Shown here: positions 1-64,000 of the stretch, piece after piece
How the letters are laid out: each line of letters opens with the position of its first letter
How positions within the stretch are numbered: the first letter of the stretch is position 1
Assembly (NCBI GenBank): GCA_003963245.1
Contig: RXJX01000002.1
Coordinates: 62,001-126,000 of the forward strand
Source of the DNA: Neisseriaceae bacterium
GTDB lineage: Bacteria; Pseudomonadota; Gammaproteobacteria; Burkholderiales; UBA11063
Reading direction: 5' to 3'
Length of the DNA stretch: 64,000 nucleotides
Program-made: the position numbers and the translations under genes
Notes under the pieces: generated by a model
The model's input: the letters and a program-made list of their open reading frames with translations, nothing else
What the model was told of the DNA's origin: nothing
Databases searched by the model: none

Positions 1-1
1 A

Positions 2-1273
2 ATTCTCGCAAGTAGATTTTATAATAAAGTCAAGGGCACCGCAAATAAAGCACTTAGCGTCATGCCTGGCATGCAAAAGCTTGCGCACAAGGTAGAGGAG
101 CATATGAAAGGCATGGTAATGCCAAGCACAATGTTTGAAGAGCTTGGCTTTAATTACATTGGACCAATTGATGGACATGACTTAGATCAGCTTATTGACA
201 CCTTGAGCGAGCTTAAAAATTTATCGGGCCCGCAATTTTTGCACGTCGTGACAAAAAAAGGGCAAGGTTATAAGTTAGCTGAAAATGACCCGATCGGTTA
301 TCACGGTGTAAATAAATTTAACCCACAGGAAGGCATGATTAGCAGCAAAAGCAATGCATTAAGCTATATGCATGTTTTTGGCAAGTTTCTCTGTGATATC
401 GCCAAGATTGATGATGAATTTATCGCAATTACTCCTGCGATGCGTGAAGGTTCTGGGATGGTCGAATTTGCCAAGCTTTATCCTGAAAAATTTTTTGACG
501 TCGGTATAGCTGAACAGCATGCAATAACTTTTGCAGGAGGTGCTGCTACTAAAGGAATTAAGCCTATTGTAGCAATCTACTCAACCTTTTTGCAACGTGG
601 CTATGATCAGCTTATTCATGATGTTGCTTTACAAGAAGTTTCAGTTTTGTTTGCAATTGACCGTGCCGGAGTGGTCGGCGCAGATGGTCCAACTCATATT
701 GGTGCCTTTGATTTAAGTTTTCTACGTTGCATACCCAACCTGATAATCATGACACCAAGTGATGAAAATGAATGTTATCAAATGCTCTACACGGGTTTCA
801 GAATCAATAACCAGTCATGCGCAGTACGCTACCCTCGTGGCGCAGGAATTGGGCGAGAATTAGATAGTGAATTTAAAATGATTCCGGTTGGTAAAGGACG
901 TGTAGTTAGAGAAGGTAGCAAAATTGCTATTCTGGCATTTGGTTCAATGCTGCAGGCAGCCAGTGAGGCAGCAACGGAAATCAATGCAACTGTTTGTGAT
1001 ATGCGCTTTGTTAAACCTCTAGATCGCGATTTACTATTACAAATCGGTAAAACGCATGAGTTTATTGTAACTATTGAAGAGAATGTGATTGCCGGTGGTG
1101 CTGGTTCTGCCTGTGCAGAGGCATTGCAGGATTTGAATATCCAACTCCCAATTTTACATTTAGGAATCCCTGATCAATTTATTGAACATGGAGATCCTAA
1201 GCAATTACTATCTTTAATTGGTTTAGATAAAAATGGAATCATTAACTCAATCAAGCAAAAAGGCTGGGTTTAA
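2..1273 (+). CDS. dxs: 1-deoxy-D-xylulose-5-phosphate synthase, 3' part (5' end outside window)
   Basis: Cytoplasmic thiamine-diphosphate enzyme that condenses pyruvate with glyceraldehyde 3-phosphate, the first step of the MEP isoprenoid pathway and a source of thiamine and pyridoxal precursors. The reading frame is open from base 2, so the gene begins upstream of the window. The 423 residues seen correspond to roughly the last two thirds of a family protein of about 620 residues. Visible landmarks are the PGMQKLAHKVEEH and GFNYIGPIDGHD stretches of the N-terminal domain end, the VGIAEQHAITFAGG segment holding the catalytic glutamate, and the C-terminal transketolase domain with IEENVIAGGAGSA. 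An internal ATG at 62 is not the true start because homology continues upstream of it. It is followed after 29 nt by an exported protein gene on the same strand. Confidence 0.95.
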   Translation: MLASRFYNKVKGTANKALSVMPGMQKLAHKVEEHMKGMVMPSTMFEELGFNYIGPIDGHDLDQLIDTLSELKNLSGPQFLHVVTKKGQGYKLAENDPIGYHGVNKFNPQEGMISSKSNALSYMHVFGKFLCDIAKIDDEFIAITPAMREGSGMVEFAKLYPEKFFDVGIAEQHAITFAGGAATKGIKPIVAIYSTFLQRGYDQLIHDVALQEVSVLFAIDRAGVVGADGPTHIGAFDLSFLRCIPNLIIMTPSDENECYQMLYTGFRINNQSCAVRYPRGAGIGRELDSEFKMIPVGKGRVVREGSKIAILAFGSMLQAASEAATEINATVCDMRFVKPLDRDLLLQIGKTHEFIVTIEENVIAGGAGSACAEALQDLNIQLPILHLGIPDQFIEHGDPKQLLSLIGLDKNGIINSIKQKGWV

Positions 1274-1302
1274 AATAATAAATACTGAAAGGAAATAATA
1301 CG

Positions 1303-1962
1303 ATGAAAAAAATACTTATCGCGCTTACTGCTACTGCTTCAGTGCATGCTTTTGCCGACAAAATTTATCTTGAACCACAATATACCGTCGCAATTGAATC
1401 AGCTAGCTTAGAATCAGGTACTCAAAATTACATTACTAAAACATTAACTCCTATTGTTTATGAAGACCGCTTATTGCCAGCAGGAGAAAGTGTTGTACTG
1501 AGTTGCGAAGATAATAAACCTGTAATTCGCAAAATTGATCAACAAGAACTAAAAATCCCCGTGCAAATTGCCAACAATACCAAACAACCAGTCAACTGTA
1601 CTAGCGCAAATCTTGGTTTATTTTGGACTTTAGATGAATATAAAGTTAAAAATGATGGAATTATAACTATTGATGATAAAAAATTTAGCATAATTCCTTT
1701 TAGCGCAACAATACCACCTTCACTAGATGGTAAAATTGTAAGTGTTACCAGTGATGGCAACCTGACCAATGTACTGGTTAATAAAGTAAAATATTTTAAA
1801 AAAGCTCAATTTTATGGTACTATCAATGGAGTCAGCTACCTATTGCAAGCTAGTAATGATGATAAAAAATTTACCGTACATGCGGCTAATTTACAAAAAT
1901 TACTGGTTACCGATGAAAATGGACAAGTTCTGGCAAGCATTGATTTCCCAAGCTATGAATAA
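1303..1962 (+). CDS. exported protein of unknown function
   Basis: A 219-residue protein that I do not recognise. The N-terminus MKKILIALTATASVHAFA is a convincing Sec signal peptide with a likely cleavage after AFA, so the mature protein should be periplasmic or outer-membrane associated. The rest is rich in beta-prone stretches and asparagine or lysine and has two cysteines, which could form a disulfide. A good ribosome binding site (gaaagga) lies 9 nt before the ATG. It sits 29 nt after dxs and ends at a strong terminator, so it is probably read through from dxs or from a promoter inside it; no functional link to isoprenoid synthesis is visible. Confidence 0.75.
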   Translation: MKKILIALTATASVHAFADKIYLEPQYTVAIESASLESGTQNYITKTLTPIVYEDRLLPAGESVVLSCEDNKPVIRKIDQQELKIPVQIANNTKQPVNCTSANLGLFWTLDEYKVKNDGIITIDDKKFSIIPFSATIPPSLDGKIVSVTSDGNLTNVLVNKVKYFKKAQFYGTINGVSYLLQASNDDKKFTVHAANLQKLLVTDENGQVLASIDFPSYE

Positions 1963-1974
1963 TTAATACTACAA

Positions 1975-2010
1975 TAAAAAAAGTATAGCGCAATCGCTAT
2001 ACTTTTTTTA
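1975..2010. terminator. bidirectional rho-independent terminator
   Basis: A perfect 10-bp stem (AAGTATAGCG / CGCTATACTT) with loop CAAT is flanked by an A run on the left and seven T on the right. It can stop transcription from the plus-strand exported protein gene and from the minus-strand lipoprotein gene ending at 2024. Confidence 0.9.
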
Positions 2011-2023
2011 TTTCTGCCTTTAT

Positions 2024-4702
2024 CTACTGAGCGTTGATAAATGTACCAAATTTACTCCACTCATCAATATTAGATTGTGCATTATATGCCGGATCATGAC
2101 GCGTTCCGCTATAGTTAAATCCAATATACCAAGGCTCCTGAACATTTAGGTTCGTTCCACTAGTTTCACCAAATGCACCTTGCGTCGCTGTACCAGGACT
2201 TTGTAGAGCATATACCGCGTAACCTGCTTGATTAGCTTTAGTTGATGCATATACACCATAATTGTTCTCAGCATAAGCTAACGCATCTGGATGGTTAATT
2301 GAAGCATCATTCACACCTTTACCCGGCAAGCCTGAAATCATAATGCATTGAGCATAAGGAATTTGTTGCCCTGAAGCATTACTCCCACAATGGCTAAATG
2401 TTTGCAACGGAACTGATTCAATATTAACATTTTGCATCACACATGAAGCCAACTGATTGTATGCCTGAGTTCCGGGAGAGCTTAATGCGCTTTCGTTTGC
2501 AGCTAAGAATGCATTGCTTAAACCATTACATGCAGCTTGATTTAGCATAATTTCTGAAATTTCACCTGGCTTAGTATGTCTGGTAAAATCAGGAGTCCAG
2601 ATTTCCACTTGCGACCATTGAGTTGCAGAGGTTGCCAGTGGCAATACCGGTGCATATTTCCCATCAAAATAAGTCATCGCATCACTTGGTGAAACGGTAT
2701 GATAAGTTTCGTTAAACATCCGATAGTTTTCAGATACCGAATCATTTAAAGTTGAATTACACCAGCTAGTAACGGTGGTAACGCCATTGACTGTAGTATT
2801 ACATGCAGTATCACTTTTAAACGCGGCATACAGTGCATTAGCATATTCTGAAGCAAATGCCCCACCAAAAGTATTATCAACATAACTAATTTCATCAGAC
2901 GTTTGGGTTAATGGTGCGCGGTAAGTTGCCACATCATAAGTTGAAAAATTAGCTACTCCCAATGGACCAAATGCTGCTGAAGTAACTGGTGTAAAACCAC
3001 TTGAAAAATAAAAGAATGTAAACCATTTACCGTGATAAGCCAAGCGATCAGCAACTTTTTTAAACACTTCCGCAGCACGGGTTTGCGTAAAGCCACCTTC
3101 CAAATCCATAGCCAAACCATCAATTTTATAATTAGCATTAAGTTGACTTGCATATAGCACTGGATGTACCAAAGCGTCAGCCAATAAGTCTTGTTGCTTA
3201 TCGTTATAACCGATCAAATCCGCCTTAACATCATTATCAAAAGCATAACTAAGGGTAAAACCAACATTATTTGAAGCAAACGCACCATTAGATGGATCGA
3301 CAACAGTACCAACCCATTTGGCAAATTCAGGATCTGGACGATTGGTACTTACCCCTGCCGCAGTAATTTGGCTTTCCGGATTAGTCATGCTGGAATCAAG
3401 CTTCCAAAAACCAATTTTGGGCATACCTGCCTCGCTATAGCTATACCCCATATCTATCATCTCAGTCAATGCAGTTTTAATCGGGCGTTGATTTAGATAG
3501 TTATTATTAATTTGTTTTAAATCTTTGCCATAACTTTGTAAGTCAGTTGGCCAGCCACTATTGGGTTTATCCGGATCTTGCGAAGAATAAACATAAATTG
3601 AATTAAAGTCACCTAAAACATTACTAGTCGCAACACTACCTGTTCTCCATGCAGCTAAATCTGGATTAGTTGCAGCAACATTGAGATAAAAGGTCTGCCA
3701 CGCATTTTCAACTATGTTACCACTAGCTTGACTAGCTTTTACATTGATTTGATAAACTCCGGCAGTTAAACCTGTTGCCGATAAATAGCCAGCTTGATTA
3801 ATACTAAATTGTGAATCTGAACAGCTAACTGGATTAGCCTTAACCTGAGAATCAACCCCAGTAATTTTGACAATATTACAATTAGTTGCACTACCATTAT
3901 TCAGTTGGCTTGCATCAAAACTAAAAGTTTCATTACCATCTGGACTATAAAAATAATTATGTAAATCAACTATTGTTGTTGAAGTATTGAAGTCACTCGG
4001 TGTAGCAGAAATTTCCATATAATAAGGCTGTGATTTATTAACTACTGAATTATCTTTATCCCAGCGATTCGGACGTGCCGCTACTCGATCATAAGCGGGT
4101 AGGTCACGAATCATTTCAGCTACATTATATGCTCTTAACCCACGGTATAAAATAACTGGTAAGTTTCCAGTACTACCATTCAAACCACCATTAGCAGTAA
4201 CCGTTAAATTACATATAACTTTATTCTTGTCGCCATCTAAAATGCTACAACCTTGACTAGCGCTTAATGCGGCAAAACCACTTTCGGTTAATGGTGTTTT
4301 CTGAAATAATTGACTGGCTGCAGAACCGCTACCAAAAGTTAAATAATTTTGGATTAACTTATTACCAGATAAGCTATAGCTAGTTGCTTGTGTTCCATCG
4401 CTTTCGGTTGGAAAATAACTTCCTAGGCTACTAACTGGGCTCGATGTATCAATAGATGGAGTTGGTGATGGCACATGATAAGATGTCCAGCTAAAATCAT
4501 CTAATTCATCAACATTAATTTGCACATATGGTAGTGCAATCCCTGCATTGCTGCTAGCTTGCTCGTTGCTATTTAAAGATGAAGATTGATTTGCTGTAGT
4601 TTGATGCGTGCCATCTTGACTGTTCGCACCACCACTGTTACATGCGCTCAAACCAGTTAATGTAGTTGCTAATAGAACGAAAGAAAGTTTGTTGAGTTTC
4701 AT
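2024..4702 (-). CDS. large lipoprotein with a degenerate GH18-like glycosidase domain
   Basis: An 892-residue lipoprotein: the signal peptide ends in LSAC (lipobox Cys21), followed by a Ser/Asn/Gln-rich linker. The middle part (about 240-350) looks like beta-sandwich material. Around residues 525-540 is DGLAMDLEGG, which resembles the glycoside hydrolase family 18 active-site strand DGxDxDxE. Here the acid/base glutamate (E535) and the preceding aspartate (D533) are kept, but the first aspartate of the DxDxE core is alanine (A531). Following segments such as FTFFYFSSGF fit later strands of a TIM barrel. Chitinase-like activity or a carbohydrate-binding role is inference. It is the last gene of a minus-strand run but is separated from the upstream peptide-binding gene by a terminator. 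ATG start with signal peptide supports the chosen start. Confidence 0.7.
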   Translation of the reverse strand: MKLNKLSFVLLATTLTGLSACNSGGANSQDGTHQTTANQSSSLNSNEQASSNAGIALPYVQINVDELDDFSWTSYHVPSPTPSIDTSSPVSSLGSYFPTESDGTQATSYSLSGNKLIQNYLTFGSGSAASQLFQKTPLTESGFAALSASQGCSILDGDKNKVICNLTVTANGGLNGSTGNLPVILYRGLRAYNVAEMIRDLPAYDRVAARPNRWDKDNSVVNKSQPYYMEISATPSDFNTSTTIVDLHNYFYSPDGNETFSFDASQLNNGSATNCNIVKITGVDSQVKANPVSCSDSQFSINQAGYLSATGLTAGVYQINVKASQASGNIVENAWQTFYLNVAATNPDLAAWRTGSVATSNVLGDFNSIYVYSSQDPDKPNSGWPTDLQSYGKDLKQINNNYLNQRPIKTALTEMIDMGYSYSEAGMPKIGFWKLDSSMTNPESQITAAGVSTNRPDPEFAKWVGTVVDPSNGAFASNNVGFTLSYAFDNDVKADLIGYNDKQQDLLADALVHPVLYASQLNANYKIDGLAMDLEGGFTQTRAAEVFKKVADRLAYHGKWFTFFYFSSGFTPVTSAAFGPLGVANFSTYDVATYRAPLTQTSDEISYVDNTFGGAFASEYANALYAAFKSDTACNTTVNGVTTVTSWCNSTLNDSVSENYRMFNETYHTVSPSDAMTYFDGKYAPVLPLATSATQWSQVEIWTPDFTRHTKPGEISEIMLNQAACNGLSNAFLAANESALSSPGTQAYNQLASCVMQNVNIESVPLQTFSHCGSNASGQQIPYAQCIMISGLPGKGVNDASINHPDALAYAENNYGVYASTKANQAGYAVYALQSPGTATQGAFGETSGTNLNVQEPWYIGFNYSGTRHDPAYNAQSNIDEWSKFGTFINAQ

Positions 4703-4756
4703 TTTAAATCCTAAATTGAATTAACTTACAGGCGCAAGTGTAAACAATTTAAGCTT

Positions 4757-4795
4757 AAAATAAAACCGCGTTTTTGCATGGGTGAATACGCGGTT
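4757..4795 (-). terminator. rho-independent terminator after the peptide-binding lipoprotein gene
   Basis: On the minus strand an 8-bp stem (AACCGCGT / ACGCGGTT, 16-nt loop) is followed by TTATTTT. It lies directly downstream of the gene ending at 4809 and separates it from the large lipoprotein gene. Confidence 0.65.
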
Positions 4796-4808
4796 AAAGG
4801 AGCATCAG

Positions 4809-6437
4809 CTAATTATTAAATTTAATCCATTTAGATTGTTCGACATTAAAAAAATTATGCTCAACATCTAAGTTTTGTATATAGGGTTTTACTAGTTTAG
4901 AATAATTTGGCTGAAATAGCGGAATAATTGCATAATCATTTAATGCCAATGTCAAGGCTTGTGCATATAGTTGCCGCTTTTGCGTCAAATCAGTTGCTTT
5001 ATCTGCTTCTGCAATTAGTTTATCGTATTGAGGGTTACAGTAATGTGAATTATTTTGCATGCCGTTACATAAATAGAGCTGAGTGTAGCTAGTAACTGAA
5101 TTATAATCAGCAACCCAACGATCCCGCGCAACCACATAATTACCACTATGACGACTAGCAATAAATGTTTTCCACTCTTGATTAGATAAGACCACCTCAA
5201 CACCTAGATTTGCCTGCCACATTCCTGTGATAGCCAAGGCAATCTTCTTATGTAAATCATCAGTATTGTAACTCAGATTAATTTTTAAAGGATGCTCTGA
5301 AGAATATCCAGCTTTAGCATACAATTGCTTAGCAATTTTTAACTGTTCTGGGTATGATAAATTTGCCCAACTATATTGAACTGATTTATAAGCTCCGCTT
5401 TCAACCGTTGCTGTCACATCACTATACAAAACGGTCTCGCCTTGTCCAAGAACTTTGCTCACCAGTGTTTCACGATCAATCGCCATACTTAATGCTTGGC
5501 GCAATGCTGGATTATTTTTGAATTGTGCTAATAATTGATTTAAGTCATAGAAATAAATGGCTTCTTGCTTAATTGTATGTAATTCTTTTGGATACTCTTG
5601 CTTGAGTGCCTGATATTGATCAATCGGAACACTTTGATATACTAAATCTACCCCACCAGTTTTATAGGCACTTAATCCCGCGTTATGATCCACATAGGGG
5701 AAATACTCAACTTTAGGAATTAAGACTTGGTTCGCTTGAAAGAAATAAGGATTTTTGCTGACTAAGATGTGTCCATTAACAATGTGCTCAGTCAAAGTAT
5801 AGGCGCCGGAAGTCACCATATTCTGTGGTTCAGTCCAAGCATTGCCATATTTTTCAATTATTTTTTGTGAAACAACTCCTACCGTGCCCAACGTTAGATA
5901 GTTCAGAAAATTAGCATCAGGATGTTCTAGCTGAATTTTTATTGTCTGTTGGTCAGGAGCACTAATCCCGAGGCTTGCTGGAGGTAATTCACCTTTGATA
6001 ATCTTATCCCCATTAACCACGCCTGAGAGCAAATAATTATGCCCCGAACCTGTTTTGGGATCCACAACCCGCCGATAAGTATAAATAAAATCGTTGGCGC
6101 TGATAGCCGAACCATCAGAAAATTTTAAATTGGGGCGGAGATGAAAAATATAGGTTTTGCCATCGGCAGAAATATTCCAGCTTTCAGCCATACCTGGGAT
6201 AGGATTATTTTGTTGATCAAAATCCACTACCCCCGCAAATAAATCGTTAATTATCCGACCAGATGCAGCATCTTCTGACAACGCGGGGTCTAGTGTTGGT
6301 GCTTCACTACCGACATCAATTCTCAGCGTATCCAGCGGATGTTGTTCAATTGATGCAGTTTGGGGACGAGAACATGAAGTTAAAATAATACTACAAACGA
6401 TACAAATGTAAGAGCAATATAATTTTTTACTATTCAC
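4809..6437 (-). CDS. peptide ABC transporter substrate-binding lipoprotein (OppA/SBP_bac_5 family)
   Basis: Family 5 extracellular solute-binding protein of 542 residues, the usual size for OppA. The GTG-started N-terminus has a hydrophobic stretch ending in LTSC, a lipobox. The mature N-terminus reads LRIDVGSEAPTLDPAL, and the family signature AESWNISADGKTYIFHLR and the DFIYTYRRVVDP segment follow; these are hallmarks of oligopeptide-binding proteins. It would capture oligopeptides (possibly murein peptides) at the inner membrane for an ABC importer. No permease or ATPase genes lie next to it, so partner subunits must be elsewhere. Upstream neighbours on the same strand are a beta-lactamase-fold hydrolase (44 nt away) and a NUDIX gene, so the three may share a transcript. 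The start is GTG, preceded by aaggtg. Confidence 0.92.
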   Translation of the reverse strand: MNSKKLYCSYICIVCSIILTSCSRPQTASIEQHPLDTLRIDVGSEAPTLDPALSEDAASGRIINDLFAGVVDFDQQNNPIPGMAESWNISADGKTYIFHLRPNLKFSDGSAISANDFIYTYRRVVDPKTGSGHNYLLSGVVNGDKIIKGELPPASLGISAPDQQTIKIQLEHPDANFLNYLTLGTVGVVSQKIIEKYGNAWTEPQNMVTSGAYTLTEHIVNGHILVSKNPYFFQANQVLIPKVEYFPYVDHNAGLSAYKTGGVDLVYQSVPIDQYQALKQEYPKELHTIKQEAIYFYDLNQLLAQFKNNPALRQALSMAIDRETLVSKVLGQGETVLYSDVTATVESGAYKSVQYSWANLSYPEQLKIAKQLYAKAGYSSEHPLKINLSYNTDDLHKKIALAITGMWQANLGVEVVLSNQEWKTFIASRHSGNYVVARDRWVADYNSVTSYTQLYLCNGMQNNSHYCNPQYDKLIAEADKATDLTQKRQLYAQALTLALNDYAIIPLFQPNYSKLVKPYIQNLDVEHNFFNVEQSKWIKFNN

Positions 6438-6481
6438 TTAACTGTACACCTTATAGAAATTTAATAGATTATTATAAAAGC

Positions 6482-7810
6482 TTAATTAACTACACACTCA
6501 TTCATCATCTTGCTTAAAATTGCAGACTCAATGTTTTGTCTAACCTTCCAATATCCTGGTTTGTTAGAATTAAAAACATACACTGCCGAAGCATGCGTAT
6601 TTTCCATATATATCCAATTTGAATGAAATCCTAATGTGTCTCCTCCATGACTATAGTACATAGTACTACGACCATCTGGAAGTCTTGTAAAAAAAGCCAT
6701 AATCCCTAAACCATAACCTAAGCCAAATCCTGTTGCTGTCTTCTTATCAACATTAGATAATTGCGCCCCAGAGTTATATTGTTCACTGCTCTCCGTAGCA
6801 ACCAAAGATTTCATTTCAGCAAGTTGCTGACTCTCAAGTAAACCACCATGTGCTTTATCTCGAAATAACGCTTGGATATACTTGTTCATGTCGATAGTAT
6901 CAGATATTATACTTCCTGCAGCATTTGCCCATGACAAAGAAAAGGGTACTATATCTACTCCACTATGCACTGGATTGTTATTATCTTTAAATAAGCTAAA
7001 TTTTTTAAATTGGTCATCATTAATATAGCCACTCATCAATAATTTTATTTGTGATGGATTAATCTCATGAGATTCAATATTAGTAATGTAATAAGTGTGA
7101 GTTAGCGCAAGTTTATCAATAACTCTACTTGTAATCTGTTGTTTAATACTGCTTTTGGTAATATTTGCAATAATCTCACTTAAAATAACATACCCGGTAT
7201 TAGAGTAATGCCAACCTTTGCCAGCGGAAAAATCAATTGGTTCATCTGCCATAAGTTTAATTATTTCATTAGAATACACTTGACGATAAGGATATTTTAA
7301 ATACATTTCACTGAACTCGGTAAACTTATCGTCAGTATAATCAGGTATTCCACTTGTATGATTAAGTAATTCCCGTAAGGTAATTTTATTCCATCTATAA
7401 TTCCATACAGATGACTCTACTAAACCTTTATCATGAAGTAATTCACCTATACTAATATCCAAACCTTTTTGTCCAAAATATCCTTCAGCCTCCATCTGTA
7501 AGGTCACAACGGCTACAAATGATTTACTAGAACTACCTATTTGATATATTGTATCCTTAGGCAAATTAACCGCGTCAGAGTTTTTATCAATTTTGCCAAC
7601 GGCCAGAGAAATTGGCTGTTTACCATTAATGCCATCGCACTGAAAGGTTAATGGTATACCAGTTATTCCTGCTAATTTAGCTTCTTTGCTATTAATCGCC
7701 TCACTTAGATTATTTTGCAAATCAATCGTATTACTCGTTTGTGCAATCGCATTACTGCGTATAAAAATACACACAATAATAAACCGCGTAAGCACTACAA
7801 AGTTTTTCAT
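6482..7810 (-). CDS. exported serine hydrolase of the beta-lactamase (class C / PBP4*-like) family
   Basis: A beta-lactamase superfamily serine hydrolase. The active-site motifs are visible: SxxK as SSSK within IGSSSKSFVAV, YxN as YSN within WHYSNTGYVIL, and the third motif HxG as HGGD near the C-terminus. Such proteins include class C beta-lactamases, D-alanyl-D-alanine carboxypeptidases and esterases; which one applies cannot be told. I prefer the ATG at 7810 because it gives a classic signal peptide (MKNFVVLTRFIIVCIFIRSNAIA). An ATG at 7834 would add eight charged residues in front and begins only 5 nt after the NUDIX stop; neither has a strong Shine-Dalgarno. Location is periplasmic by prediction. 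Co-oriented with a peptide-binding lipoprotein, which is compatible with a role in peptide or murein turnover. Confidence 0.88.
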   Translation of the reverse strand: MKNFVVLTRFIIVCIFIRSNAIAQTSNTIDLQNNLSEAINSKEAKLAGITGIPLTFQCDGINGKQPISLAVGKIDKNSDAVNLPKDTIYQIGSSSKSFVAVVTLQMEAEGYFGQKGLDISIGELLHDKGLVESSVWNYRWNKITLRELLNHTSGIPDYTDDKFTEFSEMYLKYPYRQVYSNEIIKLMADEPIDFSAGKGWHYSNTGYVILSEIIANITKSSIKQQITSRVIDKLALTHTYYITNIESHEINPSQIKLLMSGYINDDQFKKFSLFKDNNNPVHSGVDIVPFSLSWANAAGSIISDTIDMNKYIQALFRDKAHGGLLESQQLAEMKSLVATESSEQYNSGAQLSNVDKKTATGFGLGYGLGIMAFFTRLPDGRSTMYYSHGGDTLGFHSNWIYMENTHASAVYVFNSNKPGYWKVRQNIESAILSKMMNECVVN

Positions 7811-7839
7811 CTCACGTATTTCTATCTGATTCATTAGAT

Positions 7840-8232
7840 TTATATTTTTGTCGTAGTATCAAAGAATCTGCATAATTTAAGAACGGCTGGAGCAAGTAAC
7901 TCAGCATTCTGTTGCCAATCAAGATACTGAACATCTGAGATTTCAGATACAGGAGTAATTTCACCAGTAAATTTTGCGCTAAAACAATATAGTTCTACAT
8001 CATCGTCAAGACCATATGCTTTATCGCTCACCATCGTCATAAACTCAATTGACGAAGGTATCAAATCGATATTCAGCTCTTCTTTTATTTCACGAATCAG
8101 AGCTTGCTCTTTAGTTTCACCAAGTTCAATTTTCCCACCTGGTAGATACCATTTAACATTATCTCTGACTCTAACTACCAGTAATTTATGTTTTGCTTGA
8201 TTGAGTTCAACCAAGCACGCACAGCGTATCAT
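7840..8232 (-). CDS. NUDIX hydrolase
   Basis: A 130-residue NUDIX-fold pyrophosphohydrolase. The Nudix box is clear at about residues 31-54: GGKIELGETKEQALIREI followed by KEELNI, giving the Mg-binding REIKEE core; the usual glycine of the ELG position is asparagine. The preceding VRDNVKWYLPGGKIELGE matches MutT/NudA-type proteins acting on nucleoside diphosphate derivatives. The real substrate (oxidised nucleotide, sugar nucleotide or other) cannot be deduced. It is 5-30 nt upstream of the serine hydrolase and 21 nt downstream of relA on the same strand, so it probably belongs to the relA transcript. Confidence 0.9.
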   Translation of the reverse strand: MIRCACLVELNQAKHKLLVVRVRDNVKWYLPGGKIELGETKEQALIREIKEELNIDLIPSSIEFMTMVSDKAYGLDDDVELYCFSAKFTGEITPVSEISDVQYLDWQQNAELLAPAVLKLCRFFDTTTKI

Positions 8233-8253
8233 TAACAGCTTTCAAAATTTCGG

Positions 8254-10479
8254 TTATTTACGTAATACTTCAATTACGCCATTAACATTAAATATTTTGG
8301 CAATCAACCAAGTGAAATTAAAATCGTTACCGCTAACCTGAATGGTAAATGTCATAATTGCTTTATTATTGCGGCAAACTGTCCGTAAACCGACAATATG
8401 CAATTTCTCGCTGGCAAATAAATCCGTTAAATCACGCAGTAAACCATGCCGGTCATTGGCAATTACCTCGATATCAGCACTGAAGGTAGAATTTTTAGCT
8501 GCACTTGCCCACTCAACACGTACCACTTTATGTGGATGAAGTTTTGCCTGCCGGTTGAAATCTTGACATCCTACACGATGAACGGCAATACCGTTTCCTT
8601 GAGTAATAAACCCGACTACATCATCGCCAGGAATCGGTTTACAGCATTTGGCAAAGTTAGAAACAATCCCACTTACCCCATCCACCAAAATACTGCCACT
8701 CTTCGCTTGTGGTTTTAATTTATCTTTACGCTCCTGTAAACGTTTCTCAAGCTCAACCGCGGTTAAATCTTCCTTAGGCTGTGGAGTTGCCGCATGAATC
8801 AATTTTTCAATCACATCTCGCAGCGTTGCAGGCATAACATCGCCCTTACCAATCGAAATCTGTAAATCTTTCTCATTGGTATGGTTCATTTTGCTGACAA
8901 TGTCATCAACTTTAGGACGGATAGATGCAGGAAATTTAGCTAATTCGCGTTCATAAACTTCTTTACCTGTTTCAAGAAAATCTTCATTATTCAAATCACG
9001 AATATAACGGCGAATATGTCCGATTGCTTTGCTGCTTTTTACCCATCCCTCATGCAACCAGTTAATGCTTGGTCCACCGTTTTTAATTGTAAGAATCTCT
9101 ACCCGTTGCCCATTCTTAAGTGGAGTTGACAGCGGCACAATCTGACCATCAACTTTAGCTCCACGACAACGATGCCCAATTGCGCTGTGCACAGCATAAG
9201 CAAAATCAATTGGCGTTCCACCACTAGGTAAGGTAATCACCTTCCCATTAGGCGTCATAACATAGATGGTATCTGAAAAAATTTCATTCTTGAAAATATC
9301 AGTTAAATCTTTACGCTCAGACAACTCATCACGCCAATCTAAAATCTGGCGAATCCAAGCAATTTTTTCTTCAAACTGCGGATTATTTTCACCACCTTCT
9401 TTATAACGCCAATGCGCTGCCACGCCATATTCAGCATGATCATGCATCGCAAAAGTACGAATTTGAATCTCAACAACTCGATTTTCCGGACCAATCACAC
9501 AGGTATGCAAACTTTGATAATTATTCGGTTTAGGATTAGAAATATAATCATCAAATTCACCAGGAACTGGGGAATATTTAGTATGTACGATGCCCAGTAC
9601 GGTGTAGCAGTCACGAATCTCTGGAACTAACACCCTGACTGCCCTGATGTCGTACAAATTATCAAAATCATAATTTTTTTTACGCATTTTTTTCCAAATG
9701 GAATAAATATGCTTAGCACGTCCGCTAACCTGAAAGTCCTGAATTCCGCTTTCTTCCATTTGAGAAGCTAAAAATCCTTTGATGTTTTCAATATAGTCCA
9801 AACGCTCTTGGCGAGTTTCATCCAAAAGTTTTGCAATCCGCTTATATTGCTCAGGATGCATATATTTAAAAGAAAGATCCTCTAGCTCCCACTTAATTTG
9901 CCAGACTCCAAGCCGATTAGCCAAAGGCGCAAATATCTCCATCGTTTCAATGGATATCTTCTGCTGCAAACCTACATCCTGACAGGTTTTCAGATGAAGC
10001 ATCAGCTCTCCGCGTCCAACCAAAACTATCAGCACGATTCGAATATCGCTTGCCATCGCCAGCAACATTTTGCGGATAACTTCAATCTGACTCTTTTTTT
10101 CTTGCTCGTCCAACTCCAGATCTAAATCACCAATCTTACGGATTTGAGTTACCCGATTAACACCGTCAATTAGCTCAACAACTTTCTTATCAAAGTCTTT
10201 TAATTCATCCAGCCAATTATTACAATAGCGAGGCAAAGCATATAAAATCGTTGCAGTCACGGCATCGGCGTAAAGATGCAACTCGGCAACTTTATTCGCA
10301 CAGTTTAAAGAGTGCAATAATAAATCAACATCAGTTGGATAAAATACCTGTCCCTGATAATATTGTTCAGCTAAATGAATTGCCGCCTGAAAAGTCTCAA
10401 TTTCGGCAGGAGAAAAATGTTGACGTTGAACATCCAGCCAACTATTAACATCATGAAAATTACTTTTTACTGTTACCAT
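8254..10479 (-). CDS. relA: RelA-type (p)ppGpp synthetase
   Basis: A 741-residue long RSH protein that makes the alarmone (p)ppGpp from GTP/GDP and ATP on stalled ribosomes. The order is pseudo-hydrolase domain (about 30-180), synthetase (about 240-350), TGS (about 395-455), zinc-finger/helical region with two adjacent cysteines (AKCCKPIPGD) and a C-terminal ACT domain (about 670-741). The synthetase carries EFDD (residues 308-311), the motif typical of RelA, whereas SpoT has RxKD. In the N-terminal domain the expected hydrolase HD dyad is replaced (ATILYALPRY), so it should be a synthetase without hydrolase activity; a SpoT-type enzyme must exist elsewhere. It lies 11 nt after the dGTPase-like gene and is likely co-transcribed with it. 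Confidence 0.95.
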   Translation of the reverse strand: MVTVKSNFHDVNSWLDVQRQHFSPAEIETFQAAIHLAEQYYQGQVFYPTDVDLLLHSLNCANKVAELHLYADAVTATILYALPRYCNNWLDELKDFDKKVVELIDGVNRVTQIRKIGDLDLELDEQEKKSQIEVIRKMLLAMASDIRIVLIVLVGRGELMLHLKTCQDVGLQQKISIETMEIFAPLANRLGVWQIKWELEDLSFKYMHPEQYKRIAKLLDETRQERLDYIENIKGFLASQMEESGIQDFQVSGRAKHIYSIWKKMRKKNYDFDNLYDIRAVRVLVPEIRDCYTVLGIVHTKYSPVPGEFDDYISNPKPNNYQSLHTCVIGPENRVVEIQIRTFAMHDHAEYGVAAHWRYKEGGENNPQFEEKIAWIRQILDWRDELSERKDLTDIFKNEIFSDTIYVMTPNGKVITLPSGGTPIDFAYAVHSAIGHRCRGAKVDGQIVPLSTPLKNGQRVEILTIKNGGPSINWLHEGWVKSSKAIGHIRRYIRDLNNEDFLETGKEVYERELAKFPASIRPKVDDIVSKMNHTNEKDLQISIGKGDVMPATLRDVIEKLIHAATPQPKEDLTAVELEKRLQERKDKLKPQAKSGSILVDGVSGIVSNFAKCCKPIPGDDVVGFITQGNGIAVHRVGCQDFNRQAKLHPHKVVRVEWASAAKNSTFSADIEVIANDRHGLLRDLTDLFASEKLHIVGLRTVCRNNKAIMTFTIQVSGNDFNFTWLIAKIFNVNGVIEVLRK

Positions 10480-10490
10480 TATTTTTTCTC

Positions 10491-11612
10491 TCAGACAGTT
10501 TCAACCGTAAACAAGCGATTATATTGACGAAAAGCGTAGCGATCAGTCATCCCAGAAATATAGTCAGCTACTACCCGCGGCAATCCATCTTTATCAATAT
10601 GTGCCTGAAATTGGTCTGGTAGTAAACGTGCGTCGCTCATAAAAGCACTGAATAAAGAACGAATTACATTTTCCGCTTTAAAGCGTAGCTGCATCACACT
10701 AAAATGTTTGTATAAATTTTTAAGCAGGAATTTCTTTAACTCACGTTGTGCTGCAAAATCTTCATTACTATACTGGACAATTGCCGGAGCAAGACGAACT
10801 TCCTCAGGTGAAGTTGGTTGATATTTTTTTAGATTTAACTCTGTATTTTCAATAAGCTGGTAAATCGTAACGTTGATTAGATGACGAACCAGTTCTTTAT
10901 GGAGGCGACGACCGTTAAGTGTTGGATACTTACGTAATACAATCTTCAATTGCTCTTTGATTATCCCAACTTCCTCAAGTTGTTCCAAAGTCAACAAATT
11001 AGCACGTAAACCATCATCAAGATCGTGAAAATTATAAGCTAGCTCATCAGCAATATTAGCTAACTGAGCTTCTAGGCTTGGACGTTCATTATTGATAAAG
11101 CGCTGACCTAGCACACCTAATTCACGTGCTTTGGCTAATGAACAATGTTTGAGAATTCCTTCTAGGGTTTCAAAGGTGAGGTTCAAGCCATTAAATTCGG
11201 CATAGCGTTCTTCTAATTCGGTAACAATGCGCAAGGATTGTAAATTATGCTCAAAATGCTCACCGTGTTTCAGCATACATTCATTGAGCACATCTTGTCC
11301 GCTGTGTCCAAAAGGGGTATGCCCCAGATCGTGCGCCAAACAAATAGCTTCAACTAAATCTACATTCAAATTCAAAGCATTGGCAACTGAGCGCCCTACC
11401 TGTGCCACTTCAAGGCTATGCGTGAGGCGAGTGCGAAATAGATCACCTTCATGGTTAATAAAAACTTGGGTTTTATATTCTAGACGGCGAAAAGCACTCG
11501 AGTGGATTACCCGATCACGATCGCGCTGAAAATCACTACGATAACGCGGTGCAGCTTCAGCAAAACCGCGTCCGCGACTAGAGTTAACTGCATATGTGGC
11601 AAATTTTATCAT
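10491..11612 (-). CDS. dgt: dGTP triphosphohydrolase-like HD protein
   Basis: A 373-residue HD-domain phosphohydrolase of the deoxyguanosinetriphosphate triphosphohydrolase-like family. The N-terminal SDFQRDRDRVIHSSAFRRLE and TQVF segments are the family signature, followed by RTRLTHSLEVAQ (metal-binding H), CLAHDLGHTPFGH (HD pair) and ADELAYNFHDLDD (distal metal-binding D). Known members hydrolyse dNTPs to deoxynucleosides and triphosphate and help control dNTP pools. The length fits the shorter dgt-like type rather than the 505-residue E. coli enzyme. It has its own candidate promoter (11644-11652) and is followed closely by relA, so nucleotide-pool and alarmone functions share a transcript. 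Confidence 0.93.
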   Translation of the reverse strand: MIKFATYAVNSSRGRGFAEAAPRYRSDFQRDRDRVIHSSAFRRLEYKTQVFINHEGDLFRTRLTHSLEVAQVGRSVANALNLNVDLVEAICLAHDLGHTPFGHSGQDVLNECMLKHGEHFEHNLQSLRIVTELEERYAEFNGLNLTFETLEGILKHCSLAKARELGVLGQRFINNERPSLEAQLANIADELAYNFHDLDDGLRANLLTLEQLEEVGIIKEQLKIVLRKYPTLNGRRLHKELVRHLINVTIYQLIENTELNLKKYQPTSPEEVRLAPAIVQYSNEDFAAQRELKKFLLKNLYKHFSVMQLRFKAENVIRSLFSAFMSDARLLPDQFQAHIDKDGLPRVVADYISGMTDRYAFRQYNRLFTVETV

Positions 11613-11643
11613 GAACTACCCAATGTGAATATCTCAAAGGATA

Positions 11644-11652
11644 ATTTTATCA
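11644..11652 (-). promoter_or_regulatory. extended -10 promoter candidate for dgt-relA
   Basis: On the minus strand TGATAAAAT forms a TGn extension plus a -10 hexamer (TAAAAT), 32 nt before the dgt ATG. No good -35 box is seen. The same TGn pattern recurs at other promoters of this window. Confidence 0.45.
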
Positions 11653-11713
11653 TAGAACTAGGGTTAAAGCCTATGGCTTGGCAGGATTATTAGCTTTGTT
11701 CTGTACAAATTAA

Positions 11714-12760
11714 TTATAAAATTGCGGCACAGATTAATTCAGTGCTGTTAGTGATTGCCAATGATTTAGCTTTAATCCCAATTTGTTGACATTTCTCAGG
11801 ACTTAACTCATTAATTAGACTAGCTAAACTTTCTGGAGTTAATTTAGACTGAGGAAGTAAAAAAGCAGCCTTCTGTTCAACAAGATACGCTGCGTTATGA
11901 GTCTGATGATCATCAACGGCATAAGGATATGGTACAAAAATAGCACATTTGCCTGCACAGCTAACTTCGGCCACCGTAGATGCTCCAGCACGACAAATTA
12001 TAATATCAGTATTTTGATACGCTTCGGCCATATTATCAATAAAATTTACTACATTGGCATCCAAGCCATGTTCTCGATAATACTCTGCTACCGTAGAACC
12101 ATCATTGCGCCCGACTTGATGTGTAACTATGCCAATTCTGTCTTTGATGGAATTTAAGGCTAAGGGAACATTATCATTCAGCGCTTTAGCGCCAAGGCTA
12201 CCACCAACAATTAAAACATTAAGCCGACCAGAGTTATGGATATTTACTTTCGTACTACTATCAATAATTTCCTGCCTAACGGGGTTCCCTACTAATTTGG
12301 TTTTTGGACTATTTAGAACATTAGGAAAAGCAGTTAATATTTGATTAACAATTTTAGCTAACACACGGTTAGTTAAACCTGCAACCGAGTTTTGCTCATG
12401 AATCAAGGTTTTCTTACCTAATATTCGTGCAGCAAGTAAGATTGGAAAAGTTGCATAACCTCCAAAGCCAACTACAGTTGTTGGGCGATGCTTACGTAAA
12501 ATCAAGGAGCATTCAAACAATGCACGTAACATAGTAAGAGGAAGCATTAATTTACGCAGCGCACCTTTGTTGCGAACACCTGCTACGGATACAGTTTCGA
12601 GCGGATAACCATTTTGCGGAATAATTTGATTCTCCATTCCAAGCTTACCGCCAACCCAGATAATTTGATGAGTGTCTGCCAATTGCCGCGCAACCGCTAA
12701 TGCCGGAAAAATATGTCCGCCAGTACCACCAGCGCTAATAATAATTACTGGTTTACTCAT
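11714..12760 (-). CDS. murG: UDP-GlcNAc:lipid I N-acetylglucosaminyltransferase
   Basis: GT28-family enzyme that adds GlcNAc to lipid I to make lipid II at the cytoplasmic face of the inner membrane. The 348-residue length is normal. The glycine-rich N-terminal loop SAGGTGGHIFPALAVA, the GFGGYATFP loop, the NSVAGLTNR segment and the UDP-binding C-terminal GGSLGAKALND and CRAGASTVAE motifs are all present. The start overlaps the ftsW stop by 4 nt (translational coupling). This is the last gene of the dcw cluster here: the usual next genes (murC, ddl, ftsQ, ftsA, ftsZ) are missing, and dgt follows after about 100 nt. Confidence 0.97.
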   Translation of the reverse strand: MSKPVIIISAGGTGGHIFPALAVARQLADTHQIIWVGGKLGMENQIIPQNGYPLETVSVAGVRNKGALRKLMLPLTMLRALFECSLILRKHRPTTVVGFGGYATFPILLAARILGKKTLIHEQNSVAGLTNRVLAKIVNQILTAFPNVLNSPKTKLVGNPVRQEIIDSSTKVNIHNSGRLNVLIVGGSLGAKALNDNVPLALNSIKDRIGIVTHQVGRNDGSTVAEYYREHGLDANVVNFIDNMAEAYQNTDIIICRAGASTVAEVSCAGKCAIFVPYPYAVDDHQTHNAAYLVEQKAAFLLPQSKLTPESLASLINELSPEKCQQIGIKAKSLAITNSTELICAAIL

Positions 12761-13947
12761 GTTAATGGAGTTCCATGTTTTAAGAGTTTATTTTCATAGT
12801 CAATTTTAAGTAATATTGCCAAAGCAATACAGTTAACCAGCACCGAGCTACCGCCAAAAGACACGAATGGTAACGTCAGCCCCTTGGTTGGTAACATCCC
12901 TATTGCTACACCGATATTTACAATTGCCTGAGCAAAGAACCAGACACTAATCCCTTGCGCCAATAAACCTTGAAATTTACGCCCTGGCAAGCGTTTGGTT
13001 TCAGTACCAATCATGGTAAAGCCACGATAAAAGATTATCCAAAAGAGTAATAAAATTACCAAAACGCCAGCAACGCCAAATTCCTCTCCAATGATTGCCA
13101 TAATAAAATCGGTATGCGCTTCTGGTAAATAATATAATTTCTCAATACTATTACCAAGACCAACGCCAAACCAACCGCCATGTCCAAAAGCTAAAAGAGA
13201 ATGACTCAGTTGATATCCTTTACCCAATGCATCTTGCCATGGATCTAAAAATCCAACTACCCGTTTCATACGATATGGTTCAAATACAATCAGTAAAATG
13301 AAGGCAACAGCACCAAAAATTACTGCGGCAAAGATAACTTTAACATTTAAGTCCGAAAGATACAAGATCGTCAATGCAATAATGAAAACCACTGTGGTGG
13401 AACCCATATCCGGTTCAGCCAAGAGTAACACACATACCGTCAGTAATGTAGCAATCACAGGTACAACATCACTACGAAAATTCTTCATACTCAATGATTT
13501 ACCACAGAAATAATTTGCCATGTAAATTCCGATTCCCAATTTAGCCAGTTCGGAAGGCTGCAAGTTGAGTAAACCTAAAGGTAACCAACGCCTAGAACCA
13601 TTAACAACTCTCCCGACATGAGGAATCAGAACTGCAATCAGTAAAATTATTACTCCAACAATAATTTTATTGGCATTTTTCTTCCAGAAGGCGGTTGGCA
13701 TATTAAATGCCAATACTCCAGCAACACCTCCCAGCGTTATCGCCATTGTATGACGTATTAGATAGAAATAAGGATTACCACTACCCGAATCTTTAGCTGC
13801 GTAGGCTACTGATGCAGAATAAACCATCACCAGTCCAATTGCCAACAAAATAATCGCTGAAAATAGAATATTATTATCTATCCCTGCCTTAGCTATATTT
13901 TGGCGATCGGTAGTTAACCACCGAAAAAATCTAGTGAATATGCGCAT
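12757..13947 (-). CDS. ftsW: peptidoglycan glycosyltransferase FtsW (SEDS family)
   Basis: Polytopic SEDS protein that polymerises lipid II at the division site together with FtsI. It has 396 residues, with about ten hydrophobic segments. Recognisable family features are the RWLPLGLLNLQPSELAKLG block, the AEPDMGSTTV motif with the putative catalytic aspartate, and the C-terminal PFVSFGGSSVLVN segment. It overlaps murD by 17 nt and murG by 4 nt. The overlap and gene order (murD-ftsW-murG) are those of a standard dcw operon, which separates it from the elongation paralogue RodA. Confidence 0.96.
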   Translation of the reverse strand: MRIFTRFFRWLTTDRQNIAKAGIDNNILFSAIILLAIGLVMVYSASVAYAAKDSGSGNPYFYLIRHTMAITLGGVAGVLAFNMPTAFWKKNANKIIVGVIILLIAVLIPHVGRVVNGSRRWLPLGLLNLQPSELAKLGIGIYMANYFCGKSLSMKNFRSDVVPVIATLLTVCVLLLAEPDMGSTTVVFIIALTILYLSDLNVKVIFAAVIFGAVAFILLIVFEPYRMKRVVGFLDPWQDALGKGYQLSHSLLAFGHGGWFGVGLGNSIEKLYYLPEAHTDFIMAIIGEEFGVAGVLVILLLFWIIFYRGFTMIGTETKRLPGRKFQGLLAQGISVWFFAQAIVNIGVAIGMLPTKGLTLPFVSFGGSSVLVNCIALAILLKIDYENKLLKHGTPLT

Positions 13948-15265
13948 AGATCGAATCTACAAAAACTTGAGCACGATGTTTATAATTAGTAAACATATCC
14001 CACGAAGCACATGCAGGAGAAAGAATTACTGCATCACCAAAGTTGGCATTTTTTATACATGCGGCTACCGCATCTTCCAAACTCATATAGGCAGCAACAT
14101 TGTCAATTCCTGCCAGAATTGCTAATATAGCCTCTTTATCTTGCCCAATTACTGCCACTGACTTACATTTGTTTAGAACTAGCTCACGTAACGGTGCGAA
14201 ATCCTGTCCCTTGCCATCACCACCTAAAATCAAATGTACTGGGCGATCAATCCCACCAACACCTGCGATTACAGCTCCGACATTCGTTCCTTTGGAATCT
14301 TCAATATACAAGATACCTTCATGCTCAGCAACTTTTTGCATCCGATGCTCTAATCCAGCAAATTGTACGCAAGCAGCTTTAAATTGCGCCAAATCATAAC
14401 CAGCACCAGCCAACAATGCTAAAGATGCCAAAACATTGAGGTAGTTATGCCGTCCAACCAATTGCAATGCTGATGATTTAAGGTATTCCACACCATTTAT
14501 CTGTAAAACCGGATCATTATCATTGGTTAAATGATAATTACCATGTTTCTCACCAAAAAAGCTCTGTGCTATACCATGGCGCGCCATGGCTAACACCAAT
14601 TGATCTTCAATATTCAGTACCTGATGCTGACAATGATTAAAAATATGTGCTTTAACATATGCATATTCTAAAAGATCACGATAACGGTCAAGATGATCTT
14701 CAGAAATATTTAAAACCGTGGCGCTAGCAAAATTCAGACTAGTTAGCGTTTCCAACTGAAAACTTGATAATTCGAGAACAATTAGTTCAGGATAGCTATT
14801 ATGCTTATCACACTCAAGCAAGGCATCCAATACCTGTACTCCAATATTTCCTGCAACTAAGGTATTTACCCCGCTATGTTCAGCTAAAAACCCCGTTAAA
14901 CTTGTCACAGTTGTCTTACCATTACTACCTGTGATACCAATTACCCTACTTTGCCAATCGCTGATTTCTCGCGCAAATAATTCGATATCACCAACCACAT
15001 GCTTACCAGAGCAAAGCGCCTGCTGTAAAACGGGTTCATAAATAGAAACTCCCGGACTAATGGCAATAATATCGGCATCGGCAAGATTAGCGTAATCCAG
15101 AGCACCACCAATCACTTGGTGAACAGCAATCTGCGGTGGGTTGTCGCGTGTGTCCAATATCCGTAGAACTTGCGCATTGCGCTGCTGTAGGTAATTTACA
15201 ATTGACTTACCAGTTTCACCTGCGCCAATTATGACAAATTTAGTTGTGGAATAATTAATTTTCAT
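13931..15265 (-). CDS. murD: UDP-N-acetylmuramoylalanine--D-glutamate ligase
   Basis: Mur ligase that adds D-glutamate to UDP-MurNAc-L-Ala. It has 444 residues with three domains. The N-terminal Rossmann-like region begins VIIGAGETGKSIVNYL, the ATP-binding P-loop is VIGITGSNGKTTVTSL, and HRMQKVAEHEGILYIEDSKGTN marks the central/C-terminal junction typical of MurD. The start shares one base with the mraY stop (15265), and the end overlaps ftsW by 17 nt, so translation is tightly coupled. Confidence 0.96.
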   Translation of the reverse strand: MKINYSTTKFVIIGAGETGKSIVNYLQQRNAQVLRILDTRDNPPQIAVHQVIGGALDYANLADADIIAISPGVSIYEPVLQQALCSGKHVVGDIELFAREISDWQSRVIGITGSNGKTTVTSLTGFLAEHSGVNTLVAGNIGVQVLDALLECDKHNSYPELIVLELSSFQLETLTSLNFASATVLNISEDHLDRYRDLLEYAYVKAHIFNHCQHQVLNIEDQLVLAMARHGIAQSFFGEKHGNYHLTNDNDPVLQINGVEYLKSSALQLVGRHNYLNVLASLALLAGAGYDLAQFKAACVQFAGLEHRMQKVAEHEGILYIEDSKGTNVGAVIAGVGGIDRPVHLILGGDGKGQDFAPLRELVLNKCKSVAVIGQDKEAILAILAGIDNVAAYMSLEDAVAACIKNANFGDAVILSPACASWDMFTNYKHRAQVFVDSIYAHIH

Positions 15266-16350
15266 TAGCGTAACTTAATAGTTGATAAACTGATTAATAA
15301 AAAAATGATGCTGATAATCCAGAAACGCACGACAACCTGAGTTTCTTTCCAGCCTTTTAATTCAAAATGATGATGAATTGGCGCCATAAGAAAAATTCGT
15401 TTTTTGCGTAATTTATACGAACCGACTTGTAACATTACCGAGATTGCTTCAATAACAAATAAACCTGCCATAATCCCAAAGACAATTTCCTGGCGAACAA
15501 TTATCGCAATTGTCCCTAATACTGCTCCCAAAGCCAAAGCTCCAACATCGCCCATAAAAACCTGCGCGGGATAAGCATTAAACCATAAGAAACCTAAAGT
15601 TGCACCAACTATTGCCGAGCAAAAAACTACGACTTCATGAGCACCAGGTACGTGCGGTAGATATAAATATCCAGCAAAAATTTTATGTCCGGCAATATAC
15701 GCAAAGATTGCCAAACCGAGAGAAACAATCACAACTGGTACTGATACTAGACCATCCAGCCCATCGGTTAAGTTCACTGCATTTGAACTCCCGACAATTA
15801 CAAAATAAGTTAATATTAAAAAACCAACTATTCCGAAGGGATGCTGTACTAGTTTAAAAAACGGTACAACAACTTCGGTTGCATTCGGCATTTTAACTAC
15901 ATAAATCAAAAATAAACCAGTTCCAATTGCAATAGCAGATTGTGCGATCATCTTAGCACGTGGCGGTAAGCCTTTAGGATCTTTATAAACCACTTTACGG
16001 TAATCATCAATAAATCCTAAAGCACCAGTTGAGATTAAAACAAATAAGAGAACCCAGATATATAAGTTGGTTAAATCAGCAACAAGAAGAATCGTAATGG
16101 TAATCGACAGAATTATCAGTACTCCACCCATCGTTGGCGTACCTGATTTAACTAAGTGTGTTTGCGGACCATCTGTGCGCACAGTTTGCCCAACTTTCAA
16201 CTGAGTCAGCCAATTAATCACGCGCTGTCCAAAACCAATTGATATCGCTAGAGAAAATATTCCAGCAAGTAATGCCCGAAAGGTTACGTATTCAAAAACG
16301 CGAAAAGCGCCGATGAAACGCTCAAGATACTGGGCTAAAAGATAAAGCAT
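15265..16350 (-). CDS. mraY: phospho-N-acetylmuramoyl-pentapeptide transferase
   Basis: Integral membrane enzyme that attaches phospho-MurNAc-pentapeptide to undecaprenyl phosphate (lipid I). It has 361 residues with about ten transmembrane helices, the usual size. Diagnostic parts are the substrate-binding [12 protein letters not shown], the aspartate-rich GFIDDYRKV motif, [12 protein letters not shown] with its catalytic aspartate, [17 protein letters not shown], and the histidine-rich [12 protein letters not shown] loop. It lies 49 nt after murF in the dcw operon. Confidence 0.97.
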
Positions 16351-16399
16351 AATATTAAACCTTTATTATGGCAAGAAGCGACTCTTCTTTACCAGATTA

Positions 16400-17761
16400 T
16401 TACTGCCGAGGCGACGCTAACACCTTAGCAACTTCAGCTAGATTCATTGAATGTGAGCCTTTAATAAGGATGGTTCCATTGCTTGGCAGTTCAGAAAGAC
16501 AGTATTTTACTATATCCTGATTTGACTCAAAATGGATTTTCGTGCCATTAAAATATTTTGCAGCGTGCTTGGCTAAATTGCCAACAGTCAAAAGGCAATC
16601 AATCCCATCACCCTGAATTTGCTCGCCAATCTCACGATGAAAGTCCAGTTCACCACTGCCAAGTTCTTTTAAATCACCAAAAATAAACCAATGCGGACGC
16701 GGTAACTCACTAATGGCTTTAAGCGCAGCTTTCACTGAATCTGGGTTAGCATTGTAAGTATCATCAACTACTAAAGCACCATTAAATGCAGTCTTACGTT
16801 CCAATCGTCCGCTATAGCCAGTATAATTTTCTAGTCCGGTTTTAATACTATTTAATGAACAGTCTAGATTAATCGCCAAAGCAATTACCGTTAATGCATT
16901 GAAATAATTATGTTGCCCCAAAATGCGTAAGTTAATTTCTAGCTCACCCAATGGAGTTATATAACGCGCACCAGTCTTGGTAAACTCCGCTAAGTAGCAA
17001 CCGCTTTGTGCTGTGCCATAATTAAAAATCTTGCGATTAGCTAATTCAGGCTTATCTAACCAATTCTCAATAAATGTACTGCCAATATCAAGACATGCTA
17101 CACCGTCATCAGCTAAACCATTATATATTTCACCTTTAGCATCAGCAATTTCAGCCAATGATTTGAACTGTCCAATATGAGCAAACATTACATTATTTAC
17201 TACCGCTAAAGTTGGTTTGGCTAATTTAGACAAATAATCCAGCTCACCAGCGTGATTCATGCCCATTTCAATAATCGCAATTTTATGATTATCATTTAAT
17301 CCGAGTAAGGTTAGAGGCATACCCCAGTGATTGTTTAAATTTCCACTTGTTGCTAACACATGTGCTGCACCAAAATGAGCCTGACAAACACAGCACAGCA
17401 TTTCTTTAACTGTAGTTTTACCATTGCTGCCAGTAATCGCAACTACCGGAATCGTGAACAGCTGCCGGTAATTACTTGCCAATAATCCTAAAGCGTGAGT
17501 CGTTTCTTTTACTCTTATCAAGTTGGGTAAATCAGTTTTAAAATTATCGTTTACCAAAGCATAGGTATTACCACGCTCGACAACCTGAGCGACATAATCA
17601 TGTGCATCATGATTTTCACCGACAATGGCAATAAACAGACTGCCATCACTAACTTTGCGGCTATCGATCACGACATTACTAATCACACCCTCAACAGCAA
17701 ATCTATCTGATGTTATACCGTCACACATCTTAACTATTTGCTGTACATTCAGTTCACGCAT
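16400..17761 (-). CDS. murF: UDP-MurNAc-tripeptide--D-alanyl-D-alanine ligase
   Basis: Mur ligase that adds D-Ala-D-Ala to the UDP-MurNAc tripeptide, completing the cytoplasmic precursor. It has 453 residues. The N-terminal domain has the DSRKVSDGSLFIAIVGENHDA stretch seen in MurE and MurF, the P-loop is AITGSNGKTTVKEML, and NNHWGMPLTLL and DDTYNANPDSVKAAL are MurF-specific blocks. It starts 13 nt after murE and lies in the normal order murE-murF-mraY. Confidence 0.96.
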   Translation of the reverse strand: MRELNVQQIVKMCDGITSDRFAVEGVISNVVIDSRKVSDGSLFIAIVGENHDAHDYVAQVVERGNTYALVNDNFKTDLPNLIRVKETTHALGLLASNYRQLFTIPVVAITGSNGKTTVKEMLCCVCQAHFGAAHVLATSGNLNNHWGMPLTLLGLNDNHKIAIIEMGMNHAGELDYLSKLAKPTLAVVNNVMFAHIGQFKSLAEIADAKGEIYNGLADDGVACLDIGSTFIENWLDKPELANRKIFNYGTAQSGCYLAEFTKTGARYITPLGELEINLRILGQHNYFNALTVIALAINLDCSLNSIKTGLENYTGYSGRLERKTAFNGALVVDDTYNANPDSVKAALKAISELPRPHWFIFGDLKELGSGELDFHREIGEQIQGDGIDCLLTVGNLAKHAAKYFNGTKIHFESNQDIVKYCLSELPSNGTILIKGSHSMNLAEVAKVLASPRQ

Positions 17762-17774
17762 AAATCACCTATTT

Positions 17775-19250
17775 TTAATTAATCTGTAAAATCTCATTTA
17801 CCAGCTCGAAATCACTAAAATGATGTTTTACACCATGAATTTCCTGATAAGTTTCATGTCCTTTGCCAGCCACCAGAACAATATCTCCTGTTTTTGCTGC
17901 AGCTAATGCCGCTCTAATTGCTTCCGCGCGATCAACTATTAGCTGGTAGTTGCTACTGGTCAAATTAACCGTAATATCTCGAATAATTTGCAATGGTTCT
18001 TCATCACGCGGATTATCCGTGGTAATAATTACTTCATCAGCTAACTCAGCTGCAATCCGTCCCATCTGCGGACGTTTACCGCGATCACGATTACCGCCAC
18101 AACCAAAAACACAAAACAGTTTACCCGTATGTTTAATTTCCTGCAATGTACTGAGCGCTTTTTCTAAGGCGTCAGGAGTATGAGCGTAATCAACGACTAC
18201 TAAAGGTTTATTGGGAATAATTACTGCGTCCATCCGTCCGGTAACGGGTTTTAGTTGTCGCGCAATTTCAGCTAACTTTTCCCATGCGATTTGTTTAACT
18301 AATAAGGTCGCGAAAACCGCTAATAAATTATAGACATTAAAACGTCCGATTACTGCAACCTTAATTTCTTGCTTCATCCCTTGATAGAGTAAATCAAAAC
18401 TAATTCCTGAGCTGGATAAATGCAAGTTATCTGCGCGCAAATCACCAGACTCAATCCCGTAGCTGATTAAATTTAGCCGTGGATTATTTTCGCGTAAGTC
18501 GTTTAACAATTCGGCACCATATAAATCATCGGTATTTATTACCGCATGTTCTAACGATCTCCAGTAGAATAACTGTTTTTTAGCAGCAAAATAATCTGCC
18601 ATCGTTTTATGATAATCCAAATGATCTTGGGTTAAATTGGTAAAAATTGCACATTTAAAATCAACGCCGTTCACTCTTCCTTGGCTTAAAGCATGGGAAG
18701 ATACCTCCATTGCAAGATATTGCACATCTTGTCGGCTAAAGTCATGAAGCAAATGCTGCAGAGTAATCGGGTCGGGAGTAGTTGAAGCATAATCTGTGAC
18801 ATTGGGATAAATGCCAGCGCCAGTCGTACCAATTATTGCGCTTTTATAACCTAAATAAGAATAAGCCTGATTTAACCAGTGACTAATTGAAGTTTTTCCA
18901 TTAGTTCCGGTAACTGCGATACTGTAAAATTTCTGACTAGGAAAATGCGCCTTACTAGCGGCAATAAGACCAGTATAGTGCTGTAAATTTTTAAAAGAAT
19001 AATTTTCTACGGAATACGTAAAATCTATCCCTTTCTCCCACAAGATACAATCGCAACCATTTTGTATAGCCTGAGCAATGAAATTACGTCCATCAAGAGT
19101 GGCTCCCGGATAAGCACAAAAAATAGTCGCAGCATTAGCTCTGCGACTATCAATTACCAATTCACGAGTATCATTCAAGACAGAATGCAAACGACTTGCA
19201 AGGTCAGTTACAGTTGCTGGATCCACAAGTGGATTTAGAGTAGAGTACAT
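17775..19250 (-). CDS. murE: UDP-MurNAc-L-alanyl-D-glutamate--meso-diaminopimelate ligase
   Basis: Mur ligase adding the third residue of the peptidoglycan stem. It has 491 residues. P-loop VTGTNGKTSISHW, central EVSSHALSQGRVNGVDF and C-terminal VVDYAHTPDALEKAL are typical. The TTDNPRDEEP motif, where the arginine contacts the diaminopimelate carboxylate, indicates specificity for meso-DAP rather than lysine, which agrees with a Gram-negative wall. It follows ftsI after a gap of about 66 nt in which no terminator is evident. Confidence 0.97.
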   Translation of the reverse strand: MYSTLNPLVDPATVTDLASRLHSVLNDTRELVIDSRRANAATIFCAYPGATLDGRNFIAQAIQNGCDCILWEKGIDFTYSVENYSFKNLQHYTGLIAASKAHFPSQKFYSIAVTGTNGKTSISHWLNQAYSYLGYKSAIIGTTGAGIYPNVTDYASTTPDPITLQHLLHDFSRQDVQYLAMEVSSHALSQGRVNGVDFKCAIFTNLTQDHLDYHKTMADYFAAKKQLFYWRSLEHAVINTDDLYGAELLNDLRENNPRLNLISYGIESGDLRADNLHLSSSGISFDLLYQGMKQEIKVAVIGRFNVYNLLAVFATLLVKQIAWEKLAEIARQLKPVTGRMDAVIIPNKPLVVVDYAHTPDALEKALSTLQEIKHTGKLFCVFGCGGNRDRGKRPQMGRIAAELADEVIITTDNPRDEEPLQIIRDITVNLTSSNYQLIVDRAEAIRAALAAAKTGDIVLVAGKGHETYQEIHGVKHHFSDFELVNEILQIN

Positions 19251-19316
19251 GGTTGCAATCCTATCATCACTACGAATTTGTTGTTAGCAGCTATTGCAAA
19301 GCAGTCTTGTAATTAG

Positions 19317-21065
19317 CTACTTCTTATCAGGACTAACGCCAAGTAAATGTAAGGTTGGCTGAACAATCTGCGCAAATACTGGAGCTGCAGTTTGTGCACC
19401 GTAGTACATACCTTTGGTTGGTTGGTCTATCATAACGGCAACAATAATCCGTGGATTAATTGCTGGGGCAAAACCAACAAAAGATCCAATATGCTTAGTA
19501 TTACTATAATGTGCCCCATCTAATACTTGAGCTGTCCCAGTTTTACCAGCCACGGTATAATCTGCAACCCGTGCGTTTTTACCTGTTCCCTCTTCAGTAG
19601 TACTAGCTAAAATTGAGCGCACCGTCTCGGCGGTAGCCGGACTAATTATTTGTGTACACGGTAATTTATCGCTACCATCTAGTTTAGTAAAGGTTACTGG
19701 TAGCATACAGCCGTTATTAGTAAATATTGTATAAGCATGCGCCATTTGAAATAAGCTAACTGAAATACCATAACCATAAGACATTAAAGCCTGATCTACT
19801 GGATACCAACGTTTCCAATCAATCAAGATACCTTTGGTTTCGCCTGGGAAGCCTGTACCCATTTTTTGCCCAAAACCAACTTGGCGATAGTAATCCCATA
19901 AATCATGTGCTTTAAATTTCATTGCAATTTTGGATGTTCCAACATCACTAGAATGTTGAATAATCTCAGCCACTGTCATATGTGGATAAGGATGATCATC
20001 TTTAATTAATTTAGGCCCAACTGACCATGGATGAGTATCAAATACAGTTTGCGGTGTTACCATTTTCAAATCCAAAGCTTTAGCAATCACTAAAGGTTTC
20101 ATAATAGAACCCGGATCATAAACATTGGTTGCCGCACGATTTTTCAACATATCAGGAGTGACATTTTCGCGATTGTTTGGATTGTAGGTTGGCATATTAA
20201 TCATCGCTAAAACTTCACCAGTTTTAGCATCTAGAACAACCGCAGAACCACCTTTAGCTGCGGATAAAGCAACTTGACTCTTTAATGCATTATAAGCAAT
20301 GTATTGAATACGGTTATCAATAGACAATGCAACTTGCTTCCCATTTTGAGCTGGTTGCATAACTCCAACGTTTTCAACAACATGACCGCGCAAATCGCGA
20401 ATAATCTGTTTAGAGCCGTCACTACCCTCAAGCAGTTTCTCACTTGCATATTCAATACCATCAGCACCACGATCATCAATATTATTGAACCCAACCACAT
20501 GGGCAGTGATTTCACCACTTGGATAAAAACGCTTGTATTCCTGCATGGTATAAACACCCTCGATACCTAGCTCTTGCACTATTTTTGCTTGCTGTGGTGG
20601 TAATGAGCGTTTTAAATAAACGAAAGTTTTATTTTTATCATTTAATTTCTTATTAAGCTCGCTAATTGGCATTTCTAATGTATCAGCTAATTTTTGCAGT
20701 TGTGCAGCAGTCAAACTGGATAATTCAGAAGGATCAGCCCACACAGCTTCAACCGGAGTACTTACTGCCAAAGGACTATTATTACGATCAGTAATCGTAC
20801 CACGCATTGAGCTTAATTTGACAGTACGCAATACCCGAGTATTAAGCTGATTGGTTAAAAAATCACTGCTAATCGTATTGATATAAGTTAAACGCAATAA
20901 AACTCCGCAAGTTAATGCCAGAGCTATATAATTAACGACCGAAGTCCGATCTTTAGATTTAACAAATGCCCGATCAGTTGATCCGCTATTGGTACCAGCG
21001 GCAGAAAGAGCTTCTGGATTTTTAATGCGCCAATAGAGCTTTTGAATGTCTTGATTAGCTAGCAT
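19317..21065 (-). CDS. ftsI: division-specific transpeptidase FtsI (PBP3)
   Basis: Class B penicillin-binding protein that cross-links septal peptidoglycan with FtsW. It has 582 residues: a single membrane anchor at about 43-62, a pedestal domain, and a transpeptidase domain. The active-site motifs are SIMK (nucleophile S320, K323) and KTGT (508-511). The second motif, normally SxN, reads SSD (372-374) in QHSSDVGTSKIA, an unusual replacement confirmed in the DNA codon GAT. It lies one base pair after ftsL. ATG start with ggag about 10 nt upstream. Confidence 0.96.
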   Translation of the reverse strand: MLANQDIQKLYWRIKNPEALSAAGTNSGSTDRAFVKSKDRTSVVNYIALALTCGVLLRLTYINTISSDFLTNQLNTRVLRTVKLSSMRGTITDRNNSPLAVSTPVEAVWADPSELSSLTAAQLQKLADTLEMPISELNKKLNDKNKTFVYLKRSLPPQQAKIVQELGIEGVYTMQEYKRFYPSGEITAHVVGFNNIDDRGADGIEYASEKLLEGSDGSKQIIRDLRGHVVENVGVMQPAQNGKQVALSIDNRIQYIAYNALKSQVALSAAKGGSAVVLDAKTGEVLAMINMPTYNPNNRENVTPDMLKNRAATNVYDPGSIMKPLVIAKALDLKMVTPQTVFDTHPWSVGPKLIKDDHPYPHMTVAEIIQHSSDVGTSKIAMKFKAHDLWDYYRQVGFGQKMGTGFPGETKGILIDWKRWYPVDQALMSYGYGISVSLFQMAHAYTIFTNNGCMLPVTFTKLDGSDKLPCTQIISPATAETVRSILASTTEEGTGKNARVADYTVAGKTGTAQVLDGAHYSNTKHIGSFVGFAPAINPRIIVAVMIDQPTKGMYYGAQTAAPVFAQIVQPTLHLLGVSPDKK

Positions 21066-21066
21066 T

Positions 21067-21327
21067 TTATTTTAACTCCACAATATGTTGTTTATCTGCC
21101 TGTATCAGGCCCAATTTATTTAAGGCATAATCTTGCACTGCTAAACCAGAAGAGTAAGTACCTTCTTCAAGCTGCAATCTAGTATATTCTTTATTTATCG
21201 CATCAGCCTGACTTTGTAATTTAGAGAGTTCCATATATGACTGCCGTGCAGCAAAACGCTGAGAAGTCAAATAAAACGCATTTACTAAAATCGCAATAAC
21301 CAATGATAAATTAATTATTCTTAACAT
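21067..21327 (-). CDS. ftsL: cell division protein FtsL
   Basis: Small bitopic division protein that forms a coiled-coil complex with FtsB and FtsQ and helps activate FtsWI. From the ATG at 21327 it has 86 residues: a short cytoplasmic tip, one transmembrane helix (about 3-22) and a periplasmic coiled coil (RQSYMELSKLQSQADAINKE). The start at 21327 is chosen because GGAG lies 7 nt upstream, while an ATG at 21357 has no ribosome binding site. It overlaps the rsmH end by 17 nt. Identity rests mainly on position between rsmH and ftsI, size and topology, since FtsL sequences diverge strongly. Confidence 0.88.
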   Translation of the reverse strand: MLRIINLSLVIAILVNAFYLTSQRFAARQSYMELSKLQSQADAINKEYTRLQLEEGTYSSGLAVQDYALNKLGLIQADKQHIVELK

Positions 21328-22234
21328 TAGTTCGCTCCAAAGCTCGCATAATTGCACTACGACTACGGCTATTTTCTGTTATCTCGTTATTACCTGCCTT
21401 AACCTTTTTGGCAATAACTTTATAATCGCTGAAATCTTCCTCACTTACCATTACCCATTTAGGCAATTTATTCACCGAGGTATAATCGGCGAACGAGGTT
21501 TTAACAATTCTATCTTCCAATGAGTGAAAGCTAATTACAACCATTCTCCCTGCAAGATTCAAGAGCTTAGGCGCATCCGCTAATATTTGCTCTAAATCAC
21601 CAAGCTCATTATTTACCTGAATCCGCGTAGCTTGAAATACTCGCGTTGCCGGATGTTGCCCTTTTTCACGGTAAGGAATTACACTAGCTACTAATTCAGC
21701 TAATTGAGTTGTAGTTTCCAATTGCTGAATATTACGTTTCTTTACAATTTCCTTAGCAATCCGTCGTGAAAATTTTTCTTCACCGTAACGCCAAAACACA
21801 TCAGCTAATTCTACTTCTTCGGCGCTATTTAACCACTGTGCCGCGCTCATCCCCTGACTATTATCCATCCGCATATCCAGCGGGGCATCGAATCTAAAAC
21901 TAAAGCCACGCTCTGGGGTATCTAATTGTGGAGACGAAACCCCTAAGTCCAATAAAACCCCATCTACTGAATCAATACTGATTTCTGCTAATTTATTTTT
22001 CAATTCAGCAAAGCTTGCATGAATAAGCGTAAATCTACTATCATTAATTGTCCTCATGGCGTACGCCAATGCTTCAGGATCTTTATCAAAAGCAATCAAA
22101 CGTCCATTACTACCCAAGCGCTTCAAAATTTCCCGTGAATGACCACCCCGTCCGAATGTACCATCAACATAAACTCCATCTGACTTGATCTGAAGTAAAT
22201 CAATCGACTCATTTAACAAAACTGAATAGTGCAT
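21311..22234 (-). CDS. rsmH: 16S rRNA (cytosine-1402-N4)-methyltransferase
   Basis: SAM-dependent enzyme that methylates N4 of C1402 in the 30S P site (formerly MraW). It has 307 residues. The N-terminus MHYSVLLNESIDLL is the family signature, followed by the SAM loop YVDGTFGRGGHSREIL, the DGVLLDLGVSSPQLD motif, RGFSFRFDAPLDMRMD, and the C-terminal VISFHSLEDRIVK. Its start overlaps the mraZ stop by one base, which is the usual mraZ-rsmH arrangement. Confidence 0.97.
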   Translation of the reverse strand: MHYSVLLNESIDLLQIKSDGVYVDGTFGRGGHSREILKRLGSNGRLIAFDKDPEALAYAMRTINDSRFTLIHASFAELKNKLAEISIDSVDGVLLDLGVSSPQLDTPERGFSFRFDAPLDMRMDNSQGMSAAQWLNSAEEVELADVFWRYGEEKFSRRIAKEIVKKRNIQQLETTTQLAELVASVIPYREKGQHPATRVFQATRIQVNNELGDLEQILADAPKLLNLAGRMVVISFHSLEDRIVKTSFADYTSVNKLPKWVMVSEEDFSDYKVIAKKVKAGNNEITENSRSRSAIMRALERTNVKNN

Positions 22235-22683
22235 TAGATACTAAAACCGTTTAATAAACTAGCCAAGTCTTCAGCCGAAGCCTGCAACGCTTTTTCAGTT
22301 TCTAAAGTCCATTTGGTTTTATCCCAAAGTTCAAAACGATTACCCATACCAACCAAAACTAACTCGCGGTCAAGTCCTGCCATATTTTTTAATGTAGCAG
22401 GCAACAGCACTCGCCCGGCCTTATCCAATTCAATTGATTCAGCATGCCCAAGTACCAGACGCTGATAGCTTTTAACCAAAGGGTGTACTGAATTAGGTAA
22501 GTTTTGCACTTTGGCGCGGACTTGTTCCCATTCGGCTTCTGGATAAATTAACAAGCACTGTGCCGATTCAAGAGTAATTACTACTTTCCCGTTATCTTGC
22601 GCCTGCAAAATATCCCGATATTTCGCTGGAATTGCCAAGCGATTTTTCGGATCGAGATTGAGATGAGTTACCCCACCAAGCAT
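22234..22683 (-). CDS. mraZ: transcriptional regulator MraZ
   Basis: DNA-binding protein with two AbrB-like repeats that controls the dcw operon in bacteria where it was studied. From the ATG at 22683 it has 149 residues, close to the family norm. Both repeats show the DxKNRLAIP / DKAGRVLLP signature. I reject the upstream TTG at 22719 because the promoter places the transcript start at about that position; the ATG at 22683 has a GGGG-type ribosome binding site 8-9 nt upstream and yields the standard N-terminus MLGGVTHLNLDPKNR. Two 20-nt repeats directly in front of the gene are probably its own operator. Confidence 0.95.
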   Translation of the reverse strand: MLGGVTHLNLDPKNRLAIPAKYRDILQAQDNGKVVITLESAQCLLIYPEAEWEQVRAKVQNLPNSVHPLVKSYQRLVLGHAESIELDKAGRVLLPATLKNMAGLDRELVLVGMGNRFELWDKTKWTLETEKALQASAEDLASLLNGFSI

Positions 22684-22690
22684 AGTTTTT

Positions 22691-22730
22691 ACCCCACAAT
22701 TTAACACTTTACACCACAATACAGCACTTT
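22691..22730 (-). promoter_or_regulatory. two tandem 20-nt repeats, likely MraZ operator
   Basis: On the minus strand two adjacent 20-nt units, AAAGTGCTGTATTGTGGTGT (22730-22711) and AAAGTGTTAAATTGTGGGGT (22710-22691), match at 16 of 20 positions. Each ends in a GTGG box like the G-rich repeated boxes bound by MraZ in other bacteria. The first unit overlaps the -10 box, which fits autorepression. Confidence 0.7.
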
Positions 22731-22754
22731 ATCACATAAATATAGGCATGTCAA
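22726..22754 (-). promoter_or_regulatory. promoter of the dcw operon
   Basis: On the minus strand a perfect -35 box TTGACA (22754-22749) is followed after exactly 17 nt by TAAAGT (22731-22726), preceded by an extended -10 TGA. The predicted transcript start is near 22719, leaving a leader of about 35 nt before the mraZ ATG. Confidence 0.8.
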
Positions 22755-23074
22755 GGAAATACATCCTGAAAAAAGGAAATATCTCAATCATTTAAACACC
22801 TGTTTTAATTTATTGGGATATTTATGTAGAGAAAGCGCTACACTGATAGGGTTTTAAGCTAATTTGAGACTTTATAATTAAGTAGATGAAAAATCAGTAA
22901 CTAATGTTACACACTTATCTGATTTTCAGAGCTATGAAATGAATTTTGACGATTTTCTTGACTGGTTCGCCGTTTTGAACCAGTCTGCGATGAGGAAAAA
23001 CTTGTTTTATATCTCGGTAATGGCGTATCTGCGTAACATCATTCAGTAATACATTATCTTTAACTCATATCCCT
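22755..23074. other. 320-bp intergenic stretch with one strong inverted repeat
   Basis: Between the mraZ promoter and the oxidoreductase gene. It holds a perfect 9-bp inverted repeat, GACTGGTTC (22960-22968) and GAACCAGTC (22977-22985), with an 8-nt loop and no T tract on either side. A plus-strand open stretch of 36 codons (ATG 22939, ending at TAA about 23047) crosses it without a ribosome binding site. It may be a relic of a mobile element, but I could not identify a family. Confidence 0.4.
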
Positions 23075-24121
23075 TTATAAATAAATTTTTTGCCCTAAAT
23101 CATTACTTTGAATGCATAACTCGATCAAACGAATTACATCTGCAGCTGAGCTGGCACTAACCGGTAATTCATGACTACAATCAACAAGCGCAGAGTAAAG
23201 TTGTTGATAAAAATTAAGATAATTACCAGCCTGACTGATAATTGACTGCTCATTAACCCCTGATTCATTTTTGGTATTTAGTTGCGCACTATTTATTGGA
23301 TTTTCTATACCAAAACCGCGCTCAAGCGGAAGCATACCACTACGCAGCATGTCTTCCTGTGGATCAAGTCCATATTTTACATAGCTTCCTTTATCTCCGT
23401 AGGCAGCAATCACTGGACGAGCCTGCGCCATAATTGAAGAAGAACCTAGCACCACTCTCATTTTTTGATAATACAAAACTATATGGAAATAATCAGTTAG
23501 CTGAGCATTTGTTCTCTGAGTTTCTAAATCAGCAAAAACAGCCTCTGGCATGCCAAATAAATTTAGCACCTGATCTAATAAATGAGAACCTAAATCATAT
23601 AAGATTCCACCTCCTTGAGTAGTTGTTTCACGCCATTTTTGTAAATTTACTTCAGGACGATAACGATCGAAATACGCTTCATAAAGATGGACTGTGCCCA
23701 ATTTATCTAATTCTTGCTGCAAAGTTAAATAGCCATTATCCCAACGCCGATTATGATAAACACTTAGACATAGATTTTTATCTGCCGCCAATTTCACCAA
23801 TTCACTTGCGTGAGCAGTATTAACAACAAAAGGCTTCTCAACTACAACATGCTTACCGGCTTCTAAACAACGCTTGGTTACTGAATAATGTAATTCGTTG
23901 GGTAACGTATTAATTAACAAATCAATCTCTGGATTTGCCAATAGTAATTCGATATCTGTGACTATTTCAATATTTGGATAGAGAGCAATTATTTTATCTT
24001 TTTGTTTGGATAAAATATGCGTTAAGTTAAAACCTGCAACAGACTTTATTAACGGAGCATGAAATACTGATGCAGACAAACCAAACCCCAATAATCCAAC
24101 ATTAATTACTTTTTGTGACAT
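23075..24121 (-). CDS. Gfo/Idh/MocA family oxidoreductase
   Basis: NAD(P)-dependent oxidoreductase of the Gfo/Idh/MocA family, 348 residues from the ATG at 24121. The N-terminal Rossmann fold shows NVGLLGFGLSASVFHAPLI, then the family motif LEAGKHVVVEKPF with its catalytic-region lysine, and the C-terminal domain with GGGILYDLGSHLLDQVL. The closest known types are the YdgJ/YvaA-like scyllo-inositol dehydrogenases, but the sugar or cyclitol substrate cannot be set from sequence. Start 24121 has GGAG 9 nt upstream; the in-frame ATG at 24157 does not. It stands alone on the minus strand. Confidence 0.92.
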   Translation of the reverse strand: MSQKVINVGLLGFGLSASVFHAPLIKSVAGFNLTHILSKQKDKIIALYPNIEIVTDIELLLANPEIDLLINTLPNELHYSVTKRCLEAGKHVVVEKPFVVNTAHASELVKLAADKNLCLSVYHNRRWDNGYLTLQQELDKLGTVHLYEAYFDRYRPEVNLQKWRETTTQGGGILYDLGSHLLDQVLNLFGMPEAVFADLETQRTNAQLTDYFHIVLYYQKMRVVLGSSSIMAQARPVIAAYGDKGSYVKYGLDPQEDMLRSGMLPLERGFGIENPINSAQLNTKNESGVNEQSIISQAGNYLNFYQQLYSALVDCSHELPVSASSAADVIRLIELCIQSNDLGQKIYL

Positions 24122-24265
24122 AAATTTTTCTCCATGCTTTATATTCAATACACTCATCTACGAGCCACTACATAATCATGTAACAGGCCATAAATATATC
24201 ATATACTACATAAGTAATAAACGTGTATCACAATAAGTATACGCTGTACATAATAGTGTTAATTA

Positions 24266-24274
24266 TGTTAGAAT
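24266..24274 (+). promoter_or_regulatory. extended -10 promoter candidate
   Basis: TGTTAGAAT (TGn plus TAGAAT) lies 57 nt upstream of the ATG at 24331. No convincing -35 box. Confidence 0.4.
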
Positions 24275-24330
24275 ACCTCAATCTAGCGTTTGCTGGAATT
24301 ACTAATGTATTCATCAAAGGAAAAACTAAC

Positions 24331-24618
24331 ATGAAAAAATTTACACTTATTACACTTCTTAGTTTAGCCACAATTGGCATTGCTAACGCAGCTGAAACAA
24401 CTACACCGCCATCGCCACCACAAATTCCCGCAGCGTGTAAACCAATTTTAGAGCATATGATGTCATCACATAAACAAATAGAAGCAGCAGTAAAAGCTAA
24501 TAATCCAACTTTGGTTGGCAATTTGGTGATTGCTGAACATAATTATATGGAAAGCGCCATCGCTCAAAATCCAGAGTGTAAGCCACAGCATAGAATGCCG
24601 CCTATGCCTCAGCAATAA
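24331..24618 (+). CDS. small exported protein of unknown function
   Basis: A 95-residue protein that I do not recognise. The signal peptide MKKFTLITLLSLATIGIANA is clear and is followed by a Pro/Thr-rich stretch (TTTPPSPPQIP), a helical region with Cys-containing ends (AACKPILEHMM and NPECKPQ) that could make one disulfide, and a Pro/Met-rich tail (RMPPMPQQ). The ATG at 24331 is chosen over an upstream in-frame ATG because of the AAAGGA ribosome binding site and the signal peptide. The Met/His/Pro content could reflect metal binding, but that is only a guess. A possible terminator follows at 24636-24660. Confidence 0.75.
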   Translation: MKKFTLITLLSLATIGIANAAETTTPPSPPQIPAACKPILEHMMSSHKQIEAAVKANNPTLVGNLVIAEHNYMESAIAQNPECKPQHRMPPMPQQ

Positions 24619-24635
24619 CCACGAACAAGGAGACG

Positions 24636-24660
24636 CACCATTATTCAATGGTGTTTCTTT
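24636..24660 (+). terminator. probable rho-independent terminator
   Basis: A 7-bp stem CACCATT / AATGGTG with loop ATTC is followed by TTTCTTT, 18 nt after the small exported protein gene. Confidence 0.6.
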
Positions 24661-24711
24661 AACATTTAAAAATACGATCTCAGCGCTAAATTCCGGCAAT
24701 CTGCAGTTTTC

Positions 24712-24720
24712 TGATACAAT
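24712..24720 (+). promoter_or_regulatory. extended -10 promoter candidate for the M48 protease gene
   Basis: TGATACAAT (TGn plus TACAAT) ends 36 nt before the ATG at 24757. No clear -35 box. Confidence 0.45.
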
Positions 24721-24756
24721 ACCCCCTACAACTACTTAGTGGAGTAAAGAATCACA

Positions 24757-25989
24757 ATGAGTCAATTTAGCGTAATATTTTTATTAATCCTTATCGCGGA
24801 CAGCGGGTTAAAGTTGTGGCTTAACCTAAGACAAAAACAAGCAATTCACCGATCATTTAACCAAGTACCTACGCCTTTTGATCAACAAATTACTTTAGTA
24901 GAGCACCAGAAAGCAGCTCAGTATAATTTGGCGAAACTAGCTGAAAATCGTTATGAATTAGCTTATAGCGCCTTGCTTATTCTTATTTTTACTTTAGGTG
25001 GCGGGATTGACTGGATTGCCCGAAGCTTCACTTTAGCAAATTATCCACTTAGTAGCGAAGTACTCTTAATTATAGTCTATACTCTGTTTAATTCGTTATT
25101 AGGGCTGCCCTTCAGTTATTACAGTACTTTTAAAATCGAGCAACGTTTTGGCTTTAATAATACCACTCTGAAACTGTTTATTAGCGACTTAGTCAAAAGC
25201 ACTCTACTTGGGCTAATTATTGGCGTACCCCTTCTTTATTTGGTAATGTGGCTAATGAATAATCTGGGCAATCAGTGGTGGCTATGGGTATGGGGTGTAT
25301 TGGTAGTTTTTAATCTTTTAATTTTGATTATCTATCCAACTTTTATTGCACCATTATTTAATAAATTTACACCACTTGAAGATTTAGAGCTTAAAGCTAA
25401 AATTGAACAGCTACTGACTACTTGCGGTTTCAAATCTCAAGGTGTTTTTGTGATGGATGGGTCAAAACGTTCTAGTCATGGTAATGCATACTTTACCGGA
25501 CTTGGCGCAAGTAAACGTATTGTATTTTTTGATACCCTACTTAAGCAGCTAAGCCAAGAGGAGATTATTGCTGTGCTGGCACATGAATTAGGTCACTTCA
25601 AACATAAGCATATCTTAAAACAAATGATTATTTCCTTTGGAATTACCCTACTTGGCTTATATATTTTTAGCTTACTAATCAATCAGGTTTGGTTCTATGC
25701 TGGATTGCATGTTAGCCAGATTAGTAATGCCAGTGGCTTGTTATTATTATTTATTCTCACAGAACTAATCAGTTTACCATTAGCACCACTAAGCAGCTTT
25801 ATGTCACGCAAGAATGAATTTGAAGCCGATGACTTTGCTAAAGCTCACGCTAATAAACAAAACTTGATTAATGGCTTAGTAAAACTTTACCGGGATAATG
25901 CAAGTACACTGACACCAGATGAACTTTATGTCAAATTTTACTATTCACACCCACCAGCAAGTGTCCGTATTAAAAATTTGGAACAGTAA
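24757..25989 (+). CDS. M48 family zinc metalloprotease (Ste24/CAAX-protease type)
   Basis: Inner-membrane zinc endopeptidase of 410 residues. The zinc motif is HELGH within VLAHELGHFKHKH, with a downstream NEFEADDFA glutamate as third ligand. Several hydrophobic segments lie before and after it, and the N-terminal FYSTFKIEQRFGFNNTT-like segment matches Ste24 homologues. Bacterial members are thought to act in membrane-protein quality control since prenylated CAAX substrates are absent. The start has GGAG 9 nt upstream. The last base of the stop codon is the first base of the rsgA start codon, so the pair is translationally coupled. Confidence 0.93.
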   Translation: MSQFSVIFLLILIADSGLKLWLNLRQKQAIHRSFNQVPTPFDQQITLVEHQKAAQYNLAKLAENRYELAYSALLILIFTLGGGIDWIARSFTLANYPLSSEVLLIIVYTLFNSLLGLPFSYYSTFKIEQRFGFNNTTLKLFISDLVKSTLLGLIIGVPLLYLVMWLMNNLGNQWWLWVWGVLVVFNLLILIIYPTFIAPLFNKFTPLEDLELKAKIEQLLTTCGFKSQGVFVMDGSKRSSHGNAYFTGLGASKRIVFFDTLLKQLSQEEIIAVLAHELGHFKHKHILKQMIISFGITLLGLYIFSLLINQVWFYAGLHVSQISNASGLLLLFILTELISLPLAPLSSFMSRKNEFEADDFAKAHANKQNLINGLVKLYRDNASTLTPDELYVKFYYSHPPASVRIKNLEQ

Positions 25990-26867
25990 TGGCACAAGGT
26001 CTAATTGTTAGCAGTTATGGTAGATTTTTTACCGTTGAAGTTGATGGTAAAAATTATGAAGCAGTTACCCGTGGCAAAAAAACTGAATTCGTCGTTGGTG
26101 ATCAGGTTCTGGTAACTGTATCTAACCAGCAGCAAGCTCAAATTCAGGAATTAGTGCCACGGCAAAATCTGGTTTATCGCAGTGACCGTAACCGTAGCAA
26201 AATCATTGCCAGTAATTTGCAGCAAATCATCATCGTAATTGCAGTTAAACCTAATTTCAATCTCGGATTTCTTAATAGTTGCTTATTAAGTGCCGAATCG
26301 AGTCAAATTGAACCTTTAATTGTAGTTAACAAAATGGATTTGACTGAATCCCCCGAGTTTGCTACCAACATTAGTAAACTTTACCATGATCGACTTGGTT
26401 ATAAAATTTTAAAACTAAGTGCACTAGAGAATTGTGCCGATTTAAGACCATATTTAGAAGGTAAGCGAAGTCTGCTTATTGGGCAATCTGGAATGGGGAA
26501 ATCAACTATTACCAACCAAATTTATCCGGAAGCAATGGCAAAAACTGCTGAAATAACCAAGTATGAAACCAGTGGCAGTCATACAACTACTAATGCATCG
26601 CTCTACCATTTAAACACCGCGAGCGACTTAATTGATTGCCCTGGGCTGCAAGAATTTGGTCTCTTTCATCTTGACATCCAGCAAATTGCAGAATTTTTTC
26701 CTGAGATGCGTAATATCCTTGGGCAATGTAAGTTTAGTAATTGCCGCCATTTGCAAGAGCCACAATGCGTGATCCGTGCTGCAGCAGAAAATGGTATTAT
26801 TGATTCCTCTCGCTATGCTTTTTATCAAAGATTAACCGAAAATCTTAAAACTAAAAAATCTTACTAA
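25989..26867 (+). CDS. rsgA: small ribosomal subunit biogenesis GTPase RsgA
   Basis: Circularly permuted GTPase that checks late maturation of the 30S subunit. It has 292 residues. An N-terminal OB-fold (about 1-60) is followed by the permuted G motifs: G4 NKMDL, then G1 GQSGMGKST, then G3 DCPGLQEF. The C-terminal zinc-binding knuckle is visible as GQCKFSNCRHLQEPQC. It is coupled to the upstream M48 protease gene by a one-base overlap, and the HAD phosphatase gene follows after 20 nt. Confidence 0.97.
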   Translation: MAQGLIVSSYGRFFTVEVDGKNYEAVTRGKKTEFVVGDQVLVTVSNQQQAQIQELVPRQNLVYRSDRNRSKIIASNLQQIIIVIAVKPNFNLGFLNSCLLSAESSQIEPLIVVNKMDLTESPEFATNISKLYHDRLGYKILKLSALENCADLRPYLEGKRSLLIGQSGMGKSTITNQIYPEAMAKTAEITKYETSGSHTTTNASLYHLNTASDLIDCPGLQEFGLFHLDIQQIAEFFPEMRNILGQCKFSNCRHLQEPQCVIRAAAENGIIDSSRYAFYQRLTENLKTKKSY

Positions 26868-26887
26868 TTTTCAAGGAGTATCTATAT

Positions 26888-27739
26888 ATGAAACTAAAGT
26901 TATTTATCGCAGCTATAGCCAGTACACTACCGTTAATCTCATTTGCTGCAGGAAATGCGAGCGCACCACTAAGTGCAAGTGCGCCTCTTAGTGCAAATAA
27001 TGGGTTAAACCAAGCCAATCACAGTAGCTGTGTGCCGGGTGAGCCCAAAAGTTCAGCTAACTATAATGCGACCAAATGGTATCGTGACTCCGCAGAGCGC
27101 AACGCACAATACAATCAAGTTTTTGCACTTGGTTTAGAAAAAGTTAGCGCACAAGTAAAAGCACAAAAGCTAAGCAAAAAATCATGGGGCGTGATTATGG
27201 ATATTGATGAAACCGTATTAGATAATTCACAATATGAAAAACAAGAGCTTTTGGCATGTAGCTCTTACAATGCTAAAACCATGTATGCATTCATGGAACA
27301 ATCCAGCTCACCAGCAACACCAGGTGCACATAATACCACTTGCGCCATTCAAAAAATGGGCGGTAAAGTAGTGCTCGTAACTAATCGCGATGGAACATTT
27401 GATGACAAAATTCAAAGCGCAACTATCGCTAATCTGCAAAATTCTGGAATCTGCTTTGATAATGTAGTCTTTGCTAAAGGAGCTAAAGATACAAACAAAA
27501 CGCCACGCTTTGAAGCAGTAGCTAAAGGTGATTATAGCCAGATTATTGCAAGTGGTAAAACTAAACCATTCAAAGTTCTTGCCTATTTTGGTGATAATAT
27601 CCAGGATTTCCCGAATATCAATCAAAAAGATGCTATCAAACAAGATCCAAACGGAAAATTCTATCAGCCATTTGGACAAATTTATTTTTCATTACCCAAC
27701 CCAACCTATGGTAGCTGGGAAGGTAATAATTTTAATTAA
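26888..27739 (+). CDS. HAD-superfamily acid phosphatase (class C / lipoprotein e(P4)-like), exported
   Basis: Periplasmic HAD phosphatase of 283 residues. The signal peptide MKLKLFIAAIASTLPLISFAA is followed by a short repeat (SAPLSA twice, residues about 28-38). The catalytic motif DxDxT is in VIMDIDETVLDNS, motif II is VLVTNRDG, and motif IV is YFGDNIQDF. Class C acid phosphatases such as Haemophilus e(P4) dephosphorylate nucleotides to allow uptake, which is a likely role here. No lipobox cysteine is present at the cleavage site, so it seems soluble rather than lipid-anchored. Ribosome binding site AAGGAG is well placed. It is probably co-transcribed with rsgA. Confidence 0.92.
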   Translation: MKLKLFIAAIASTLPLISFAAGNASAPLSASAPLSANNGLNQANHSSCVPGEPKSSANYNATKWYRDSAERNAQYNQVFALGLEKVSAQVKAQKLSKKSWGVIMDIDETVLDNSQYEKQELLACSSYNAKTMYAFMEQSSSPATPGAHNTTCAIQKMGGKVVLVTNRDGTFDDKIQSATIANLQNSGICFDNVVFAKGAKDTNKTPRFEAVAKGDYSQIIASGKTKPFKVLAYFGDNIQDFPNINQKDAIKQDPNGKFYQPFGQIYFSLPNPTYGSWEGNNFN

Positions 27740-27862
27740 TCAATCCACTATTGTTGCTAGTAACGTATATGAGTATGTAAATACCAATGCGTTATTGGCA
27801 TAACCATAAAATCCAACAATTACCAGAAAATATTAAACTAAATTTTGACTGAGTGATATTAT

Positions 27863-28783
27863 TCATAGTCTGATTTTTACATTTAACCGTTGATATACAA
27901 TCATATAAATGGTATAAACTGTCATAATTGAAGCCAACAACAAAGCTAAATATGACACAGGAAGCGCAACTGAGTTAATTTTGGCATATTTCAGATTTGC
28001 CAGCGCAGAAACCGCAAATGGAAAAGTAAAGCATGCAAAACAAGGAATGCATTCTCTTTTTGTAAAGCAACTAATTAGTCCAATTACACTAAATATATTA
28101 AAAATAATATTGATGTAGAACAGCAACATGAGCTGAGATTCATAAAATGGCAAATTATGATCTTTTAGTAGGGCTAATATCAATAAACTAAGTGGCGCAG
28201 CATATATTCCTGTTGTATACATTTCAAAATTCGTTAGAGGTTTTACGACTTGGCGATAGATTATCGCGATACTTACTGGAATAATTACGACATCAGAAAA
28301 TAAAAATATCCAATGAGCAATTACATTAGAAACGGTTGATTCAGCAGCTAACCCAATCGCAACAATGCCAATTGGTGGAATAAACCAATTAGGTAAAATT
28401 AACGATAAATTTTTTTGCCGACGATGAGAATAATAAAGATAAATCATTAATGCCAAATGAGCTATGAATGCAATGTACCAAATCACTTCGCCCAAGATAT
28501 GACTGTAGCGATATAAGAAAGTTGATAGTACAGCAATAAACATTGTACATAAGGGAAGAAATCCGCCATTAACATAGTTATCCAATTCATTAAATAGTAC
28601 ATCTTGATGAATGCTATATTTCAGTAGTTTTATCACAAATATAATTAGGCTTAGACTCAAACATAATAACGCCAAGATATGTATATGCAACTGGAAATAG
28701 ATTTGTGCCAAAGTAATCAGGCTTAATGCTATACCATTAAATGCTATAGGCATATTCTTCAGTTTACTAAATAATCCTAGCAT
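27863..28783 (-). CDS. TDT/SLAC1-family membrane transporter
   Basis: Integral membrane protein with about ten transmembrane helices, 306 residues from the ATG at 28783 (a TTG 30 nt upstream lacks support). The segments NMPIAFNGIALSL and LILPNWFIPPIGIVAIG match the tellurite-resistance/dicarboxylate transporter family (TehA, Mae1, SLAC1), which forms anion channels or exporters. The conserved pore phenylalanine could lie in one of the central helices, but I cannot place it with certainty. A CxxC pair (ECIPCFACF) in a loop near residue 250 is unusual for the family. It stands alone on the minus strand. Confidence 0.75.
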   Translation of the reverse strand: MLGLFSKLKNMPIAFNGIALSLITLAQIYFQLHIHILALLCLSLSLIIFVIKLLKYSIHQDVLFNELDNYVNGGFLPLCTMFIAVLSTFLYRYSHILGEVIWYIAFIAHLALMIYLYYSHRRQKNLSLILPNWFIPPIGIVAIGLAAESTVSNVIAHWIFLFSDVVIIPVSIAIIYRQVVKPLTNFEMYTTGIYAAPLSLLILALLKDHNLPFYESQLMLLFYINIIFNIFSVIGLISCFTKRECIPCFACFTFPFAVSALANLKYAKINSVALPVSYLALLLASIMTVYTIYMIVYQRLNVKIRL

Positions 28784-28896
28784 ATTTATACTCTTACTTT
28801 TTGCACTTATCAATCTAAATTTTCATAACCAACCGGATAAACGCAATTAATCTAAAGGAAGAAACACTTTCACTAACTTAATCAGGCAACAATAAT

Positions 28897-29651
28897 TCAT
28901 AATTCACTTAAATCTACTATCATTGATGAAACCAAGGATAAAGGAATTTTTTTGTGATAACCATACTTAATTGCCTCTAATTTTAACGCCTTGTTGTTAA
29001 TTACGTTAAACTTTGTATAAAGGTTTTTGCGCACATATTTTGCGACAGTATTTCCTTTAATTTCTTTACAGTATTTAAGACTAAGAACACTTGCAATGTC
29101 TTCATAGGTATCAAAATAAAATATTAAGAATAGAATTTCCTGTTCGTAATTATTTATAAACCCATCATAATCTTTAAGTCTTTGGTTAAAATTAGCTACT
29201 GAATTGTCAACGATATTAAGCTTACTAATCAAGGTTGGTAAGCGAAAAAAAGCAATTGGAAAATTTAATTTAGTGGCAGTTACGTGTATGGCGATTACAT
29301 CTTGTGTTGTAGGATTTATCACTGGAGAATAATAAAAGTGCATCACAACATATTCTTTTTTGCGTAAAAAATTTATTCCTAAATTTGTTATTGCTGACTT
29401 CGTATTAATTATTTTTTTGTACATATCAATAATGCAGTCTTTGTGTGGGTGATCTACAATAAATTCATATAGATTAACTTTATCCTTAAGGAGAGTTAGC
29501 GATTGCTTTTCGTCACTCCATATTTTGCAATAAGCCCATTGTACACTATGTTTGAAGTCTTAACGTCAATAAGGAATTTACACTCTTCGGAATTAGAATA
29601 AAAGGTATAGAAGTAATTAAGTGCCAAATTAAAGGCCTCATCATTGCTCAA
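28897..29651 (-). pseudogene. frameshifted PAS-like/LuxR-type regulator
   Basis: Two minus-strand frames together rebuild a regulator similar to the intact genes at 34075-34926 and 61596-62336. The 5' part runs from a TTG at 29651 (AAGGAG 8 nt upstream) through a 51-residue PAS-like beginning (LNYFYTFYSNSEECKFLIDV) to a stop at 29496. The 3' part is open in another frame from about 29559 to 28897 and contains the rest of the sensor region and a LuxR-like HTH (EQEILFLIFYFDTYEDIASV, then NTVAKYVRKNLYTKFNV), ending with the family tail IPLSLVSSMIVDLSEL. A single-base indel between 29498 and 29559 would restore one ORF of about 250 residues. No classic slippery heptamer was found, so decay or a sequencing error is more likely than programmed frameshifting. 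It is divergent from the chitinase-like gene. Confidence 0.75.
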
Positions 29652-29928
29652 ATTTTATACTCCTTGTTGTACTATTTGTATATATCATGCATTTTCTACA
29701 TTAATTTCAGACATGGATATAAATTAAGTATATATCAACACTAACAATTATGTCAAGTCCTTTTAATGGGAACCCAATCAATAAATAAGCAGTGTAAAAT
29801 TCCGGCTGGATTATGTGTGTAAAAATCAAAAAATTGTTGCGTATTAGTATAAAACACAGTCTTCAACGCTAGTGTTTTTATTTTATGCACGGTCACTATC
29901 AAACTTAGTAAAAATTCAAGGAAAAGAT
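29652..29928. other. 277-bp divergent intergenic region
   Basis: Between the frameshifted regulator and the chitinase-like gene. It must hold both promoters. I see an AAGGAG for the minus-strand gene at 29660-29665 and AAGGAAAAG for the chitinase gene just before 29929. A minus-strand open frame of about 60 codons across it has no family match that I recognise and is treated as noise. Confidence 0.35.
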
Positions 29929-32900
29929 ATGAAGCTAAAAACATTAAGCTGCGCCTTATCTGCGACGTTCATCGTAGTCGGGTGTGGTGGTTCGGGTTCC
30001 AGCTCAGGTTCTGGTACACAGCCACAAGCAAATAATACAATAGTTGTGCCTCAGAGTATTCAAAAGCGTACTCCAATTTCGGCAAATACTCAATTTGGAA
30101 CAGTTGTCGGTTCTAACTCTGTAAAAAAGGCCAATTCAGCGTTACAAGACTCTGGTAATAGTTGTATTCAGCTGGTTCCACTCGCAAATGGTCAGAATTA
30201 CTCTATCTCAATAAATTCTTCACAATGGTGGTCAACGGCAACAGTAAATTTTGCTATTGCTAATACTTGTTCAACTAGTCAGCCAATCAATGATGTAGTT
30301 ACACTGAGTGGAATTGAATTTAATGGAGGAGTTTTACCTTCTTCTGGATTCAGCTTTGGGCAACTTGGCTCACCTTACTCAACGCTTGCCGCAAGTGGTG
30401 CTGGTACTAATACTGGAAATATCGCTATAACCGGCCCCGGATGTAGTGGTCAATGGTGTTCTTGGGCACAACTAGGTGTCGAATCACAATTAGCAATCTC
30501 TGCACAAGTTAGCGTATCAGAGTCAATTAATAGTCTTACTATTGGTGGAATATCAATAAACGGTTCTGCTCCAACTCCGAGTCCTACACCAGCTCCTGGT
30601 CCGACCCCAAGCCCGACTCCAACGCCAGGACCTAGTCCTACGCCGACTCCAGCCCCAGTACAAACAGGCTCGATTAACTTAAGTTCAATTGCTGGCACTG
30701 GTGTTCCACAAGCGTGTTCATCTGTTGGTTGTAATTTTCAAGTACAAGTGATTTCACCTGCAAATGTAGTTGTTGCGACTCAAACCTTGAATCCAGCAAA
30801 TTCTAATTCTACTTCAAACACAATTACTGGTCTATTGCCAGGTCAATATACGGTAGCCGTTGTACCTAGTTCAGTTCCTAGTGTTAGTGGTGGTACGCTT
30901 ACATATAGTTATGCGCCAGGAACATCAGTAAGCGTAGCAGCTGGTTCTACTGTCAATGAAACTGTTAATTATAGCTATACTTCTAATCCTGTAAATACAG
31001 TTACCGTAGATCTAAGTTCAGTTAATATTCCTTCATTATTTAAAAATAATACAGTACTTGGACGTATTATTGAAAGTAATGGTGTTGTTGTTGGTAATCT
31101 GACTTTTAATTCAAGTAATTTAACTCAAAGTATTACTTCAAGCTCTTTTGTTTCTGGTCAGACATATACACTACAAATTCAAGGTCTAGGTGATCCAGCA
31201 ACAGGCGACTACTATGCTCCTATTGTTGAGTCATTTAATGTTAGCTCAAGCTCTACCACAGTTGAAAATGTTTCTTATACAAAAATACCAAGTAGTAGCC
31301 TTTATACTGTAAATATCAATGTAGAAAGTCCTGTCGCAGGTCAGACATTATCATATGGTTCAGACACAAGCTATATGTCTTATGCAACTGACGCTTTACA
31401 ATCAGGAACATATACATTCTATAGTAAAGATAATGTTGCTCTTACTGCTAGCACTGTCGGAGGTTATTCTACTAGTATATCTCCTACTTCAGTAGTTACT
31501 AGCTCAGCTCCGCCAATCACCATTACAAATACTAAATCAGCTGCGGCATTTAGTTATCAGGTATATTATCCATCTACCGCTTCCGGTGTTACAGGTATTG
31601 GCAATAGCTATAACCTAATTTTAACCAATAATTCATCGCAGCCAATCACTCTTACCAATATGAACTTCACCTTACGTAGTGGTGCGGCAATGCAAAACGT
31701 AATTACTGCTTCACAAGCTCCAAATGGTGGAACTTTACAGTCTCATAGTACAGGTAGCTGTTACGGTGTTAATAACGGCATTTGCGATGTAATTTATAAC
31801 TTTGGATTAGGCTGGGGTAGCGGCGTTACTGTCGCTCCGGGTGCTAGTTACACGATAACTGGAATGCCAAATGGTAATTCGCAAACTGCAGATGCTTCAA
31901 CTACTGATGGTTTACCTTTATATTTGGATGTAGCTCACAATATCTCACTTACAGATAATCAGGGTAATTCTTATGCTGCGGTGCCTTATACGGTATATCC
32001 TAATTTAGCAAATCCAAATCCAAGCAAAATGATTGGTGGGTATTTCGTTGATTGGGCAAATTATAGCACGCCAAGCGGTTATATGTTCCCAGTAGAAAGT
32101 GTTCCTTCTACTTATGGTTCAAGTTTCCCAATTCAAAATACAAATACTTTGATTTATGATTTAGGTTACTTTAATCCTACAACATATTCAACGGCTTTGG
32201 CTGATAACTGGGCTGATCCTACATATATGGAGCAATTTGCCTTCATGCGTAATCAGCATCCGTGGTTGAATCTGGCAATATCATATGGTGGTTGGGGTAG
32301 TGGTTCTGGTACTGCTGGTTATCCTTCACAAGATTTGCAATTGCTATTCCAAGCTTATTGTAATGGTGATTCGAGCTGTGCTAGCGGAACTAATCAATCA
32401 GCAATAAATACTGCTGCTCAAAATATGATTAATACTGCTCTTTTAGCTGGCTTTAACGGCATTGATATAGACTTTGAGCAAGGTGTATGTAGCCAAACTG
32501 CTTCATGGTGTAATGGAACAATTACTTGGAATACTGCATCCGTTCAAGGATATCAGGCATTGCTTGCTACTTTACATAATTACGCAGAAAGTATCACTGC
32601 TAGCGGCGTCCTTGCTGGATCTACATTTAATATATCAACAGCCCTACCTGCTGGTGTAGATACAATTCAGACTTATACTCAGCTTGGCGGTAGTTTCCAA
32701 ACTATATTTAACAATATAACCTATGGAAATCTGATGAGCTATGATTATCATGGGCAGTTTGATGAAACAGCTGCTGGTGGTTCAGGTTACTCTGATGCTA
32801 ACTCTGGATTGAACCGTTCAAGTGCCGCTTGGGGCAGCCCACAAATGTATTATGATATAAATGATACTTTATATTGTGGTACTAATGGAGTTAGTTGTGG

Positions 32901-33441
32901 TTCTTATAAGGGATACATGGCATTAGTTGGTCAAAGTGGATTAAATAAACTTAATCTGGGAATTCCTGCTTATGCTCGTGTTGAAAATTTACAGAATCCA
33001 GCATCAAGTACCGCACAAGCCATCTATCAAACATTAGGCTCATCGGCTAATGGTTGGTTAGGTTCATCTGGAACTGGTGGAGTTGTTACCTATCGTTGTA
33101 TTTATAGTAGTATGGCTACAACTAATCTGAATGCATCGTATTGTGCAACAGGTCAGAAATACGACTATCTACCTGGTATTATTCCTGCTGCAGGTATAAC
33201 GCCTTCGAGCACATGGATGGCAGTTCCTGCACAAACACCATGGTTCTATTATGTAGTAAATGGAATACCTTATTTCGCAACCTATGACAATAGCCAATCA
33301 GTAGCAAATAAAGTAAGCTATGGACAAACCAATGGTCTGAATGGTTACTTTAGTTGGGAAATTAGTAGTGATGTTCCGACATACGATCCTAATTATCAAC
33401 AAAATAGTATAATGTACACCATTACTCAGTCGTTAAAATAA
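29929..33441 (+). CDS. large GH18 chitinase-like lipoprotein
   Basis: A 1170-residue surface or periplasmic lipoprotein. The start at 29929 (AAGGAAAAG upstream) gives a signal peptide ending in VVGC with Gly/Ser-rich residues after the lipobox. Order: a beta-rich domain (about 60-205), a Pro-Thr-Ser linker (215-243), two or more beta-sandwich repeats (about 245-560), another Ig-like or carbohydrate-binding region (about 540-680), and a C-terminal GH18 barrel (about 690-1170). The barrel shows SYGGWGSG, the active-site NGIDIDFE (843-850, acid/base E850), MSYDYHGQFD and the last-strand tryptophan in GYFSWEISSD. GH18 members cleave chitin or related beta-1,4-GlcNAc polymers with substrate assistance. 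The first D of DGxDxDxE is asparagine, but the DxDxE core is intact, so activity is expected. A strong terminator follows. Confidence 0.88.
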   Translation: MKLKTLSCALSATFIVVGCGGSGSSSGSGTQPQANNTIVVPQSIQKRTPISANTQFGTVVGSNSVKKANSALQDSGNSCIQLVPLANGQNYSISINSSQWWSTATVNFAIANTCSTSQPINDVVTLSGIEFNGGVLPSSGFSFGQLGSPYSTLAASGAGTNTGNIAITGPGCSGQWCSWAQLGVESQLAISAQVSVSESINSLTIGGISINGSAPTPSPTPAPGPTPSPTPTPGPSPTPTPAPVQTGSINLSSIAGTGVPQACSSVGCNFQVQVISPANVVVATQTLNPANSNSTSNTITGLLPGQYTVAVVPSSVPSVSGGTLTYSYAPGTSVSVAAGSTVNETVNYSYTSNPVNTVTVDLSSVNIPSLFKNNTVLGRIIESNGVVVGNLTFNSSNLTQSITSSSFVSGQTYTLQIQGLGDPATGDYYAPIVESFNVSSSSTTVENVSYTKIPSSSLYTVNINVESPVAGQTLSYGSDTSYMSYATDALQSGTYTFYSKDNVALTASTVGGYSTSISPTSVVTSSAPPITITNTKSAAAFSYQVYYPSTASGVTGIGNSYNLILTNNSSQPITLTNMNFTLRSGAAMQNVITASQAPNGGTLQSHSTGSCYGVNNGICDVIYNFGLGWGSGVTVAPGASYTITGMPNGNSQTADASTTDGLPLYLDVAHNISLTDNQGNSYAAVPYTVYPNLANPNPSKMIGGYFVDWANYSTPSGYMFPVESVPSTYGSSFPIQNTNTLIYDLGYFNPTTYSTALADNWADPTYMEQFAFMRNQHPWLNLAISYGGWGSGSGTAGYPSQDLQLLFQAYCNGDSSCASGTNQSAINTAAQNMINTALLAGFNGIDIDFEQGVCSQTASWCNGTITWNTASVQGYQALLATLHNYAESITASGVLAGSTFNISTALPAGVDTIQTYTQLGGSFQTIFNNITYGNLMSYDYHGQFDETAAGGSGYSDANSGLNRSSAAWGSPQMYYDINDTLYCGTNGVSCGSYKGYMALVGQSGLNKLNLGIPAYARVENLQNPASSTAQAIYQTLGSSANGWLGSSGTGGVVTYRCIYSSMATTNLNASYCATGQKYDYLPGIIPAAGITPSSTWMAVPAQTPWFYYVVNGIPYFATYDNSQSVANKVSYGQTNGLNGYFSWEISSDVPTYDPNYQQNSIMYTITQSLK
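30571..30657 (+). repeat. Pro-Thr-Ser linker repeat
   Basis: Degenerate P-T/S/A/G-P codon repeats encode a 29-residue flexible linker (residues 215-243 of the chitinase-like protein). This is typical of spacers between binding and catalytic modules of polysaccharide-degrading enzymes. Confidence 0.85.
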
Positions 33442-33450
33442 CCTGAGTAT

Positions 33451-33487
33451 ATATAGGCTCTCCCCTAGTGGAGAGCCTATATTTTTA
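33451..33487 (+). terminator. rho-independent terminator after the chitinase-like gene
   Basis: A 12-bp stem ATATAGGCTCTC / GAGAGCCTATAT with an 8-nt loop is followed by TTTTT. Confidence 0.9.
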
Positions 33488-33553
33488 GACTTGAAGAAAG
33501 CTTAGTAAAGCAAGGTATTAATAGAGGAAGTATAAAGGTAGAGTTTTAGTACA

Positions 33554-33997
33554 CTATTTACTTGTTTTTAGTGGCGTATTAACATCATCATTACGCGATA
33601 AATTATTGATAAAGGTAACCAGATTATTAATCACCTGTGGGTAAGCACTTGAAGTGAGTTCTCGATGAATTAAAGATTGCTGGGTTGCTGCTTGTACTCC
33701 AACCTTAAATGATGGTTCACTCAAATCACCAATTGTCATAATTTCACTCTTATGCTCTTTTACACATTTTGCTTGTGCTGCTGATTCTATGGGGTTACGG
33801 TTAGTACATGCTAGAATTAAAATTGCAGAACGCAATGAAACAACAACGCTTTGATCAGCCTGTACCTCACTCAAATCAGGATTAGTATTTACTGAGCCAT
33901 GAATAATTTGTTTTAAAATATCCTGAGCCATTCCTGGTGCATCTGCATGACAGAGAGCCCCTCCCAATATCAACAAAGTTACTAACAATTTACGCAT
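33554..33997 (-). CDS. small exported protein of unknown function
   Basis: A 147-residue protein with signal peptide MRKLLVTLLILGGALCHA. I do not recognise the family. The mature part is mostly helical and has two cysteines (LACTNRNP and AKCVKEH, about 16 residues apart) that could form a disulfide in the periplasm. It is a single minus-strand gene between the chitinase-like gene and a regulator gene that is also on the minus strand (about 77 nt upstream). It might be co-transcribed with that regulator. Confidence 0.7.
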   Translation of the reverse strand: MRKLLVTLLILGGALCHADAPGMAQDILKQIIHGSVNTNPDLSEVQADQSVVVSLRSAILILACTNRNPIESAAQAKCVKEHKSEIMTIGDLSEPSFKVGVQAATQQSLIHRELTSSAYPQVINNLVTFINNLSRNDDVNTPLKTSK

Positions 33998-34074
33998 AAT
34001 ATTCCTGATAATTAAAATAACGTTACAATAAAAGCTTTCGCAATTTACTACTAAATACTTCCTAGATGCACCAA

Positions 34075-34926
34075 TTATACAGCGTCAGATGCAGGTGGTT
34101 CAGTTGAGATAGTATAATTACTAATTTGAGTTGCAATTTTCTCATCTAAAACAACTATGTATGGGCGATATAAGCTTGAAGGAACTAATTGATGAAATTC
34201 ATGCTGAAGCGCCACTTGTGCCAACAGCTTAGTATTAGAGCCTGAAATACCAAACTTGGGACACAGCTGGTTGGCAATAATGTTCCCAATCGTGCTACGC
34301 GTAATCTTTAAAATTTGCGAACATTGTTCCTGATTAATGCCATTTGCCAATAAAAACATAATCTCATGCTCACGCAAAGTTAATTTTTCAGAATGTAAAT
34401 ATTTCTCATGTGTCTTTTCATCAGTTATTACTCTAAGATAGTCTTGATGACTAAAAAACCTCGATTGAATAGCAAAGCTTTGAATTGCTACAACTTCCCC
34501 ACTGGGATGCAATATTGGGACATAAGTTACCAAATAAGAAGTAAATTTTCCACCATAAGGAAGCAAGTCAATTAAGCTAATTACATTTTTGCTTGTAAAC
34601 ACCAGGCTTTGAATCTCATAAATCCTTTTGGCATATTGATGAAGCGACTCCATTAGCTGCTCATTATAGTGACCGGAAAAAATTTTCGCCGCTACATCAG
34701 TATCGGCATAATTCCGAAAACTTAGTCCTCGTGCATCTTCCCAGCGCCCTAGACCAATTGACTGCGCAGATAAAGTAGTACACACAACAATTTTAAGCTC
34801 ATAATCAAATAAAACTGAGTAAATACCCTGATCTACTAAATGCATGAAATTTGGAATCAATACATTCTCAGTAAATTCCTTTTTTTCATATTCTGATAAC
34901 ACTCCATTCTTCCCTATAAAGCCCAT
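34075..34926 (-). CDS. PAS-like/LuxR-type transcriptional regulator
   Basis: A 283-residue regulator. The N-terminal part (about 25-170) has a PAS-like pattern: IYSVLFDYELKIVVCTTLSAQSIG, then a long helix, then LLPYGGKFTSYLVTYVPILHPSGEVVAI. The C-terminal domain (about 185-250) is a LuxR-type HTH: LTLREHEIMFLLANGINQEQ followed by TRSTIGNIIANQLCPKFGI. After the HTH comes a tail (HQLVPSSLYRPYIVVLDEK) that also occurs in the two related genes of this window. No receiver domain is present, so it is not a classic response regulator; a small ligand or redox signal in the PAS-like part is inference. It is divergent from the MFS transporter/solenoid pair, its likely target. Confidence 0.8.
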   Translation of the reverse strand: MGFIGKNGVLSEYEKKEFTENVLIPNFMHLVDQGIYSVLFDYELKIVVCTTLSAQSIGLGRWEDARGLSFRNYADTDVAAKIFSGHYNEQLMESLHQYAKRIYEIQSLVFTSKNVISLIDLLPYGGKFTSYLVTYVPILHPSGEVVAIQSFAIQSRFFSHQDYLRVITDEKTHEKYLHSEKLTLREHEIMFLLANGINQEQCSQILKITRSTIGNIIANQLCPKFGISGSNTKLLAQVALQHEFHQLVPSSLYRPYIVVLDEKIATQISNYTISTEPPASDAV

Positions 34927-35043
34927 TAGCCAGAACTAATCTTATACTTATATATTATAACGTACAATACTATATCCATAGAAATTATTTTTCACCTGTA
35001 TAAAATATGCTATCTTAACGGTTTATGATGGAAAATATATTCA

Positions 35044-36273
35044 ATGAAGTTTCTTAACCTGCATAATTATCGAGACCGTAACTATCGTTATGTTATAGCA
35101 AGCTGTGTATTATCCTTTGTTCTAATCGGCGATATTTTAAATCCTTTGCTTAACTTTATCGCAATTAACCTTCCGGCAAAGAGTAATAATTTCTATGATT
35201 ATGCAACTTTGGCAACCATAATCCCAAGCCTACCTTTTTTATTCTCATTTTTAATCAGTTACTTAGTAAACAACTATCCTTACCGTAAAATAATCCACTT
35301 CAATTATATCTTACTACTAGGTATAACCATGGTGCTATTTGTTATAAATGTAAATAATATCACATTAATAGCGGCATTTATCGCACTTAGTGGCATAATT
35401 TTCCGCGCCATCTATTTTTCTCTGGATAAGCAGCTTACTACAATTCTAGCCGCCAAAGCACGTGATTTCATGGCTGATATAACTATTTTCGGCGCATTAA
35501 TCGGCAGTATTAATATTAAATTTGCAGGCTACATCTATGCCCATTATCAAACGCGCGGAATTTTACTGATTTTTGCAATTGGTTTAATACTGCTATGGTG
35601 GTGTGCTGCGCAGATCCCTGCTGTCCAATCTCTAGAATCAAAGTCAGCTCTGCCATCATTACATCTACGCCAGTTATTCTTAACTATTTGGAAATTCCCT
35701 TCTTTTATCCGCTATCTGATCGTTATGGCAAGCTACCTTGCACTGTCTAGTCCATTTTATTTACTGCTGACTACAAAAGTGCATCAAGAAGCTATTGGAA
35801 TAGAACGCTATACCTCGTTGATGGCAGCAGCAATGTTTTGCAGTATTGCAGGAGCAATGTGCTGCAAGCTAAAATTTATTACACAGCAACCAGCGCACAA
35901 AATCATTGGCTTGAGTATTTTCGCCAATAGTCTATGCTGGATAAGCCTAAGCTACACTTCAACCTTTATGGGATTCAGTCTATATTATATTTTAAGTAGT
36001 ACCGTTTCCATAATTACACTAGTTCATATGAATACACTTATTCTACAGCATATTAACTCTCAGCCAGAATTAGTTAAAATATCGCCGTTAGTCAGTGGTG
36101 CAATCGCCTCTTTATTTTATTTATCCAACTTGATTGGACCACTATTGTGCAATTTACTATTTAAAGTACACTTAAACTATTTACAAATTTATATTGCGGG
36201 TGGTATCATTCAGATCGCAATTGCTGCAATAGTTTTTAAGCTCAAAAATCAACCGCACAAGATTAATCCATAG
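35044..36273 (+). CDS. MFS-like multi-pass transporter
   Basis: A 409-residue membrane protein with about twelve hydrophobic segments in two halves joined by a polar loop (about 195-215), the layout of the major facilitator superfamily. The loop YLVNNYPYRKIIHFNY after the second helix resembles the MFS motif A region, though without the usual G-x-L-a-D. No substrate can be inferred. It is transcribed away from the PAS/LuxR regulator, and a gene for an exported beta-solenoid protein follows after 9 nt, suggesting the three form one functional unit. Confidence 0.7.
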   Translation: MKFLNLHNYRDRNYRYVIASCVLSFVLIGDILNPLLNFIAINLPAKSNNFYDYATLATIIPSLPFLFSFLISYLVNNYPYRKIIHFNYILLLGITMVLFVINVNNITLIAAFIALSGIIFRAIYFSLDKQLTTILAAKARDFMADITIFGALIGSINIKFAGYIYAHYQTRGILLIFAIGLILLWWCAAQIPAVQSLESKSALPSLHLRQLFLTIWKFPSFIRYLIVMASYLALSSPFYLLLTTKVHQEAIGIERYTSLMAAAMFCSIAGAMCCKLKFITQQPAHKIIGLSIFANSLCWISLSYTSTFMGFSLYYILSSTVSIITLVHMNTLILQHINSQPELVKISPLVSGAIASLFYLSNLIGPLLCNLLFKVHLNYLQIYIAGGIIQIAIAAIVFKLKNQPHKINP

Positions 36274-36282
36274 GACAACACA

Positions 36283-36993
36283 ATGATGAAACAGATGCAA
36301 ACTCTTGGCCTTAGCATGTCACTTATCCTATTTTGGCAGGCTAATGCTGATTCTATTAACAACCTCAATTTTGCAGGAAATGTAAAAGTTAGTCAGGAAA
36401 ATTATCAGTCAATTAATGTTAATGGTGATCTGGATGCGGAACGAATAACCAATAGTGGAATGAGTAATATCAGTGGCAAGGCTCAGTTCAGACAATCTAA
36501 GCTGCAAGATTTAAGTATTGATGGTAAAGCAACTCTTGAAAACTCACAAGTAAACGGAGAAATAAATATAGCAGGAGCTCTGAAAGTAAGTAATAGCCAA
36601 TTAAGCGGTAAATTATTACACTGTAGCGGTAACTTAACTTCAAACAACTCAAGTTATGCATCACCGCTAAATATCAATGGAACCCTAGATTCAACCCACG
36701 ATAATTTTGCGCAAACCGTTAACACTTCAGGTTCAATAACATTAAATCAAAGTATTTTTCACCAAGGGCTTAGCAGCAGTGGTTATAAGCTCAAGTTAAG
36801 CAACTCACAAATTCAGGGTGACATTACCGATAATGCAAAAATCTGGATTCTAACTCCGCAAATTTTTTTAGATAATACACAGGTAAATGGCAATATAGTT
36901 TTTACTAAAATGACAGGTGAACTAATCCTTGCCAACGGAGCAAAGGTAAGCGGAACTATAAAAAATGCTAAAATTGTACGCTATGGTTCATAA
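36283..36993 (+). CDS. exported beta-solenoid (bactofilin-like repeat) protein
   Basis: A 236-residue protein with a signal peptide (through WQANA) and then repeated short beta strands with a period of about 16-20 residues: NVNGDLDAERI, SIDGKATLENSQVNGEINI, NINGTLDS, SQIQGDITD, TQVNGNIVFTKM. This pattern forms right-handed beta-solenoids as in bactofilins and polymer-forming cytoskeletal proteins, but here it is exported. It could be a filament, an adhesin or a scaffold at the envelope; no catalytic motif is visible. It follows the MFS gene by 9 nt. The 3' end overlaps the convergent acetyltransferase gene by 6 bp, and no terminator lies between them. Confidence 0.7.
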   Translation: MMKQMQTLGLSMSLILFWQANADSINNLNFAGNVKVSQENYQSINVNGDLDAERITNSGMSNISGKAQFRQSKLQDLSIDGKATLENSQVNGEINIAGALKVSNSQLSGKLLHCSGNLTSNNSSYASPLNINGTLDSTHDNFAQTVNTSGSITLNQSIFHQGLSSSGYKLKLSNSQIQGDITDNAKIWILTPQIFLDNTQVNGNIVFTKMTGELILANGAKVSGTIKNAKIVRYGS

Positions 36994-37497
36994 AACAAGC
37001 TGCATAATTACCACATCTACAAAGCGCTCAAATTTATACCCAACATCCTTCATAACACCAGTGTGTGTGAATCCGCACTTTTGATGCAGATTAATTGAGC
37101 CATGATTATTACTATCACCGATCACAGCCAACATCTGTTTATATCCACGCTCTTGGCAGCGAAGGATTAGCTCAGCAAGCAAAGCCTGCCCTACTCCATG
37201 TCCGCAATAGGCTGGCGCAATGTAAATCGAATCTTCAACTGTAAAACGATAGGCTGAGCGTTCCCGAAAATGTCCGGCATAAGCATAACCAATTACTTCA
37301 TCTTCAAGCTTAGCGACAATAAACGGAAAATTTTGTCCAGTAATTTTATCAAACCGCGCAGTCATTTCTGCAATAGTTGGAGCTACCTCTTCAAACGTCC
37401 CAAGTCCTGTGGCTACATGATGAGCATAAATTTGTTGTATAAACGCTACATCATCAATCGTCGCATTAACAATATCTATCGGTGTTAGTTGGGACAT
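36988..37497 (-). CDS. GNAT N-acetyltransferase (phosphinothricin acetyltransferase-like)
   Basis: A 169-residue GNAT enzyme that moves an acetyl group from acetyl-CoA to an amine. The N-terminus IVNATIDDVAFIQQIYAHHV and the middle segments LGTFEEVAPT and HFRERSAYRFTVEDSIYI match the bar/pat and MnaT (YncA) subfamily. The acetyl-CoA binding motif GHGVGQALLAEL and the closing HQKCGFTHTGVM are present. Typical substrates are methionine derivatives (sulfoximine, sulfone) and phosphinothricin. It is a single minus-strand gene, convergent with the solenoid gene. Confidence 0.92.
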   Translation of the reverse strand: MSQLTPIDIVNATIDDVAFIQQIYAHHVATGLGTFEEVAPTIAEMTARFDKITGQNFPFIVAKLEDEVIGYAYAGHFRERSAYRFTVEDSIYIAPAYCGHGVGQALLAELILRCQERGYKQMLAVIGDSNNHGSINLHQKCGFTHTGVMKDVGYKFERFVDVVIMQLVL

Positions 37498-37612
37498 ATA
37501 CTTACCTCAATTTAATACAGTTTATTTTTAACATAAAGCTGGCTATTTTAGCATTTATTTCACGTTAGGACGAATAAATCACCACCTATTTTAGTTACAT
37601 AGTGCTATAATC

Positions 37613-37621
37613 AGCGCATAA
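37613..37621 (+). promoter_or_regulatory. extended -10 promoter candidate
   Basis: TGCTATAAT, a TGn extension with a consensus -10 box, ends 39 nt before the ATG at 37661. No good -35 is seen. The identical 9-mer recurs before the lipoprotein gene at 62422. Confidence 0.6.
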
Positions 37622-37660
37622 AATTTATCAATATAATTTATTTAAAATGAGGTTGAGGAT

Positions 37661-38089
37661 ATGAAAAAAATATTAGGTTTGATTGCGGCGACATTTGTAT
37701 TAAATGCATGTGGTAGTGGTGGCAGTGGTAGCACAAGTGACGTTCAGCAAGGAAGTGGTAATATTTCAATAAATGGTTCAACATTCAACATTAACAGTTT
37801 TACCGCAACTGGTTGCCGCACCATACCTGCGAATGGTTCGTGTACACTACAAATCAATGGTTATACAGGCTCAGGTATTTTTCTGGGACCATTAACCAGT
37901 ACTAACCCTAATGGTTATACATCAAATATCAGTCAATGTAATAATGCAGTAGCACTGATAGCTAATAGTTGTACAGTAACGATTAGCAATACCAATGGTA
38001 ACGTAAGCTCTGGGCAAACTTTTGGAGTAATTGCTAACGGGCAATCAGCTTACCCTCAAGTAAATATCACTGTAGGTGGTGGTATCTAA
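37661..38089 (+). CDS. small lipoprotein of unknown function
   Basis: A 142-residue lipoprotein. The signal peptide ends in LNAC (lipobox), followed by a Gly/Ser run like that of the chitinase-like and propeller-like lipoproteins. The mature part is Asn/Gly/Thr-rich and likely all beta. Four cysteines (GCRTI, SCTLQ, QCNN, SCTVT) could form two disulfides. I do not know a function; export across the inner membrane with possible outer-membrane anchoring is the supported statement. It is flanked by a good promoter and a terminator, so it is monocistronic. Confidence 0.75.
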   Translation: MKKILGLIAATFVLNACGSGGSGSTSDVQQGSGNISINGSTFNINSFTATGCRTIPANGSCTLQINGYTGSGIFLGPLTSTNPNGYTSNISQCNNAVALIANSCTVTISNTNGNVSSGQTFGVIANGQSAYPQVNITVGGGI

Positions 38090-38112
38090 CTCCAAACATC
38101 ACTTAAAAAACT

Positions 38113-38140
38113 AAGGCACCAGATAATCATGGTGCCTTTT
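38113..38140. terminator. rho-independent terminator
   Basis: A 9-bp stem AAGGCACCA / TGGTGCCTT with an 8-nt loop, ending in a T tract on the plus strand. It serves the small lipoprotein gene and, with the A-rich left flank, perhaps the convergent symporter gene. Confidence 0.85.
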
Positions 38141-38145
38141 ATTAT

Positions 38146-39363
38146 TTAATCAACCGTTTTACTCACGATCAGCGTACCACAGGTATTACCAAAGATATTT
38201 ACCATAGTACGTACCCGATCAACAATCCGATCCAGCGGCATCAAAATCGCAATCGCTGAGAGCGGAATATTTGCCATACCAAAGACGGTCACAAAACTCA
38301 CCATTGAAGTTTCTGGGATACCACCCACTGCAATACCCGTCAAGATACAAGCCAAAGCTAACAAGATTTGTTGCGATAAATCAGGGTGAATCCCTAAAAT
38401 ATGCATAAAGAATAAACACGCCGCCATTTCATACATCATTCCTGAAGCAAAATTCATTGAGGCGCAAATTGGTAACATAAAATTTACAACCTTACGCTTT
38501 CCGCCAAGTTCTACAGCCTTTTCCAATGCCAAAGGTAAGGTCGCAAGCGAGCTTGAAGAAACAAATGCGGTCATAAAAATTGGCATTGCTTCGGATAAAA
38601 TTCGTTTGATTCCTAAATGACGATAAAGCGCCATAACCAATAAAAGCTGCCATAAAAAGTGAATAAATAAACCAGCAAAAAACAAACCAACAAACTTTAA
38701 TAAACCAATTAAATTAGCCCCCAGCGCACCACTTAGGTAGCTATCTGCGACTGATGTCCCGATTAATACAAAAATAGCAATTGGCGCCAAATACATTACG
38801 CCATTAAGTAAGGATAAAAACATTTCGCGGGTGCTTACCATTACATCAAGAATTGGACGTGCTTTCTCCTGATTAAGTGCACAAGTGATTCCAAACATGA
38901 TAGAGAATGCAACTACGGGTAACACATCAAAATTTGCCAAAGAATGAAAAATATTTGAAGAAAAAATATAATTAAATATATGACTGGGATCGATTGCGGT
39001 TGAAGTTGATTCGGTATATTTAGCACCACTAAGTAAACTCTCAGCATTGATTCCACCGCTGATATCAACTGCATTAAAAACGATTAAGCCAATAGTGACA
39101 GCGATTATCTCGGTAATAAAAATATACACTATTGAATTACGAGCGACCTTTTTTAATTCATGCAGCTTTTGTAGATTACCAATTGTTACAATCAGTGAGG
39201 TCAAAACTATCGGTAGTGCACAAAGTTTCAGCAAATTGATAAATGTGCCACTAATAAACTCAAGATGCGCAAAAATATGCGGAAAAACAATCCCTAAAAT
39301 AAAAGCGGCAAGTACACTAATTAATATAATTTTGCCTTGATGCTGACGATATAACTTAAACAT
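38146..39363 (-). CDS. dicarboxylate/amino acid:cation symporter (DAACS/SDF family)
   Basis: A 405-residue secondary transporter of the DctA/GltP family, which takes up C4-dicarboxylates, glutamate/aspartate or neutral amino acids with protons or sodium. Family features include the N-terminal FINLLKLCALPIVLTSLIVTIGNL, the serine-rich re-entrant hairpin FVSSSSLATLPLALE, and the C-terminal VGGIPETSMVSFVTVFGMA. The serine-rich hairpin with downstream LPLALEKAVELG is close to the type that transports amino acids or dicarboxylates; the exact substrate is open. It starts 18 nt downstream of the MsbA-like gene and is likely co-transcribed with it. Confidence 0.9.
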   Translation of the reverse strand: MFKLYRQHQGKIILISVLAAFILGIVFPHIFAHLEFISGTFINLLKLCALPIVLTSLIVTIGNLQKLHELKKVARNSIVYIFITEIIAVTIGLIVFNAVDISGGINAESLLSGAKYTESTSTAIDPSHIFNYIFSSNIFHSLANFDVLPVVAFSIMFGITCALNQEKARPILDVMVSTREMFLSLLNGVMYLAPIAIFVLIGTSVADSYLSGALGANLIGLLKFVGLFFAGLFIHFLWQLLLVMALYRHLGIKRILSEAMPIFMTAFVSSSSLATLPLALEKAVELGGKRKVVNFMLPICASMNFASGMMYEMAACLFFMHILGIHPDLSQQILLALACILTGIAVGGIPETSMVSFVTVFGMANIPLSAIAILMPLDRIVDRVRTMVNIFGNTCGTLIVSKTVD

Positions 39364-39381
39364 AATAGATTTCCCCCAATC

Positions 39382-41142
39382 TTAACTAATAGTACGGAGT
39401 TGCAAATTCCATAATGCTGCATATTTACCATTTTGCGCCAATAACTCACCATGACTACCGACCTCAACAATCTTACCCTGCTCTAAGACATAGATACGTC
39501 GAGCGCTCACTACGGTTGACAAACGATGCGCAATCACCAGCGTAGTTCTTCCTTTGGCAACTTCCAGCATCGAGCGCTGAATCATATCTTCAGTATGATT
39601 ATCCAGTGCCGAGGTAGCTTCATCTAAAATTAGTATCGCCGGATTTTTGATAATCGCGCGAGCTAAAGCAATACGCTGACGCTGCCCACCGGAGAGCTTT
39701 TGCCCTCGTTCACCAACGATAGTATCATAACCATCCGGTAACTCCGAAATAAATTGATCTGCTTCTACTAATCGCGCAACTTGCATAATCTGCTCACGAC
39801 TAACCGCAAAACTACCATAAGATATATTATCAGCAATCGTGCCATCAATTAAAAAGGTTTCTTGGCTAACTACTCCGATCTGATTACGAAATGAACTCAT
39901 CGTTAGTGTATTAACCTCTTGATTATCAATCAAGATTTCTCCAGCTTGATGCTGATATAATCTGAGTAACAATTTAACTATCGTGGATTTACCCGAACCA
40001 GTACTACCAACAAAAGCCACTGTCTCGCCTGGTTCAATAGCAAAAGATAAGCTATCAAATAATTGCCCGCGCTCCTGATAAGCAAAATCAACTTGTTTAA
40101 ACTCCACTCGTCCATTACATGGCAAGCGTAAATCATTTGTACCATCAACAATATTAACCGGAGAATTAAGTAATCCCATCACACGATTAATCGATGCCAT
40201 TGAGCGTTGATACATATCCGTTACTTGTGCTAAATATGTGAGCGGCCATAAGAGGCGCTGCGATAAAAAGATTAAAATACTATAAGAAGCGACTTGAATA
40301 TGTCCATCAATAGTTAAAATCCCACCATAAATTAGTGCTGCTAAAAAACCACACATTACCGCCATACGAATAACCGGAGTAACCGCTGCTGACATGATAA
40401 TCGCGTGTTTATTGGCATTAGCATATCCTTGACTAAGCTGCGATACTGCAGCTAGCTCATGCTTTTCAGTAGTGAAGGTTTTAATCGTTGCGATGCCAGA
40501 TAAATTGGTATTTAGTTTACTATTTAGCTCACCGGCCGCATTTCGTACTTTGAGATAACGTGGAGCTAGCTTATTTTTAAAGAAAAATACACCCAAGATA
40601 ATTAACGGGATAGGCAAGAAGCTTAGTAACGCTACTTGTGTCGAAATCATAAAGAAAATAATACTAATCAGAATGGTTGAGCCAACTATCTGAATAATTT
40701 GATTCACTCCATCATTGATAAAACGCTCAAGCTGATTGATATCATCATTGATAATAGCCATCATATTCCCTGTGGCCTTATTTTCAAAAAACTCCAACTC
40801 GAGATTTTGAATGTGCTCATATGCATCCAATCGCATATCATGCTGCAAGTTTTGCGCCAAATAGCACCACTTAAGTGAATATAGATATTGAAAAGTGGAT
40901 TCCAATATCCAAGTTAACCCCGTAAATAAACCTAATATAATAATCTGTAGCTTGACATCATGAACCCCAAGATGGGCTAACATAGAGTCCTGCCGTTTGA
41001 CGATTACATCAACGGCAACCCCGATCAGCACTTCGGGTAAAATATCGAAGAATTTATTCATTAGTGAATAAAATGCCGCCAGAGAAATATCAAAACGATA
41101 GTTACTGCTGTAGCGAATTAATTTGATTAGCGGATGACTCAA
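39382..41142 (-). CDS. MsbA-like ABC exporter (fused membrane and ATPase domains)
   Basis: A 586-residue half-transporter. Six transmembrane helices (about 1-310) are followed by a complete nucleotide-binding domain: Walker A GSTGSGKST, Q-loop VVSQETFLID, signature LSGGQRQR, Walker B ILILDEATSALD and H-loop VIAHRLS. It probably works as a homodimer exporting a lipid or drug; MsbA-like lipid A flipping is possible, but close homologues with other cargo exist. The start is a TTG with a strong AAGGAG 5 nt upstream. It contrasts sharply with the degenerate ABC protein at 53830-55527. Confidence 0.9.
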   Translation of the reverse strand: MSHPLIKLIRYSSNYRFDISLAAFYSLMNKFFDILPEVLIGVAVDVIVKRQDSMLAHLGVHDVKLQIIILGLFTGLTWILESTFQYLYSLKWCYLAQNLQHDMRLDAYEHIQNLELEFFENKATGNMMAIINDDINQLERFINDGVNQIIQIVGSTILISIIFFMISTQVALLSFLPIPLIILGVFFFKNKLAPRYLKVRNAAGELNSKLNTNLSGIATIKTFTTEKHELAAVSQLSQGYANANKHAIIMSAAVTPVIRMAVMCGFLAALIYGGILTIDGHIQVASYSILIFLSQRLLWPLTYLAQVTDMYQRSMASINRVMGLLNSPVNIVDGTNDLRLPCNGRVEFKQVDFAYQERGQLFDSLSFAIEPGETVAFVGSTGSGKSTIVKLLLRLYQHQAGEILIDNQEVNTLTMSSFRNQIGVVSQETFLIDGTIADNISYGSFAVSREQIMQVARLVEADQFISELPDGYDTIVGERGQKLSGGQRQRIALARAIIKNPAILILDEATSALDNHTEDMIQRSMLEVAKGRTTLVIAHRLSTVVSARRIYVLEQGKIVEVGSHGELLAQNGKYAALWNLQLRTIS

Positions 41143-41259
41143 AACTACTCCTTGTGATTATCATTGCCCAAGTAAATCTGAGCATCTAGTGATTTTATCA
41201 CAGTCAATATCGGCAATAACCTTATTGCCCTATCGTTACGTAAAATTAGCAGTAGAATA

Positions 41260-41268
41260 TGATATAAT
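41260..41268 (+). promoter_or_regulatory. extended -10 promoter candidate
   Basis: TGATATAAT (TGn plus a consensus -10) ends 38 nt before the ATG at 41307. Confidence 0.5.
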
Positions 41269-41306
41269 CTAGTTACTATCAAATCGATACGTATAGAAAC
41301 TGGAAT

Positions 41307-41501
41307 ATGAATTTTGCGGATATAAGTTCGGATATAAGACACAATCAAATTATTGAACTGCTGTTACAAAACAACAACCTCAGTGCAGCAAAAATTGCTG
41401 CTATATTAAATATTTCCTCCAGAAGCGTAGAAAAACACCTAGCTAAGTTAAAACAAGATAAAATCATTATCCGTCAAGGCTCTAAAAAATATGGCACTTA
41501 G
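41307..41501 (+). CDS. small winged helix-turn-helix protein
   Basis: A 64-residue protein made almost only of a winged HTH: IIELLLQNNNLSAAKIAAIL (helices 1-2), NISSRSVEKHLAKLKQDKII (recognition helix and wing), ending IRQGSKKYGT. Such stand-alone HTH-11-like domains also occur at the C-terminus of larger RecG/Fic-type proteins. A consensus -10 box lies 38 nt upstream, which supports a real gene, although the ribosome binding site is weak. It sits just before the GDP-fucose synthase gene and might regulate the glycan locus; that is inference. Confidence 0.55.
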   Translation: MNFADISSDIRHNQIIELLLQNNNLSAAKIAAILNISSRSVEKHLAKLKQDKIIIRQGSKKYGT

Positions 41502-41529
41502 TTGGTTAACACTCAAAAAGTATTAAAAG

Positions 41530-42609
41530 ATGAATAAAAATAGTAAGATATACATTGCAGGACATCGCGGATTGGTTGGATCGGCACTACTGCGTAATTT
41601 GCAAGCGGCTGGTTATACCAATATCATTACTCGCACGCATGCGGAATTAGAGCTACTTAATCAACAAGCAGTAAGCGATTTTTTTGCGCAAGAAAAACCA
41701 GAGTACGTGTTTTTAGCTGCAGCTAAAGTCGGTGGAATCATGGCAAATAACGTTTATCGCGCAGATTTTATTTATGAAAACCTCCAGATTCAAAATAATA
41801 TCATTCATGCCAGCTATTGTAATCAAGTAACAAAGCTTCTTTTTTTAGGCAGCAGCTGTATTTACCCCAAAAATGCACCGCAGCCACTCAAAGAAGAATA
41901 TTTGCTCACGAGTGAATTAGAATATACCAATGAACCTTACGCGATTGCAAAAATTGCCGGCATTAAGCTCTGTGAGAGTTACAATATCCAATATGGAACT
42001 AATTTCATTGCGGTAATGCCAACTAATCTATATGGACCTAATGATAACTTTGACCTAGAGTCGTCACATGTCTTGCCAGCAATGATTCGTAAAATGTACT
42101 TGGCAAAATTACTTGATGAGCACAACTATCAAGCGTTAACAGATAATTTGCAAATTATACAAGATGCTGAACTGATAAAAAACCAACTATCTCGCTATGG
42201 TATAAGCCAGCTAAATGGTACAACTACACTTAAACTATGGGGTAGCGGAATGCCCTATCGTGAGTTTTTACACGTTGATGACATGGCTGATGCTTGTATT
42301 TTTGTAATGAACAATGTTGATTTTAAAGACTTGATTAATGACTCTAAAGAAATTCGTAATACTCACATCAATATCGGCACAGGCACAGATTTAACGATCA
42401 AAGATTTGGCATACCTAATAAGAGCGGAAATTGGCTATCAAGGTATTATAGAATTTGACACGAGCAAACCAGATGGAACGATGAAAAAGCTGCAGGACGT
42501 GAGTAAACTAGCTAGCTTAGGCTGGCAGCCAAAGATTGATTTGGTGAGTGGGTTGAAAAATACAATAGAGTGGTATTTAAGACGTAATGACAATTATGCT
42601 AAAAAATAA
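41530..42609 (+). CDS. fcl: GDP-L-fucose synthase
   Basis: NADPH-dependent epimerase/reductase that turns GDP-4-keto-6-deoxy-D-mannose into GDP-L-fucose. It has 359 residues. The Rossmann motif is YIAGHRGLVGSALLRNL; the catalytic Ser-Tyr-Lys triad is in FLGSSCIYPKNAPQP and EPYAIAKIAG; PTNLYGPNDNFDLESSHVLPA is diagnostic for the enzyme. An insertion of about 40 residues (after MIRKMYLAKLLDEHN) occurs compared with the shorter E. coli form; similar insertions occur in some homologues. GDP-mannose 4,6-dehydratase (gmd), which makes the substrate, is not in the window. It opens the glycan locus. Confidence 0.95.
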   Translation: MNKNSKIYIAGHRGLVGSALLRNLQAAGYTNIITRTHAELELLNQQAVSDFFAQEKPEYVFLAAAKVGGIMANNVYRADFIYENLQIQNNIIHASYCNQVTKLLFLGSSCIYPKNAPQPLKEEYLLTSELEYTNEPYAIAKIAGIKLCESYNIQYGTNFIAVMPTNLYGPNDNFDLESSHVLPAMIRKMYLAKLLDEHNYQALTDNLQIIQDAELIKNQLSRYGISQLNGTTTLKLWGSGMPYREFLHVDDMADACIFVMNNVDFKDLINDSKEIRNTHINIGTGTDLTIKDLAYLIRAEIGYQGIIEFDTSKPDGTMKKLQDVSKLASLGWQPKIDLVSGLKNTIEWYLRRNDNYAKK

Positions 42610-42968
42610 ACTTCAAATTCAACATGGGATTTAATCCCACGAGTGTGAAAAATTTTGGATTATTTAAAATTTCGCCAACTTTAGGTATACACCAAGCTAA
42701 TTAAAATTGTACACGTCTCCGTCCCGTGTAATAGAAAGACATCTGAGCAAGATGAGAACTTCCAATATGATAAAGTCGTAAGATATAGACTAAACTTGCT
42801 AAAGATTCAAATTTTACAATCTATGTTTGATAGCAAAGTCATTAAAAACCATTTAAGACTGATATGCTAACTAAGTATTAGATAATAATCTGAGTAAAAT
42901 TATCAATTAAGCCATTAAAGTGGTTTAATGATTCGAAAATTTAATATAAACGACTTGTTATCTGATTC
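42610..42968. other. 359-bp intergenic stretch in the glycan locus
   Basis: It contains a short palindrome TGGGATTTAATCCCA (42624-42638) just after the fcl gene and a second small inverted repeat, ACACG/CGTGT, near 42710. An open plus-strand stretch (about 42688-42869) has no start codon and no recognisable family. No promoter could be assigned with confidence. The stretch may be eroded coding or mobile DNA, in line with the remnants further along the locus. Confidence 0.3.
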
Positions 42969-43955
42969 ATGGATACAAATATGACAGCACCAATGATTTC
43001 AGTAGTAATGCCAGTATATAATGCAGAAAAATACATTGCTGAAGCAGTAGATAGTATTTTGAACCAGACATATTCTGACTTTGAATTTATTATCATAGAT
43101 GATTGTTCTACTGATGCCAGTTATAAAATCCTGCAAAGTTATGTATCTAAAGATAATCGTATTCGATTATTTAAAAATGATGTGAATAAGAAGCTACCAA
43201 AAACCTTAAATTTTGGTATATCACAGGCAAACGGTAAATATATAGCTCGCATGGATGCGGATGATATTTCATTACCTGAGCGATTTGCCAAGCAAGTTGA
43301 ATTTATGGAGTCTCACCCCGAAATTGGCATATGTGGTACTTGGCTTGTAGAATTTTCAAAAACAGAAGGAAAATCAGTAACTCCAAATATCACACATGAA
43401 GATATTATTGTAACAATGTATTTTTCTAATAATTGTATAGCTCATCCAACCGTCATGATGAAAGCCAACATCTTTCAAAAGCAAAATATCTTATATAACG
43501 AAAATCACATGGGAATCGCAGAAGACTACGCATTATGGAATGAATGTTTAAATAATAACATTAGATTTCATAATTTACCAATTATTTTGTTACGCTACCG
43601 AATACATGACAACCAAACAACATTGTCTAACTTTACTAAAATACAATCACATACGCAGCAAATAATAATCAGCAATCTTAGAAAGTATTTCCACCCTGCT
43701 ATTAGTACAAATAATTTACTAATATTTGCTAATTCCAAAAAAACCTCAAAATTAAAATTATCCATTTATACAAATATACGGTATATTATTGTATGTTTGA
43801 TGTTGAAAAAGCACAACGTAAAGTACAATTTATTTAATCCCAGATACTTTAATGCAATGCTAAAATCTGATTCAATAATAAACTCTATAGAAATACGCTT
43901 TAAAAGCCTATTTCTGAAAATTAAAAAGCTATCTGGTGGAAAAAATAGTTCATAA
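42969..43955 (+). CDS. family 2 glycosyltransferase
   Basis: A 328-residue GT2 enzyme with a GT-A fold. The N-terminus ISVVMPVYNAEKYIAEAVDS, the FIIIDDCSTDAS nucleotide-binding loop and the metal-binding DxD in ARMDADDIS are clear. The C-terminal 90 residues are basic and AT-rich in sequence, without a membrane span of certain quality. The sugar donor and acceptor are unknown; with its neighbours it should build a surface glycan (LPS core, O-antigen or capsule). The last bases border directly on an IS3-type transposase remnant, so the 3' end could have been altered by the insertion. Confidence 0.9.
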   Translation: MDTNMTAPMISVVMPVYNAEKYIAEAVDSILNQTYSDFEFIIIDDCSTDASYKILQSYVSKDNRIRLFKNDVNKKLPKTLNFGISQANGKYIARMDADDISLPERFAKQVEFMESHPEIGICGTWLVEFSKTEGKSVTPNITHEDIIVTMYFSNNCIAHPTVMMKANIFQKQNILYNENHMGIAEDYALWNECLNNNIRFHNLPIILLRYRIHDNQTTLSNFTKIQSHTQQIIISNLRKYFHPAISTNNLLIFANSKKTSKLKLSIYTNIRYIIVCLMLKKHNVKYNLFNPRYFNAMLKSDSIINSIEIRFKSLFLKIKKLSGGKNSS

Positions 43956-44140
43956 TAATGCGTTTGCTGATAGCTTCTTTGGTTTGATAAAAAAGAACGG
44001 TTCAACCACCTGCACTTTGAAACTAGAACTAAAGTATAATGGTAATATTTGACTATATAAAGAGGGTGATCTAGAATTAATCGGATTCATTCTAAACTAA
44101 CTCAGGTGTCTCCGAATGAATTTGAAGTAGCAAATCCTCC
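43948..44140 (+). mobile_element. remnant of an IS3-family transposase (OrfB C-terminus)
   Basis: Three plus-strand frames read in succession give pieces of the IS3-family DDE transposase end: HNNAFADSFFGLIKK and ERFNHLHFETRTKV, then FDYIKRV, then RIHSKLTQVSPNEFEVAN. Compare the family pattern DNAxAESFF, FDYIExFYN, RRHSxLGxxSPxEFE. Several frameshifts and a stop show it is dead. No upstream transposase part, terminal inverted repeats or target duplication were found. Confidence 0.8.
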
Positions 44141-44267
44141 CCCGACAGAAACAAGACCTCACTCAGTTAAGTCTTACAAAAAGTCTCAACTATTGATTGA
44201 GGTAACAAATTTTATGGCAGCGGCGTATTGAGAAAGCGAATCTAAATTTTATGGTACAAGTACATTC

Positions 44268-44870
44268 ATGAAAATCCTACATATTAATACACATGAATTA
44301 TTCGGCGAAGGTGCTAGAGCTGCGTATCGGTTACACAAAGGGTTAAATAAATATGGTATTGACAGTCAAATATTAGTTCGATATAAACAAAGCTATGAAA
44401 CTAGCATACAGTCTCTAAGACGAACATTTTTGCTACAATCAATTTTCTCAATTAACCTACTAACACTCTCAGAATTAGTTAAAAATATTAATCCAGATAT
44501 AATCCATTTGCATTGGATTACAGATCAATTTATTAATTTGAATGACCTAATTAAGTTAAATAAACCAGTCAATAAAAATACAGCAAGAGAAATATTAAAT
44601 TTTGAAATAGATAAGCAAATCATTCTATCTGGAGTTGTTTCATACACTTCAGACAGCCATAAAGGTTTCGACCTCCTAATTAAAGCATTACAATTACTAC
44701 TTACATATAAATATCAATTGGGAATATTCAGAAGTTCTAACCTAAATGATACGCTTAAAAAATTAAATGCTAAATCTATTGGCGGTTTTCATGATGATTA
44801 CTCCTTAAAGTTACTATATAATGCAGCCAATGTTATGACCATATCTTCAAGACAAGATATTTCCAGATAA
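44268..44870 (+). pseudogene. decayed GT4 glycosyltransferase (internal deletion and lost C-terminus)
   Basis: A 200-codon frame joins two distant parts of a GT4 glycosyltransferase. Residues 1-105 are a normal N-terminal domain start (MKILHINTHELFGEGARAAY, then INPDIIHLHWITDQF). They run straight into a segment from the C-terminal domain (SDSHKGFDLLIKALQLLL, then LKLLYNAANVMTISSRQD). Intact relatives have about 400 residues, so roughly 100-150 central residues are missing. The end of the protein, where the sugar-nucleotide glutamates lie, is cut off after SSRQD. It follows the IS3-type remnant, which suggests recombination. It is very unlikely to be active. Confidence 0.75.
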
Positions 44871-44878
44871 AATATAAA

Positions 44879-45961
44879 ATGAAAACAATTACATTTGTTA
44901 GCGCAGGTCTGCAAAAAAATGGTTCTGTCGCGATGATACTAAATCTAGCAAGTCTGCTAAGCGAAAAATACATCGTAAAAATAGTGACACATTTCGATAA
45001 CGCAGAATATAAACTACCCCTTAATATCAAATATATTTTTTCTGATACAGTTAGGCAAGGTATTTTTCTAAAACTGTATAGTAAATTAAAATTTATTTAC
45101 CAAATATATAGGCAATCCACAACATCTGATTTGATAATTTGCGAAGAAAGCGCTAGTATCGCAATAATCACCGCTCAAATTTGTGCTTTGACAAACAAAC
45201 CAATTATAATTTGGAATCATAGTTGTCGAGGTGAGTTTATTCAAACGCAAGGAATAATTAATTATTTATATAAAAGATCCTATCAACAAGCGACTCATAC
45301 TGTAAATGTAAGTTTATATGCTCAAAACTGCTTGCTTAATTTCACTAATCTAAATTCTAGCAAAATATCGGTTATTTATAATGTTATAAAAACTAATAAC
45401 ATCACAAACCCAAACATTCTAGATTTAGACAATATACAATTGATAGGTATAGGTGCACTTGATAAAAATAAAAACTTTGAGCTAATCATCAACTGTCTCC
45501 ATCAGCTAAAAAATAAATATAATGTTAAGTGCACATTAACGATTTGTGGCTCAGGGACTTATAAAACTAAATTAAAAGAATTGATCACAAAATTAGGTCT
45601 TGGTTCCTATGTTGTCCTTTATGGCATAGCACAAGATGTATATCCTCTAATTTCAGCAAGCCATATTTTAATATCTGCATCCAATAGTGAAGCATTTCCC
45701 TTAACAGTTGCAGAAGCTCTGTCCTGTAATACCCCTGTAATTGCAACAAATACAGGGGCAAGCGAAATATTAAATAGTGGAGACTATGGCACAATCATAG
45801 AAAAAGATAATTTGGAGCAAATGACCAATGCAATTTTAAGTATTGTAAATAATTATCCACAAGCTAAAGAAAAAGCTATTTTGGGCAATAAATCGTTGTC
45901 TCGCTTCTCCGAAGATAAAATACTACCACAATGGTTAGAATTAATTGAAAGATTAACATGA
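44879..45961 (+). CDS. family 4 glycosyltransferase
   Basis: A 360-residue retaining GT4 enzyme with a GT-B fold. The N-terminal domain begins ITFVSAGLQKNGSVAMILNL; the C-terminal donor-binding domain has GIGALDKNKNFELIINCL, LTICGSGTYKTKL, VVLYGIAQDVYPLI and the EX7E-type stretch SNSEAFPLTVAEALSCNTPVI. Donor sugar and acceptor are unknown. It starts 8 nt after the truncated GT4 frame and overlaps the next GT2 gene by 4 nt (ATGA), so the run from here to 49529 looks like one transcript. Confidence 0.92.
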   Translation: MKTITFVSAGLQKNGSVAMILNLASLLSEKYIVKIVTHFDNAEYKLPLNIKYIFSDTVRQGIFLKLYSKLKFIYQIYRQSTTSDLIICEESASIAIITAQICALTNKPIIIWNHSCRGEFIQTQGIINYLYKRSYQQATHTVNVSLYAQNCLLNFTNLNSSKISVIYNVIKTNNITNPNILDLDNIQLIGIGALDKNKNFELIINCLHQLKNKYNVKCTLTICGSGTYKTKLKELITKLGLGSYVVLYGIAQDVYPLISASHILISASNSEAFPLTVAEALSCNTPVIATNTGASEILNSGDYGTIIEKDNLEQMTNAILSIVNNYPQAKEKAILGNKSLSRFSEDKILPQWLELIERLT

Positions 45962-46902
45962 ATACCAAACCAGAAGTGACTATTTTGATGTCTAGCTATA
46001 ATGGCGAAAAATTTATTACCAGCCAGCTTTATTCTTTATTAGGACAAACTTACACTAATTGGAAACTTCTTATCCGAGATGATGGATCAACCGATAAAAC
46101 CATTGATATAATTAAAAATTTTGCACTTAGCGATACAAGAATTGAGTTAAGTCAAGATTCTTTAGGAAATCTAGGGCCTGGATTATCATTTTGGCAATTA
46201 CTACAATTTGTAGATAGCTCATATATAATGTTTTGTGATCAAGATGATATATGGCTGGAGCGCAAGATTGAAATATGTGTAAATTATGCAACGCAAAACT
46301 TCACCCAATCAACTCCAAATCTATTATATTGTAATGGATATATTTACTCTAACACAAGTAGTGCAATTGAAGCATCTAGTTTTATTCATCTTCACGCAAA
46401 AACATTGGCAGATTTTCTATTTCTAAATAGTGGCTATCATGGTTGTTGCTTATTATTTGATAAAAATCTATTGAATATCGCTCGGGAGTACCATGGCGAA
46501 CTCAATTTACATGATAATATAATTTGCTTATTAGCTTATACATTTGGTGCAGTACATTACTTAAATAAATCATTGATGTTATATCGACAACATCCTAGTA
46601 ATTTTACGGAACAAGTCAGAAAAAGTAAGTGGCAAATTGTACAAAAGTTCTTTGACCGAAATAAAGGTGTTATTACATCGGATCACTATTCTGAGAATCA
46701 GCAAGTTTTTAGCCATTATAAAACCCGAATGTCTGTCGCAACTCAGCATATATTTAACACTTACTTCACTTTTCCACAACTTAATCGACTACAAAGAATA
46801 GCTTTAATACTAAAATCAAAGATGACATTAGGTGGTTCGAAATCTATATTGATATTCAAGGTTTTATTGCGCAAACCTCTGCAGGATGTTAAAAAAAGAT
46901 GA
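45958..46902 (+). CDS. family 2 glycosyltransferase (rhamnosyltransferase-like)
   Basis: A 314-residue GT2 enzyme. Typical motifs are VTILMSSYNGEKFITSQLYS, LLIRDDGSTDKTIDII and the CDQDDIWLERKIE segment, which is common in glycosyltransferases that add rhamnose or related deoxysugars to LPS chains. A later GYHGCCLLFDK and LYRQHPSNFT also match that group. The rhamnose assignment is inference. It is coupled by 4-nt overlaps to both the upstream GT4 and the downstream GT9 gene. Confidence 0.92.
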   Translation: MNTKPEVTILMSSYNGEKFITSQLYSLLGQTYTNWKLLIRDDGSTDKTIDIIKNFALSDTRIELSQDSLGNLGPGLSFWQLLQFVDSSYIMFCDQDDIWLERKIEICVNYATQNFTQSTPNLLYCNGYIYSNTSSAIEASSFIHLHAKTLADFLFLNSGYHGCCLLFDKNLLNIAREYHGELNLHDNIICLLAYTFGAVHYLNKSLMLYRQHPSNFTEQVRKSKWQIVQKFFDRNKGVITSDHYSENQQVFSHYKTRMSVATQHIFNTYFTFPQLNRLQRIALILKSKMTLGGSKSILIFKVLLRKPLQDVKKR

Positions 46903-47972
46903 AAATAGCAATCATCCGTACTGATCTAATCGGTGATTTTCTACTATGGCTTGAATCAGCAAAGATAGTTCGCAATGAATATCCTGATGCTCATATTACC
47001 TTAATTTGCAATAATATCTATGTCGAGCTGGCACAAGAAATAACTTGCTTTGATCAAATAATTACTCTCGATATTCAAAAACTTAGAAAATTAAACTTGA
47101 TATATCTTTTAAAAACCTACACAAAATTAAGACAAAAAACTTATGATCTCTTAATCAATCCGATGATAACAAGAAATAGTATCGTTGACCTACTATCATT
47201 ATTTATAAATGCTAATGTTAAGGTAGCAAGCAATGCAGATTATAATAAGTATAAGATACTGAAACCATTATTTGACAAATTTTATGCTAAGTTGATAGCT
47301 ATCTCAATAACTGGATTTCATGAACTGGAACTCAACAATCTGTTCTGTAACCAATTACTTAATCGCAACTCTAATATAAAATTGCCAAATCTCCTTGATT
47401 TACTAAAAATACCACCATTAAAATTCTCTCTGGAAGATTTTAAGCAATACATTGCAGTAAATTTAAGCACAAGTACATCAAGCAGAAATTGGCCTCTCAA
47501 AAACTTTGAGACATTATTAGCCAATATACCAAAAGATATTGCAATTATCATTATTGGTTCTAAAAATGAGCAGCCGTTAGCTAATCAAATTATACAAAGA
47601 CTTGCTAACTATAATCAAATAATAGATAAAACAGGTAAAACAACTTTAATTGAGTCACTCAATATTATTAATTCTGCAAAGATATTTATCGGTAACGAAT
47701 CAGCTCTAGTTCATATGGCAACGCTACTCAATATCAACACAATTAGCTTTCTTGGTGGTGGATATGCTCATCGCTTTCTACCATACCCAAGTAGTTTAAT
47801 AGCAAAGGCTTCTGCACAACACAAAGTATTATATCAACAGTTGCCCTGTTTTAATTGTAACTGGCATTGCCAATATCCTCTTGAGAATAATATAACTTGG
47901 CGATGCATCGCCAATATTAGTTTAGATGATGCAATCACAGCATTGTCAGGAAGCCTTAACAATGAAATGTAA
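46899..47972 (+). CDS. family 9 glycosyltransferase (heptosyltransferase-like)
   Basis: A 357-residue GT9 protein with the fold of ADP-heptose:LPS heptosyltransferases. The N-terminus IAIIRTDLIGDFLLWLESAK corresponds to the family's glycine-asparate loop (IGDxxL), and the C-terminal donor-binding region reads INSAKIFIGNESALVHMATLLN, where the G-x-E/D-S/T-x-x-x-H motif lies. It would act on the inner leaflet in LPS core or O-chain synthesis, but GT9 members with other sugars are known. Two CxxC-like pairs (CFNCNWHCQYP) near residue 325 are an extra feature, also seen in some GT9 proteins. It overlaps the methyltransferase gene by 11 nt. Confidence 0.88.
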   Translation: MKIAIIRTDLIGDFLLWLESAKIVRNEYPDAHITLICNNIYVELAQEITCFDQIITLDIQKLRKLNLIYLLKTYTKLRQKTYDLLINPMITRNSIVDLLSLFINANVKVASNADYNKYKILKPLFDKFYAKLIAISITGFHELELNNLFCNQLLNRNSNIKLPNLLDLLKIPPLKFSLEDFKQYIAVNLSTSTSSRNWPLKNFETLLANIPKDIAIIIIGSKNEQPLANQIIQRLANYNQIIDKTGKTTLIESLNIINSAKIFIGNESALVHMATLLNINTISFLGGGYAHRFLPYPSSLIAKASAQHKVLYQQLPCFNCNWHCQYPLENNITWRCIANISLDDAITALSGSLNNEM

Positions 47973-48738
47973 GATTTGTGAAAGCGCAGCTAGATTAGCA
48001 TTTACAACCCAAGTTTTAAGTCAATATGAGGTTTCATTCTTCAAATGTACCTCTTGCGATTACTTATTTAGTGAAGAACCATTTTGGTTAATACACGCCT
48101 ATGACAAAAACATTGTGGCGCAGGATACGGGTATACTTCAGCGTAATCTTTATTTTTCTAAAATAATAGCCCTAATTTTATTGATTATAGGTAAGCATAA
48201 ATCCAAAGTATTAGATTTTGGTGGTGGTTTTGGTATACTCTGTCGACTACTAAGAGATAAAGGCTTTAACTGCTACTGGCATGATGATTATGAAAGCAAT
48301 ATTCTTGCTCGCGGATTTGCAGATAAAGGAGACAATTACGGTACAACCATCAGTGTTGAAGTATTAGAACATCTAATTGAACCTAACATATTTTTTGATA
48401 AGGTATTCAAAAGAAGTAGCGCATTAATTTGCTCAACAACATTACTCCCATCTAATATTCCTAATTTGAATTGGCACTACTACACTTTTGAAACTGGTCA
48501 ACATATTAGCTTTTATAGTAAAAAAACTTTTAATTTTATTGCTCATAAATATGGCAAATATTTCTATTCGTTTGGTTATACACACCTCTTTTTAGATCAA
48601 AAGCTGAACCTGTTACAACAGAATTTAATCCGAATAATCTGTCTAATTTTCCGTGGACGTGTTTTTTCAAAATTTTTTTACAATCTATTTGGAATATCCT
48701 CTAAAATGCTATCTGATTCACAACTCCCTAAAATCTGA
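47962..48738 (+). CDS. class I SAM-dependent methyltransferase with N-terminal zinc ribbon
   Basis: A 258-residue protein. The N-terminal CKICES and CTSCDY pairs form a zinc-ribbon-like start as in the C-methyltransferase/DUF-type proteins of glycan loci. SAM motif I is VLDFGGGFGILCRLL, followed by VEVLEHLIEPNIFFD, the usual post-motif of Methyltransf_23. The start at 47962 is preferred since CxxC begins right after it and AGGA lies upstream; an in-frame ATG at 47926 would sit deep in the GT9 gene. It probably methylates a sugar or the end of a glycan chain; the target is unknown. Confidence 0.85.
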   Translation: MKCKICESAARLAFTTQVLSQYEVSFFKCTSCDYLFSEEPFWLIHAYDKNIVAQDTGILQRNLYFSKIIALILLIIGKHKSKVLDFGGGFGILCRLLRDKGFNCYWHDDYESNILARGFADKGDNYGTTISVEVLEHLIEPNIFFDKVFKRSSALICSTTLLPSNIPNLNWHYYTFETGQHISFYSKKTFNFIAHKYGKYFYSFGYTHLFLDQKLNLLQQNLIRIICLIFRGRVFSKFFYNLFGISSKMLSDSQLPKI

Positions 48739-48743
48739 TTAAA

Positions 48744-49529
48744 ATGACTAGCTTAAAACCATTATTTACTATTATTACCGTCTGCTACAACAGTGAAAAA
48801 ACTTTAGCAGAGACGCTCACATCCGTTCTTAGCCAATCATTGCATGAATTTGAATATTTAATCATTGACGGACAGTCTACAGATAACACCTTAAATATTA
48901 TAAAAAAATTCCAACCACAGTTTATACAAAAAGGAGTTCAGTATCGCTGGATTTCCGAAGCTGATTCGGGTATTTACGATGCAATGAATAAAGGAATAAG
49001 GCTGGCATCAGGAACTTGGATTGGCATTTTAAATGCTGATGACATCTATGCTCACGAAGAAGTACTAAGCTTTTTATCACAGCATATCACCAATTACCCT
49101 GACTCAGATACAGTCTATGCCGACTTAGATTATGTTGCTGAATATAATTTAAATAAAATTATACGACATTGGCACTCAGGAGAATTTAAGTTAAACCGTA
49201 TTTATTCAGGATGGATACCACCGCATCCAGCGTTCTTTATTAAATTGCAATGTATCCAGACTATAGGAGGTTACAATACCAATCTCGCAGTTTCTGCGGA
49301 TTACGAATTTATGTTGCGCGCATTACTTAAACATAGGCTAACCGCAAGTTATTTACCAGAAACCATCATAAAAATGAGAGTTGGTGGCACTAGTAATAAA
49401 TTAATTAAAAACCGTATTACAGGGCATAATAATATAAAAAACGCTTGGAAAATTAATCAGCTAGAACCGAAGTGGTACACTTTCATTTGCCGGCTGCTCA
49501 GAAAAATACCACAATATATTCATAAATAG
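48744..49529 (+). CDS. family 2 glycosyltransferase (WcaA/colanic-acid type)
   Basis: A 261-residue GT2 enzyme. The motifs FTIITVCYNSEKTLAETLTS, YLIIDGQSTDNTL, SEADSGIYDAMNKGIRLASG and the DxD in GILNADDIY are typical of the group that includes WcaA and Bacteroidetes-like GT2 proteins of O-antigen clusters. Donor and acceptor are unknown. It is the last gene of the glycan run and converges on the bestrophin gene with only 15 nt between them; no terminator was seen. Confidence 0.92.
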   Translation: MTSLKPLFTIITVCYNSEKTLAETLTSVLSQSLHEFEYLIIDGQSTDNTLNIIKKFQPQFIQKGVQYRWISEADSGIYDAMNKGIRLASGTWIGILNADDIYAHEEVLSFLSQHITNYPDSDTVYADLDYVAEYNLNKIIRHWHSGEFKLNRIYSGWIPPHPAFFIKLQCIQTIGGYNTNLAVSADYEFMLRALLKHRLTASYLPETIIKMRVGGTSNKLIKNRITGHNNIKNAWKINQLEPKWYTFICRLLRKIPQYIHK

Positions 49530-49544
49530 ATTTACTAACAGTTG

Positions 49545-50429
49545 CTATAAAATATACTCACCATGAATCACAGGCAATGGATCAGGAATATTGTCTGCGC
49601 CAATTTCTTGTAATAAATTTATTTCAATATTTCTGGTGATACTTGAAATTGGTACGCCTGAGGGTTGATGTTCAAATGGATTCATTAAATTTAGACCATT
49701 TAAATTGATTGTATTAAACACAAATCCCATAACCCAACCAAGGATTATTGCTGCAGCACCAACACTATTGGTTGCCATAGTAATTAAAGCAATAAATAAC
49801 CAGATAAATAGCTTAGTAAAGAAAAGATAGTTAATTGGAAATACCGTATTATTAATACGCTCTGATTTACCCATTGCATCACAAAGATTCTCAATTAGAC
49901 GGTTCAGAATCGTAAACTCAAAATCAGTAATTTGCTGTTTTGCTCTTAGATCCTTAATCTCTTGCGCTTGAATACTTAATAGTCCATTTGGAATATGTGA
50001 TATAAATTTAAGCTTTTCAATATCATCTGATGTAATGTATTGCAAATGATTTTCATCTTGCTTGTATTTACGAAGTGACGCTGTCAGAGCATAAAGAAAA
50101 CCGATATGCCGGCGAACAATTCTTTTTGCCGCGTGATTATCTGAAGTATAAGCGACTAGATTTCTAGCCAGTGATCTTGAATCATTAACAATACCACCCC
50201 AAATCATCCGAGCTTCCCACCAGCGATTATAAGCCTGATTATTGTTAAAACCGATAAAGAAGGCAATTGCTGTACCCATTAGCGCCGGAAAAGCGATTGG
50301 TAGCTTAAAAGACAATAGCCAATAAGTATCCAATAAGTAGACTAGACCACAGAAACCAATCATTAATAAGTCGATTTTCCAAGTTATTTTTAATATTCTA
50401 AATAGACTTAAATTTTTTCCAATTAACAT
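49545..50429 (-). CDS. bestrophin-family ion channel
   Basis: A 294-residue membrane protein of the bestrophin (UPF0187) family. The N-terminal helices are followed by the hallmark IAFFIGFNNNQAYNRWWEARMIWGGIVNDSRSLAR, and the C-terminal part carries NPFEHQPSGVPISSITRNIEINLLQE. Bacterial bestrophins are pentameric channels; eukaryotic members conduct chloride and bicarbonate. It lies 80 nt downstream of a beta-carbonic anhydrase gene on the same strand, with a strong hairpin between, which makes bicarbonate a reasonable cargo. That is inference. ATG start. Confidence 0.9.
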   Translation of the reverse strand: MLIGKNLSLFRILKITWKIDLLMIGFCGLVYLLDTYWLLSFKLPIAFPALMGTAIAFFIGFNNNQAYNRWWEARMIWGGIVNDSRSLARNLVAYTSDNHAAKRIVRRHIGFLYALTASLRKYKQDENHLQYITSDDIEKLKFISHIPNGLLSIQAQEIKDLRAKQQITDFEFTILNRLIENLCDAMGKSERINNTVFPINYLFFTKLFIWLFIALITMATNSVGAAAIILGWVMGFVFNTINLNGLNLMNPFEHQPSGVPISSITRNIEINLLQEIGADNIPDPLPVIHGEYIL

Positions 50430-50454
50430 TTTTTGTTATCTCTAAATTTTATCC

Positions 50455-50493
50455 ATAAAGTGTAATTTTAATTCTTGGTAAATTACACTTTAT
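50455..50493. repeat. 14-bp inverted repeat between carbonic anhydrase and bestrophin genes
   Basis: ATAAAGTGTAATTT and AAATTACACTTTAT form a perfect 14-bp stem with an 11-nt loop. No U tract follows in either direction, so it may be a partial terminator, a processing or stability hairpin, or a protein site that adjusts the ratio of the two proteins. Confidence 0.75.
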
Positions 50494-50509
50494 GCTCATA
50501 TACAAATTT

Positions 50510-51169
50510 TTATGCAAAGAAGCTTTTTACAAATTCATGATTAGCTAATTTAACAGGATCTGTTTCCCCGTTTAGATTAACTACCGATATTTTGCCATGA
50601 CCTTCTCCACGTGAGTTATCAATATCAAGCACCATACCAATAATTGCCAATGATTTATTATTACGTAAATCATGAAAGTCTTTAATTGCTAGCTCGACTT
50701 GTTGATTTACATTATTAATTACCGCATCACGCCATTGGACAGTCTCACTGCATGTACTATTTATATCAGATTTTTTAATTGATAGTGCCAGATGATCAAT
50801 CTCACGAATAATGCTTGAATGTAAACCGCTATAGTCACCCATTGAAGCTTTAACTGCACCGCACCCTGTATGCCCTAAGAATATCAGCAATGGAGTATTT
50901 AGTACCCTTACCCCATATTCAATACAACCTTGATTAAGGATATACTGATTACCAATATTTCTCACTATAAAGAAATTATTTTCAGGATTAAAGGTAAATG
51001 AAGTACTATGCGCTCTAGAATCACAACACATCACTAAAGTACAAGCCGGAGTTTGACTTGCAGCAAATGTTTTTATTTCATGTTCTTTAGCTTCGGTATA
51101 AGAACTATTAGTTTCTTTAATTGATTGTAACAAATGAATCACATCATCATTTTTTAGAATTAATTCCAT
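50510..51169 (-). CDS. beta-class carbonic anhydrase
   Basis: A 219-residue zinc enzyme that interconverts CO2 and bicarbonate. The zinc ligands are Cys48 (CCDSR, with the Asp50/Arg52 dyad), His100 and Cys103 (GHTGCGAV), the full beta-class set. The length is standard. It is preceded by AGGAG and by a promoter whose operator is shared with the ABC export genes at 55.7 kb. It is followed by the bestrophin gene, so hydration of CO2 and transport of bicarbonate or chloride are likely linked. No signal peptide, so cytoplasmic. Confidence 0.96.
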   Translation of the reverse strand: MELILKNDDVIHLLQSIKETNSSYTEAKEHEIKTFAASQTPACTLVMCCDSRAHSTSFTFNPENNFFIVRNIGNQYILNQGCIEYGVRVLNTPLLIFLGHTGCGAVKASMGDYSGLHSSIIREIDHLALSIKKSDINSTCSETVQWRDAVINNVNQQVELAIKDFHDLRNNKSLAIIGMVLDIDNSRGEGHGKISVVNLNGETDPVKLANHEFVKSFFA

Positions 51170-51213
51170 TACCAGCTCCTTTGTATTTTAACATTAGTTT
51201 TGTAAGAAGCGTT

Positions 51214-51252
51214 ATCTTATCATCAAATTAGTTGATAGTTCAACTATTATGT
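51214..51252 (-). promoter_or_regulatory. promoter with MarR-type operator upstream of carbonic anhydrase
   Basis: On the minus strand the -35 box TTGAAC (51243-51238) and -10 box TAAGAT (51219-51214) are 18 nt apart. An inverted repeat, ATCAAATTAGTTGA - TAGT - TCAACTATTATGT (51222-51252), covers the -35 and spacer. Its core TAGTTGA-N4-TCAACTA is the same as in the operator at 55655-55690, and 23 of 30 bases from -35 to -10 agree between the two promoters. Confidence 0.75.
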
Positions 51253-51282
51253 ACCGATATTCTTAGGGGGATGAATTAATCT

Positions 51283-52719
51283 CTAATTAAATTCTGGGTA
51301 CGCTTTTACGATACTGATATTATTTCCGGTTAAGAAATTATATTCTATTAAAGCTTGGTAATTATTATTGATAACATTGATATAATCCAAATAAGCATTA
51401 ATTGCATTATCTTCGCGTAGGTTTAACATAAACAAATTGCTATCACCATTATTAATCCGTTTATTCTCTGCACTTAACAAATCTTGTGCTAATTGATTAG
51501 ATGATTTAGACATATCTACTTGGTTTGCTGTGGCAGAGATGGAATAACGTAATGTTTCTATCTGCGATTTTAGCTGCTCCAGCAAAAGCTGTCTATCATT
51601 TAAAAGCTTACGATAGCTTGCATCAGTCTCATCACTCATCCCCTTACCATAGCTTCGGTCTAAAGGCAAAGAAAACTGCAGCTTACCTACCATCTCCTGC
51701 TGATTTAATTGAAAATAGTATGATGTCGCAGTATCTGAATTATTCTGGTTATATTGCAGTGCTAAATTAAGTTTTGGTAATAGGTAGTTACCAGCTAATT
51801 TCTGCTGATTAATTATTTGTTGAAGCTGCGTTTGAATAATTTTAAACTCGGGACGATTTTGTACCGCTTCATTTACCTCTTTTACAATAGGCATATCAGG
51901 AAGTTTATTTACTTTAGGTAAGTTATGCGGTAAGACATTCTGACTTGGCACAATTGTGTTACATTGATTATCGCGATAATATAATGATAAATATTGAGAC
52001 GCCTTGTTAAAATAATCTTGAGAAGACATTACTTTGACACGCCGTTTCAACACGTTATTGTAATTCTCTTTAACTGCTATTTCTGCCAAATCACCACTCT
52101 TCAATCTCTTTTCCATTGCAGCCTGACGAGTTTCAGCAAGCTTTAATAATCTTTCATATGATGTTAATTCAGCCCCTGCCATAATCCACGCTAGATAAGC
52201 TTTCATTGCCTCAGTCTTTACCAGAAGCTTGGAGAGTTCAATCTCATAATCTGACTTTTCTTTATCAAGAAGCGAATTATAAACATTAAGACGCTCTTCA
52301 TCCATTGTAAATCCACTTAATAGGTTCATCTTTAGTCCGACAAATTGACGTCCCAAAGTTGATGTAATTTGAGCAGAATCATATTGTGGAGTATAACCGC
52401 CAGAAATATCATATCCAGCATAAGCTGAAACCGGAGAGCCAAAAAAACGTTTTTCCAAGGCAATTTTTTGGTAGGTAGTGTTATAAGTACTACCTTGACG
52501 CTGAAGTGAGTCAGTATCCAAACGGGTATCAAAAGGTGCTTCACTTTTCTTAGCTTTAGCACTATTTAGTTCCTGCTGTATAACCGCATTCAAAACTTTA
52601 GGATAGCAACTATTTATGGAACTCTCAATTCTAGACGCTTTTAGTTCATAAGCATTTGCTACTGACATTAATGTAGATATGCATAAAAATATTTTTTTTA
52701 TATGCATATTACTTATCAT
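51283..52719 (-). CDS. TolC-family outer-membrane efflux/secretion channel
   Basis: An outer-membrane factor of 478 residues from the ATG at 52719. GGAGG lies 5 nt upstream of this ATG, and a signal peptide (HIKKIFLCISTLMSVANA) follows; longer in-frame starts reach far into the hlyD-like gene and are rejected. The body is built of two similar halves of long helices with short beta stretches (for example LVKTEAMKAYLAWIMAGAEL, and QNRPEFKIIQTQLQQIINQQ), the pattern of TolC-type proteins. It would provide the exit duct for the ABC/HlyD pair encoded upstream. It overlaps the hlyD-like gene by 11 nt. Confidence 0.82.
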   Translation of the reverse strand: MISNMHIKKIFLCISTLMSVANAYELKASRIESSINSCYPKVLNAVIQQELNSAKAKKSEAPFDTRLDTDSLQRQGSTYNTTYQKIALEKRFFGSPVSAYAGYDISGGYTPQYDSAQITSTLGRQFVGLKMNLLSGFTMDEERLNVYNSLLDKEKSDYEIELSKLLVKTEAMKAYLAWIMAGAELTSYERLLKLAETRQAAMEKRLKSGDLAEIAVKENYNNVLKRRVKVMSSQDYFNKASQYLSLYYRDNQCNTIVPSQNVLPHNLPKVNKLPDMPIVKEVNEAVQNRPEFKIIQTQLQQIINQQKLAGNYLLPKLNLALQYNQNNSDTATSYYFQLNQQEMVGKLQFSLPLDRSYGKGMSDETDASYRKLLNDRQLLLEQLKSQIETLRYSISATANQVDMSKSSNQLAQDLLSAENKRINNGDSNLFMLNLREDNAINAYLDYINVINNNYQALIEYNFLTGNNISIVKAYPEFN

Positions 52720-53824
52720 ATTTACCTCCATCTTTCTTTTTGTCATAGTCATCGTTAAATATAGAACTACTATTGAGTGTAGCATTGTTATTCTTATTAT
52801 TAATTGCAATTGGAAACCCATTCAGTTGGCGCCATAATTCATAACCTAGCAGAACTTTGTTTAACTGAATATAAGCTTGTACCTGAGCACCCATTCTTAA
52901 AAAGTTCTTTGATGGCCAAGAAGGTTCTTTTGCATCAGGTTCTATCAGAACTCGAAACATACCATTTGCGCCTGATGCATAATCTACAACTTTAACTACG
53001 CCACCAAAAGTACCAATTGAAACAGATGGCCAACCGCTAAATTGAATTGAAGGCCATCCATCAAATACTAAGCGAACCTTGCGACCAGGTGATACTAATG
53101 GAACATCATTTCCACTAATATAGATTTCTACTGCTATATTGTCTGTGGCAGGTAAGAATGTGGCTAATACATCGCCTGATTTTACAACTTTACTTCCTGA
53201 ACTTGCGAGTGTATTAATCACAATACCGTCTCGATCCGCTAAAATTAACTGGCTAGACTGACGAGATAAAGAAGACTGTGCTTTAATTAATTGCGATTTA
53301 TAATATTGTTGATCTGCAAGCGACTTCTGATAATTAATTTGCGCCAACTCAAACTCTCGTTTAGAGGTAAGCCCGTTCTTATAAAGGTTTTGTTGTCGAT
53401 TAAGATTACTTAGCGCAAGCTTTGTTGCCTCAGCAGTAGAGTTAAGGCGCTCTTGCAATGCATCAACTTCAGAACTTAAGCGACTTAATAAGAAGGGATC
53501 AACATCAACTATTTCTGCAATCTTTTCACCTTTTTTAACATGACTGCCATCCCTAACAAACCACTTATCTACACGCCCACCAACTGTAGAAACAATTTGC
53601 TGTACCCGATCTTCCGGATGCAACGCAGTAATTTGCCCACTACCAGTAGAAGTTTGAACCCACGGCACAAACATTATTCCTACAAAAGTAAGAAATAAAA
53701 TTAGGATCAAAACTCCTATCCGAGGAAAAAACCTAGAAACTAAAATACCATCAATATTATTAAATGCCCTAATATCGTCTTGCTTATACATTGCATACTG
53801 TTTATCAAAATCAAAACCCATCAT
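52709..53824 (-). CDS. HlyD-family membrane fusion (periplasmic adaptor) protein
   Basis: A 371-residue adaptor: short cytoplasmic N-terminus, one transmembrane helix (about 35-55), a lipoyl/barrel-sandwich half motif (VGGRVDKWFVRDGSHVKKGEKIAEI), a helical hairpin with heptad character (about 110-185), the second half motif (LADRDGIVINTLASSGSKVVKSGDVLATF), and a beta-barrel domain. This is the standard layout linking an inner-membrane pump to TolC. A second ATG at 53821 is an equal start candidate (AGGTG upstream). It sits 5 nt downstream of the ABC gene, so the three genes form one export complex. Confidence 0.92.
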   Translation of the reverse strand: MMGFDFDKQYAMYKQDDIRAFNNIDGILVSRFFPRIGVLILILFLTFVGIMFVPWVQTSTGSGQITALHPEDRVQQIVSTVGGRVDKWFVRDGSHVKKGEKIAEIVDVDPFLLSRLSSEVDALQERLNSTAEATKLALSNLNRQQNLYKNGLTSKREFELAQINYQKSLADQQYYKSQLIKAQSSLSRQSSQLILADRDGIVINTLASSGSKVVKSGDVLATFLPATDNIAVEIYISGNDVPLVSPGRKVRLVFDGWPSIQFSGWPSVSIGTFGGVVKVVDYASGANGMFRVLIEPDAKEPSWPSKNFLRMGAQVQAYIQLNKVLLGYELWRQLNGFPIAINNKNNNATLNSSSIFNDDYDKKKDGGKYDK

Positions 53825-53829
53825 TTCAC

Positions 53830-55527
53830 CTAAGATAAATAGCGTTTAATAAGGATGCGAAGTTCACTAATATTATCAGTTACAAATGCGCCTGAATCTT
53901 TAACCAATAGAATAAAATTATCATAACTAATATGATTATCTTCATTTCCTGAAAAGCAAATAACTGTAGTAGACGTTTCGCTGGACAAATAATTTAAAAT
54001 ATTTTGCTGAATTTGCTTATTTATACGATCAAAAATTTCAGTAATGATAATCATCGGCGATTCAGTCAAGATTGCCTTAGCTATTTTTAATTGAATAATA
54101 TGATGCTCCTGCAATGGAAAACCATTCCCAATCAATCGAGTGTCCAATTTATTCTCTAGCGAATACACTACACTATATAAATTAACTAATTTTAGTATAT
54201 TATTGATATTACCCTGCATTAAATCAGAAACACCAAACTCGAGAAATTCACGAATAGTACAATCAAACATGTTCACATCATCAATCAAGGTAATTTGACT
54301 GCGCAAATAATGTTGATCAAAATCGGATATTTGAATGTCATTAAAAGTAATATTTCCAGAATCTGGATGAATAAGGTTAGTTATTAATTTAATCAAGATT
54401 GATTTGCTAACTTGATCTGTTGATAATAATAGATTATTCGTACTTTGCTCAATAGCAATATTGAATTTGTGCTGAACACCAAAATAATCTTTATACATAA
54501 CATTATCAAGTTTTAGAAGTAGCGATGGCTTATCACGACTAATTGTATTAACATGATTTATATTCGTCACCTTACCTATTTTTTCATTTTCAATTACTAA
54601 TAAATGCTCCATTTCGTCTGCAGATGCGATCAGTTCATAGTATTTATCATAATAAATACTGAGTTTTGATACACCATACAATGAAGTTGTATATAAAATT
54701 TCTGCCGCGACTAATTGCCCCAAACTAAGCTGTGACTGAATTACTAAAATTGATCCTATGCTTAAAAGTGCAATTGTCACAATTACATACAATATGCTTA
54801 GGATAGTTATTTGTGCAAAAGTTACACTCCAATATCTTTTACGTGTTTCAATATAATCATTAACTAATCTATACCCTTTACTAACAGCATAATCTTTATT
54901 CGTACCAGATTTGAAAAATGTATTCATTCTGAAAACATCGTCAATCCAAGCAAAAACAGCAAATTTTGCCTCAGAACGAGAAATCGCCCTAGAAATCGCT
55001 TTTTTTGAAAAAAATGCCCATGTAATCCAAATGACTACAGAGATTATTAAATTCAAGATAAGAAAATATGGATGATAGAAGCTGGATAAAATAAAGCTCA
55101 CCACAATACTTAAAGCTATAAGCAATCCTTCAATGATCAACTCTGATGCATTTCTTTGAATATTAAATATTTCAAAATAACGACTGCTTAAATCGCTGGT
55201 ATTATGGGAGTGAAAACTTTCATAATTGCTATAGATTGATTTCAATAATATATCAGAAGACATCCGGACAAAAGAATTACGTTTATAAATCTCAATTAGA
55301 AATTTCTGGAGCACGCTAAGCACAGTTGCAAAACTAATCAAAAATAGTAAAACAGCACTCAGAACAACTACAGGTTGAATCAATGCAGTATATATTACAG
55401 AGGTAATTAACACTTGTATAGAAAGGGGTAACGCTAGATTGAGTAAGGCAACAATTAAGCCATAAACGGCAATTAAGCCAAAGAATTTTTTATCACAAAA
55501 GACTAAATAGTTTAAAATTTCACGCAT
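53830..55527 (-). CDS. ABC exporter-like protein with a degenerate ATPase domain
   Basis: A 565-residue half-transporter of the type I secretion/exporter layout: six hydrophobic helices (about 15-290) and a C-terminal domain aligned to an ABC ATPase (about 330-565). The fold markers are there (SGNITFNDIQISDFDQHYLRSQITLID), but the catalytic motifs are ruined. Walker A reads STDQVSKS (369-376; glycines lost, Lys375 kept), the Q-loop Gln is Asp, the signature LSGGQ is LQEHH (472-476), Walker B is IIITE (493-497, Asp to Thr) and the H-loop histidine is Gly527. The reading frame is intact, so this looks like functional divergence rather than decay. ATP hydrolysis by a homodimer is not expected. 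It leads the ABC-hlyD-tolC operon and is divergent from marR. Confidence 0.85.
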   Translation of the reverse strand: MREILNYLVFCDKKFFGLIAVYGLIVALLNLALPLSIQVLITSVIYTALIQPVVVLSAVLLFLISFATVLSVLQKFLIEIYKRNSFVRMSSDILLKSIYSNYESFHSHNTSDLSSRYFEIFNIQRNASELIIEGLLIALSIVVSFILSSFYHPYFLILNLIISVVIWITWAFFSKKAISRAISRSEAKFAVFAWIDDVFRMNTFFKSGTNKDYAVSKGYRLVNDYIETRKRYWSVTFAQITILSILYVIVTIALLSIGSILVIQSQLSLGQLVAAEILYTTSLYGVSKLSIYYDKYYELIASADEMEHLLVIENEKIGKVTNINHVNTISRDKPSLLLKLDNVMYKDYFGVQHKFNIAIEQSTNNLLLSTDQVSKSILIKLITNLIHPDSGNITFNDIQISDFDQHYLRSQITLIDDVNMFDCTIREFLEFGVSDLMQGNINNILKLVNLYSVVYSLENKLDTRLIGNGFPLQEHHIIQLKIAKAILTESPMIIITEIFDRINKQIQQNILNYLSSETSTTVICFSGNEDNHISYDNFILLVKDSGAFVTDNISELRILIKRYLS

Positions 55528-55648
55528 AGTTTACTTACTGTAAAAATTGTTTTTATTATCTAAGGAAGAAACCTACTGTCATACTCAGTCGAATTATATT
55601 GCCGAATCGAAACTCAGCAACAATGCTTTTTATTCAAAAAGAATCGCT

Positions 55649-55690
55649 ATGTTAACATCAAAATAGTTGAATAATCAACTATTTTGATGT
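55649..55690 (-). promoter_or_regulatory. promoter and 36-bp MarR-type operator upstream of the ABC-HlyD-TolC operon
   Basis: A perfect inverted repeat with 16-bp arms, ACATCAAAATAGTTGA (55655-55670) and TCAACTATTTTGATGT (55675-55690), with centre ATAA. On the minus strand it covers the -35 TTGATT (55678-55673) and the whole 18-nt spacer up to the -10 TAACAT (55654-55649). A bound repressor would block the promoter. A close copy lies before the carbonic anhydrase gene. Confidence 0.82.
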
Positions 55691-55717
55691 CCGCTATTAG
55701 TTACCTCAATGTAGCTG

Positions 55718-55726
55718 TGGTATAAT
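55718..55726 (+). promoter_or_regulatory. extended -10 promoter of marR
   Basis: TGGTATAAT gives a TGn extension and a consensus -10; the transcript start should be near 55733, about 50 nt before the ATG. The 36-bp operator lies roughly 45-80 nt upstream of that start, so autoregulation is possible but weaker than control of the divergent operon. Confidence 0.6.
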
Positions 55727-55784
55727 AATCAGATGGCAAATTGTCAGCCAATTTATCATCATTAATTTAGGAATTATACTAAAA

Positions 55785-56213
55785 ATGTTATTACAAAGCA
55801 GCATCTTCAGAGAAATAGACAATCTATCCAGACATATTAATGGAATCTATGAAAAAATATTCAAAAAATATGGCTTGCAGCGTGGGCAATTTGTATTTAT
55901 AACACGGATAGTGGAAAATCAGAATATCAATTTGAAGCAGTTGGCACGAAATGTCCGAGTAGATAAAACCACAGTAACCAAAGCCATTCAGAAATTAGAG
56001 GACTCTGGTTACATCATCAAACAGACTGATCATATTGATAACCGTGTGATTCATTTATTTCCTACCGAAAAATGTATCCACATCTATAATTGCATTATTC
56101 AAGAAAAAAATCAGATCTTAGGTAACTTGATTAATAAATTTACGCCAGAAGAATTTGAATTTTATATCAAAATGACTATTAGCATGAATACGCACCTAGA
56201 TAAAATTCAGTAG
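55785..56213 (+). CDS. MarR-family transcriptional regulator
   Basis: A 142-residue winged HTH regulator. The DNA-binding core reads LKQLARNVRVDKTTVTKAIQ KLEDSGYI in two adjoining segments, followed by the wing with the conserved D-x-R (HIDNRVIHLFPTEK), and helical ends that make the dimer. MarR proteins usually repress a divergent export operon and let go when a phenolic or other small molecule binds. The perfect inverted repeat in front of it, and a near copy at 51222-51252, are its likely operators. Targets would then be ABC-hlyD-tolC and carbonic anhydrase-bestrophin. Confidence 0.92.
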   Translation: MLLQSSIFREIDNLSRHINGIYEKIFKKYGLQRGQFVFITRIVENQNINLKQLARNVRVDKTTVTKAIQKLEDSGYIIKQTDHIDNRVIHLFPTEKCIHIYNCIIQEKNQILGNLINKFTPEEFEFYIKMTISMNTHLDKIQ

Positions 56214-56551
56214 ACACTCGGCTAAAAAATATAGTATCCCTAAAAAACTATATACAATGGCTGTGTTACCTTATATTAATGCCTCTATTTCACCATTATT
56301 AGCTATTCAAATACTACTATTGCAGAGCTTATTATTGCAGCGCAATAAACCAGAGCAAAACTCGCCAAGCACTTGGGATTAAATGGTATAATCGAGGCAT
56401 ATTATGCCATTTTCAGTGTTATATAGCGGCTAGATAACTTAAAAGCTTATGACAGTGGAAGTGACATTTTAAATCTATCACCATAGTGTTATTGGTTTAT
56501 AAACCCAAAACATCATCACATAAGCATTATAACTAGGGAGTGCAAACTATC
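56214..56551 (+). other. 338-bp region upstream of thrA
   Basis: It contains the thrA promoter candidate (56384-56392) and a leader of about 150 nt. The leader has a GGTTTATAAACC palindrome (about 56494-56505) but no Thr/Ile-rich leader peptide or terminator-like T tract, so enteric-type attenuation is not seen. The first half, after marR, holds nothing that I can name. Confidence 0.4.
56384..56392 (+). promoter_or_regulatory. extended -10 promoter candidate for thrABC
   Basis: TGGTATAAT (TGn plus a consensus -10), the same 9-mer as before marR. The -35 region is weak. The predicted leader to the thrA start is about 150 nt. Confidence 0.5.
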
Positions 56552-59008
56552 GTGGAATTAGCTAGAAATTTTTATACAGTTCACAAATTTGGCGGATCAA
56601 GTGTTGCTGATGCCAGCAGATTTATCGAAGTAACTAAAATCTTAAATGGTTCAAAAGAAATTATCGTTGTATCAGCAACTAAAGGTACAACAACTAAACT
56701 ACAAAACATGCTGGATGCTGCTCGTGATGGTCAATCGTGGAAAATGGATTTAGCTAATTTAGAACAAATGCATCAATTGATCGTTAAAAATCTATTACCT
56801 GAAAATAAACATACCGAATTATTCTCCGTATTAAATCATGATTTTAAAACAATCGCAAATATCTTCGATACAGTAAATCAAATCGCTACCTATTCAACTG
56901 AGATTCAAGATTTCGTATTGGGTTATGGTGAACAATGGTCAGCACGGATTTTGGCAACTTTATTGTCTCTACACAATAAAGCACTTTATCTCGATGCGAC
57001 CGAAGTACTTTATTCTTATAAAAGCGGTGGTGTAGTTGGAATCGATTGGGAGCGCAGTGAAAAGGCATTACAAGAATATTTCGTAAATAAAGACTTTGAT
57101 CAATTAGTAATTACAGGATTTATTGCCTCAACTGCTGACGGTAAACGTACTACACTAGGGCGTAATGGTAGTGATTATTCTGGTGCAATTTTCGCACGTT
57201 TATTCCACGCTGTCGAATTAATCATTTGGACGGACGTTGATGGAATTTACACAGCGCATCCGGCCAAAGTCAAATCAGCCTTCTGTATTGATACCCTATC
57301 TTACAAGGAAGCATTAGAATTAGCTTACTTTGGTGCCAGCGTATTGCATCCAATGACAATTTCTCCGGTTGCCGAAGAAAATATTCCAATGTATATTAAA
57401 AACAGCTACAACCCAACAGCAGCCGGAACTTACATTAGCCAAAGCTCAACTAAATCCAAACACCTGATCAAAGGGTTAACTTATGTTGATGACATCGCCC
57501 TTCTTAATATTGAAGGAGCTGGCATGGCTGGAGTTTCAGGCAGTGCAGCGCGGATTTTTGAAATTATGCGTCAGTGCGAAGTATCGGTTATCTTGATTTC
57601 TCAAGCCAGCTCTGAGCACTCATTATGTCTTGCGATTGCCAATAAATCAGTTAATGCTGCAATCAATGCACTAAACACTAATCTTAAATTTGAAATCGAA
57701 AATGGACAAATCAACAAAGTGACCGCAGATACAGGTTGTGCAATTCTAGCTGCAGTTGGTGATGGTATGGTTGGTAGTCCAGGTGTGGCAGGTAAATTCT
57801 TTGAAACCTTAGCTAAAGCCAATATCAATATTCGTGCAATTGCGCAAGGTGCTTCAGAACGTAATATTTCTGCTGTAATTAATAGCAAAGACATTAACAA
57901 AGCATTGCAAGCTGCGCACTCTGGTTTCTATTTATCTGACCAGGTAATTTCTGTTGGTTTGATCGGTCCAGGTGGAATTGGTTCTACTTTCTTAGATCAA
58001 GTCGAAGAAGCGCGTGCGACTATTAAAGCCAAATACCATGTAGATATTTGTGTACGTGGAATTATGAACAGCAAACAAATGTTACTTAGTGATGATGCTC
58101 TATCAGGCAATTGGCGTGACAATTTTGCCAAAAACCCGATTGAACCAGACATGGATACCTTTACTGCGCATTTATTAAGCGGTGATGTTCCACATGCTGT
58201 TATTATTGACTGTACAGCAAGCACAGCACTATCTAAACAATATCTTAATTTCTTTAACCAAGGCTTTAATGTTATTACACCAAATAAACATGCCAATGCT
58301 GGTGATATTGAGTACCATAACCAAATCAAGGCAACTGCGCGTAAAAATGGTAATCATTATCTATATGAAGCTACAGTATGTGCTGGTTTACCAGTAATTA
58401 ACACTCTACAAGATTTGATTAAAACTGGTGATGAAATTATCACGATTGAAGGTGTGGTATCTGGAACACTAAGTTTTATTTTCAATGAATTAGGTAAAGG
58501 ACGCATTTTCTCTGATATCGTTAAAGATGCTAAGGAGTTAGGCTATACTGAACCAGATCCACGTGAAGATTTATCAGGACAAGACGTTGCTCGTAAATTA
58601 GTTTGCTTATCGCGTGAAATTGGTTATAATGTTTCATTAAGCGATATCAAAGTAACTAACTTAGTTCCTGAAGAATTACGCGATTGCTCAGTTGATGAAT
58701 TTATGGCTCGCTTGCCACAATTTGATGACCGAATTATGGGTATGGCAAATGAAGCTGCCGCTAAAGGTGAAAAATTAACCTATGCAGGAAAAATCCATGC
58801 TGATGGTACGGTAAGTGTTGCGATTCAGTCGGTAGCACAAAGCCACCCTCTAGCTCGCTTAAATGGTACTGATAATATCATCATTTTCCAAACTAAACGT
58901 TATGATGCAACGCGCCCAATGATTATTCAAGGACCTGGTGCGGGTGCTGCGGTTACAGCTGCAGGTATCTTCGCTGATTTACTACGTTTAACTTCTTATT
59001 TATACTAA
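56552..59008 (+). CDS. thrA: bifunctional aspartate kinase / homoserine dehydrogenase I
   Basis: Fused enzyme for the first and third steps from aspartate to threonine. It has 818 residues from the GTG at 56552 (AGGGAG upstream; an in-frame GTG at 56540 is possible), close to the 820 of E. coli ThrA. The kinase begins with VHKFGGSSVADASRF and has TLGRNGSDYSGA; tandem ACT domains follow (about 310-455, with GMAGVSGSAARIFE and GSPGVAGKFFETL), which bind threonine for feedback. The dehydrogenase half begins SVGLIGPGGIGSTFLDQV and shows the conserved GVVSGTLSFIFNEL and YTEPDPREDLSGQDVARKL. It is followed by thrB (13 nt) and thrC, an operon order typical of Gammaproteobacteria. Confidence 0.96.
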   Translation: MELARNFYTVHKFGGSSVADASRFIEVTKILNGSKEIIVVSATKGTTTKLQNMLDAARDGQSWKMDLANLEQMHQLIVKNLLPENKHTELFSVLNHDFKTIANIFDTVNQIATYSTEIQDFVLGYGEQWSARILATLLSLHNKALYLDATEVLYSYKSGGVVGIDWERSEKALQEYFVNKDFDQLVITGFIASTADGKRTTLGRNGSDYSGAIFARLFHAVELIIWTDVDGIYTAHPAKVKSAFCIDTLSYKEALELAYFGASVLHPMTISPVAEENIPMYIKNSYNPTAAGTYISQSSTKSKHLIKGLTYVDDIALLNIEGAGMAGVSGSAARIFEIMRQCEVSVILISQASSEHSLCLAIANKSVNAAINALNTNLKFEIENGQINKVTADTGCAILAAVGDGMVGSPGVAGKFFETLAKANINIRAIAQGASERNISAVINSKDINKALQAAHSGFYLSDQVISVGLIGPGGIGSTFLDQVEEARATIKAKYHVDICVRGIMNSKQMLLSDDALSGNWRDNFAKNPIEPDMDTFTAHLLSGDVPHAVIIDCTASTALSKQYLNFFNQGFNVITPNKHANAGDIEYHNQIKATARKNGNHYLYEATVCAGLPVINTLQDLIKTGDEIITIEGVVSGTLSFIFNELGKGRIFSDIVKDAKELGYTEPDPREDLSGQDVARKLVCLSREIGYNVSLSDIKVTNLVPEELRDCSVDEFMARLPQFDDRIMGMANEAAAKGEKLTYAGKIHADGTVSVAIQSVAQSHPLARLNGTDNIIIFQTKRYDATRPMIIQGPGAGAAVTAAGIFADLLRLTSYLY

Positions 59009-59021
59009 ACAGGAAGAAGTT

Positions 59022-59963
59022 ATGAGTTTATTAAAAGCAGGTGTTAACCGCGTAAGTGCTTTTGCGCCAGCAACCAGCGCTAATCTGGGAGTTGGCTTTG
59101 ATATTCTCGGTTTAGCATTAGATGCGGTGGGTGACACCGTTACCCTGACTAAGCGTGATGATAATCAAATTGTAATTGAAAAGATTAATTCAGTTACTGG
59201 ATTACCACTTGAACCGACCAAAAATACTGCTTCATTCGCTGTGCAGAAAATGTGTGAGGATTTAGGTATCACCAGCGGATTTTCATTGCAAATTGACAAA
59301 GGTATTGCAATGGGTTCTGGCATGGGTGGTTCTGCTGCCTCAGCTGTTGCTGCAGTAGTTGCATTAAATGGATTTCTAAGCACGCCAATTAGCAAAGAGC
59401 GCTTAGTTGAATTTGCACTCTACGGTGAAGAAATTGCTTCTGGCGGGCGTCATGCGGATAATGTTGCACCATGTGTTTTTGGTGGAATTACCCTTATTCG
59501 TAGTATAGCACCAATGGAGGTTATTAATCTACCCTACCCTGAGCTTTACTGTGTGATAGTTCATCCACATTTACAGGTTGAAACCAAAAGTGCACGCGGT
59601 ATTCTAAGTCCAACTGTTCCACTTAAAAAATACATTGAACAATCTGCCGCTCTTGCAGCAGCAATCTGTGCATTTTACCAAAAAAACGTTGAATTACTTC
59701 GTCGCTCAATGCTGGATTTGATCATTGAACCGCAACGCGCTGCTTTGGTAACTGGATATTATGATGTAAAACAAGCTGCTCTTGATGCTGGTGCAATTAG
59801 TGCAACTTTGTCTGGTTCTGGTCCAAGCTTACTAGCTTTCTGTGAAAGTAAAGCTAACGCAGAATTAGTTGCACAGGCGATGCTTACGGCATTTAAACAA
59901 CATCAGGTTGAAGCAGATCACTGGATTTCGCCAATAAATCCTAATGGCGCTTACACCCTTTAA
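59022..59963 (+). CDS. thrB: homoserine kinase
   Basis: GHMP-family kinase that phosphorylates homoserine to O-phosphohomoserine. It has 313 residues, close to the E. coli enzyme. Motif 1 is FAPATSANLGVGFDILGLAL, the ATP-binding motif 2 is GIAMGSGMGGSAASAVAAVV, and motif 3 is AISATLSGSGPSLLAF. It starts 13 nt after thrA, and thrC follows after 39 nt, so all three enzymes come from one transcript. Confidence 0.97.
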   Translation: MSLLKAGVNRVSAFAPATSANLGVGFDILGLALDAVGDTVTLTKRDDNQIVIEKINSVTGLPLEPTKNTASFAVQKMCEDLGITSGFSLQIDKGIAMGSGMGGSAASAVAAVVALNGFLSTPISKERLVEFALYGEEIASGGRHADNVAPCVFGGITLIRSIAPMEVINLPYPELYCVIVHPHLQVETKSARGILSPTVPLKKYIEQSAALAAAICAFYQKNVELLRRSMLDLIIEPQRAALVTGYYDVKQAALDAGAISATLSGSGPSLLAFCESKANAELVAQAMLTAFKQHQVEADHWISPINPNGAYTL

Positions 59964-60002
59964 TTTTGAATTAATTTATACTGAAAATAGGAATATAACA
60001 AG

Positions 60003-61277
60003 ATGTTATTTTATAGTACTCGTGACAAAAACAACACCAAAACAGTTAGTCAAGCGATTTTGCAAGGCCTGGCTGAAGATGGTGGTTTATTTGTCCCTCA
60101 ACAATTCCCACAAATCGACTGGGCAAAACTGGATCCTAAACTTAGTTACCCAGAATTTGCTGCTACAATTTTGGCTGATTATTTCAAAGGCGATGAGTTG
60201 GAATCTCAATTAGCTGATATTTGCAAAAATGCTTTTAATTTCCCTTTAGTAGTTCGCCAACTAAATGACAATACTTCAATCATGGAATTATTTCATGGTC
60301 CAACCTTGTCTTTTAAAGATTTTGGTGCGCGTTTTTTAGCTGAGTGCATGAGTCGCCTATCTAAAAACCGTAAAACAACGATTGTGGTTGCAACTTCTGG
60401 TGATACTGGTTCAGCGGTAGCCAGTGCTTTTCATCAAAAACCAAATGTGGACGTGGTCGTAATGTTTCCCAAAGAGCAAATCTCCAAACGTCAAGAACAG
60501 CAAATTACTTGTTGGGGTGATAATATCTGCGCACTAGCCGTTGAAGGTACCTTTGATGATTGTCAAAAAATTGTTAAACAAGCATTTAGTGATGAATGGT
60601 GGACATCTCAGGCACACTTAAGTAGCGCTAACAGTATCAACATTGCGCGTTTATTACCACAATTAACTTATTATGCCTATACTAGCTGGCAGTTTTATCT
60701 GAACAACAAAGAGCAGGCGGGATATGTAATTCCAACTGGTAATGTTGGTAATTCAACTGCAGCATACTGGGCAAAAGCAATGGGCTTCCCAATCCGTGAA
60801 ATCGTTCTAGCAACCAACGCTAATCGAGTAATTTCTGATTATATCGCTAGCGGTAAATTTGAACCTAAAGCCAGTGTAGCAACAATTGCCAATGCCATGG
60901 ATGTTGGTAACCCAAGTAATTTTGAACGTCTAAGTCATTTATATAATACTTTAGATAATTTCAAAGCTAATGTAACCGCGTTTAGTGTGAATGATGAACA
61001 AATTCGCCAAATTATCCGTGAAGTTAACCAACAATTTAATTATGTAGTATGTCCGCATACGGCAACTGGTTATTTTGCGCGTAAAGAATTAAGTTCGTCG
61101 CCATGGATAATTGCAGCAACTGCAGACCCATGTAAATTTGAAACGATTATTGAACCAATCACAGGTACAACTCTTCCTGTTGCAGCTCAATTGCAAGCTA
61201 TTTTGGCAAAACCAGCTCAAGTAGTTGAGGTTCCTGCCGATATCAAAGCTGTACAACAGGCTTTTTCTGCCAAATAA
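60003..61277 (+). CDS. thrC: threonine synthase
   Basis: PLP enzyme that converts O-phosphohomoserine to threonine. It has 424 residues and belongs to the long gamma-type/yeast class: MLFYSTRDKNNTKTVSQAIL and GLAEDGGLFVPQQFP at the N-terminus, the PLP lysine in GPTLSFKDFGARFLAE, the SGDTGSAVASAF phosphate loop, and IPTGNVGNSTAAYWAKAMG. It ends the thrABC operon at a strong terminator. Confidence 0.97.
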   Translation: MLFYSTRDKNNTKTVSQAILQGLAEDGGLFVPQQFPQIDWAKLDPKLSYPEFAATILADYFKGDELESQLADICKNAFNFPLVVRQLNDNTSIMELFHGPTLSFKDFGARFLAECMSRLSKNRKTTIVVATSGDTGSAVASAFHQKPNVDVVVMFPKEQISKRQEQQITCWGDNICALAVEGTFDDCQKIVKQAFSDEWWTSQAHLSSANSINIARLLPQLTYYAYTSWQFYLNNKEQAGYVIPTGNVGNSTAAYWAKAMGFPIREIVLATNANRVISDYIASGKFEPKASVATIANAMDVGNPSNFERLSHLYNTLDNFKANVTAFSVNDEQIRQIIREVNQQFNYVVCPHTATGYFARKELSSSPWIIAATADPCKFETIIEPITGTTLPVAAQLQAILAKPAQVVEVPADIKAVQQAFSAK

Positions 61278-61310
61278 AAAAAGTGAGGGTTTAAACTCTC
61301 ACTTTTTTTA
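61275..61310. terminator. bidirectional rho-independent terminator
   Basis: Stem AAAGTGAG / CTCTCACTTT with an inner GTTTAAAC palindrome, flanked by an A run on the left and seven T on the right. It ends thrC on the plus strand and would also end the small minus-strand ORF at 61322-61420. Confidence 0.85.
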
Positions 61311-61321
61311 TTTCCTAAAGT

Positions 61322-61420
61322 CTATCTTTTTGATAGAACCCAAGACCGAGACTCCATTTCACTTGCTTGTATCACAAGTTCAACATAAGTCTCAACTATT
61401 TTTTTTATTGCCCGTAACAT
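61322..61420 (-). CDS. candidate small protein of 32 residues
   Basis: A minus-strand frame from ATG 61420 encodes MLRAIKKIVETYVELVIQAS followed by EMESRSWVLSKR. It looks like one amphipathic helix with a basic tail. Support: a possible ribosome binding site (GGGA 7 nt upstream), a possible promoter (TACAAT -10 with TTCCAA 17 nt upstream, on the minus strand near 61450-61480), and the thrC terminator, which is symmetric and lies directly after its stop. An in-frame ATG at 61432 would add MGFI. I know no matching family. Without conservation data it stays a candidate. Confidence 0.35.
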   Translation of the reverse strand: MLRAIKKIVETYVELVIQASEMESRSWVLSKR

Positions 61421-61595
61421 AATAAATCCCATTTTTAAAAATATTTACAGGCGTGATTGTACAAGATTATTATGTCTATTGGAATAGATATTTTATCTAT
61501 ATGGAATTTTAATAAAAATAAACATGTGAAATATAACTAAATCATAGGTGATTTATGATAATATTAAATCAGTCCTACTAGAAGAGTTTATTGAC

Positions 61596-62336
61596 ATGAA
61601 TGATGATTTGCAGCGATTTATTGATTTCCATAAAAGAAACTTCTCTTATGATGCGTTTGTAATTTGGGATCTTAACCATCAATGTGTTTATGCATCAGAG
61701 CTTTATTTAAAATATATGCAAGTTAAAAATTTGGATAAACAGCAACTACAAAATATAAATGAAGACTTCAAAAGCTTTAGCGAAGAATTTCGGAGCAAAG
61801 TAACAGCTGAAGTACTAGAAACAAAAAAACCATACGCATGTTATTATTTACTTAAACGCCCTGGCGCATTAAATTACGGTTTACATTATGCTAATGTTTT
61901 CCCTATTTTCTCTATTGATAAACAACTAATTGCTTACTGCACACGCCCTTATCAAATGAAGCATGATTTAGCAGTATCTAATTTAATTAAAATGGTCACA
62001 AATAAAAACTCAGATTATCTTATAAATTCTCCAGATAACTTAACTGAGAGAGAAAGAATTGTCTTATTTTTATTGATTATCGGCATGTCACATAAGGAAA
62101 TAGCAACGACATTATCTGATATTTTTAATGAAGAAGTCTTGCTAAATTCAGTTAGCACCTTAATCAGTCGACAAATTTATGCTAAGTTTGATACTAAAGT
62201 AAACTCGGTATTACTAATAAAAGCTATCTTAAACGGTTTTTTATATAATATCCCAAGCAAATTAGTTTCTCTCTTGCCTAAAATAATTTTTGTTACAAAT
62301 CTTGAGGATTACTATGCTCAATGGGAGGATAAATAA
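61596..62336 (+). CDS. PAS-like/LuxR-type transcriptional regulator
   Basis: A 246-residue regulator related to the gene at 34075-34926 and to the frameshifted gene at 28897-29651. The start at 61596 (GAAGAG upstream) gives an N-terminus, MNDDLQRFIDFHKRNFSYDA, that matches the rebuilt start of the broken copy; a GTG at 61548 is less likely. PAS-like part about 10-135 (FVIWDLNHQCVYASELYLKY). HTH about 148-215: LTERERIVLFLLIIGMSHKE, then NSVSTLISRQIYAKFDTKVN, with a longer turn than in standard LuxR domains. The tail IPSKLVSLLPKIIFV is shared by the family. It lies upstream of, and in the same direction as, a lipoprotein gene. Confidence 0.8.
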   Translation: MNDDLQRFIDFHKRNFSYDAFVIWDLNHQCVYASELYLKYMQVKNLDKQQLQNINEDFKSFSEEFRSKVTAEVLETKKPYACYYLLKRPGALNYGLHYANVFPIFSIDKQLIAYCTRPYQMKHDLAVSNLIKMVTNKNSDYLINSPDNLTERERIVLFLLIIGMSHKEIATTLSDIFNEEVLLNSVSTLISRQIYAKFDTKVNSVLLIKAILNGFLYNIPSKLVSLLPKIIFVTNLEDYYAQWEDK

Positions 62337-62391
62337 TCATATTTATGTAAGTTTTTGTGACATCAGATAGGCCACTTTGCTTGCTATAATC

Positions 62392-62400
62392 TGCTCCTTA
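62392..62400 (+). promoter_or_regulatory. extended -10 promoter candidate
   Basis: TGCTATAAT, identical to the element at 37613-37621, ends 21 nt before the ATG at 62422. It drives the lipoprotein gene separately from the upstream regulator. Confidence 0.6.
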
Positions 62401-62421
62401 TAACTAAAAGGAATAGAGATA

Positions 62422-63477
62422 ATGAAAAAATTAGCCCTAACACTTGTCGCCAGTATGTTTTTAGTAGCTTGTAATAGCGGTGGAGGTTCAACTAATCCTA
62501 ATACGCCTTTGCCGGGCAAATTTGTCCTAGCTGGTGCAAATGGCTCAATTTACGCTTCTCTAACCTCTATGTCAAATGTTTTTTACCCTAGTGCTATTTT
62601 ACAAAATGTTGGAACAATTTGTAGTCAACCAACAGGGCTTACTTTTGGTGCTAATAAATACGTGCTCGTTGCCAATGCAAATGGTGAAAGCGGTGTCTGT
62701 ATATCCCAATCAACTAATGCAAAGAACTGGGATGAGTTCATCATTACGACCAGCAACACACATATAAACACAGTACTAGTAACCTCTGACAATAAATTTA
62801 TTCTAGGTGGTAACTCGGTGATTATGAGTGGATATGATCTACATAACCTACAAACCAATAATTTCATCCCCGGAAAATCAATAAAAAAACTATTACAGAA
62901 TGATTCCATTATAATTGCCCTGTGCAATGATAAAACCATCTACTATGCATCAAGCAACGATTTAAGCAATTGGACACAGGATACAAATTTCAGTCAGCAA
63001 GCCACTACAAAAATAGACGATATTACTATTGGAAATAACTACCTTATCGCGGTGGGTGCTTACGCAAAAATACTTTATACAAATAAAAACAATTACCCAC
63101 AAGATATCAGCTGGAATAATTTGACTAATGATTTAAAATCAAATCAGGAAATTAAATTCATTGCATATGGAAATGGTCAATATGCTGGTATTACATCCTC
63201 TAATCTGTTATCAAATGTAGGACCAAGCTCATTTTCTATTGATGAGCAAAATTTAAGCTTTAAGTCGGTCAATAATTTACCACTAAATCCGGTTAACAGC
63301 TTAACTTTTGGCGCGGGCTACTTTATGTTAACTGCGCAAAGTAGCGGTATCGATGCAGGAGTTAATTCTTCAGCAAATTCAACCGACGGCATTAACTGGA
63401 ATCTTGGGGTTATCGTCTCATCAATCCCCTTGATTGGAATACCAATTATTCAAGCCTCAACGTTTGGTTCAAATTAA
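62422..63477 (+). CDS. lipoprotein with beta-propeller-like repeats
   Basis: A 351-residue lipoprotein: signal peptide MKKLALTLVASMFLVAC with lipobox cysteine, then a Gly/Ser/Asn linker. The rest shows repeats of about 45-50 residues with the pattern FGxNKYVLVxxxG.....STNxxNW (for example LTFGANKYVLVANANGESGV, then KFILGGNSVIMSG, NYLIAVGAYAKILYTN, GNGQYAGITSSN, FGAGYFMLTAQSSG). This is typical of BNR/sialidase-like or YCF48-like beta-propellers. Function is unknown; substrate or polymer binding at the cell surface is a guess. It has its own extended -10 promoter. Confidence 0.75.
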   Translation: MKKLALTLVASMFLVACNSGGGSTNPNTPLPGKFVLAGANGSIYASLTSMSNVFYPSAILQNVGTICSQPTGLTFGANKYVLVANANGESGVCISQSTNAKNWDEFIITTSNTHINTVLVTSDNKFILGGNSVIMSGYDLHNLQTNNFIPGKSIKKLLQNDSIIIALCNDKTIYYASSNDLSNWTQDTNFSQQATTKIDDITIGNNYLIAVGAYAKILYTNKNNYPQDISWNNLTNDLKSNQEIKFIAYGNGQYAGITSSNLLSNVGPSSFSIDEQNLSFKSVNNLPLNPVNSLTFGAGYFMLTAQSSGIDAGVNSSANSTDGINWNLGVIVSSIPLIGIPIIQASTFGSN

Positions 63478-63640
63478 ACAGACAGATGAATCAAAAAAGC
63501 ATTTAGAAGTAAATCACAAAAATGAGAATTAACTATCCAAAAACGGGAAACCACTCTTTGAAAGATTAAGATACAATAACTCTATATGATCAAAAGCACT
63601 CTTACATGCAAGTATCTTAATTTTTAAGGAGATTTAAATT

Positions 63641-64000
63641 ATGCGCGATCAACAAAACGTATTTCATCTAGCCATTCCATGCAAAGATTTGGATGAAACC
63701 GTAGAATTTTATGTTTTTAAACTCGGTTGCAAATTAGCTCGGCGCTATGCTGATCGAGTAACAATTGATTTTTTTGGTGATCAGGTGGTTTGCCACCTTA
63801 ACCCAGAATCAATTGATCAGAACCCAACGCTCTACCCTCGGCATTTTGGTATTACTTTCCGCGATAAGATAGAATTTGATAATTTATTAAAATTAATTGA
63901 AATCAGACAAATACCAATATTTACACCATTGTTTACGCGCTTTGCCAAGACTGCAGAAGAACATAGCAGTATTGTTTTAGTTGATCCGGCAAATAATCTG
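63641..64000 (+). CDS. VOC (glyoxalase/bleomycin resistance) superfamily protein, 5' part
   Basis: The first 120 codons of a gene that runs off the window. The N-terminus FHLAIPCKDLDETVEFYVFK LG in two adjoining segments and the strand TIDFFGDQVVCHL fit one beta-alpha-beta-beta-beta module of the vicinal oxygen chelate fold; His10 of the first strand and the histidine in VVCHL are plausible metal ligands. AAGGAG lies 8 nt before the ATG. Members include dioxygenases, glyoxalases and resistance proteins; with half of the domain missing the type cannot be given. Confidence 0.85.
   Translation, partial: MRDQQNVFHLAIPCKDLDETVEFYVFKLGCKLARRYADRVTIDFFGDQVVCHLNPESIDQNPTLYPRHFGITFRDKIEFDNLLKLIEIRQIPIFTPLFTRFAKTAEEHSSIVLVDPANNL

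Follow-up and report, generated by a model that had tools for sequence, protein, structure and literature searches.

The window, i.e., the whole stretch of 64,000 nucleotides from a Neisseriaceae bacterium analysed here, carries a minus-strand cluster that reads ABC-HlyD-TolC, then a palindromic site, then carbonic anhydrase (CA) and bestrophin, with a divergent marR gene on the plus strand. TolC is followed directly, on the same strand, by CA-bestrophin, and the CA site is thus placed inside one co-directional cluster. The closest relatives used for comparison form one genus of 23 genomes, counting the window's own (G000); among them, G017 corresponds to Aquella oligotrophica P08, a Neisseriaceae member from tap water (PMC6612550), and G020 is its sister genome. 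The features of the locus are as follows.

49545..50429, minus strand: bestrophin of 294 aa (Pfam Bestrophin_2, 4.4e-46)
50510..51169, minus strand: beta-carbonic anhydrase of 219 aa (Pfam Pro_CA, 1e-20), with the zinc-site motifs CxDSR (CCDSR) and HxxC (HTGC)
51214..51243, minus strand: predicted CA-bestrophin promoter TTGAAC-18-TAAGAT, its -35 within operator 1
51229..51246, no strand: putative operator 1, core TAGTTGA-N4-TCAACTA, between tolC and the CA gene, kept before CA in G014, G002 and G013
51283..52821, minus strand: TolC-type outer membrane factor (OEP, domain search), which probably starts further inside the ORF than the automatically assigned position
52709..53824, minus strand: HlyD-type periplasmic adaptor of 371 aa (domain search)
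53830..55527, minus strand: ABC-exporter-like membrane protein of 565 aa with a degenerate nucleotide-binding domain (domain, motif and fold searches)
55649..55678, minus strand: predicted promoter of the exporter operon, TTGATT-18-TAACAT, a copy of the CA promoter with its -35 within operator 2
55655..55690, no strand: putative operator 2, with perfect 16-bp arms ACATCAAAATAGTTGA-ATAA-TCAACTATTTTGATGT and its core at 55664-55681, between the ABC gene and marR
55716..55726, plus strand: predicted extended -10 of marR, TGTGGTATAAT, also found in G014
55785..56213, plus strand: MarR-family regulator of 142 aa (Pfam MarR, 5.8e-12)

The window MarR scores 45.8 bits against PF01047 (cut-off 24.6), which identifies a winged-helix MarR domain, and the bestrophin reaches 158 bits with Bestrophin_2 (cut-off 27). 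The carbonic anhydrase combines the Pro_CA domain with the CxDxR and HxxC motifs of the beta class. In the window and in G014, marR is followed by thrABC, which was considered as a regulon member because threonine is a substrate of TsaC; it was set aside, since a gap of 326 bp without operator lies between them. The genome's own tsaC is found at another locus (G000:C40).

The ABC subunit has the fold of an exporter, with PDB profile and Foldseek matches to PCAT1, TM287/288 and HlyB; the AlphaFold model, with a moderate pLDDT of 63, served for the fold class only. Its ABC_tran domain remains below the Pfam cut-off, and the Walker A motif, the signature motif and the catalytic Walker B glutamate are all absent in the window protein and in every orthologue with an aligned nucleotide-binding domain (L084, L086, L087, L088, L089 and L090), while relatives in Flammeovirga keep the ATPase motifs only in part. 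Judged by its motifs, it does not resemble an active ABC exporter subunit: it looks unable to hydrolyse ATP, and the exporter may depend on a separate ATPase or draw its energy from elsewhere. As in HlyB/PCAT-type exporters (PMC8277102), the exporter fold, the adaptor and the outer membrane factor are encoded in one operon, but the window exporter has neither the ATPase motifs nor an N-terminal C39 domain. The locus also offers a first entry point to an exporter family in which the fold is kept and the ATPase motifs are lost, with HlyD and TolC partners. Note that the ABC gene of G020 (L085 8787-10468, G020:C50) consists of two overlapping ORFs that differ in frame, which reflects a frameshift or an assembly error.

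The original prediction placed the same inverted repeat before both operons, and its core was indeed found exactly at 51229-51246 and 55664-55681. The proposed scan of the genome with the site as a motif returned only these two exact matches in 2.82 Mb (pattern search); about 0.03 would be expected from base composition, and a chance palindrome was rejected on that ground. The extended arms claimed for both copies hold at the exporter, where the 16-bp arms are perfect, but not at the CA copy, where the 7-bp core is perfect and the extended arms pair at about 10 of 15 positions. As also proposed, marR adjoins the perfect copy and starts about 100 bp past it. Four sites with one mismatch occur in the genome, all inside open reading frames (the start of one frame is uncertain), and a wider regulon in the own genome was rejected accordingly. 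In addition, a second, distant MarR gene (G000:C20:85906-86326, 22% identity) has a related palindrome with two mismatches, TAGTTTAAATTTGAACTA, about 40 bp upstream, which is perhaps its own operator.

Each operator overlaps a predicted promoter in the way first described: on the minus strand, both contain a -35 box followed by an 18-nt spacer and by TAAGAT or TAACAT, and the two promoters are identical at 23 of 30 bases from -35 through -10. This geometry extends to the relatives. At 12 of the 13 primary sites scored, which were picked by gene orientation, the left operator arm contains the TTG of a -35 and a TA...T -10 follows at 17-18 nt, an arrangement that arises by chance at 4% of TTG[AC] positions. 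It is absent from the marR1 sites of G017 and G020 and, in the window, G014 and G002, from the side of the site that faces marR. Direct autorepression of marR in the window appears uncertain, since the gene has its own predicted extended -10, which is kept in G014.

The distribution of the operator among the relatives follows that of the regulator. A site with at most two mismatches was found at these promoters in 8 of the 9 genomes with this MarR and in none of the 7 genomes that have CA, exporter or dab genes and no MarR of this clade (Fisher p=0.0007); the ninth MarR genome, G001, has a site with three mismatches. When only CA is considered, the site precedes the gene in 4/4 genomes with the MarR and in 0/4 without it (p=0.014). 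These p values are a rough guide only, given the relatedness of the genomes and the draft state of several. In the alignment, the recognition region DKTT.T.A...L is common to the set of MarR proteins, and in the MarR tree, the clade linked to CA or tsaC (98/99) stands apart from the DAB-linked MarRs. That the operator belongs to this MarR is a strong inference from these comparisons, as it is present with the MarR, absent without it, and moves with marR to new positions. It could be argued that a different regulator recognises the palindrome, or that it acts as a terminator or RNA hairpin, and that the neighbouring MarR is unrelated; the similar palindrome upstream of the second MarR gene speaks in favour of this. 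However, genomes without this MarR do not have the operator at these promoters, and where marR has changed place the operator has moved with it. The gap between tolC and CA contains no terminator-like site, for which reason a terminator or hairpin was rejected as the identity of operator 1, and the palindrome overlaps the -35. We regard this rival explanation as very improbable.

The gene contexts of the MarR and its site vary among the relatives. G014 has thr genes about 95% identical to those of the window; its order is bestrophin, CA, site, marR, and the exporter is absent; in G002 and G013, it is CA, site, marR with no exporter in between. In G007, the site is followed by co-directional marR, tsaC and exporter genes, and in G009, it has the exporter on one side and marR-DabB-DabA on the other. 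G017 and G020 have sites before marR2-DabB-DabA, before the exporter and before marR1; the Sua5 gene of G017 reads away from this triple site, and the gene layout of G020 is alike. In G001, the site precedes marR-DabBA, and in both G001 and G009, tandem operator copies flank the -10. Altogether, the site stands ahead of the exporter, either directly or leading a marR-tsaC-exporter run, in four genomes, and in G017 and G020 the exporter and a bicarbonate module are again both under the operator, the module being there the unrelated DAB pump. The pump is identified in the relatives by DabA (PF10070, 663-686 bits) beside a DabB with Proton_antipo_M. TsaC or Sua5 is encoded next to or near marR or the exporter in five genomes (G007, G013, G002, G017 and G020), with tsaC after marR in two relatives besides the Sua5-bearing Aquella pair; these proteins carry the Sua5_yciO_yrdC domain, together with Sua5_C in the long form (L090, L094, L084, L085 and L093). 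A DUF6671 protein is encoded after marR1 in G017 (L084 13102-13938) and in G020 (L085 13619-14455), in the latter before tsaC.

Two observations on the exporter count against the link: in G009 it has no site upstream, and its orthologues in G012, G015 and G005 have no MarR, no operator and no CA or DAB neighbour. Exporter neighbours in Flammeovirga and Sphingobacterium gave no match to the window marR, CA, bestrophin or Dab queries. Elsewhere in the order, this MarR was beside none of 20 sampled DAB loci, and control of DAB by this MarR in the rest of the order was rejected. In G017 and G020, a 139-aa ORF heads a co-directional gene run roughly 20 kb from the MarR cluster, and about 54 bp ahead of it is a further conserved palindrome (L176 2775-2792 and L177 2727-2744); this run is possibly a further regulon member in Aquella.

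Comparison of the promoters themselves informs how the exporter came under this operator. The 30 nt after the window exporter operator agree at 22, 23 and 20 of 30 positions with the CA promoters of G000, G014 and G002, respectively, a level of 20/30 reached by none of 50,000 random stretches, as against only 10-11 of 30 for the exporter promoters of G017 and G020. By sequence, the window exporter sits behind a copied CA promoter, which explains the near-identity of the two window promoters. Co-regulation in the window could then be an accident, the exporter cassette having landed behind a duplicated CA promoter with no functional link, which would also fit the absence of the cassette from the close relative G014. 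We nevertheless consider such an accident unlikely, since in G017 and G020 the exporter combines this operator with another promoter, and in G007 and G009 it also adjoins this MarR, a repetition that argues against a single event. Indeed, the different promoter under the same operator makes it appear that the exporter was brought under this control by more than one route.

A close known counterpart is MexR of Pseudomonas aeruginosa, with its GTTGA-N5-TCAAC site beside the efflux operon mexAB-oprM (PMC9892617, PMC6018408). Both systems have a divergent marR beside a tripartite pump operon, and palindromic GTTGA half-sites that overlap promoters. However, the window spacer is 4 bp instead of 5 bp, and the site is thus not of the MexR type; the two MexR sites lie in one intergenic region, unlike the window arrangement; the window pump is ABC-like and not RND; the bicarbonate genes share the operator; and the window MarR resembles MexR only remotely (profile match 1lnw, 7e-9). 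Given this resemblance, it is quite possible that the MarR controls both operons in answer to a xenobiotic, a phenolic or an oxidant, as MexR and EmrR do. The bicarbonate genes would then be passengers, or would help to keep the pH steady during that stress. Compounds of this kind are the usual signals for MarR proteins that control tripartite pumps, MexR has the same GTTGA half-site (PMC9892617), and the regulon would include an exporter. In contrast, G014, G013 and G001 have the MarR and the site with bicarbonate genes and no adjoining exporter, and two unrelated bicarbonate modules together with TsaC/Sua5 recur beside the MarR.

The regulon suggests a response to inorganic-carbon shortage, because CA (with bestrophin) and DabBA alternate beside the regulator and TsaC/Sua5 is nearby. 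Relatives carry DabB-DabA, as known from DAB pumps (DabA PF10070 and DabB; PMC13144422), directly after this marR, whereas a search of the window genome for DabA found none, and CA and bestrophin occupy the corresponding place. TsaC/YRDC consumes CO2/bicarbonate, with a high Km of 31 mM in the human mitochondrial pathway (PMC5951830). The presence of tsaC/sua5 in or beside the regulon of five relatives recalls this CO2-sensitive t6A synthesis, although that system is one of human mitochondria, for which no transcriptional control was shown.

We therefore favour, as the likely reading of these sequence comparisons, that one MarR represses the exporter and CA-bestrophin operons through the same operator and is released by a signal of inorganic-carbon shortage. 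A MarR dimer would bind TAGTTGA-N4-TCAACTA and cover the -35 box of both promoters, and the bound protein would repress the exporter operon (ABC-like, HlyD and TolC) as well as the CA-bestrophin operon. A signal tied to inorganic-carbon shortage would release it, both operons would be transcribed together, CA and bestrophin would restore intracellular bicarbonate, and the exporter would remove or secrete a compound. In relatives, the CO2 pump DabBA and Sua5 or TsaC would take the place of CA under the same repressor and operator. In the window lineage, the exporter would have gained this control by sitting behind the CA promoter copy. That one MarR probably controls a CO2/bicarbonate pair and an exporter, as the original prediction held, gains comparative support from an operator that tracks the MarR and from contexts that recur. 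A more far-reaching proposal, which we hold only tentatively, is that this MarR lineage is a dedicated sensor of bicarbonate shortage and jointly controls exchangeable supply modules (CA-bestrophin or DabBA), the first step of tRNA t6A synthesis, which depends on bicarbonate (TsaC/Sua5), and an exporter whose ATPase looks dead.

In the open-access literature, we found no description that links MarR regulators to carbonic anhydrase-bestrophin or DAB, in agreement with the original remark that such a CA-bestrophin/exporter link had not been seen described. As far as found, it is the set of joined genes that is new; control by a MarR repressor whose palindromic operator covers the -35 is of a known kind. 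To our knowledge, how heterotrophic bacteria sense and answer a shortage of CO2 or bicarbonate is little understood. If true, the proposed regulon would be a heterotroph's counterpart to the CO2-responsive regulators of autotrophs, and the question becomes testable in the cultured and sequenced Aquella oligotrophica, because this compact repressor and its well-defined operator recur next to two unrelated systems of bicarbonate supply and next to TsaC/Sua5. A single small family of repressors appears to pair bicarbonate supply with a three-part exporter in freshwater bacteria of the Aquella type, and the pairing is seen again in related genomes.
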